Assembly (NCBI GenBank): GCA_005805505.1
Contig: SYMJ01000077.1
Span: 1 to 32,581 of the forward strand
DNA from: Verrucomicrobiales bacterium
GTDB lineage: Bacteria > Verrucomicrobiota > Verrucomicrobiia > Limisphaerales > UBA9464
Length of the DNA: 32,581 bases
Reading direction: 5' to 3'
Part shown: positions 1 through 32,581 of the stretch, one piece after another
Layout: each line of letters opens with the position of its first letter
Position numbering within the stretch: the first letter of the stretch is position 1
The notes under the pieces: generated by a model
Told to the model about the DNA's origin: nothing
Seen by the model: the letters and a program-made list of their open reading frames with translations, nothing else
The model's database searches: none
Translations under genes and position numbers: made by a program

Positions 1-1637
1 ACGCGGTGGCCCTTGGCCTTGGCCTGACGCACGTACTCCACCTTGTCCTGCGGGAGGCATTCAGCCACCACTTCAGTCACGCCAATCTCTTGGGCGACGC
101 GTTCAGCCACGGGGCGGCGGTCACCGCTCACCATGGTGATGCGGCGTATGCCCGAAGCCCGAAGTTGTTCGAGGGCTTCTGCGGCCTCCGGACGGGTTTG
201 ATCTTGGAGGCCGACCCATCCGATGCAGTGCCCATCACGGGCCACGAAGAGGAGGCTGTATCCGGCGGTTTCATCGAGATCCACCGACTCAAAGAGGTCA
301 CCCAACACGCCTTGATCTTTGAGGAAGGTGGCGCGACCGACCAGGATGCGCTGACCGTCGATGAGCGCGCTGACACCTCTGCCCGCGGTCTCCTTGAAGT
401 CGCTCACCTGAGCCAGCGGCACACCGGCTTGCTGGGCCAGTGCCGTGATGGAGCGAGCGGTGGGGTGGTTGGAAAACTGCTCGGCGCTGGCGGCACATCG
501 CAACAGTTCGGCCGGGGCGATTCCGTCGAGGGGGTTGAGGCGGCTGACGGCCAGACGTCCGGTGGTCAGGGTGCCGGTCTTATCGAACACGAAGGCCGTG
601 ATGCGTGCGGCGGCTTCGAGGTCGGCCATATTCTTGACGAGGATGCCCAAGCGGGCGGCGGCGCTCAAGGCGGCGACCATCGCGGTGGGGGTGGCTAGGA
701 TGAACGCGCAGGGGCAGGCCACGATGAGGATGGTGATCACCCGGTTGAGGTCTTGGGTGAAGCCCCAAACAAGAGCGGCGATAATTAGCACCAGCGGGGT
801 GTAGTAACCCATGTACTGGTCGATGATCCGCATGAAGGGCAGCTTGGTCTTTTCGGCGGCCAAGATCAGGTCGCGGACGCGGCCCAGGGTGGTGTCTTCG
901 CCGGCCTTGCTGACTTTGACCTCGAGGAGGCCGTTCATGTTGATGGTACCGGCAAAGACCGCTTCGCCCACGCCCTTGTCGACCGGGAGCGATTCACCGG
1001 TGATGTTGGCCTGATTGATGGAGCCTTGTCCGGAGACGATTTGACCGTCGGCAGCGATGTTGTCGCCTGGGCGGATGCGGATGATGTCTCCGACCTTGAG
1101 TTCGCTCACGGCCACTTCGACTTCGTTTCCGCCGGACAGCCGACGGGCCTTGGTCGGGGTGAGCTTAATGAGCGATTGGATGGAAGCCCGGGCACCGGCG
1201 GCTGTGCGAGTCTCGATGATCTCACCCAGCAGCATGAAGAAGGCAACGATGCCGGCGGTTTGGAATCCGCCGGCGAGGCTAGAGCCCTCGCCTTTCATGC
1301 CGTAATTGCCCGAGACCGCGCAGGCCAAGACGCCTAGAGCAACCAACTCGTTAATGGAGAGCAGGCCTTTCCGGAGGTCTTTGAAGGCCACCACCATGAT
1401 GGGGGTACCTAGGATGACGGCACCGATCATGGCGCTGAAGGCCGCCACGGTGGTGCCGCGATCAAAGAGCCAGTCCACCGCGAACGAGTTCAACACGAAG
1501 ATCAGTCCGACGAGCGTCGTGGAGAGCTTGGTGTTGGTGTGCGAATGATCCAGACCACCGTGGTCATGACCGCAGTCGGCGCAGGCTGCGTCCTTTTTGG
1601 CGTCTTCCTCGAGGGTCAGGAGGCTGGTGACTTGCAT
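1..1637 (-). CDS. P1B-type heavy-metal translocating ATPase (C-terminus off the window)
   Basis: Inner-membrane pump that exports a transition-metal ion using ATP. About 545 residues are visible and the reading frame is still open at base 1, so the end of the P domain and the last membrane helices are missing. The N-terminus is short and rich in Cys and His (CADCGHDHGGLDHSHT, about residues 19-34) instead of carrying a full HMA domain. Visible family motifs are TGES (about 213-216), the intramembrane metal site CPC (308-310), DKTGT with phosphorylated Asp at 352, an SNHPTARSI element matching the nucleotide-binding SEHP motif, and VSGDRR near the hinge. CPC fits Cu, Zn or Cd pumps. The residues that separate these lie in the missing C-terminus, so the metal is not assigned. 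The ATG at 1637 follows hflK by 33 bases without a good ribosome site. It is the last visible gene of the SPFH run. Confidence 0.93.
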   Translation of the reverse strand, partial: MQVTSLLTLEEDAKKDAACADCGHDHGGLDHSHTNTKLSTTLVGLIFVLNSFAVDWLFDRGTTVAAFSAMIGAVILGTPIMVVAFKDLRKGLLSINELVALGVLACAVSGNYGMKGEGSSLAGGFQTAGIVAFFMLLGEIIETRTAAGARASIQSLIKLTPTKARRLSGGNEVEVAVSELKVGDIIRIRPGDNIAADGQIVSGQGSINQANITGESLPVDKGVGEAVFAGTINMNGLLEVKVSKAGEDTTLGRVRDLILAAEKTKLPFMRIIDQYMGYYTPLVLIIAALVWGFTQDLNRVITILIVACPCAFILATPTAMVAALSAAARLGILVKNMADLEAAARITAFVFDKTGTLTTGRLAVSRLNPLDGIAPAELLRCAASAEQFSNHPTARSITALAQQAGVPLAQVSDFKETAGRGVSALIDGQRILVGRATFLKDQGVLGDLFESVDLDETAGYSLLFVARDGHCIGWVGLQDQTRPEAAEALEQLRASGIRRITMVSGDRRPVAERVAQEIGVTEVVAECLPQDKVEYVRQAKAKGHR

Positions 1638-1670
1638 GGATGAAAAGGGAGAGGTTTTGAGGGACCTAGA

Positions 1671-2765
1671 TCAACGCCCGAGCTCGGGACGCTTCTGGGG
1701 TTGGGGTTCCCGATTGAGCTGGATGCGGACTTCGCGGCGCTCGCCGTCGGCCCGTGAGGGCAGGAAGAACTTGTCGGGTGAGTTGGTGAGAATGCGGGTG
1801 ATGGTGTCGACCCGGAGTCGATCGCGGTAAAGAGCGGGGTTCTGGCGGTAGGTTTCCAGTTGGTCTTGGAAGAAGCGGGCCTCGGCGGCCAATCCCTGCA
1901 CCAGTTGGTCGGCCGCGGCCTGTCCTTGGGAGACGGTGCGGTTGGCCTCGCCCTTGGCTTCACGGGTGACGCGATCAAATTCGCCCTGCGCTTCATTAAT
2001 GCGGCTGCTGCGGGCTTGGCCGGCCGTGATGACGGCGTCGAAGAATTCTTTTACGTAGCCCGGGGCGACGCGCTCGACATCGAGGCCTTCGATGAGGACT
2101 CCCAGATTGGCGAGGGCGAGCTGGTCGCTGACCCGCTGCTTGACCAAGTCGCGGAAGCTGGCGATGTCGCCATAAATGGAGTCGGCCTTGGTGCGGGCGG
2201 CGGACCAGTAGATGGCGTTATTCAGGCAGTTCTCCACCGTGTTGGAGGCCGCCACGAAGTTGAAGGTGTAGGCCACGGGATCGCTGATCCGGTAGCGCAA
2301 GGTGGCCCGGACGTGGAGGATGTTGCCATCACCGGTCAGGACGTAGCCCTCGGAGGCGGGATTGAGCGTGGTGGAGATCGGGGCACCGGTCATGCCGGCG
2401 GCTTCGGCGGCCGGATCGACGGCGTACCAAGCTTTGGTGGCTCGGACGATCTTGGAGTCGCCGACGCCGATGCGAACGATTTCGTCGATGGGGTAGGGCA
2501 GGGCAAAGTGCAGGCCGTTGGTGCGGAGAATGTCGCGACCCTCGCCCACGGGCTTACCGAAGCGCAGCACCACGGCGACCTCGTTGGGCTTGACCGTGAA
2601 GACGCACGAAAAGACGAAGGCGGCCAGCAGCAGGGCTCCGAGGAGGCGGATGAGGACCAGACTGCTGCCCAAGGCCTCGGAGAGCGCCTGACTGGAGGCG
2701 TCGTCCGATGAAATCTTGGGGCCGTCGGGCCGCAGATTGCCGGAGGGTGTGTTTGCAGCGGCCAT
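1671..2765 (-). CDS. hflK: HflK-like SPFH/band-7 membrane protein
   Basis: Member of the stomatin/prohibitin/flotillin/HflK-C superfamily. In E. coli HflK pairs with HflC and forms a membrane cage around the protease FtsH. The protein is 364 residues: a polar N-terminal tail, one membrane helix at about 36-57, then the SPFH domain (NEVAVVLRFGKPVGEG onwards). A long Ala/Glu/Gln-rich helical region follows (about 235-310), of the kind that oligomerises. The frame stays open upstream to an ATG at 2807 inside hflC. I prefer the ATG at 2765 because it lies four bases after the hflC stop, as expected for coupled translation of a partner subunit. No ribosome-binding sequence is visible at either start. 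The name rests on family resemblance and on adjacency to hflC. A role with FtsH is inferred, and no ftsH gene is in the window. Confidence 0.85.
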   Translation of the reverse strand: MAAANTPSGNLRPDGPKISSDDASSQALSEALGSSLVLIRLLGALLLAAFVFSCVFTVKPNEVAVVLRFGKPVGEGRDILRTNGLHFALPYPIDEIVRIGVGDSKIVRATKAWYAVDPAAEAAGMTGAPISTTLNPASEGYVLTGDGNILHVRATLRYRISDPVAYTFNFVAASNTVENCLNNAIYWSAARTKADSIYGDIASFRDLVKQRVSDQLALANLGVLIEGLDVERVAPGYVKEFFDAVITAGQARSSRINEAQGEFDRVTREAKGEANRTVSQGQAAADQLVQGLAAEARFFQDQLETYRQNPALYRDRLRVDTITRILTNSPDKFFLPSRADGERREVRIQLNREPQPQKRPELGR

Positions 2766-2769
2766 GGGA

Positions 2770-3678
2770 TCAGTTTTTGGAAGGTGCAGTGGCCCCGGCA
2801 TCGCCACGGAGCAGGTTCAGCGGGGCGGTCTTCTCATCGAGGATGAGCGTGGTGCGATCCTTCAAGCTGGCTTCGAGGCTGTTGAGCGAGATGAGGAAGC
2901 GGGCCAGCGATTCATCTTGGTTGAGCACTTTGTAATACTCAGTGGCCTTGGCCTCGGCCTCACCCCGCAGAACGAGCGCCTTGCGGCGGGCTTCGGCGAG
3001 GGTGGTGTCGCGCTGCAGTTCGGCCTCGGAGCGGATGCGCATGGCTTCGGCAGTGCCTTCGGCGACGAACTTCTTGCTGAGTCGCTCGCGCTCGGCCTTC
3101 ATGCGCTCGAACACCTTGGCGGTCTGCGATTCGGGTAGGCCCAGTTGTTTGATGCCCACGATTTCGATGGCGATGCCGTAGGTCTTGAGCGTGGTGTCGG
3201 CCATGAGCAGCTTCATCTCGTTTTCGATCTCCTCGAACTTCACTTGCTTGGGGTCGGGGGCGATGAGTTCCGAGAAATCGTGACGGCCTACCACGGAGTT
3301 CTTGGCGTCACGCACCACGTTCTCGAGGCTGGTCTCGGCGCGGAAGAGGTCGCCATTGAAGCGCTTGAGAAAGAGTTCGGCGTCAGCGATCCGCCAGCCG
3401 ACGAACACCGAGAGGATCGGTGATTTCTTGTCGCGGGTCAGGCTCTGCTCGTACTTGCGCTCGAAGTTCTGGAGGCGGCGGTCAAACTTGTAGACGTTCT
3501 GGATGGGGTAAGGCAGGCGTAAGTACAGGCCTGGCTCGGTCTTGGGTGTGCCGCTGATGCTACCAAAGGTGGTGACGACGGCTACCTCGGTGGTGCGCAC
3601 CTGGTAGGCGAACAGCAGGAAGAGGAAGATCGCCAGCAGCAATCCGCCAATGATCAGGGTGGGGGTACGGGGCTTCAT
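2770..3678 (-). CDS. hflC: HflC-like SPFH/band-7 membrane protein
   Basis: A 302-residue protein with one N-terminal membrane helix (about residues 8-26), then an SPFH domain beginning TTEVAVVTTFG. A charged helical segment follows (VFERMKAERERLSKKF, about 190-205), in the position where HflC proteins carry VYQRMRAERE. Its Ala/Glu-rich coiled-coil region resembles the HflC cage wall. The family partner is HflK, encoded immediately downstream with only four bases between stop and start. The upstream gene also encodes an SPFH protein, 63 bases away, so three SPFH proteins are probably made from one transcript. The bases before the ATG are pyrimidine-rich on the coding strand, with no Shine-Dalgarno match. 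Family assignment is firm. Whether it controls FtsH here is inferred. Confidence 0.88.
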   Translation of the reverse strand: MKPRTPTLIIGGLLLAIFLFLLFAYQVRTTEVAVVTTFGSISGTPKTEPGLYLRLPYPIQNVYKFDRRLQNFERKYEQSLTRDKKSPILSVFVGWRIADAELFLKRFNGDLFRAETSLENVVRDAKNSVVGRHDFSELIAPDPKQVKFEEIENEMKLLMADTTLKTYGIAIEIVGIKQLGLPESQTAKVFERMKAERERLSKKFVAEGTAEAMRIRSEAELQRDTTLAEARRKALVLRGEAEAKATEYYKVLNQDESLARFLISLNSLEASLKDRTTLILDEKTAPLNLLRGDAGATAPSKN

Positions 3679-3741
3679 CTTGGGGAAGGGGAAGGGAAGT
3701 ATTTAAAAAAGTGGGGCGGGATGCCTAGGGACCCGTTGGGG

Positions 3742-5637
3742 TCATTTCTTGGGTTCGTCCTTCTTGACCGGCTCAATGTTCACATCTAGCAAGTCTTGGC
3801 GGATCTTGTCTTCTAGGTTGAAGAGGATGACGTCTTGGGTGTTGGTCGGAAGGATGACGATCTTGCGGGCACCCGCCGAGGCTTTGGCAAAGGTTTCCAG
3901 GTGATTGCGGGTTGTAAAGACCTTGGGTGCAGCCTGATAGGCGAGCAATTGGGAGGAGAATTGGGCGGCCCGTCCGGAGGCTTCGGCGATCTTTTGAGCC
4001 GAGATGCCCTTGGACTCGTTAATGGTTTTGGCCGCTGCGGCCTTGGCCAGGGGCACCGTCTCGAGCTCATAGGCATCGGCTTCGAGGATGCGGGCTTCTT
4101 TCTCCTGCTCGGCTCCGATGACTTTTTCGTAGGCCTCGGCAACTTTCAGTTCCTTGGTGCCGATCGGTGGGTGGATGTCTTGGAGGCCAACGAAAACGAT
4201 CTCGGTGCCGAGTTTGGCTTCGTTGGCTGCGGCTTGGATGTTGGCCTTGAGGTCGCGGGCGGCCTGCTGGCGGCCATGGGACATGATGGTTTCGATGTCC
4301 ACGCTGGCCATGTAACGGACGACTTCGCGATTGGCCAGACGCTCGAGCAACAATTGGGGCTCGCTGTGGCCGTAGGACCAGGCGCGGATGTCCGTCACGA
4401 GGTACTGCACCGGAATGCTGACGGTGAGCAGGTTGACCGGGACGATTTGCTCCGATTCGGCAGCGTTGGTGGCGATGTTCTGTTCGCGGGAGGCCACCAG
4501 GAGGTTGAACTCCTCTTTGTAATGGGCCTTGGTCCAAAGGATGGTGTCTTCCTTTTCTAGTTTTTCATCGGGAACGAATCCGACGTTGAAACTTTGGACC
4601 TCGGACACCGGGTACCGTTGGATCTGATCGATGGGGCGGGGTAACTTGAAGGCGATGCCCGGTGAGAGGACGGCGCCCACGGGTTTGCCAAAGCGTTCGC
4701 GCAGAGCCTGTTCGCCGACATCGATGAACACGACGCAGTCGCTGGCGGCCAAAATGCCGATCCAGATGAGGGCGAAGTGGCTGAGCTTTTCTTCCAGGAA
4801 TCGGTAGAACCAACTGTTGCTGACCCGGAAACCAAACTGGTAGTCGAGGGCTTGGGCGGCGGTGGCGAATAGTCCAGCGGGTTGGCCGAGCAAACCGACG
4901 AGGCGGCTTTCGTAGATGAGCCGGACTTCTTTGCCCTGGACCCTGGGACGATAGGCTTCGAAGACGAGGGCTAGCAGGGTTTCGAGACTCACCAAGGCGA
5001 GGAGGGCGGTCAGTACCCAGGCGATTTGGCGGTCATATTGAGGGAATCCAAACCATTGGAGGCCCTCGCTGACGGTTGCGAGGAAGGCCAGCAGGGACCC
5101 GAGCATGAGGGCAGAACCACCCGGGCGGAGGAGTCGGATGCCTTCGAGTTGAGCCAGTCGGCAGGCGTATTTACCGAGGAGGAAGGCGGTCAAGCTCAGA
5201 CCGGCGAACATCGCCATGGACACTGTGGAGGGGGCCGATGCGGCCGCGCCCATGTCCTTGAGGTCTGTAAAGAAGTACAACGCCCCACCGGCCTGCATGA
5301 GGAAGAGCACCAGGGTGAGGCCGGGTACGAACCATTTTTCGAAGAGGATGCGGGATTTGCGGGCCGGGAAGGCTTCGTCGACCGTCGAGTCGAAGAGGGC
5401 CGTTTTGCTGCGGGATCGGGCCAGTTCGTCCATCTCGAGTCGCTCGGACTCTTCGGAGGCCTCCAGGCGCATTTGGAACCAGGCCACCAGGGCCATAACT
5501 AGTCCGACGAGGGTGAAGGCGGCCCCCAGTTCAGCGGTCGCGGAATTGGCGATCTTGGACACCACTTCGAGGCCGATGGCCAGTCCCAGCAGGGCAATCC
5601 AGTTCAGCATTCCGGTTTTGAGAGCGTGTCGTTCCAT
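3742..5637 (-). CDS. Polytopic membrane protein with C-terminal SPFH domain
   Basis: A 631-residue third SPFH protein with an unusual design. The first roughly 290 residues hold about five or six hydrophobic segments (for example near 9-24, 34-52, 101-120, 139-156, 177-195 and 208-225). A further helix near 285-300 leads into an HflK-like domain (GEQALRERFGKPVGAVLSPG). The last 150 residues are an Ala/Glu/Lys-rich helical stretch ending in a charged tail. Ordinary HflK, HflC and flotillin proteins have one membrane anchor, so the multi-helix N-terminus is an addition. The frame is open to 5820, but that would overlap the permease gene. The ATG at 5637 lies 32 bases after the permease stop and starts a natural membrane protein; another ATG eight codons inside is possible. 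It probably assembles with the two downstream SPFH proteins. Its function is unknown. Confidence 0.85.
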   Translation of the reverse strand: MERHALKTGMLNWIALLGLAIGLEVVSKIANSATAELGAAFTLVGLVMALVAWFQMRLEASEESERLEMDELARSRSKTALFDSTVDEAFPARKSRILFEKWFVPGLTLVLFLMQAGGALYFFTDLKDMGAAASAPSTVSMAMFAGLSLTAFLLGKYACRLAQLEGIRLLRPGGSALMLGSLLAFLATVSEGLQWFGFPQYDRQIAWVLTALLALVSLETLLALVFEAYRPRVQGKEVRLIYESRLVGLLGQPAGLFATAAQALDYQFGFRVSNSWFYRFLEEKLSHFALIWIGILAASDCVVFIDVGEQALRERFGKPVGAVLSPGIAFKLPRPIDQIQRYPVSEVQSFNVGFVPDEKLEKEDTILWTKAHYKEEFNLLVASREQNIATNAAESEQIVPVNLLTVSIPVQYLVTDIRAWSYGHSEPQLLLERLANREVVRYMASVDIETIMSHGRQQAARDLKANIQAAANEAKLGTEIVFVGLQDIHPPIGTKELKVAEAYEKVIGAEQEKEARILEADAYELETVPLAKAAAAKTINESKGISAQKIAEASGRAAQFSSQLLAYQAAPKVFTTRNHLETFAKASAGARKIVILPTNTQDVILFNLEDKIRQDLLDVNIEPVKKDEPKK

Positions 5638-5669
5638 GGGCGGTGAGGCGGGTGGGGACTGGGAGTGTA

Positions 5670-6629
5670 TCAGCTGAGTTCGCGATCTTCGAAGAGCCAA
5701 ACCCCGGCGGCGAGGGCGGCGGAGATGCAGGAGAACATGTAAACGGCCGCTTTGGCCACGTAAGGCCAGGGAATGCTCTTTTTGTCTTCTAGAGCGTCGG
5801 CCAACCAGAATTGCTGCCAATTGGGGATGAGCGCGTAGGCGGTTTTGGCCCAGAAGCTGCCGGCATCGGCGGCGCCTTTAAACAGGTAATCGCCCATGAG
5901 GCCGGCGATGAAGAGTGCTGAGCAAATGGCCAGTGTGGGTACTGTATCCAGTCGGGTGGAACAGGCCAAGGCGATGGCGGCTAAGATGAGGAGTGCGAAG
6001 AGGATGAGCACTGCGGCGGGCACCATGCGCCAGTCGACCAAGGCCACTTCGCCGAAGGCTCGTTCGTCATGCACGAAGAAGTGGATGCCCAGCACGGCCA
6101 GGGTGGTGAAGAGGATGAAAGTGAACACTGCATCGGACACAAATCCGCGGCGCAGGAAAAAGTTGAAGAATCCAGCGACGGCATAGGCTAGAGCTCCGGC
6201 TCCGCCGTAAATTGCCAGTGACTTCACATCGGTGTCTCCGTAGGCGTCGAAGGCCATTCGGCCGGCGAGGAGGGCTGCGACGACGTTGGCGTAGGTCATC
6301 AGAGCTAGGGAGGCGGAGAGGCCGACGTATTTGGCCGTGAGGAAGGTCCAACGGCCGACGGGCTTGGAGAGCACGGTGAGGGCGGTTCCGAGGCGGATTT
6401 CTTGGGCGACGCTCGAGGAGGCGCAGAGGACAGCTCCGAAGAGGCCTGACAAGAGCATCAGGGCTAGTGACATGTCTTTGACTAGCTTGGGGTCTTCGCC
6501 GAATCCGAAGTAGGGGACGGCCGCGATGAACACGCAAAAGCCGGACGACGTGGTCATCAACAGCAGAAAAATCGGCTGTCGGACCAACTCCATGAAAGCG
6601 TTGAGCGCTATGGATACGAAGGGTCGCAT
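5670..6629 (-). CDS. ABC-2 family transporter permease
   Basis: A 319-residue integral membrane protein of the ABC-2/NosY-like permease type, the membrane half of an ABC transporter. About six hydrophobic segments are visible (near residues 16-40, 54-75, 103-123, 142-160, 165-182 and 205-225, with another near the C-terminus). The cytoplasmic motif after the second helix, SSVAQEIRLGTALTVLSKPV, is typical of this family. It needs an ATP-binding subunit, and none is encoded next to it: upstream is 556 bases of non-coding, repeat-bearing DNA. The ATG at 6629 has AGG about nine bases upstream. It is the first gene of the minus-strand run leading through three SPFH proteins to the metal ATPase, and 32 bases separate it from the next gene. 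The substrate is unknown. Confidence 0.85.
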   Translation of the reverse strand: MRPFVSIALNAFMELVRQPIFLLLMTTSSGFCVFIAAVPYFGFGEDPKLVKDMSLALMLLSGLFGAVLCASSSVAQEIRLGTALTVLSKPVGRWTFLTAKYVGLSASLALMTYANVVAALLAGRMAFDAYGDTDVKSLAIYGGAGALAYAVAGFFNFFLRRGFVSDAVFTFILFTTLAVLGIHFFVHDERAFGEVALVDWRMVPAAVLILFALLILAAIALACSTRLDTVPTLAICSALFIAGLMGDYLFKGAADAGSFWAKTAYALIPNWQQFWLADALEDKKSIPWPYVAKAAVYMFSCISAALAAGVWLFEDRELS

Positions 6630-7185
6630 TATCGGCTACCTGTGATGTTCAGACACTACGGTTGGAAAGAAGGCGCATAAAGTCAATTCGGGGATGATGG
6701 TAAATGCGAGCGATTTGCAAAACAGCTGGGGCTCCGCGGTATCAGGCCTCCGCTCGCTGAGTAGGCTACGCGGTATCAGGCCTCCGCGCGCTGAGTAGGC
6801 TCTGAGGAGGAGGAGCTTTCGCGCTTTGCGCTAGGGGTGTGAGTGTTCGCCTCCAAGGCTCGCTCTGGCCGACACCGCTCCGCTACGGTTTTGGTGGGCT
6901 CCGCGGTGTCAGGCCTCCGCTCGCTGAGTAGGCTCTGGGAAGGATTAGCTTTCGCGCTGTGCGCGAGAGGGTTGGGGTGTTCGCCTCCAAGGCTCGCTCT
7001 GGCCTGACACCGCTCCGCTGGGTCGCTTTAGAGCCTGTCCCTTATGCGGCCCTTTCCCACTTGAGGTGAGGGGTGGATGCGGTGGGAATGACCTCCGAGG
7101 TAGGGACCGATCTCCGAGCGGTCCGTCCCTGCTTCGGGCTGTCCCTGCGTGGGGCTGTATACGGGGCTGGTCAAAGGGAGAGGCG
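6630..7185. other. Non-coding region between divergent permease and sulfatase genes
   Basis: This 556-base stretch separates two divergent genes and must hold both promoters. On the minus strand, TTGACT occurs about 50 bases before the permease start as a possible -35 element, but I cannot see a convincing -10 at the right spacing. The centre (6729-7020) holds tandem palindromic repeats. The right part contains a second, unrelated palindrome: GGACCG at 7104-7109 pairs with CGGTCC at 7119-7124 around a nine-base loop, and flanking AGGGA and TCCCT can extend it imperfectly. Open frames here are short, have odd composition and show no family resemblance, so I call no gene. Confidence 0.6.
6729..7020. 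repeat. Tandem copies of a palindromic intergenic repeat
   Basis: There are two nearly full copies of about 125 bases (about 6767-6895 and 6896-7020), preceded by a left-half copy (6729-6766). Each unit begins with CGCGGTRTCAGGCCTCCG, continues CGCTGAGTAGGCTCTG, then AGCTTTCGCGCT, then TTCGCCTCCAAGGCTCGCTC, and ends GACACCGCTCCGCT. In the right-hand copy the ends form a perfect 13-base inverted repeat: GCGGTGTCAGGCC at 6903-6915 and GGCCTGACACCGC at 7001-7013. Diverged relatives with the same order of blocks lie in other gaps of this window, most clearly at 30472-30600. It contains no coding sequence. It behaves like a REP or MITE-type element, but I do not recognise it as a named family. Confidence 0.85.
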
Positions 7186-8802
7186 ATGGGCAACGTGGGG
7201 AATCTTCCCATGCGATCTCTTTTTTGGCTGCGCGGTCGGGGGCCGGGTTGGCGTTTAGTTTGGCTCCAAGGGTGGTTCTTTGGGGTGGTGGGTTTTCTGG
7301 GCTTCGGCGGGATTGGCCGTGCTGCTTTAGCACCTGCTGCTCGGCCGAATGTGATCGTCATTTTGGCCGATGACATGGGAATCGGGGATGTCTCGAGTCT
7401 GAATGCGAAGTGCGCTTGGAAAACTCCAGGCATTGATCGGCTGGCCCGTGAGGGACGCACGTTCACCGATGCTCATTCGGCTTCTGGGGTTTGTACGCCG
7501 AGCCGTTATACGCTCCTGACGGGGCGCTATTCTTGGCGGGGGAAACTCAAGTCGAGTGTGTTGCATGGGTACGATCCAGCTCTGATTGAACCCGGTCGGT
7601 TGACGGTGGCGGGATTTTTGCGGGGTCAGGGGTATGCGACGGGCATGGTGGGGAAGTGGCACTTGGGTGTGGATTGGGTGCGGACGGGTCCCAAATTGGA
7701 GGAGGTAGATTTTGCTCAATCGTTTGGCGGTGGGCCGATCTCTCAGGGGTTTGATCGGTTTCTGGGAATTAGCGCTTCGCTGGATATGCCTCCGTTTGTT
7801 TTTCTGAGTCAGGATCGATCAACGACGGTGCCGGTGGACCGTGTGGCGGCCAGTCCAGGGCCTAAGATGTGGCGGGCTGGGGTGATTGGGCCGGATTTCC
7901 GGCACGAGGAGGTACATCCGCGGTTTCGGCGGGAGGCGTTGTCTTGGATCGAGTCGAGGGCACGGGCGCGGGCAGTAGACGGTACGCCGTTTTTCCTCTA
8001 CTTGGCTCTGGCTTCTCCTCACACACCCACGGTTCCGACTCCGGAATTTGTCGGGCGGACGCGAACGAACCCTTATGGCGATTTCGTGGTGCAGGTGGAT
8101 GCGACGGTGGGGGACATTCTTGATTCGCTCGATACCCTCGGAATTTCCCGCAATACGTTGGTGGTTTTTACGGCGGACAATGGTTGTTCGCCGGCGGCCA
8201 ATCTCGGCGAGTTGCGGGGCTTTGGACATGATCCGAGTGCCGGTTTCCGCGGTCACAAGGCCGATTTGTTCGAGGGTGGCCATCGGGTGCCATTCTTGGT
8301 CCGATGGCCCGCTGAGGTGCCGGCCGGTTCGACGTGTTCTCGGTTGGTGGGTCAGCTCGATGTGCTGGCGACCTTGGCCGATATTTTGGGTCAGCGTCTG
8401 CCGTCGGGTGCGGCCGAGGATAGTGTGAGTTTTCTGCCTCAGTTGCGTCGAGGGGATCGGGCGCGGGCCGGTCGCGAGGCGTTGGTGCACCATTCGAACG
8501 GTGGTTTCTTTGCTCTACGCCAGGGGCCATGGAAGCTGCTCTTTACTCCGGACAGCGGTGGGTGGAGTGATCCCAAACCGGGCAGTAAGGAGGCGGCCCG
8601 ATTGCCGAAACTCCAATTATATCACCTGGGTCGTGATGCGGCGGAGCGGACGAATCGGCTGGCGGACGAGCCCAAGGTGGTTCGCGCCATGACTCGGGAG
8701 ATGCGCCGGATCTGGGTCCATGGGCGCTCGACGCCGGGCCCGGTTCAGCCTTATGCGAATCCGGGCGACTGGCCTCAGGCGGATCCATTTCGCACGGAGT
8801 GA
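7186..8802 (+). CDS. Secreted formylglycine-dependent sulfatase (arylsulfatase A type)
   Basis: Hydrolyses sulfate esters, probably of a sulfated polysaccharide or aryl sulfate, outside the cytoplasm. The protein is 538 residues. A hydrophobic segment (about 27-45) after a basic N-terminus looks like a signal peptide. The catalytic domain opens with PNVIVILADDMG, whose paired Asp residues bind calcium. The key motif CTPSRYTLLTG (about residues 104-114) contains the Cys converted to formylglycine and the following Arg. GKWHLG and FTADNG are further sulfatase signatures, and FRGHKADLFEGGHRVPF matches the conserved C-terminal part of the alkaline-phosphatase fold. I chose the ATG at 7186 because GGGAGAGG sits just upstream; the frame is open to 7066, but that extension looks non-coding. 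The gene is alone, with no maturation enzyme or glycosidase beside it, so the substrate cannot be named. Confidence 0.95.
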   Translation: MGNVGNLPMRSLFWLRGRGPGWRLVWLQGWFFGVVGFLGFGGIGRAALAPAARPNVIVILADDMGIGDVSSLNAKCAWKTPGIDRLAREGRTFTDAHSASGVCTPSRYTLLTGRYSWRGKLKSSVLHGYDPALIEPGRLTVAGFLRGQGYATGMVGKWHLGVDWVRTGPKLEEVDFAQSFGGGPISQGFDRFLGISASLDMPPFVFLSQDRSTTVPVDRVAASPGPKMWRAGVIGPDFRHEEVHPRFRREALSWIESRARARAVDGTPFFLYLALASPHTPTVPTPEFVGRTRTNPYGDFVVQVDATVGDILDSLDTLGISRNTLVVFTADNGCSPAANLGELRGFGHDPSAGFRGHKADLFEGGHRVPFLVRWPAEVPAGSTCSRLVGQLDVLATLADILGQRLPSGAAEDSVSFLPQLRRGDRARAGREALVHHSNGGFFALRQGPWKLLFTPDSGGWSDPKPGSKEAARLPKLQLYHLGRDAAERTNRLADEPKVVRAMTREMRRIWVHGRSTPGPVQPYANPGDWPQADPFRTE

Positions 8803-9208
8803 GCCTCCGAGGCTCTACAGACGGGGAGCCGTATTGGGGAGCGGACGGGTGTTGGTGACGGTGTGAAAACCGATGGAATCGGCCGGTTTGAAAACCACTG
8901 AGCCCAGAAACTCAACGGATCATCGATCCGGCCTGAGCTTGTCGGTGGCCTCAACGAATTCTGATCAACTCTGGTGGGCCCCGGAGGCACTCGGCCTCAT
9001 CTGGAAGAAGGAACAAACACGCGGGCTCATCCTGGAAAGAAAACGAGTTCGAGGATCCGGCAAAACCGCGAATTTCAAACCGCCTCCTTTCCGTGAATTC
9101 CAGAACGTTGCTGAGAGTGCTGAAGGGGTAATTAAAAAGGGCCGATTTCCGTGGGGAAATCGGCCCTGTGGTTGAAGAATTGAAAGCGAATTGTCTGCCT
9201 TCGTGGCG
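8803..9208. other. Non-coding gap between convergent sulfatase and LamG genes
   Basis: The gap is 406 bases long. A short palindrome, GAGCCT-CCG-AGGCTC, follows the sulfatase stop directly but lacks a T run, so it is at best a weak terminator. A strong hairpin near the right end serves the opposite strand and is listed separately. A plus-strand open frame of about 100 codons crosses the gap and that hairpin, but it has no recognisable family and no ribosome site, so I do not call it. Nothing else is visible. Confidence 0.5.
9131..9166 (-). terminator. Rho-independent terminator of the LamG gene
   Basis: A perfect 12-base stem, GGGCCGATTTCC (9139-9150) with GGAAATCGGCCC (9155-9166), closes a four-base loop. 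Read on the minus strand it is followed by TTTTTAAT, the U-rich tail of an intrinsic terminator. It lies about 40 bases past the stop of the minus-strand LamG gene. On the plus strand there is no T run, so it probably acts in one direction. Confidence 0.9.
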
Positions 9209-11941
9209 TCAGCGGATGCGGTAGAACTTGGCCGCTCCGGTGGGTGTAACCTTGAGCGGGGAGACGGCCCCGGTGACTTGAGTGTAGGTGCCGTTGAGGC
9301 TGTCAGACTGCTGGAGGGCGCCGCCCGACCAGGTCAATGTGGCATCGGCTCCGCTGAGGCTGATGGCTACTTTGGCCGGTTCGCTGGATCCGCCGTTCAC
9401 GGCGATGGTGTAGTGCTTCTGGATTTGTGCGGCCGACAATGCCTTGGGATAGACGGCCACTTCATCGATGGCTCCGGTGAAGCCTCCGTCCCAACCGTTG
9501 CCGGTGGAACCGATGGCCCAGTCGGCTCCGGTGGCGGCGATGGCTTTGCCCGCTCCAGCGGCCGCGGCGATCTCGGTTCCATTGCGGTACAGGCGCCAGT
9601 GGGTGCCGTCGTACACGCCGTTTAGTTGTACCCATTGGCCGGCCGTCAGGTCGGTAGCCGGAACTGGGGCGAAGGCCCGCTCCACCGTCAGGTCGGGAGC
9701 ACCTTTGTACTCGCTCGATCCGAAGGAGTAGTTGAGCGCGCCGTTGACGGGTTCGATGCGCAGGGACACTTCGGTGGTGTTGGTGTTGAGCGCGGTGATC
9801 TCTTTGGCCTGTTCAAAAATCTGTGCCACGAAGGAACTGACGGTGGCCGGACCTCGGGCCAGGATGCGCGCGGGTGAGGGCTCGGTCGTGAGTGTGCCCG
9901 GCTGGATCCAGGCGCTGAAGGTGACTCGGTCGGTGAGCTTGAGGCTGCCCAAATCATTGAGGGCTCCGAAGGCCTTGGTCGTGGTGAGGTCGAGGGCGCT
10001 GTTGTTGGCTTCGAAGCCCTTGAAGGCCGGCGGGCGTGGGCCAGCGGCTGAAGTGTTCGCGAAGACGCCGTGTCCATCCGCATCGGCTTCGAGGCTGCCC
10101 GCGTTGGCCAGCGGCGATACCGCGCCTTCGTTGAAGCGCAAGTAGGTGGCCGGCCCTTTACGCTCGGGGCCTGTGAAGGGAGCGGTGATGACCAGGTTCT
10201 CGTATGGGATGGCCGGGTGGGCGTTGGTGCCCGCTTGATAATGAGCCAGCACTTGTTCCGGCTTCAGCAGGTAGTCGCCGTAAACGGCAAACTCGTCGAC
10301 GTTGCCCTCGAAGGGGTTGCTGCCGAGTCCCGACTTGGCGTTGTAGGCGCCGATACCTAGATCGGCCGCCACGCTGCCGTCCTCGGTGGTCTCCAAGTTG
10401 GCCGCATAGAGGGCTGCGCTGTTGGTGTTCACGGCCACACCATTGACGTAGGCCTTGAGGATACCCTCCCACTGGTTGTTGCCGTTGCTGCCCGGATCGC
10501 CGTTGTCGGTGACCGGTTCCCAGGTGAAAGCCAAGTGCTGCCATTCACCAATGCTGTAATCGGTGTCGGTGTTTACATCAGCGCCGCTGCTGCTCACGCC
10601 TCGGAACATGCGAAAATTCCATCCAAGGCCTTCTGAGGCCGGGTAGCTGGCATTGGGGTTGCGCTGGAAAATCACCCAACCCGTGCGGCCGCTCCCGCCG
10701 ACGAAGCGGTTGTTGACGGGGCACTGGCCACCTTGCTGGTCCCTCATGGGACGGGCCCAGAACTCCACCGAAAGAGGCTTATCGGCCCCGGGATTGTTGC
10801 CCGCGGTCCAAGGCAGGGTGGTCGTCGATTTGCCGTTGCGATTGTGATAAGCCACCGATCCGTCGTTGCCGCCGGCCGAGATGGCGCCCGGAGCGGGGTG
10901 CCGCACTTCGGAGGTATGGCTGCCGTGGCCGATGGCACGGGTCTCGCCAAAGTTCACCGCGATGTCGGGGCCCGGAGCCTCTTCGTCGAGATGCAAGTAA
11001 ACGGCGGGTTTGTCGGCCTGGATCAGGCTGGAGTAGGAAACCGTCCGGTTGGCGTTGGTGGCGTTCTGATAGTGGCCGAGGATTTGCTCAGCGCTGAGCT
11101 TGGCCTGGTAAAAGGCGAATTCGTCCACGCCGCCGAAGTACGGGTTCAGGCTGGTCCCCGCGGTGTTATTGTAGTTGCCGATAGCCAGGGCCGCATCGCC
11201 GAAGGTGGCGACGGCGGGGTCATTGCCGCTGGTGTTGGCGACGTAGCCCGGTTGGGTGCCGTCGGTGCCGCCAGTCCATGCCTTGGTGACAGCCTCTTTG
11301 CCATCGATGTACATGGTGACGGTGGCGTTCACCACGTTCTTCGGATCATAGACCACCACGACGTGGGTCCACTTACCGAGCACGTAGGGCACGCCGCTCA
11401 AGATATCGAGGCCAGAGCTGCTGCCGGCACCGCGGAACATACGGAAGTTCCAGCCTACCCCTTCGCCACCGGCGTAATCGGCGTTGGGCTTGCGCTGGAA
11501 AAACACCCATCCCTGCCGGTCCACGCCTGAATACGCGTAACGATTGTTGATCGGGCATTGGCCGTTCGCGGTCTGGTCGCTGGTCGGATAGAACCACGCC
11601 TCAATGGTGAACGGTTTGTCGTTCTTGGGGTTTACTGCGGCGTTCCAAGGGATTTCAGTGCGGGAGGTGAAATCGAAGAAGGCGGCTCGGCCAGAGTCGC
11701 CCAGGATCGCACCGGGCAGGGTATGCACCCGGCCTAGGTTCTGGAATGCCGTGATTCCGGTCGCGAGGCCCGAGTTCAGGTTGTTGGTGCCGCGCACCGT
11801 GCTGTCGCCCAGGCGATAGTAGGCAGCGGGTCCGTCGGCGAGAATCGACTTCGCGTAGTCGGACGCCACTACCGCGGAGGGCAGTGCGGCGAGGCAAGCA
11901 GCAGCAATGCCCCAAATAGGAGTTCGGATGAGGTGTTTCAT
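9209..11941 (-). CDS. Secreted protein with three LamG/concanavalin-like domains
   Basis: A 910-residue exported protein. It has a signal peptide (about residues 1-27, ending VVASDYAKS) and then three related blocks of about 260-280 residues each. Each block opens with a line like ILADGPAAYYRLGDS or LIQADKPAVYLHLDE, carries FTIEAWFYP or LSVEFWARP, and closes with VDEFAFYQAKLSAEQILGHY or VDEVAVYPKALSAAQIQKHY. These are hallmarks of LamG jelly-roll domains, which bind sugars or proteins. The C-terminus (about 855-910, LTWSGGALQQSDSLNGTYTQ to FYRIR) is a small module seen at the end of many Verrucomicrobiota secreted proteins. The ATG at 11941 has AAGG about ten bases upstream. It is divergent from the large azurin-domain gene, with 238 bases between them. 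No catalytic domain is visible, so it may be an adhesin or a polymer-binding protein. Confidence 0.88.
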   Translation of the reverse strand: MKHLIRTPIWGIAAACLAALPSAVVASDYAKSILADGPAAYYRLGDSTVRGTNNLNSGLATGITAFQNLGRVHTLPGAILGDSGRAAFFDFTSRTEIPWNAAVNPKNDKPFTIEAWFYPTSDQTANGQCPINNRYAYSGVDRQGWVFFQRKPNADYAGGEGVGWNFRMFRGAGSSSGLDILSGVPYVLGKWTHVVVVYDPKNVVNATVTMYIDGKEAVTKAWTGGTDGTQPGYVANTSGNDPAVATFGDAALAIGNYNNTAGTSLNPYFGGVDEFAFYQAKLSAEQILGHYQNATNANRTVSYSSLIQADKPAVYLHLDEEAPGPDIAVNFGETRAIGHGSHTSEVRHPAPGAISAGGNDGSVAYHNRNGKSTTTLPWTAGNNPGADKPLSVEFWARPMRDQQGGQCPVNNRFVGGSGRTGWVIFQRNPNASYPASEGLGWNFRMFRGVSSSGADVNTDTDYSIGEWQHLAFTWEPVTDNGDPGSNGNNQWEGILKAYVNGVAVNTNSAALYAANLETTEDGSVAADLGIGAYNAKSGLGSNPFEGNVDEFAVYGDYLLKPEQVLAHYQAGTNAHPAIPYENLVITAPFTGPERKGPATYLRFNEGAVSPLANAGSLEADADGHGVFANTSAAGPRPPAFKGFEANNSALDLTTTKAFGALNDLGSLKLTDRVTFSAWIQPGTLTTEPSPARILARGPATVSSFVAQIFEQAKEITALNTNTTEVSLRIEPVNGALNYSFGSSEYKGAPDLTVERAFAPVPATDLTAGQWVQLNGVYDGTHWRLYRNGTEIAAAAGAGKAIAATGADWAIGSTGNGWDGGFTGAIDEVAVYPKALSAAQIQKHYTIAVNGGSSEPAKVAISLSGADATLTWSGGALQQSDSLNGTYTQVTGAVSPLKVTPTGAAKFYRIR

Positions 11942-12179
11942 AAGGAACACCTTGGAATGTCCCAAACCCGGCTCCGATCCGGAAGCGTTTTGTCCCTCGG
12001 CATCGGATTGTTGCCCGATTGTTAAACAAGCGGGGTCAGGTTTTGAGCGAAAGGTTCACAGACGAGTGAATTTTTGGTCGCGATGTGGGTCTTCGTCTTC
12101 CTATGCTCGGAGATCCACCGAGTGCGCAGTCCGGGAGGGCCGATGGGTCGGTTCCTCCGGTGGCTGCATTCTGAACCCT
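11942..12179. promoter_or_regulatory. Divergent promoter region of two secreted-protein genes
   Basis: These 238 bases lie between divergent starts and must supply transcription in both directions. It is less GC-rich than its neighbours around 12000-12080. TATGCT near 12109 resembles a -10 element for the rightward gene, but I see no -35 at standard spacing. No operator palindrome stands out. The rightward ATG at 12180 has no Shine-Dalgarno match. Confidence 0.35.
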
Positions 12180-15100
12180 ATGAGATCCATACGACTGGCC
12201 TTGTTATCACTGGCCCTATCCCTGACGGTCAGCGCCCAAACTCTGCTCCAACTCCAGCCCGGCGATCATGTAGCGATCGTCGGTGGTGGCATTGCGGATC
12301 GGATGCAGCACACCGGTTATTTTGAGACGCTGGTCCATGACCGTTTTCCCGAGCACCGACTGGTTTTCCGCAATTTGGCGGCGGCCGGTGACGAGGTAGC
12401 CAATCGGCACCGTTCCGAGAATTTCGGTTCTCCAGACGATTGGCTGACCCGGGCGAAGGCCGATGTGATCGTCGCTTTTTTTGGCTACAACGAGTCCTTC
12501 AAGGGGGCCGAGGGGTTGCCGAAGTTCAAGACCGACCTGGATGCTTGGATCAAGCACGTGCGGGGTGGCAATTACTCCGGCAAGGGAGCACCGCGGGTGG
12601 CGCTCGTGTCACCGGCGGCCAATGAGAGGCACGTGGATATCAATTTCCCGGACCGCTCGGTCAATAATGCCAATTTGCGCCTCTACTCGGCCGCCATCGC
12701 TGAGGTGGCTAAAGACAACGGTCTTGCCTTCGCCAACCTCTTTGAACCGTCCCTGCAACTCATGACGGCCGCTGCGGCCAAGGGGCGTTCGCTGACGATT
12801 AACGGTTATCTCCTCAGCGAAGAAGGCGACAAGGCCCTGGCACCGGCGATCTTCAGCGGCCTGATCGGCGGCAAGGTGCCGACCGGCGACATGGAGAAGC
12901 TCCGCCGAGCGGTCAATGAAAAGAACATCCAGTGGCATCATCGCTACCGCACGGTCGATGGCTACAATGTGTATGGTGGTCGTTCGACGCTGGCCTATCA
13001 GCCAGGCAAGGGCGGTTTTGTCGGAGATCGCAATGCTCCTGCTCCTTACGTCTCCAATTATAAGGTCATGCAGGAGGAAATGTCCCAGCGCGATGTGCTG
13101 ACGGCCAATCGCGATTTGCGGGTCTGGGCGGTGGCGCGGGATGGCGACCTCAAGGTGGATGACTCGAACCTGCCGGCCGTGACGTCGGTGGAGTCCAACA
13201 AACCCGGGCCCAACACCGACAAGAGCCAAGTCTATATCGATGGCCAGGAAGCCATCGGCCAGATGACGGTCCACTCCGGCATGCAGGTGAATCTCTTTGC
13301 CGACGAGAAACGCTTCCCCAACATGGTGAACCCGGTCCAGATGGCTTGGGATACCCGCGGTCGTCTTTGGGTCGCTGTGTGGCCCAACTACCCGGAGCGC
13401 ACACCGACCAGCAAGGTGGGGGATAAGTTGCTCATCTACGAGGACACCAACGGCGACGGCAAGGCCGATAAGGAAACGGTGTTCATGGATGACCTGAACT
13501 GCCCCACTGGCTTTCAGTTCTATAAGGACGGAATCTTGCTCATGCAGGCCCCGGATCTCTGGTGGATTCGCGATACCAACAATGACGGCAAGGCCGACAC
13601 CAAGGAGCGCATCCTCATGGGTATGGATTCGGCCGATTCGCACCACACGGCCAACGCCATCTGCTTGGACCCGGGTGGCTCGATTTACTTGAGCGACGGC
13701 GTGTTCCACCGCACTCAGGTAGAGACGGGCGACGGCGCGCTGCGCAACAACGATGGTGCGATCTACCGCTTCGAGCCGCGCACCCATCGCTTTGAGACTT
13801 ATGTGGCCTATGGCTTCGCCAACCCCCACGGACGTGTATTCGATGCTTGGGGCAACGACTTCATCACCGACGCCACTGGCAACGCGAACTACTTTGGTCC
13901 GGCCTTCAGCGGTCGCATCGATTATCCGAACAAGCACTCCGGCATGAAGGAGTTCTGGAACCGTCCGTCACGCCCCTGCCCGGGCACCGGTATCCTGACC
14001 AGTCGCCACTTCCCAGAAGAGTTTCAGGGCAACTTCCTGAACCTCAACGTAATTTCCTTCCAAGGCGTGTTCCGGGTCAAGGTCACCGAGGACGGCTCGG
14101 GCTTGAAGGGTGAGACGCTCGAAAATCTGGTTTCTTCCACCGATCCGAACTTCCGCCCGATTTGCATTAGCACGGGCCCCGACGGCGCGATTTATTTCGC
14201 CGACTGGCACCAATCGATCATCGGTCACATGCAGCACCATTTGCGTGACCCGAACCGCGGCCACCAGTACGGGCGCGTTTATCGTATTACCTACAAGGGG
14301 CGTCCGCTCATGAAGCCCGCCAAGATCGAGGGCCAATCCATTGCCGCCCTCTTGGACTTGCTCAAGGAGCCGGAGAATCAGACTCGCGAACTGGCCAAGA
14401 TCGAGTTGGGCAAGCGCGACACGACCAAGGTCATCGCGGGTGTGCGTCAGTGGGCGGCCGGTTTGGATTCCAAGGATTCGAACTACGAGCACCACATGAT
14501 GGAGGCCTTGTGGGTCCACCAGTGGCACAACGTGGTGGATGCCGAGCGCCTGACCCGGATGCTGAATTCACCGGAGGCCAACGCCCGCGCTGCTGCTGGC
14601 CGCGTCCTTTGCTACTGGCGTGACCGCGTTCCCAATGCTCTGGCGCTCTTCGCCAAGTTGGCCGACGACGAGAGCCCGCGCGTTCGCCTGGAGGCCGTCC
14701 GGGCTGCGAGCTTCTACCGTTCTGCCGAGGCCGCAGAAGTGGCTCTGGCCATTCTCAAGCAACCGCTGGATTACTACCTCGAATACACCCTCAAGGAGAC
14801 CCTCCGGCAGTTGGAGCCGCAGTGGCGTAAGGCGGTGGCCGATGGGCGTCCGCTGGCGCAGAACAATCCGGCTGGCTTGCAGTATTTGCTCAAGTCGCTC
14901 AGCACGGCAGAAATCCTGAAGCTGCCGCGTGTCGAGTCCGTGTTGGCCGATTTGTTGGGCCGCGCCGGGGTACTGGATGCCGATCGGGGCGTGGCCCTCA
15001 ATGAGCTGGCGACGCTGCGCAAGGTCTCCCGTTTGGCACTGCTCTTGAGCTTGTTGGAGAAGCCTGAAGCCCGCTCCGAAGAGGCTATTACCAGCTTGGC

Positions 15101-16601
15101 GCGCCTGTTGCCCGGCCAGCCGGTGGAAGAGTTGAAAGCGCAGCGGACGCGTTTGACCCAGTTGGGAGCCAAGAGCGCCAACGCGACCACCCGGGCTGCT
15201 ACTTGGGCTTCATTGGCCCTCGTGGACGGTTCGTTCGATGCCCTCTGGCAAACAGCCTCCTCCAAGCCGGCGTCTCTGGCCGATCTCTTGGCGGGCATTC
15301 CGCTGGTGAGCGATCCGGACTTCCGGGCCAAGGCCTACGGTGTGGTCCGTCCGGTGGTCTCCGGCGAGTCGATGTTGGTGAGCGACGCGTCCAAGAAGGG
15401 CGGAGCCCGCTACGTGCGCATTGAATTGCCTCGGCGCGGAACACTGACCCTGGCGGAAGTGGAAGTGTGGTCGGGCGGCCAGAATGTCGCTCGCCGTGGC
15501 AAGGCCAGCCAGTCTACGACGGGTAACTCCGGGGATGCTGCCCACGCCATTGATGGTAATAACGACGGCTCATTCGGCTCCGGTTCCCAGACCCACTCGG
15601 CGGAGAATGACCGTAATCCCTGGTGGGAAGTGGACCTCGGCTCTGAGCAACCCGTGGAGGCTGTCTCGGTCTGGAATCGCACCGAGGGAGATCTTGGCCA
15701 ACGCCTGAACGGGTTCAACCTGACCTTGCTGGACGCGGCTCGGCAGGAAGTCGCCTCGCAGAAGGCCGTGCCAGCCCCGGCCCGGAATGTCCGCATTCCG
15801 ATGTCTGTGGATGGTTCGGGGGGTCTGCGCCGCACCGCCATGCGTGCCTTGCTCAGCATGAATGAGAAACCCGAAGAGGTGTTCAATCTCTTCGCTCAAT
15901 TGATCGCCAAGGGTGACAGTGTTCCTGCAGCCGCTCAGGGCTTGCGTCAATTGCCTAGGACAGCCTGGAACGCCTCCTCAGCAGGGACCGCGGCGACGGC
16001 CTTAGTTCGTTGGGCTGCTGCGGTTCCGGCCGAATCCCGCACCGATATCGGCTATGTCGATGCGCTGCAAACGGCCTCGGATCTTGCGGGCCTGATGCCG
16101 GAGTCGGCAGCCGTGGCCTTGCGCGCCCAGCTCAAGCAACTGCGGGTGTCGGTATTCGTGATCCGCACGGTGCGTGAGCAAATGCGCTACGACGTGCCGC
16201 GTCTGGTTGTTGAGGCAGGCAAGCCCTTCGAGCTCGTTCTCGAGAACGACGACTTCATGCCCCACAACTTGGTGATCGTGAAGCCGGGGGCTCGTGAAGC
16301 GGTCGGTGCCGCGGCTGATGTGATGCAGCCAGGAGCTCTGGACCGCGAAGGACGTGCCTATGTGCCGGCGCTTCCAGCCGTGGTGGGTGCGACCCGCTTG
16401 GTAGAATCGGGCAGCCGAACCACCCTAAAATTGACAGCACCCACGCAGGCCGGTGACTACGAGTATATTTGCACGTTCCCGGGTCATTGGCCCGTGATGT
16501 GGGGACGTTTCGTAGTGACCACCGATGTGGACGACTACCTGGCCAAGCATCCGATCGCTCCGGCGGCCGGTGGGACCCACGCCCACGAAGAAGGGAAGTA
16601 A
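12180..16601 (+). CDS. Giant secreted PVC-type propeller/HEAT protein with degenerate SGNH and azurin-like domains
   Basis: A 1473-residue exported protein. The order is: signal peptide (1-19, ends VSAQT); SGNH/GDSL-like domain (about 25-270); PVC-type beta-propeller (about 355-705) with calcium-loop motifs DTNGDGKADKE and DTNNDGKADTKE; HEAT-like helical repeats (about 715-1060); discoidin/F5-8C domain (about 1073-1213; ARYVRIELPRRG to PWWEVDLGSEQPVEAV); more helices; and a cupredoxin domain (about 1322-1458). The last carries His1362 in MPHNL, Cys1431, His1436 and Met1440, the azurin spacing C-x4-H-x3-M. I find no CxxCH, so the haem site that often ends relatives is absent and a copper site stands in its place. 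The SGNH domain has GGG where the catalytic GDS should be, and Leu in place of the catalytic His (NGYLLSEEG). The frame is open upstream to 11907, but the ATG at 12180 starts a clean signal peptide. The propeller probably oxidises a sugar or alcohol and passes electrons to copper; this is inferred. Confidence 0.92.
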   Translation: MRSIRLALLSLALSLTVSAQTLLQLQPGDHVAIVGGGIADRMQHTGYFETLVHDRFPEHRLVFRNLAAAGDEVANRHRSENFGSPDDWLTRAKADVIVAFFGYNESFKGAEGLPKFKTDLDAWIKHVRGGNYSGKGAPRVALVSPAANERHVDINFPDRSVNNANLRLYSAAIAEVAKDNGLAFANLFEPSLQLMTAAAAKGRSLTINGYLLSEEGDKALAPAIFSGLIGGKVPTGDMEKLRRAVNEKNIQWHHRYRTVDGYNVYGGRSTLAYQPGKGGFVGDRNAPAPYVSNYKVMQEEMSQRDVLTANRDLRVWAVARDGDLKVDDSNLPAVTSVESNKPGPNTDKSQVYIDGQEAIGQMTVHSGMQVNLFADEKRFPNMVNPVQMAWDTRGRLWVAVWPNYPERTPTSKVGDKLLIYEDTNGDGKADKETVFMDDLNCPTGFQFYKDGILLMQAPDLWWIRDTNNDGKADTKERILMGMDSADSHHTANAICLDPGGSIYLSDGVFHRTQVETGDGALRNNDGAIYRFEPRTHRFETYVAYGFANPHGRVFDAWGNDFITDATGNANYFGPAFSGRIDYPNKHSGMKEFWNRPSRPCPGTGILTSRHFPEEFQGNFLNLNVISFQGVFRVKVTEDGSGLKGETLENLVSSTDPNFRPICISTGPDGAIYFADWHQSIIGHMQHHLRDPNRGHQYGRVYRITYKGRPLMKPAKIEGQSIAALLDLLKEPENQTRELAKIELGKRDTTKVIAGVRQWAAGLDSKDSNYEHHMMEALWVHQWHNVVDAERLTRMLNSPEANARAAAGRVLCYWRDRVPNALALFAKLADDESPRVRLEAVRAASFYRSAEAAEVALAILKQPLDYYLEYTLKETLRQLEPQWRKAVADGRPLAQNNPAGLQYLLKSLSTAEILKLPRVESVLADLLGRAGVLDADRGVALNELATLRKVSRLALLLSLLEKPEARSEEAITSLARLLPGQPVEELKAQRTRLTQLGAKSANATTRAATWASLALVDGSFDALWQTASSKPASLADLLAGIPLVSDPDFRAKAYGVVRPVVSGESMLVSDASKKGGARYVRIELPRRGTLTLAEVEVWSGGQNVARRGKASQSTTGNSGDAAHAIDGNNDGSFGSGSQTHSAENDRNPWWEVDLGSEQPVEAVSVWNRTEGDLGQRLNGFNLTLLDAARQEVASQKAVPAPARNVRIPMSVDGSGGLRRTAMRALLSMNEKPEEVFNLFAQLIAKGDSVPAAAQGLRQLPRTAWNASSAGTAATALVRWAAAVPAESRTDIGYVDALQTASDLAGLMPESAAVALRAQLKQLRVSVFVIRTVREQMRYDVPRLVVEAGKPFELVLENDDFMPHNLVIVKPGAREAVGAAADVMQPGALDREGRAYVPALPAVVGATRLVESGSRTTLKLTAPTQAGDYEYICTFPGHWPVMWGRFVVTTDVDDYLAKHPIAPAAGGTHAHEEGK

Positions 16602-16617
16602 TTCTTATCGGTTTCTG

Positions 16618-16650
16618 AGGCCGGGAATCCTTACGGGTTCCCGGCCTTTT
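16618..16650 (+). terminator. Rho-independent terminator of the azurin-domain gene
   Basis: AGGCCGGGAATCC (16618-16630) pairs with GGGTTCCCGGCCT (16635-16647) around the loop TTAC, with one G-T pair. TTTT follows directly at 16647-16650 and the region stays T-rich. It begins 17 bases after the stop codon. Confidence 0.9.
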
Positions 16651-16726
16651 GCTTTGTGTGTGCCCGGCCGAGCGCTGAGAGTGGCGGTCGCTGCCCACGG
16701 TTGGGCCTTGTTCTATCAATGGATCC

Positions 16727-17203
16727 ATGGCTTTGATTTTTCAGAAAACCAGTGAAATTCGCACCTCGGTGGAGGCGCTCTTCCGCTTCCACCAAGACCC
16801 GGCCAATATCGGCCGTATTAATCCGCCGGGAGTCCGCGTGGCTAATCTCCGATTGCCCAAGCACTGGAGGGCGGGCGCGCGGTTGGGGGTGACAGTGAAG
16901 ATCCTGGGAGTGATCTCCCAGGAATGGGAGGTCTCTCTGGAGACGGTGTCACCGCCCTGTCGCTTGGTGGATGTGGCCATTCGCGGGCCTTATCCCAAAT
17001 GGCGTCACATCCATGAGTTCCGGGAGGTGGGGCCTCGATTGTCTTCGTTGACCGATCGGGTCGAATACCTTCCGCCGTGGGGACGATGCGGACTGTTGCT
17101 AGACCGTTGGGTTTTCCGGCCCCAATTGGCAATGATGTTTGCCTGGCGGCATCGTCAGACGCGCCGTCTTTTGGAACAGGCTCTCGCGCCAAAAAAACCC
17201 TGA
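16727..17203 (+). CDS. SRPBCC (START-like) family protein
   Basis: A 158-residue cytoplasmic protein with the pattern of the SRPBCC/polyketide-cyclase-like fold: a start such as FQKTSEIRTSVEALFRFHQDP, where a first strand leads into a helix. A Pro-rich stretch and beta-rich centre follow, with LTDRVEYLPPWG, then a long C-terminal helix (FAWRHRQTRRLLEQAL). Such proteins enclose a hydrophobic cavity and bind lipids or other small molecules; several act with cell-division or NAD-dependent epimerase partners. No partner gene is adjacent here. It stands alone between a terminator on its left and a convergent gene on its right. The ATG overlaps an out-of-frame ATG seven bases upstream, and no clear ribosome site is visible. 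The ligand is unknown. Confidence 0.8.
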   Translation: MALIFQKTSEIRTSVEALFRFHQDPANIGRINPPGVRVANLRLPKHWRAGARLGVTVKILGVISQEWEVSLETVSPPCRLVDVAIRGPYPKWRHIHEFREVGPRLSSLTDRVEYLPPWGRCGLLLDRWVFRPQLAMMFAWRHRQTRRLLEQALAPKKP

Positions 17204-17228
17204 GGGAAGGGTTCGGCTGCTGGGACTG

Positions 17229-17248
17229 AAAACGGGGCGTGCCGTTTT
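17229..17248. terminator. Bidirectional hairpin between convergent genes
   Basis: AAAACGG (17229-17235) pairs perfectly with CCGTTTT (17242-17248) around a six-base loop. The A and T ends give a T run at the 3' side on both strands, so it can end transcripts from the SRPBCC gene and from the convergent His-rich lipoprotein gene. A second short stem, GCCGGT with ACCGGC, lies at 17266-17284. Confidence 0.6.
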
Positions 17249-17293
17249 AAGTCGGACTTCACGGCGCCGGTTGAGACGACCGGCTCTTGTCCG

Positions 17294-17809
17294 TTACTCG
17301 TTCCCTTCGGGGAAGCGGAAATTAACGTCGGTGAAGGTGGTGCCCTTGATGGTGATTCCGAGGATTTTCCCAGTGAAGTTAGTAGTGGTTTTCAACCATG
17401 CAGCGTGGGCCTCAAACTGGCTTGTATCTCCGCTTTTTTCTCCGGTTGCCGCATTGGCCACCGGGAGCAGTTCTAGGGTTTGGGTCAGGTTAGAGACGGT
17501 CGTTTCGATGATCAGGTGGGGCGCAGGAGTTCGGATGAACGATTCCATGTGTCCGTCGAGGATATAGCAGGTGAGCAGTCCGGCCTCTGCCGTGCGGACC
17601 AATTCCAGATGGAAGGCCTCTTTGCCCAAGACAATCGCAGTGCCGCCATGCGGGGCACGATGTTCGTGCTTGTGGGCTCCTCCGTGATTGTGGGCTCCAT
17701 CGTGATCGGCTCCGGCCTTCTCATCCTTGCCCCCGCATCCTGTGAGGAAGGCAGATAAGGTGACGGCCAAGAGGGGGAGTGAAAATCGGGGGAATGGCGC
17801 GTAATTCAT
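17294..17809 (-). CDS. His-rich lipoprotein, probable metal binding
   Basis: A 171-residue exported lipoprotein. The signal peptide ends in a lipobox, FLTGC, with the acylated Cys at position 25. Residues 35-54 form a His cluster (His 36, 40, 42, 46, 48, 50 and 54; HNHGGAHKHEH), then a conserved-looking stretch PHGGTAIVLGKEAFHLEL and LLTCYILDGHMESFIR. The rest is beta-rich. His clusters of this kind bind zinc, copper or nickel. The frame is open to 17938, but the ATG at 17809 starts the signal peptide and lies 17 bases after the stop of the anchor-M gene, so the two are very probably co-transcribed. I do not know a named family for the C-terminal part. Metal storage or delivery at the membrane is an inference from the His cluster and the neighbour. 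Confidence 0.82.
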   Translation of the reverse strand: MNYAPFPRFSLPLLAVTLSAFLTGCGGKDEKAGADHDGAHNHGGAHKHEHRAPHGGTAIVLGKEAFHLELVRTAEAGLLTCYILDGHMESFIRTPAPHLIIETTVSNLTQTLELLPVANAATGEKSGDTSQFEAHAAWLKTTTNFTGKILGITIKGTTFTDVNFRFPEGNE

Positions 17810-17826
17810 GGTGGTGGCAGAAGTGC

Positions 17827-18939
17827 TCAGAGCTTCGTAATCCGTCTGCGATAGAATCGCGTGTTGGGCGGAGTGGCAAAGGAATCTTCCCAACGCACCG
17901 TGGCTCCGATCGGAGTGATGGAAGGCACCGGGGTCCACGGCCCCATTAGGGTTGCGGCCGACTCTAAGTCTACCCGGGCTCCGTTTAAGCGCTCGGTCAC
18001 CACCGGGAGTTCAAAGACGAGGCTGGGTGCGAAGCCGGAGCCCGGAGAGTACTTGAATAGGGGGCGGCTGGATGGATCGCGCGGGTTGGTTCCGCTGAGG
18101 AATTCCGCGATATTGGGTTCGCCATCCTGATCGGGGTCCGCCTCGGGTTGCACCTCGTCGGTCGAAACGACTCCAGGCCACTGGGCCTGGACCCAGTTCT
18201 GCCAGAGGGGCGGGGGCGGGGGAACGACCGGAAGTGGTTCCACAGCAAAGAGAATAGGGACGGATTCTCCGAGGAGAAAGGTCTCGGAACCCAATGTGCG
18301 GGCGCTGGGTTGGAAGACTAATTCGTAAAGTCCGGCCGTGGTGAACCCGAGGTTGTAATGGTCGTGCCCATTAATGAGCGGTTCGATCCGGTCATCGGCA
18401 TCGAGGCCATCCTTCGAATTGATGCGGAGCGTCACTGCGCCGCCCGAATCGGCCTGCCAGAGGAACACAGAACCAGGCCCGTGGACTTCCTTCAATTGCA
18501 AGCGAAGCCGCCCATCGAAGCGATCTCTTGGGAATCCTTCTGATGAAAAGCCTAAGAATAAGAGGGCGGGATCCTGGCTTTGGGGAAGGACCCAGAGTGG
18601 GGATCCTTCGGGGCCGAACATTTCGAAACCGCCCGGGATGGCCAGCTTGGCTTGTTCTGCGACCACGAGCACCGTGTTGGTGGCTGGGTAGTTAATGCCA
18701 CGATCTCCGTCGCGAATTTGAACGGTGATCGGCGTATCGGCATCGGCCCGGAACACCATGCGGATATCGACGTGCTGTCGGGTGAACGCAATGCGGTTGG
18801 TCAGTGATGACTGGGCAGTGTCCGAAGCCCAGGCCCAGGGTGCCGCCAAAAGACAGGCCCAGTAGGCGGCCTGGCAGACTGCCTGGCGCGGCGGCCATGA
18901 GAATGGGTTGCAAAAGAGGGGCATGGATATGGAACCCAT
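17827..18939 (-). CDS. Choice-of-anchor-M surface protein
   Basis: A 370-residue exported protein. Residues 1-39 are a signal peptide ending AAPWAWA. Residues 48-232 match the surface-anchored repeat best known from Actinobacteria (TIGR03769 type, choice-of-anchor M): RQHVDIRMVF at 54-63, SPLWVLPQSQDPALLFLGF at 113-131, LKEVHGPGSVFLWQ, NSKDGLDADD, and the His motif GHDHYNLGF at 191-199. A Pro-rich linker (237-244) leads to a thrombospondin type-3-like calcium motif (DPDQDGEPNIAEFLSGTNP, 268-286) and the C-terminal module ending in FYRRR. In Actinobacteria this repeat is encoded with metal-type ABC transporters. Here its partner is the His-rich lipoprotein 17 bases downstream. A second ATG at 18924 is equally possible, and neither has a ribosome site. 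Confidence 0.82.
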   Translation of the reverse strand: MGSISMPLFCNPFSWPPRQAVCQAAYWACLLAAPWAWASDTAQSSLTNRIAFTRQHVDIRMVFRADADTPITVQIRDGDRGINYPATNTVLVVAEQAKLAIPGGFEMFGPEGSPLWVLPQSQDPALLFLGFSSEGFPRDRFDGRLRLQLKEVHGPGSVFLWQADSGGAVTLRINSKDGLDADDRIEPLINGHDHYNLGFTTAGLYELVFQPSARTLGSETFLLGESVPILFAVEPLPVVPPPPPLWQNWVQAQWPGVVSTDEVQPEADPDQDGEPNIAEFLSGTNPRDPSSRPLFKYSPGSGFAPSLVFELPVVTERLNGARVDLESAATLMGPWTPVPSITPIGATVRWEDSFATPPNTRFYRRRITKL

Positions 18940-18987
18940 CGGGCAGAAAATTGTAGCCGGCGATTTAGAGAAATCCAGCGATGGAAA

Positions 18988-19704
18988 TCAATCGGGGGGG
19001 CGAGCGATATTTTCGCCCCGATCCACGCGGGCTTTCAAGAGCGTCGCCGAGACGGAGGAAACGTGACCACACGCCATGAGCTGGTTGGCTCGACCACCAT
19101 CATGTCGGGGTGACGCCGGCCCACTAACATGTCGGTCGGGTTGGATATCCGCCAAGACCGCGTCCCAACCGCCTTGGACCCAATTCCGGGAGTGGGTGTG
19201 GTCGCTGGAGAGGCTGGGTTCCTTGTCGGTGGCCACTTCGAAGAGGGTGATCGTATCGGTCGGATTCTTCAGGGTATCCATCCGCCGGAAAGATTCGGTA
19301 ACCCCACCGAAGGGGCTGATCAGATCCACCATCACGTATTCGTTGGGGATGTAGCTGGCCGCTTGATTGGTGAGGCGAGCCTTGCGCAGGGGATCCGAGG
19401 GACAGGCCCGGATGGCATCCACATTTCCCACGTAAGGTCGCAGTGTGAAGATCCAGGATCGATTGGTGGCAGAAGTTCCGTGGGTGGTTTCTGGGAAATA
19501 TCCGCCGTGGTCATCGGCGTACATTTGAATTGCTAGCCCCAGTTGGTGCAGTCCCGACATGCAGGAGGCAGCCCGCGCCTTCGACTGTGCCTTGGCCAAG
19601 GCAGGCAATAGCAACCCCGCCAAGACCGCGATGATGGCAATGACCACCAACAGTTCGATCAGCGTGAAAGCTCGACGCGCGTTCTGGGACCTCAAGAGTT
19701 GCAA
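18988..19704 (-). CDS. Prepilin-like protein with type IV pilin N-terminus
   Basis: A 238-residue protein with a class III prepilin signal, RRAFTLIELLVVIAIIAVLA, cleaved before Phe by a prepilin peptidase. The helix then anchors it and may assemble it into a pilus or type II secretion pseudopilus. The globular part (about 45-238) is of the kind abundant in Verrucomicrobiota and Planctomycetes. Its end, RHDGGRANQLMACGHV, resembles the H-X9-DG element of these proteins, but with one extra residue and Cys in place of Asp. No ATG is in frame before the signal; a stop lies just upstream of 19704. The start is therefore TTG at 19704 or 19695. The second overlaps the stop of a five-codon ORF (ATG at 19709). 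The gene is followed after 48 bases by the anchor-M gene. Confidence 0.88.
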   Translation of the reverse strand: MQLLRSQNARRAFTLIELLVVIAIIAVLAGLLLPALAKAQSKARAASCMSGLHQLGLAIQMYADDHGGYFPETTHGTSATNRSWIFTLRPYVGNVDAIRACPSDPLRKARLTNQAASYIPNEYVMVDLISPFGGVTESFRRMDTLKNPTDTITLFEVATDKEPSLSSDHTHSRNWVQGGWDAVLADIQPDRHVSGPASPRHDGGRANQLMACGHVSSVSATLLKARVDRGENIARPPD

Positions 19705-19774
19705 ACCATTTGCAACTAATCAGCCCGCCGTCCCCATTGCAAACAAAAACCCCACACACCTGCTGCAACCCATC

Positions 19775-19937
19775 AATAGAGTAACAGGTTCAAAGTTGGG
19801 CCACTGCGCGCGAGGGGAGGGTCTGTTCGCCTTCAATGCTTGCTCCGGCTCGGTCCCGCTGCCGCCGGGTGGCTTTGGGGACTGGCATGCAATAGAGTGA
19901 CAGGTTCACAGTTAGATAAAGTGACAGGTTCAAAGTT
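19775..19937. repeat. Three short direct repeats in the gap before the plus-strand cupin gene
   Basis: The sequence AATAGAGTRACAGGTTCAMAGTT occurs at 19775-19797 and 19891-19913, and its core GTGACAGGTTCAAAGTT again at 19921-19937. The first two copies flank a right-half copy of the dispersed palindromic repeat. The whole gap 19705-20040 (336 bases) has no gene apart from the mini-ORF ATG at 19709. It holds the promoters for the minus-strand prepilin gene and the plus-strand cupin gene, but I cannot place them. GGTTCAAA resembles a tRNA T-loop, but no tRNA can be folded here. Confidence 0.75.
19798..19885. repeat. Right-half copy of the dispersed palindromic repeat
   Basis: The blocks GCGCGCGAGGGGAGGGT, then TTCGCCTTCAATGCTTGCTC, then CGGTCCCGCTGCCGC follow the same order as the right half of the copies at 6896-7020 and 30472-30600. 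The left half is missing. It lies between two copies of a 23-base direct repeat. Confidence 0.65.
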
Positions 19938-20040
19938 TAGCCGGAACGGTGGAGGGCGGGGTGTTCGGGCTTCCGGTGGGGGCTGGGGATGGTTAGTTTT
20001 GGCGGGGTTCCCCGTGGGTCGGGGATTCTCGACGCGTTCC

Positions 20041-20463
20041 ATGAGCCAACTCCCTTCACCCTCCCGCCGTTTCATTACCACTGCCGAAGCCCTGAAAGAG
20101 GATTTCAAAGGGCGTACCAACTATTGGTTGTGTCGGCCGGAGATCGCCGATGCCAAGGACCTTCAGTTGTGTCGGGCGGTGTTGCCGGCCGGGGAAGGCC
20201 ATCCGTTCCATACCCATCCTGAGTTGGAGGAAATTATTTACGTGTTGGAGGGCCAGGTGGAGCAGTGGGTGGAGACCGAGAAACGCATGCTCCAACCCGG
20301 CGAGGTGGCCCATATTCCAGCCGGGGTGGTCCATGCCACTTTCAATCCCACCGGTGCCGATGCGGTGATCTTGGCTATCCTGTCGCCGTCCAAATCGCAG
20401 GGACCGTTCATGGTTGATGTCAGTGGTGAGGAACCGTGGAAGTCGCTGCGTCTGAAGGGCTAA
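20041..20463 (+). CDS. Small single-domain cupin protein
   Basis: A 140-residue cytoplasmic protein with both cupin motifs. The first is GEGHPFHTHPELEEIIYVLEG-like (about residues 52-72), with the HxH pair and Glu that hold a metal ion. The second fits the pattern G-x5-P-x-G-x2-H-x3-N exactly (GEVAHIPAGVVHATFN, about 90-105), giving the last His ligand. The domain fills the protein, so no DNA-binding or other module is present. Relatives include isomerases, dioxygenases and sugar-binding proteins, and the substrate cannot be read from sequence. The frame is open far upstream through repeat DNA; the ATG at 20041 gives the usual cupin length. It is a single gene facing a minus-strand pair. Confidence 0.88.
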   Translation: MSQLPSPSRRFITTAEALKEDFKGRTNYWLCRPEIADAKDLQLCRAVLPAGEGHPFHTHPELEEIIYVLEGQVEQWVETEKRMLQPGEVAHIPAGVVHATFNPTGADAVILAILSPSKSQGPFMVDVSGEEPWKSLRLKG

Positions 20464-20483
20464 TCTGGAACCCATCCGTTGGA

Positions 20484-20570
20484 GGGGGGGGCTGGCCGGA
20501 TCTCCTTCCGCAAGAGCGTGGTTGTTCGCTCGTTACCAGCCTCAGCCCGGCCTGATCTTCGCTGTCGCCT
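20484..20570. repeat. Degenerate copy of the dispersed palindromic repeat
   Basis: A G run (20482-20491) leads into GGCCGGATCTCCTTCCGCAAGAGCG, followed by TTGTTCGCTCG and GCCCGGCCTGATCTTCGCTG. The block order and the G-run start match the copies at 25226 and 30472, but the end complementarity has decayed. It fills the 164-base gap between two convergent genes and may serve as a terminator. Confidence 0.5.
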
Positions 20571-20627
20571 CGTCTAGCGAACCAATCATCTACGCCATCG
20601 CTTTACTCTCCGGTGAAATCGCTCCGT

Positions 20628-21071
20628 TTAGCAGGGGCAAGTTTCGAGGTGGATTCGGGGCGGTGGGCGAAGAGCTAAGGGGTTGCTCAAAAACCCGGAT
20701 GCTTCGATGTCGTGGCGCCAAGAGCGGATGTCGTCCAAGGACCTCTGGAGGTCGAGTCGGTGGTAAACGGTGGGGTAGCGTTGGAGGTTGGTCGCGGCCA
20801 AATCGAAAAGAGCCACCGCCGGTCGGAGTCGGCCTCTCTGCAGGTGGACGAACGCGCCCGCCCATTGGATCAAGCCCTTGTAGAAGGCGTAGTTTTCACC
20901 GGTCTTTCCTCCGGCCAGCCAGAGTTCTTCGAGCACATCATGGGCTTCGAAGTAGAATCCCCGGTTGAAGCAGTGGAAGAAGCCGGCGTAGTGCCGGGGC
21001 AGTCCGTCCGGGTTTGGGTCGTCGGGCAGGTCTGCCAGCAGTTCGGCAATGCGGGGGCTTTTGTGGCTCAC
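20628..21071 (-). CDS. DUF309 domain protein
   Basis: A 147-residue helical protein of the DUF309 family. Its signature is FNRGFYFEAHDVLEELW (about residues 35-51), followed by FYKGLIQWAGAFVHLQRGR (about 63-81) and a Tyr-Pro-rich loop (LQRYPTVYHRLDL). The conserved Glu-x-His-Glu-like cluster (FEAHDVLEELW) could hold a metal, but no biochemical role is established for the family. The start is GTG at 21071, nine bases after the stop of the minus-strand cupin gene, so the pair is probably one transcript. No ribosome site is seen, consistent with coupled translation. It converges on the plus-strand cupin. Confidence 0.85.
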   Translation of the reverse strand: MSHKSPRIAELLADLPDDPNPDGLPRHYAGFFHCFNRGFYFEAHDVLEELWLAGGKTGENYAFYKGLIQWAGAFVHLQRGRLRPAVALFDLAATNLQRYPTVYHRLDLQRSLDDIRSWRHDIEASGFLSNPLALRPPPRIHLETCPC

Positions 21072-21080
21072 GGTTAAAAT

Positions 21081-21413
21081 TTAGGGGGCCACGGTCAGGG
21101 GACCATTGAACCGGGTCAGTGAGAGGACCTCGGTCCGGGCATGATGCGGGCCGTGCCGGACTCCGCGGGGGCTTTGCAGGATTGAACCCGGGCCATAGGT
21201 TTGATCGTCCTCCACCCATTCACCGGAAATGACGCAAACCCACTCATCGGCCGCCGGATGACTGTGGGCGGGCACGGTGATGCCCGAGTGGAATTTACGC
21301 AGAACAGTCACGCCTCCAGTTTCCGGATGTCGCTCGAGAATAGCCAATTCAACGCCCGGATACGGGCCGGGAATCCAGGTCATTGTTTCGAGAGTTTGAG
21401 CGTTAGGGAACAT
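21081..21413 (-). CDS. ChrR-like cupin protein
   Basis: A 110-residue protein like the cupin domain of the zinc-binding anti-sigma factor ChrR. It shows HSGITVPAHSHPAADEWVCV (HxH and Glu ligands, about residues 41-60) and SPRGVRHGPH (about 80-89) for the last His. The N-terminal zinc-binding anti-sigma part of ChrR is absent and no sigma-factor gene is nearby, so this is a lone cupin and probably not a regulator. The frame extends to a GTG at 21497, but the ATG at 21413 gives the normal domain length and leaves room for the divergent pst promoter. It is followed after nine bases by the DUF309 gene. Confidence 0.78.
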   Translation of the reverse strand: MFPNAQTLETMTWIPGPYPGVELAILERHPETGGVTVLRKFHSGITVPAHSHPAADEWVCVISGEWVEDDQTYGPGSILQSPRGVRHGPHHARTEVLSLTRFNGPLTVAP

Positions 21414-21549
21414 GCCGGTCACTTTGGAGTCCTTTGACAGGAGTGCCAAGCGCAGGCCTAGCAGATTTCTTTCGGTTGATCCGCCTCCCGGTTCCACGCG
21501 ACGATTCTTCTCGGCTCGATGCTTTCCAAGAAGGCCGTCCAGACCGACG

Positions 21550-22764
21550 ATGGCTCATCCAGTTGAGCCTCGGATGAATCCGGTCCTGAAGAAGTCCATT
21601 CCACGATTCAGTGAGTCGCTGACCCGCCGGCGCCGATCCGCTTGGTTGGATGTCTGGGCGGCTCGGGGCATCACCATGGTGGCGGCCGGGGTCGGCTTGG
21701 CCACGGTTCTGGTGTTCCTTTTTATTTGCGTCGAGGCCTGGCCGGCGCTGGTGGGGCAGGTTGCTGAGGGGCCCACGAATACGGTGATCGCGTCGGGTGA
21801 CTTGGATCGGGTTCCCAATGAATCCCTGCAGCGCTTTTTGGGGCTGAGTCCGTCGGAGTTTGCTTCCAAGACCCCGGAACAACTTCGACTACTGGCGGAG
21901 GTTCGCGCAGAAACCTTGGCCGAGGAACGGGGAGAGGAACAAGGGCAGGGAGGGGCTTCCGTCCATCCCACCCACTGGAGACAACTCATTCTGCCTCACG
22001 CCTGGAAGGGGTACGAAACCCCGGTGTACCTCTGGCAACCTTCCGGAGCGGGACCCCGTTTCAACCTGATTCCGCTGTGGTGGGGAACCTTCAAGGTAAC
22101 CGTGATCGCTTTGGTGGTGGGTGTGCCTCTGGCGATCGCGGCCGCTCTCTATGTGTCCCAAGTCGCCACCGCTCGAGGGCGCCTGTGGCTCAAGCCGGTC
22201 ATCGAACTCATCGCAGGGGTTCCGACTGTAGTGGTGGGTTTTCTTGCCCTGGGAATCTTGGCTCCGGTCTTCCAGCGGGTCGTCGGAGTTCCGTTCCTGC
22301 TTAATGGGATGTTGGCTGGGATTGCGGTGGGTGTGGCCATCGTGCCAGTGGTTTTTTCACTGGCTGAGGACGCTCTGAGTGCGGTGCCTAGAGATTGGGT
22401 CCGGGGAGCGTTGGCTCTGGGAGCCACTCCTTGGGAAGCAGTTTGCCGTGTGGTATTACCGGCGGCGGCCCCCGGTATCAGCGCCGCGGTGTTGCTGGGT
22501 GCGGCTCAAGCCTTGGGAGAAACGATGATCGTGATGATGGTGAGCGGCAATGCGCCCACCCTTGGATGGAGCGTGTGGGATCCGGTTCGGACCGTGCCGG
22601 TGACGTTGGCAATCGAATTGGGCGAGGCGGCACGGGGCGGACCTCACTACCGAGTGCTGTTCCTGATGGGTTTTTTGTTGTTGGTTCTGAGTGTGGTACT
22701 TCAGGGGTTGGCACGGGGCATCCGCACTCGACAGGCCCGATTCCGAGGGGAGGCAATAGCATGA
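21550..22764 (+). CDS. pstC: Phosphate ABC transporter permease PstC
   Basis: One of two membrane subunits of the high-affinity phosphate importer. It is 404 residues, compared with about 320 in E. coli. After a basic N-terminus (LTRRRRSAW) comes the first membrane helix (about residues 42-65). A long extracytoplasmic loop of about 110 residues follows, containing LGLSPSEFASKTPEQLRLLAE and an Arg/Glu-rich segment; this explains the extra length. The remaining helices follow from about residue 180, with the coupling motif AAAPGISAAVLLGAAQALGE (about 307-326) that docks with PstB. The stop overlaps the pstA start (ATGA). ATG at 21571 is an alternative start; neither has a good ribosome site. 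No pstS gene precedes it. Confidence 0.93.
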   Translation: MAHPVEPRMNPVLKKSIPRFSESLTRRRRSAWLDVWAARGITMVAAGVGLATVLVFLFICVEAWPALVGQVAEGPTNTVIASGDLDRVPNESLQRFLGLSPSEFASKTPEQLRLLAEVRAETLAEERGEEQGQGGASVHPTHWRQLILPHAWKGYETPVYLWQPSGAGPRFNLIPLWWGTFKVTVIALVVGVPLAIAAALYVSQVATARGRLWLKPVIELIAGVPTVVVGFLALGILAPVFQRVVGVPFLLNGMLAGIAVGVAIVPVVFSLAEDALSAVPRDWVRGALALGATPWEAVCRVVLPAAAPGISAAVLLGAAQALGETMIVMMVSGNAPTLGWSVWDPVRTVPVTLAIELGEAARGGPHYRVLFLMGFLLLVLSVVLQGLARGIRTRQARFRGEAIA

Positions 22765-23678
22765 TCCGACGAATCCCTGCGTGGTTGTTTCCTCGCCTCA
22801 CCGGGGCTGTCGCCTGGGCACTGGCCGGTTTGGTGTTGAGTCTTATTCTGGGGATTTCCCTGATGGCTTGGCCTCACCTGTCGTGGGCGGCGTGGGTTGG
22901 CTCAGAGAATGGTGCTTCGAATCCCTTGGATCCTCGGAGTGTCCACCTGGTACCGCTTTTGGTGGGGACGGCTGCGCGAACTTTTCTGATGTCTTTGGCC
23001 GTGATTCCGATGGGCATTCTCACGGCCGTGTACTTGGCCGAGTACGCGCCGTCGGGATCGCGAGCAGCCGGCCTGCTGCGATGGCTCGTCCAAGTATTGG
23101 CCGGCGTTCCCAGTGTGATCTTTGGACTGTTTGGCCTCGGGTTCTTCGTCGGCGTCGTGGGCGGAGGATTGGATCGTTGGACGGGCGATCTCGCATCCCC
23201 TGTTTGGGGGCGTCCGGCCTTGTTGTGGGCCTCACTCACCATGGCGTTGATGACCTTACCGGTGGTGGTCGTGGCCACCGAGGAGGCCTTGCGCTCGGTG
23301 TCCCAAGATCTCCGTGTCGCGGCCATCGCATTGGGCGCCACCCGCCTGCAAGTGTTGCTGCGGATCCTGCTTCCCAATGCCCTGCCGGGAATGGCGACCG
23401 GAGTGATTCTGGCCATTGGACGGGCATCCGGTGAAGTCGTGCCGCTGCTTTTCACCGGAGCCGCAGTCGCCACTCAGGGTTCGCTGGCCTTGAATGAGCG
23501 CTTCATGGACCTGGCCTACCAGGTCTTTGTCTTATCCACGCAGTCCCCGGATCCTCAGGCCAGTCGACCCCTGTTGCTGGCCAGCGTCTGGGCTCTCGTC
23601 TTCCTGTCCTTATTGTTGAATGCTGGCGCAGCGATCCTCCGATTCCGGGCCACCCCGGCGGCGCGAGATCGCCTTTGA
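22761..23678 (+). CDS. pstA: Phosphate ABC transporter permease PstA
   Basis: Second membrane subunit of the phosphate importer, 305 residues, close to the family norm. Six hydrophobic helices are visible, starting with about residues 18-36. The family stretches are [20 protein letters not shown], then [19 protein letters not shown], and the coupling loop [20 protein letters not shown] followed by [12 protein letters not shown]. The ATG overlaps the pstC TGA by four bases, with GAGGGGAGG upstream inside pstC, so translation is coupled. pstB follows within a few bases. The frame is open upstream inside pstC, but that part is a shadow. Confidence 0.94.
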
Positions 23679-23682
23679 CACC

Positions 23683-24456
23683 GTGACCTTCGAGGCTCCC
23701 CAGAACCCTGTTTGCATCGAAATCCAGAGCCTGTCCCTCTGGTATGGACCGACCCAAGCTCTGCGGTCGGTGTCGCTGATTGTCCCGGAGCGGCAGGTCA
23801 CCGCGCTCATCGGACCAAGTGGTTGTGGGAAGTCGTCCTTGTTGCGATGCCTTAACCGGATGAATGACCTCATCCCCGGGGTTCGTGTGAGCGGGGGCTG
23901 CCGGGTGGGCGGAGTGGATGTTCAGGATCCCCAGGTGGACGTGACACAGCTTCGTCGGCGGGTAGGAATGATTTTTCAGAAATCCAACCCGTTCCCGCAG
24001 TCGGTCTTCGACAACGTGGCCTTCGGTCTGCGGATTGGCGGATGTTCGGGTTCTGAGCTGGAGGGTCGGGTCGCATCGGCGCTGCGGCGCGCCGCGTTGT
24101 GGGATGAAGTCCGGGACCGCCTGGGTGAGAACGCGCTGCGGCTTTCCGGGGGGCAGCAGCAACGCTTGTGCATCGCGCGGGCGGTAGCCGTCGAGCCGGA
24201 GGTGCTGCTCATGGATGAGCCGGCCAGTGCTCTGGACCCGGTCTCGGTGGGTCGAATCGAGGATCTCATCCGCGAACTGCGCGAGGACTACACCATCCTC
24301 ATGGTCACTCATCACATGCAGCAGGCCGCGCGCTTATCCGACCAGACGGCCTTTCTCCATCAGGGTGAGCTGGTTGAGGTGGATCGGACTGATCGAATTT
24401 TTTCCCAGCCCCGAGACCCTCGCACCGAAGACTATGTGACGGGTCGCTTTAGTTGA
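23683..24456 (+). CDS. pstB: Phosphate ABC transporter ATP-binding protein PstB
   Basis: ATPase that powers phosphate import through PstC-PstA. It is 257 residues with this start. Motifs in order: Walker [10 protein letters not shown] (about residues 45-53), Q-loop [20 protein letters not shown] (about 96-115), signature [19 protein letters not shown] (about 152-170), Walker [14 protein letters not shown] and the switch His in MVTHHMQQA. The [13 protein letters not shown] stretch is diagnostic for PstB among ABC ATPases. I prefer the GTG at 23683, five bases after the pstA stop, because it gives the standard N-terminus. An ATG at 23620 inside pstA would add 21 residues. Confidence 0.94.
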
Positions 24457-24530
24457 GAGGGTCGATCCGCGAGGCGAATCGTCGAATCCAAGGTTTCCAA
24501 AAGAGACTTCCCTCGGCCCAATAGTCTCCA

Positions 24531-25199
24531 GTGACATCGTTGGAGGCAGAGATCACACAGCTTAAAGACCAGTTGCTCCGCATGGCAGGGATGGCGGAAA
24601 GCCTGGTCGTTCGCGCCGTCCGGGCCCTTGTAGATCGGGACGATGACTTGGCTCGCAGTGTGACCGCCGGGGACGAGCCGTTGGACGAGTTGGAGAAAGC
24701 GTTGGATGCCGCATCAATTGTGCTGCTGACCAAGGCTCCGTTGGCGGGACAGCTGCGCCTGATCACCGTGGTGATTAAGATCACCGGAGATTTGGAGCGC
24801 ATCGGCGATGAATCCACCACCATTGCGCGACGCGCTCTGGAGTTAGGTCGTGAGCCGCAGCTCAAGCCCTATCAGGACATTCCCAAGATGTCCCACATGG
24901 CCACCGAGATGTTGAGGGACGCCCTCGACGCCTTCGTGCATGGCGACACCGTCAAGGCCCGAGCCGTGATTCCGCGCGACAAAGCCGTCGATGCGTTGAA
25001 TCGGTCGCTGCATCAGGAGTTGACCCAGTTCATGATTCAGGATCCCTCGAATATCGGTCGATGCCTGCACCTCATGACCATTAGCAAAGCCCTCGAGAGG
25101 ATCGCTGATCACGCCAAGAATATCGCCGAAGAGGCGGTGTACCTCTATGAGGCCCGGGACATTCGGCATGCCGGATTTGCGGGGCCTTTGGATCTCTGA
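24531..25199 (+). CDS. phoU: Phosphate uptake regulator PhoU
   Basis: A 222-residue, all-helical cytoplasmic protein with two PhoU three-helix bundles. Each carries a metal-site helix: TGDLERIGDESTTIARRALE (about residues 84-103) and ALERIADHAKNIAEEAVYLY (about 188-207). PhoU connects the Pst transporter to the PhoR-PhoB sensor system and limits phosphate uptake. It starts at GTG 24531, 74 bases after pstB, without a marked ribosome site. It closes the pst gene set. No phoB or phoR lies in the window, and I cannot identify a Pho box upstream of pstC. Confidence 0.94.
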   Translation: MTSLEAEITQLKDQLLRMAGMAESLVVRAVRALVDRDDDLARSVTAGDEPLDELEKALDAASIVLLTKAPLAGQLRLITVVIKITGDLERIGDESTTIARRALELGREPQLKPYQDIPKMSHMATEMLRDALDAFVHGDTVKARAVIPRDKAVDALNRSLHQELTQFMIQDPSNIGRCLHLMTISKALERIADHAKNIAEEAVYLYEARDIRHAGFAGPLDL

Positions 25200-25225
25200 G
25201 CTTCTACTGAACGAGGTCCGAGGAT

Positions 25226-25300
25226 CGGGGGGGCTTGCGGGATCTTCTTTCGCAAGAGCTGGGTCGATCGCTTGTCACCGACTTCTGCAGGGTTTGCTTT
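25226..25300. repeat. Left-half copy of the dispersed palindromic repeat
   Basis: GGGGGGGCTTGCGGGATCTT, then CTTTCGCAAGAGCT, then GGTCGATCGCTTGTCACC resemble the left part of the copy at 30472. CTTGCG (25234-25239) and CGCAAG (25252-25257) form a small hairpin. It lies directly after phoU, where a transcript end is expected. The remaining gap to purA (25200-25568, 369 bases) holds this element, about 130 bases with nothing recognisable, and the structured leader and terminator listed next. Confidence 0.5.
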
Positions 25301-25434
25301 TCGGTCGCGCGCGGGGTATCGCCGAAGAATTTACCCGGCAATTACTCCTCTCCCAACCGCAGCGTTCCTTCTGGGCTGGTTCTGGAGTCGGCTATCTGGG
25401 CGCGGTGGTCATTGCGGTGTCCAATGCCTTGGGT

Positions 25435-25514
25435 GATTCCTTGCAAAGGAATCCTGCATCGTTGACCCCGAGGATTCCTGTCCCTAGGCTTTTGACGCTG
25501 TCATCGGAATGCAG

Positions 25515-25515
<1 letters not shown>
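25435..25515 (+). promoter_or_regulatory. Possible switching RNA structure upstream of purA
   Basis: Two helices share one strand. GATTCCTT (25435-25442) pairs with AAGGAATC (25446-25453) across a three-base loop. The overlapping AGGAATCCT (25447-25455) pairs perfectly with AGGATTCCT (25471-25479). They cannot form together. A third pairing, CCTGCAT (25453-25459) with ATGCAGG (25509-25515), reaches the base of the terminator hairpin. This layout resembles an attenuator or a small structured RNA ahead of purA. I recognise no known riboswitch class. Confidence 0.35.
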
Positions 25516-26840
<1,325 letters not shown>

Positions 26841-26848
26841 GGTTGCTC

Positions 26849-27583
26849 GTGAGCGCCGAGCCCAAGCTGTCCGCAGCGGCACAAGCCAATTTGCCGACCC
26901 ATGTGGCCGTCATCATGGACGGCAATGGGCGGTGGGCCAAGCAACGTGGGCTACCGCGGGTGGAAGGTCACCGCAATGGCGTGGAATCGGTTCGGACCAT
27001 TGTCCGTGCCGCCGCTGAAGTGGGCATCAAGTACCTGACGCTCTACGCGTTTTCGGTGGAGAACTGGAACCGGCCGAAGGATGAGGTGGATACGCTCATG
27101 AAGTATCTGGCGCGCTTCCTAAAGAACGAGATTGGGGAGCTCAATCGCAACAACGTCCGTTTGGAGGCCATTGGGCAAATTTGGCGTCTGCCCGAGGCTG
27201 TGCAAGAGCAGTTGGCCAAGACCCGGGCTGCCTTGGCTAAGAACAATGGTCTGACGTTGATTCTGGCCCTGAGCTACGGCGGGCGAACCGAGTTGATCGA
27301 GGCCACGCGGGCCATCGCCGAGAAGGTGAAAACAGGCGCCCTCGATCCGGCGGAAATCAACGAGCGGGTCATCTCCGAGCACCTCTATACCCGCCATTGG
27401 CCCGATCCCGATTTAATGATCCGCACCAGCGGCGAGATGCGCATTAGCAACTTCTTGCTGTGGCAGTTGAGCTATGCGGAGTTCGTTATTACGCAGACTT
27501 TGTGGCCGGAGTTTCGCAAAGCCCACCTGTGCGAGGCGTTGGAAGAATACTCCCGACGGCACCGCCGTTTTGGTAGTGTGTGA
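26849..27583 (+). CDS. uppS: Isoprenyl transferase (undecaprenyl diphosphate synthase family)
   Basis: Cis-prenyltransferase that extends farnesyl diphosphate with isopentenyl diphosphate to make the lipid carrier for peptidoglycan and other wall polymers. It is 244 residues, the family length. Visible motifs are HVAVIMDGNGRWA (about residues 20-32, with the magnesium-binding Asp) and GHRNGVESVR. The others are LYAFSVENWNRP (about 71-82) and the C-terminal signature DLMIRTSGEMRISNFLLWQL (about 189-208). The start is GTG at 26849, with TGAGG made by the purA stop region five bases before it; this favours translational coupling. The longer frame inside purA is a shadow. Its link with purA appears to be positional only. 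Confidence 0.96.
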   Translation: MSAEPKLSAAAQANLPTHVAVIMDGNGRWAKQRGLPRVEGHRNGVESVRTIVRAAAEVGIKYLTLYAFSVENWNRPKDEVDTLMKYLARFLKNEIGELNRNNVRLEAIGQIWRLPEAVQEQLAKTRAALAKNNGLTLILALSYGGRTELIEATRAIAEKVKTGALDPAEINERVISEHLYTRHWPDPDLMIRTSGEMRISNFLLWQLSYAEFVITQTLWPEFRKAHLCEALEEYSRRHRRFGSV

Positions 27584-27600
27584 GCCCTCTTGGTTGGGCT
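27583..27600 (+). terminator. Weak hairpin after uppS
   Basis: AGCCC (27583-27587) pairs with GGGCT (27596-27600) around an eight-base loop, starting within the uppS stop codon. No T run follows on the plus strand. It lies in the 22-base gap between convergent genes and may be a weak or Rho-assisted end. Confidence 0.3.
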
Positions 27601-27605
27601 GAAAA

Positions 27606-28544
27606 TCACCGTCCCGTGCGATCCGGCCTGGGGCATCGTAGCAGCAGCGGTCGTGCATCCTGAGGGTTTGATTTGCGCGGGTACCCGTTGTTGTCGATGA
27701 GGAGCCAGACGTTGTCGGCATCCACGCTCAGCCCTTCGAAGAACCCATACGGCAGCAAGTGCTGGTAGGCGTACTTGGGGTCCATTTCGATGGGGAAATA
27801 ACTGAAGCAAAGCCGCACGGCATGGGTGTGTGGGTTGATGCACAGCACTCGCCGGTGTTCACGGCACAGAGCCCAGAGTTCCCCGCCGAACCAGCACAGG
27901 TCGGTGTAGTGGATGTCGTCACCGGAGGCTCCGGGGGGGCGGGGCTGAAAATCGCTCACGACCCGCAGTGTCTTGCGGTCGATTTCAAGGATGCGCCCGG
28001 TGTCGCGCTCGTTGGCCACGTAGAGAAAGCGGTCGCCGACCGCCACACCTTCGAAGGAGGCGTTCCGGTCGGTCTTGCTGAACCATCGAGAAGCCGGAGA
28101 CCAGTCAATGGGCAGGCGCTCGAGCGGTTTACCGGGGGCCGATTGCTTGAGGATCCAGCGCAAGTGTTCTTCGCTCAGATAGAGGGCCCCGGTGCTGTCG
28201 ATGCCGATCCCTTCGACATCCCACGGCAAGTCTCGACCAGGTGTCAGGGGTTCAAACAAAGAAGGGGACAGGCCTGCGTAGGGAACTAGGACGGCTTCGG
28301 TGCCAGAGCTGGGGAACTGAATTTCAAAGAGTCCGGTTTCTTTGTCGTTGACCGTGAGCATCCGACCGTCGGGCAGGCGGACCAGGGCCGATGCGTCAAA
28401 ACGCCCGCCGGACGGGGTGAGGGTCCAGGACTGGGCCACCGAGAGGGGCTGGGTTCGGGTGGTGGAGCCAACCGGGTTTTTTGCCGAGGAGCAGCCCGTC
28501 CAAAGGCTGGCCAGGAGGCCGATCAAAGTGAGGATCCGTTTCAA
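27606..28544 (-). CDS. Lipoprotein with phytase-like/SdiA-regulated beta-propeller
   Basis: A 312-residue exported lipoprotein. The signal peptide KRILTLIGLLASLWTGC ends in a lipobox with Cys at 18. The rest is a propeller of short blades: DASALVRLPDGRMLTVNDKE (about residues 50-69), WDVEGIGIDSTGALYLSEEH (about 107-126), FEGVAVGDRFLYVANERD (about 160-177) and FFEGLSVDADNVWLLIDNN (about 276-294). Repeated EG(I/V/L)-x-V/D lines resemble esterase-like phytase and SdiA-regulated proteins, which are calcium-bound propellers. I cannot choose between these families and name no substrate. The start is TTG at 28544, and no in-frame ATG precedes the signal. That TTG overlaps the TGA of a four-codon ORF beginning ATG at 28555. 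Confidence 0.78.
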   Translation of the reverse strand: MKRILTLIGLLASLWTGCSSAKNPVGSTTRTQPLSVAQSWTLTPSGGRFDASALVRLPDGRMLTVNDKETGLFEIQFPSSGTEAVLVPYAGLSPSLFEPLTPGRDLPWDVEGIGIDSTGALYLSEEHLRWILKQSAPGKPLERLPIDWSPASRWFSKTDRNASFEGVAVGDRFLYVANERDTGRILEIDRKTLRVVSDFQPRPPGASGDDIHYTDLCWFGGELWALCREHRRVLCINPHTHAVRLCFSYFPIEMDPKYAYQHLLPYGFFEGLSVDADNVWLLIDNNGYPRKSNPQDARPLLLRCPRPDRTGR

Positions 28545-28647
28545 CGCGACGACATTAGTTGAGGCGGAGGTGAAAAGCAGGAGGAAAACCGTTTTACAGG
28601 CCGCCGATCCTCAGTACGATTTCGGCGTTAGGTCACCAATCCGTAAC

Positions 28648-28869
28648 ATGACGCACTCCTTACCTTCGTCTGGCCTGGAACCGGGCATTCTCCAGCGTTC
28701 TTCGCTGTATCGGGAGTTTCTTGCCGAGAAGGATGAAATCCTGAAGCACAAGTGGATTGAGTCGGAGAAAGTGGGTTACGATATCGGGTTCGAGGCGGCC
28801 TTGGTGGATTGGATCACCAAGCACCGTGCGAGTTGGCGACGCGCTCGAACCTCGGGAACCCTTACCTGA
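28648..28869 (+). CDS. Small conserved acidic-basic protein
   Basis: A 73-residue soluble protein. The central part reads LYREFLAEKDEILKHKWIES, then EKVGYDIGFEAALVDWITKH, then RASWRRAR. The pattern KW-x-SEK-x-G-x-DIGFE-x-A-x-x-DW looks like a conserved helical motif that I have seen as a stand-alone or C-terminal element in other bacteria (DUF4032-like), but I am not sure of the family. The ATG at 28648 is chosen because upstream codons lie in the intergenic space shared with the divergent lipoprotein gene. It is followed after 73 bases by pyrR. Function unknown. Confidence 0.6.
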   Translation: MTHSLPSSGLEPGILQRSSLYREFLAEKDEILKHKWIESEKVGYDIGFEAALVDWITKHRASWRRARTSGTLT

Positions 28870-28942
28870 ACTGAATCGCTCACCTGCGTCTGCAAACCTC
28901 TGTGGAGCGTCTAGCGGCCGGGTTTGAGTCCCTCTTCGGATC

Positions 28943-29500
28943 ATGAATTCCAAGCTTCTCGATTCGGCAGCCCTTCAGCGAATGCTGGCGCGCATGGCTC
29001 ATGAGATTGCCGAAGCCAATCCGGATGCTGGATCGTTGGTGCTGGTGGGGATCCAACGGGGCGGTGTTCCGGTGGCTCTTCGATTAGCCGCTGAATTGGC
29101 TCAGGTGTTTGGGCGAACTGTCCCGTGCGGCACGATTGATGTGACGTTCTACCGCGACGATCTCAACCAACGGACGGCGCCGGCGGTGCATCCGACCGAG
29201 ATCCCGGGCGATATCCAGGGCAAGACGGTGGTGTTGGTCGATGATGTCTTCTTCACTGGCCGAACGGTGCGTGCGGCGATGGATGCGCTTCTTGAGTTTG
29301 GGCGTCCGAGTCGCGTGCAGTTGGCGGTGGTGATTGATCGGGGGCACCGACAACTCCCGATTCGTCCGGATGTGGTCGGCAAAGAAGTGGCTACTTCATT
29401 GCGGCAGTCCGTGCTGGTTCGTTGCTCCACTGGGGGCGAAGAAGACGGTGTTTTTGTGCGCGACACTCTCGCATCTTCGGCCGTCCAACCTGCGTCATGA
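28943..29500 (+). CDS. pyrR: Pyrimidine operon regulator/uracil phosphoribosyltransferase PyrR
   Basis: A 185-residue type I phosphoribosyltransferase. The PRPP-binding loop is [21 protein letters not shown] (about residues 92-112). [18 protein letters not shown] (about 32-49) is the N-terminal loop, and [19 protein letters not shown] (about 131-149) is the PyrR-specific stretch with the RNA-contacting region. In Gram-positive bacteria PyrR binds pyr mRNA in the presence of UMP and causes attenuation. The stop overlaps the pyrB ATG by four bases. I cannot see a PyrR-type terminator/antiterminator pair in the 73 bases upstream, so regulation by attenuation here is unproven. Confidence 0.93.
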
Positions 29501-30441
29501 TCTGGAACCGTAAACACTTGCTCGACCTTCAGAGCCTTTCCGCTGAAGAAATCATTCACTTGCTGGACACGGCGCGTGAGTTCAAGGCCGTCGGGCAACG
29601 TTCTATTAAGAAGGTGCCGGCGCTGCGCGGTAAGACGGTGGTGAACTTGTTCGTCGAGCCCAGCACGCGTACGCGCATTAGTTTCGAATTGGCTGCGCTG
29701 CGCCTGAGCGCCGATGTGATTAATTTTTCGGCGGAAGCCAGTTCTCTGAGGAAGGGGGAGACGCTCAAGGATACGGCCCGGAACTTGGAGGCTCTGAACG
29801 CCGACATCATCATTCTGCGGCACGGGGCCAGTGGGGCGCCCCACTTTTTGGCGCGGTTCTTGGGGGCCCATGTCTTGAATGCGGGGGACGGTGCTCATGA
29901 GCATCCGACTCAAGGGCTTTTGGATATTTTTACGATCCGGGAAAAGAAGGGGCGGATTGCTGGGCTGAATGTGACGATTCTGGGGGATATCCTCTACAGT
30001 CGGGTGGCTCGGTCGAACATTTGGGCGCTGACCAAGTTGGGTGCGAACGTGACTTTGTGTGGTCCGCCGACGTTGGTGCCGAAGCTGTTTGAGTCGTTTG
30101 CTCCGAATGTTCGGGTGACGTGGAATATCGATGAGGCGCTTCGAGACGCCGATGTGATCAATTTGCTGCGCATCCAGCATGAGCGGCAGAAGGCGTCGAT
30201 GTTTCCGAGTACGGGGGAGTATGCGGCGTTGTTCGGGCTAAACACGGCTCGAATGGCCAAGGTGAAGCCGGATGCGTTGATCATGCATCCTGGGCCGATC
30301 AATCGGGGGGTGGAGATTGCGAGCAGTATCGCGGATGGGCCTCAGTCGGTGATTCTGGAGCAGGTGACCAATGGGTTGGCGGTCCGCATGGCGGCGCTGT
30401 ATCTGGTCAATGGGGGTGCGTCGCTTCAGGTGGCGGGTTGA
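29497..30441 (+). CDS. pyrB: Aspartate carbamoyltransferase catalytic subunit PyrB
   Basis: Joins carbamoyl phosphate and aspartate to give carbamoyl aspartate, the second step of pyrimidine synthesis, in the cytoplasm. It is 314 residues, the family length. [19 protein letters not shown] (about residues 50-68) binds carbamoyl phosphate, HPTQGLLD (about 135-142) holds a catalytic His, and [12 protein letters not shown] (about 267-278) is the late conserved loop. The ATG overlaps the pyrR stop (ATGA). pyrC, often the next gene in pyrR-pyrB operons, is not here; a palindromic repeat follows instead. No regulatory subunit pyrI is present. Confidence 0.96.
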
Positions 30442-30443
30442 GG

Positions 30444-30467
30444 GGTTGGCCGTTGGGTTGGCCGTTG
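30444..30467. repeat. Twelve-base tandem duplication after pyrB
   Basis: GGTTGGCCGTTG occurs twice in direct tandem, starting three bases after the pyrB stop and running into the palindromic repeat. It is probably a slippage product. Confidence 0.8.
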
Positions 30468-30471
30468 GGTG

Positions 30472-30600
30472 GGGGGCTCTGCGGGATCGATCCTGCGCTC
30501 GCAGGGAAGCTCGGGGGGAGGATCAGCCATTGCGCTGCGCGCAGGTTTTTTGTGGATCGCTTCCAATGCTCGCTCCGGCCCGATCCCGCTGCCGCTCGCT
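30472..30600. repeat. Full copy of the dispersed palindromic repeat
   Basis: It aligns block by block with 6896-7020: GGCTCTGCGG, CGCTCGCAGGGAAGCTC, GGAGGATCAGC, TTGCGCTGCGCGC, GATCGCTTCCAATGCTCGCTC, GGCC, CCGCT. The terminal inverted repeat here is GCGGGATCG (30481-30489) with CGATCCCGC (30581-30589). At 6903-7013 it is GCGGTGTC...GACACCGC. Both ends have changed together, which keeps the pairing. It occupies most of the 235-base gap between pyrB and the ThuA gene. Confidence 0.85.
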
Positions 30601-30676
30601 GGGGTCGGCGTGTTAACCAGATGCAGAAGTGGCTTGGCCGGAGGCGGTTCCCGGTTCAGCCTCTTGACCTAATTCC

Positions 30677-31822
30677 ATGAAGACCTTCGCACGTCTCTTT
30701 CTATTCTTGTCCGCTCTGTGGCTCCAAGCCGCAGTCCCCGCCATCGACCTCGACGGTTCTTGGACCGTGGCCGAGTTGGAGACGGAGCAGGGGCCTCTCC
30801 CGGAGGATACTCGCAAGGCGCTGGTGGTGACCGTTTCCGGCGGCAAGTATTCGATGGAGGCGGGCGGTCAGACGGTGGCTAAGGGTAAGCTTGCGATGGA
30901 TTATAGCGCGACTCCTCCGGTGATGACGGTGACGGAAGAGGAAGGTCAGAATGTCGGCCGGGGTGTGCGGGCGATTGTGGAGAAGACCGCGACCGGATGG
31001 AGGGCCTGCTATGCGTTGGATTCGTCGGATTTGCCGAAAGAGTTCAAGGTGGGTGATGGCGGCGGTATGATGCTGGCGCGCTATGAGCGCAAGGCGGGTT
31101 CCCGTCCGCGTCCGCTCCGTGCGTTGCTCATTACGGGTGGATGCTGCCACGAGTACGACGCGCAGGCGGTGACGCTGATGCAGGGGATTTCTAAGCGGGC
31201 CAATGTGGAGTTCACGCTGGTGCGCGACAAGGGAGCCGATGGGACTCAGCATAAGGTGAGTGCCTATCAGAAGGCGGACTGGGCGGCTGGCTACGATGTG
31301 GTGCTGCACAATGAGTGCTATGCCGACGAGAAGGACCCGGCCTGGTTGGAGGGAATCGTGGCTCCGCACCGCGCCGGCACGCCGGCCGTCGTGATCCACT
31401 GCGCGATGCACTGCTACCGGGCTCCGACGAATGAGTGGTTCCGTTTTGTTGGCGTGACGAGCCGCTCGCATGGGTCGCACTTCGCGTATCCGATGACGAA
31501 TGTGAAGCCGGAGCATCCGGTGATGAAGGGTTTCCCAGCCGTGTGGCAGACGCCGAAGGAGGAGTTGTACATCATCGAGAAGGTGGAGAAGGAGGCGACT
31601 CCGCTGGCCGTGGGCTACAGCCCGGAGACGAAGAAGGGCGAGGCCAATGTCTGGGTGCATCAGTACGGCAAGGCCCGGGTGTTTGGTACGACGATGGGGC
31701 ATTACAATCACACCATGTCGGATCCGGTATACTTGGATTTGATTACCCGCGGTACGTTGTGGGCGACCGGCCGGTTGCAGGAAGATGGGACTCCTGTCGC
31801 TGGATACGGTGCTCAGCCGTAA
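30677..31822 (+). CDS. Secreted TIGR03067-ThuA fusion protein
   Basis: A 381-residue exported protein with a signal peptide (1-19, ending LWLQAA). Residues about 24-140 fit the TIGR03067 domain common in Planctomycetes and Verrucomicrobiota: LDGSWTVAELETEQGPLPED, the beta-rich TVSGGKYSME, and MMLARYERK at the end. Residues about 148-370 are a ThuA-like domain with a glutamine-amidotransferase-like fold: LRALLITGGCCHEYDAQA, a VVLHNECYADE line, VIHCAMHCYRAP, and FGTTMGHYNHT near the end. ThuA proteins are tied to sugar metabolism and in PVC bacteria often occur with propeller dehydrogenases like the one at 12180-16601, but the reaction is not established. The ATG lacks a ribosome site. A terminator follows 79 bases after the stop. 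Confidence 0.88.
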   Translation: MKTFARLFLFLSALWLQAAVPAIDLDGSWTVAELETEQGPLPEDTRKALVVTVSGGKYSMEAGGQTVAKGKLAMDYSATPPVMTVTEEEGQNVGRGVRAIVEKTATGWRACYALDSSDLPKEFKVGDGGGMMLARYERKAGSRPRPLRALLITGGCCHEYDAQAVTLMQGISKRANVEFTLVRDKGADGTQHKVSAYQKADWAAGYDVVLHNECYADEKDPAWLEGIVAPHRAGTPAVVIHCAMHCYRAPTNEWFRFVGVTSRSHGSHFAYPMTNVKPEHPVMKGFPAVWQTPKEELYIIEKVEKEATPLAVGYSPETKKGEANVWVHQYGKARVFGTTMGHYNHTMSDPVYLDLITRGTLWATGRLQEDGTPVAGYGAQP

Positions 31823-31901
31823 TGGATTCTCAGCCGGTGCGACAGTCTGCCCGATTCATTGAGTCGTGATGTCGCGGTTTGGCGCGGTTTTTTTCAGGGT
31901 T

Positions 31902-31945
31902 CGGGCCGGACTTGGGGTGGATGCCCCATTCCGGCCCGTTTCGTT
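31902..31945 (+). terminator. Rho-independent terminator after the ThuA gene
   Basis: CGGGCCGGA (31902-31910) pairs perfectly with TCCGGCCCG (31930-31938). Inside, TGGGG (31913-31917) pairs with CCCCA (31924-31928). TTTCGTTT follows. It separates the ThuA gene from clpB, whose promoter must lie close by, although I cannot place it. Confidence 0.85.
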
Positions 31946-31995
31946 TCCATGGCCTGTGCCGATGGGGTGGCACGGTCGATGCAGAGGGCTCCAGC

Positions 31996-32581
31996 ATGAC
32001 GCTCGATAAATGGACCCAAAAGGCTCAACAGGCCCTCCAAGTCGCTCAGACCACAGCGCAAGAACGTTCCCATGCGGCCTTTGATAGTGAGCATTTGGCT
32101 TTGGCTCTCGTGACTCAGGCGGACGGAATCGTTCCCCCCTTATTGGAAAAAGCCGGTGTGGAGGTGAGTCAATTGGTTTTAGAGTTGGAAGCGGAATTGG
32201 GACGTCGCCCGACAGTGCAAGGTGGGGCCGATGTTTATCCTTCCACGGATTTGCAAGCGGCTCTCAAGGCGGCGCTAGCCGAGGCCAAGTCTCTCAAGGA
32301 TGAGTATATTTCCACAGAACACCTCTTCCTGGGGTTGCTGGAGAAGGGCGGAGACAGCGTTCGTCGCATCACCGATCGGTTGGGTCTCAAGCGCGATACG
32401 GTGCTCAAGGCGCTGAGCGCGGTGCGGGGCAATCAGCGTGTGTCCGATGCGAATCCGGAGGAAAAGTTTCAGACCCTGGAAAAGTACGGCAAGGACCTCA
32501 CAGCCTTGGCTCGCAAGGGCAAGATCGACCCGGTGATCGGCCGGGATGACGAGATCCGGCGTGTCATGCAAGTGCTGACGC
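31996..32581 (+). CDS. clpB: ATP-dependent chaperone ClpB (N-terminal part)
   Basis: Only 195 codons are in the window and the frame is open at the right edge. Residues 1-145 are the double Clp N-domain: [16 protein letters not shown], then [10 protein letters not shown] and [20 protein letters not shown]. The linker [20 protein letters not shown] and the start of the first AAA+ module, [19 protein letters not shown] (about 176-194), are the usual ClpB wording; the Walker A lies just off the window. ClpB is a hexameric disaggregase that works with DnaK after heat stress. The ATG has GAGGG eight bases upstream. No CIRCE-type inverted repeat is visible before it. Confidence 0.95.

Follow-up and report, generated by a model that had tools for sequence, protein, structure and literature searches.

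A dispersed intergenic palindrome with a covarying outer stem, linked to a motif that precedes a putative Y1/HUH transposase gene in a genus of Verrucomicrobiota

The window, meaning the whole 32,581-nucleotide stretch of DNA analysed here, is contig C35 of a draft genome of 3.62 Mb that comprises 247 contigs and is 79.6% complete. Its gaps contain a dispersed repeat of about 119 bp (119 model positions), here named R1. Three full copies, a partial copy and a 38-bp piece are recognized in the window by nhmmer and a covariance model, and one of the full copies occupies a gap with an OTCase-like gene on one side and a ThuA-like gene on the other. The modelled strand of R1 is the minus strand of the window. 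The individual features are listed below.

6730..6767, plus strand: 38-bp 5' piece of R1, reaching into the following copy (nhmmer, model positions 1-38)
6764..6881, plus orientation, modelled fold on the minus strand: complete R1 copy whose outer stem has decayed (104.8 bits, minus strand)
6897..7016, plus orientation, modelled fold on the minus strand: full R1 copy (123.1 bits, minus strand)
6903..6915, plus strand: outer-stem arm GCGGTGTCAGGCC of the 6897-7016 copy (sequence; modelled pairs)
7001..7013, plus strand: outer-stem arm GGCCTGACACCGC of the 6897-7016 copy (sequence; modelled pairs)
19802..19862, plus strand: partial R1, 3' half (nhmmer, model positions 59-120)
30475..30592, plus strand: full R1 copy in the gap between the OTCase-like and ThuA-like genes, named from Pfam (113.4 bits, minus strand)
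30481..30489, plus strand: outer-stem arm GCGGGATCG of the 30475-30592 copy (sequence)
30581..30589, plus strand: outer-stem arm CGATCCCGC of the 30475-30592 copy (sequence)

Along the modelled strand, the outer stem of R1 comprises 13 pairs and is succeeded by a small internal loop, GCGAGC opposite GCGAGC, an inner stem, and a central hairpin (CGCGC-loop-GCGCG) with GAAAG after it. In 35 of 52 copies both arms carry GCGAGC, a tandem GA arrangement, and the inner stem occurs in the variants GGAAGC/GCTTCC and GGAACG/CGTTCC. The partial copy scores weakly with the full covariance model (21.9 bits at 19789-19862). It is flanked by a 22-bp direct repeat similar to ATAGAGTRACAGGTTCAMAGTT, found at 19776-19797, 19892-19913 and 19916-19937. 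R1 copies are either single or arranged in head-to-tail arrays, with linkers that mostly measure about 14-33 bp. When the next copy lies no more than 60 bp away, 19 of 21 copies terminate in CGCTCCGC. A 3' end special to the last copy of an array was considered and dropped on recount, as last copies carry CGCTCCGC in 5 of 11 cases, CGCTGCYGC in 3 and other ends in 3. Among single copies, 13 of 25 have the CGCTGCYGC end. Short repeats of the GAGCCTGTCCC / GGGACAGGCTC type recur by R1 clusters in their 3' flanks, for example at 7030-7045 of the window and on contigs C86 and C59.

R1 is dispersed, intergenic and nearly restricted to one genus, part of a lake-dwelling group of Verrucomicrobia. The first-pass annotation had named a lack of further copies as evidence against such a family; instead, two window copies used as BLAST queries give 61 matches each in their own genome (E ≤ 0.01), and a covariance model built on an alignment (A1) of 52 copies detects 75 copies there (E ≤ 0.001). 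The true number is probably above 75 because contigs terminate inside copies, those ending within R1 being C69, C98, C148, C205, C237 and C240. R1 arrays may explain why several draft contigs break off there. The claim that the repeat never lies inside a gene is borne out by 63 of 64 R1 copies, which show no overlap of 30 bp or more with a predicted ORF. Genes were called with a codon-usage caller made here and trained on Pfam-supported window genes. Both neighbors were called for 20 of the 35 R1 clusters, with 11 in divergent, 7 in co-directional and 2 in convergent gaps; the co-directional clusters are divided 3 and 4 by orientation. The preponderance of divergent gaps is purely descriptive, being set against no gap-type baseline.

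Within the genus, R1 is found in 13 of 19 genomes including the present one, that is, in 12 of the 18 others, with 4 to at least 93 copies each; the high counts are lower bounds, as at most 93 candidates were scored per genome. One R1 copy was detected in one of five genomes from other genera of the same family (G022, from a sister genus), and R1 was found in 0 of 15 genomes from other families of the same order. A wider draw from the same order, with stricter filters and 12 candidates scored per genome, contains R1 in 9 of 293 genomes, all nine of which were known already. A 23-base core pattern of R1 occurs in 55 stretches from nine assemblies of the genome_contigs collection, where records of the present genome are possibly absent. 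These assemblies are titled Verrucomicrobia, Verrucomicrobiota, Verrucomicrobiales or Akkermansia MAGs, some bearing the name of Lac Pavin or of a pond, and the Akkermansia labels look wrong. The lone R1 of G022 (L081, 1501-1620) lies directly behind a gene end, and the last codons of this gene resemble those before C143:1385-1500 of the present genome. An old shared insertion, transfer and mis-binning fit this copy equally well.

The outer stem of R1 co-varies, and the support is collective rather than pair by pair. The first-pass annotation had pointed to ends that differ between copies and still match, and both of its examples, GCGGTGTCAGGCC/GGCCTGACACCGC and GCGGGATCG/CGATCCCGC, are present and pair correctly. 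Compared with dinucleotide shuffles, end complementarity is exceptional in the copies at 6897-7015 (0/2000) and 30475-30592 (12/2000) but not in the copy at 6764-6881 (186/2000). In the 52 rows of A1, 13 of 29 pairs have changed on both sides, as against 6.7 by column shuffling (0/500). These changes concentrate in the outer stem (8/13 pairs), and the central hairpin is nearly invariant. A larger alignment (A3) of 146 R1 copies from the present and related genomes was thinned at 97% to give a 137-row tree, along which columns were simulated; the copies were aligned to the covariance model, so this alignment is biased towards the model structure. Canonical pairing in the outer stem is 0.938 compared with 0.782 (sd 0.041) in this phylogeny-keeping null and is reached in 0 of 400 simulations. 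On single branches, 25 double Watson-Crick changes are inferred for the outer stem, a count that has no null comparison. The middle stem is weaker, with its canonical pairing reached by 18 of 400 simulations and its number of pair types by 0 of 400. The statistically supported covarying pairs that the first-pass annotation had proposed to count come to 0 of 6708 at E < 0.05 in an R-scape-like test of all pairs that was coded for this analysis. Its top pair lies outside the structure (E = 0.050), and E is 0.30 for the highest-ranking pair within the structure. As regards the suggested selection for a folded nucleic acid, compensatory change is supported when taken collectively, though by no single pair in this test.

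The G-T excess and the folding energy of R1 conflict as to which strand folds. Single steps from Watson-Crick pairs in the outer stem, read on the modelled strand, lead to G-T in 45 cases and to A-C in 18, and at 90% non-redundancy the cells number 45 versus 14; the excess is partly compositional, as the null cells stand at 146:99. Folding energy is lower on the plus strand in 44 of 47 copies. We lean towards the minus strand. Single-copy folding energy is significant for the 6897 copy (z -2.6 to -4.7) and weak for the 30475 copy (z -0.9 to -1.9).

The transposase search of the present genome covered the Y1_Tnp (PF01797) family and returned 12 matches, 11 of them above the cut-off. The proposed search for a RAYT/Y1 gene with linked copies was productive, as the Y1_Tnp gene on contig C196 has R1 about 100 bp upstream. 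This gene encodes 311 aa from its likely start with one HxH motif (HFH), and it scores 43.5 bits against PF01797 (cut-off 23) and 47 bits against NCBIfam REP_Tyr_transpos, which is under the cut-off of 80. Judged from its sequence, it qualifies as a putative RAYT-like Y1/HUH transposase. In the genus, 15 of 19 genomes contain homologues with E ≤ 1e-10. Full-length homologues of at least 55% identity are found in 11 of the 13 genomes with R1 (all but G015 and G009) and in one of the six without it. The exceptions include G015, with 27 R1 copies and no transposase match, and G003, with a 55% homologue and no R1. This co-occurrence across genomes is confounded by common descent. In G014, G010 and G007 there are 14 to 20 transposase matches each, many of them fragmentary or with stop codons, and G007 is without R1.

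R1 was found at 6 of 30 transposase loci searched. It lies upstream of all six orthologues of at least 90% identity, the present one included, and is cut to 59 bp in L105; at three orthologues of 73-80% identity, it is absent within the 1.5 kb examined. The flanks of the R1-transposase loci align across genomes, except upstream in L107. R1 beside the transposase in six genomes was rejected as independent evidence because the flanks are orthologous, and R1 at these loci is therefore one inherited event.

A 48-bp motif, named M (GGGGTCGGTCCCACCTATTTACAC-AAAAGGGG), was recognized in the flanks of the transposase locus. The linkage of M to R1 is one-oriented and often of fixed spacing, and M stands directly before the putative Y1/HUH transposase gene. 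In all nine orthologues (L100-L108), M lies 28-35 bp upstream of this gene in the same orientation; the near copy is partial in seven of the nine, where E ranges from 4e-8 to 3e-3. At L109 and L110, which carry 61% homologues, an inverted partial M is also present downstream, at 32-36 bp, and this is a terminal-inverted-repeat layout. No inverted M was found downstream at the nine orthologues L100-L108 or at R1. The present genome has 26 M sites with up to three mismatches and 0 sites for the reversed pattern. R1 is within 300 bp of 14 of these sites, in the same orientation at all 14, and at 12 of the 14 the closest R1 lies 3' of M; the remaining 12 of the 26 sites are without R1. M and R1 are separated by exactly 32 bp at five sites and by 75-76 bp at three. 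In the relatives, 48 of 49 M sites are within 150 bp of R1, all in the same orientation; this count covers 85 partly overlapping loci (432 kb) that were picked for R1, so it shows the placement of M around R1 and not the frequency of M alone. Of the 98 R1 clusters in the relatives, 32 have M directly 5', 66 do not, and M is located 3' in five.

The arms of R1 were also considered as diverged M cores, an idea that was rejected since their similarity is matched by 428 of 500 shuffles. End recognition by a transposase acting in trans, as first suggested, gains from the strong linkage of a RAYT-like gene and M to R1, but the inverted ends of R1 are unlike M. The part recognized by the transposase is more likely M beside R1 than these inverted ends.

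Two loci have M-spacer-R1-M in some genomes and M alone in others. Contig C34 of the present genome (L201) carries a lone M, whereas its counterpart on a contig of a Lac Pavin MAG (L217; flanks 97-98% identical) carries M-spacer-R1-M, in which the two M copies start 258 bp from each other and share an identical stretch of 42 bases. At the transposase locus, L106-L108 have M-gene and L100-L105 have M-R1-M-gene. A unit consisting of M, spacer and R1 appears to have been added at a pre-existing M at both loci, and M-R1-M could also be obtained by homologous recombination at M. In the L217/L201 pair, 42 bp of M are duplicated rather than the short target-site duplication of a MITE, and the unit varies in its right-hand boundary. 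At the OTCase/ThuA site, one, two or three full R1 copies are present depending on the species, and G009 retains a 5' remnant only. In L251, from a MAG, there are two full R1 copies and a 44-bp piece, and in L226 the piece alone; M was found in neither locus, and arrays therefore also change locally without M. At a sulfatase site, R1 is present in G018 and not in G002, with a junction too messy to place.

ERIC is a MITE-like intergenic repeat, a non-coding imperfect palindrome, and enterobacterial repeats of 103-168 bp are known. By description, repeats of this type resemble R1 in size, intergenic location, imperfect palindrome and lack of coding capacity; for R1, however, a target-site duplication is not established and M is on one side. 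REP/BIME sequences with their TnpA_REP resemble R1 as arrayed palindromes tied to a single-strand Y1 enzyme, but REPs are described as 20-40 bp long with a GTAG (or CGTC) tag (PMC2817692, PMC8266576), whereas R1 spans 119 model positions and has no constant tag (GTAG in 6 and CGTC in 4 of 47 copies, terminal 20 nt). REPINs are closer, being dispersed extragenic hairpins of about 100 bp with compensatory changes, tandem arrays that include the flanks, and clusters adjoining a RAYT gene (PMC3116915). R1 has the hairpin and the compensatory changes, and it lies upstream of 6 of 9 orthologues of the candidate cognate RAYT gene, albeit through one inherited event. According to the same source, REPINs have invariant ends, two of 16 bp, around a middle that varies; in R1 it is the ends that vary and the middle that is conserved, and the linked end motif lies outside the hairpin. 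R1 works like a REPIN or MITE, yet it has neither the size and tag of a REP nor the conserved ends of a REPIN proper.

M and its gene resemble the TIRtrons, elements of transposases with non-REP terminal repeats (TIRYTs), some of which share GGGGWSAS (PMC3733652). The similarities are a Y1/HUH transposase with a GGGG-type terminal-repeat motif at a short constant distance, and a terminal repeat that is also dispersed in the genome and sometimes grouped. The GGGGTCGG of M is one letter off GGGGWSAS, and M variants with GGGGTCAG occur in L135 and L111. TIRtrons have inverted flanking repeats, whereas M is on both sides in L109 and L110 and upstream only in L100-L108; among the features given in the available part of that source (PMC3733652), there is no palindrome of 119 bp that follows the terminal repeat. 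Our literature search found no paper naming R1.

We consider, with slightly better than even confidence, that R1 is a non-coding, non-autonomous, REPIN/MITE-like mobile palindrome, carried in a unit whose left end is the terminal repeat of the transposase and which is mobilized in trans and amplified in tandem. We infer the involvement of the enzyme, a single-stranded intermediate and the role of R1. The Y1 transposase would act in trans on single-stranded DNA, and M would be both the unit's left end and a favored place to land. The hairpin of R1 would be retained for its fold, forming the opposite end or offering a shape that is read instead of a sequence, so that a change in one arm would need a matching change in the other. 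Copies would then amplify locally in tandem through recombination or slippage, often with loss of M. A narrower version, which we rate as rather unlikely, is a composite single-strand unit with a sequence-defined end, M, and a shape-read palindrome, R1, that drifts with compensation; such a unit would home to existing copies of the transposase's own terminal repeat and would in this way also have landed upstream of the transposase gene.

It is unlikely, although the search covered the Y1_Tnp family only, that a different transposase moves R1, with M merely a favored target or shared neighbor and M-R1-M arising through recombination. The lack of a 5' M at 66 of 98 clusters, arms of R1 that are unlike M, and the presence of R1 in G015 without a match to this Y1 enzyme would suit such an origin, but M in the same orientation on both sides of R1 at two loci and an M-R1 spacing that recurs at unrelated sites speak against it. 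A structured RNA, either a small RNA or a cis-acting element whose stems are maintained by transcript-level selection, appears quite unlikely. It would account for the compensatory changes, for GCGAGC opposite GCGAGC in 35 of 52 copies, and for the preponderance of G-T over A-C on one strand (45 versus 18 steps), which a folded RNA predicts. However, folding is more favorable on the plus strand in 44 of 47 copies, the co-directional gaps hold three clusters in one orientation and four in the other and so show no preference, divergent gaps account for 11 of 20 clusters, the number of R1 copies at one site differs among species, and a transposase end motif is linked to R1. Rfam 15 likewise gave no match, neither in the window at gathering scores nor at E ≤ 1 in 6650-7100. 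For integron attC sites and hammerhead-type ribozymes, also considered as identities of R1, this Rfam comparison was the test. Most improbable in our view is a matching of the arms by copying errors, through hairpin template switching (quasi-palindrome correction) or exchange between arms, and not by selection. R1 is near-palindromic, its arrays recombine often, and matched double changes would then be expected without function. Such errors do not predict the one-strand G-T excess (45:18), even if the null already gives 146:99 from composition, and changes are matched in the inner stem too (GGAAGC/GGAACG) despite the internal loops that interrupt it.

How RAYT-type transposases move REP-like sequences is an unsettled question. 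Genomes of this genus contain up to dozens of R1 copies each, and the genus further provides an orthologous transposase linked to R1, M sites both filled and empty, and ends that vary and yet pair. This system could test whether such an enzyme reads an end by its shape and targets its own terminal repeat.

Of the five gaps in which the first-pass annotation had placed one family, those at 6729-7020, 19798-19885 and 30472-30600 contain R1, but those at 20484-20570 and 25226-25300 belong to a different pair of repeats. As candidate members of R1, the latter two were rejected by shuffle tests. The numbers of shuffles as good, for 20484-20570 and 25226-25300 respectively, are 47 and 870 of 1000 against 6897-7015, 214 and 48 against 30475-30592, and 833 and 678 against 19798-19885. 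When 25218-25305 was used as a query against the present genome (E ≤ 0.01), it matched only itself. The two sequences match each other better than any of 1000 shuffles, with 44 of 53 positions identical over the aligned stretch.
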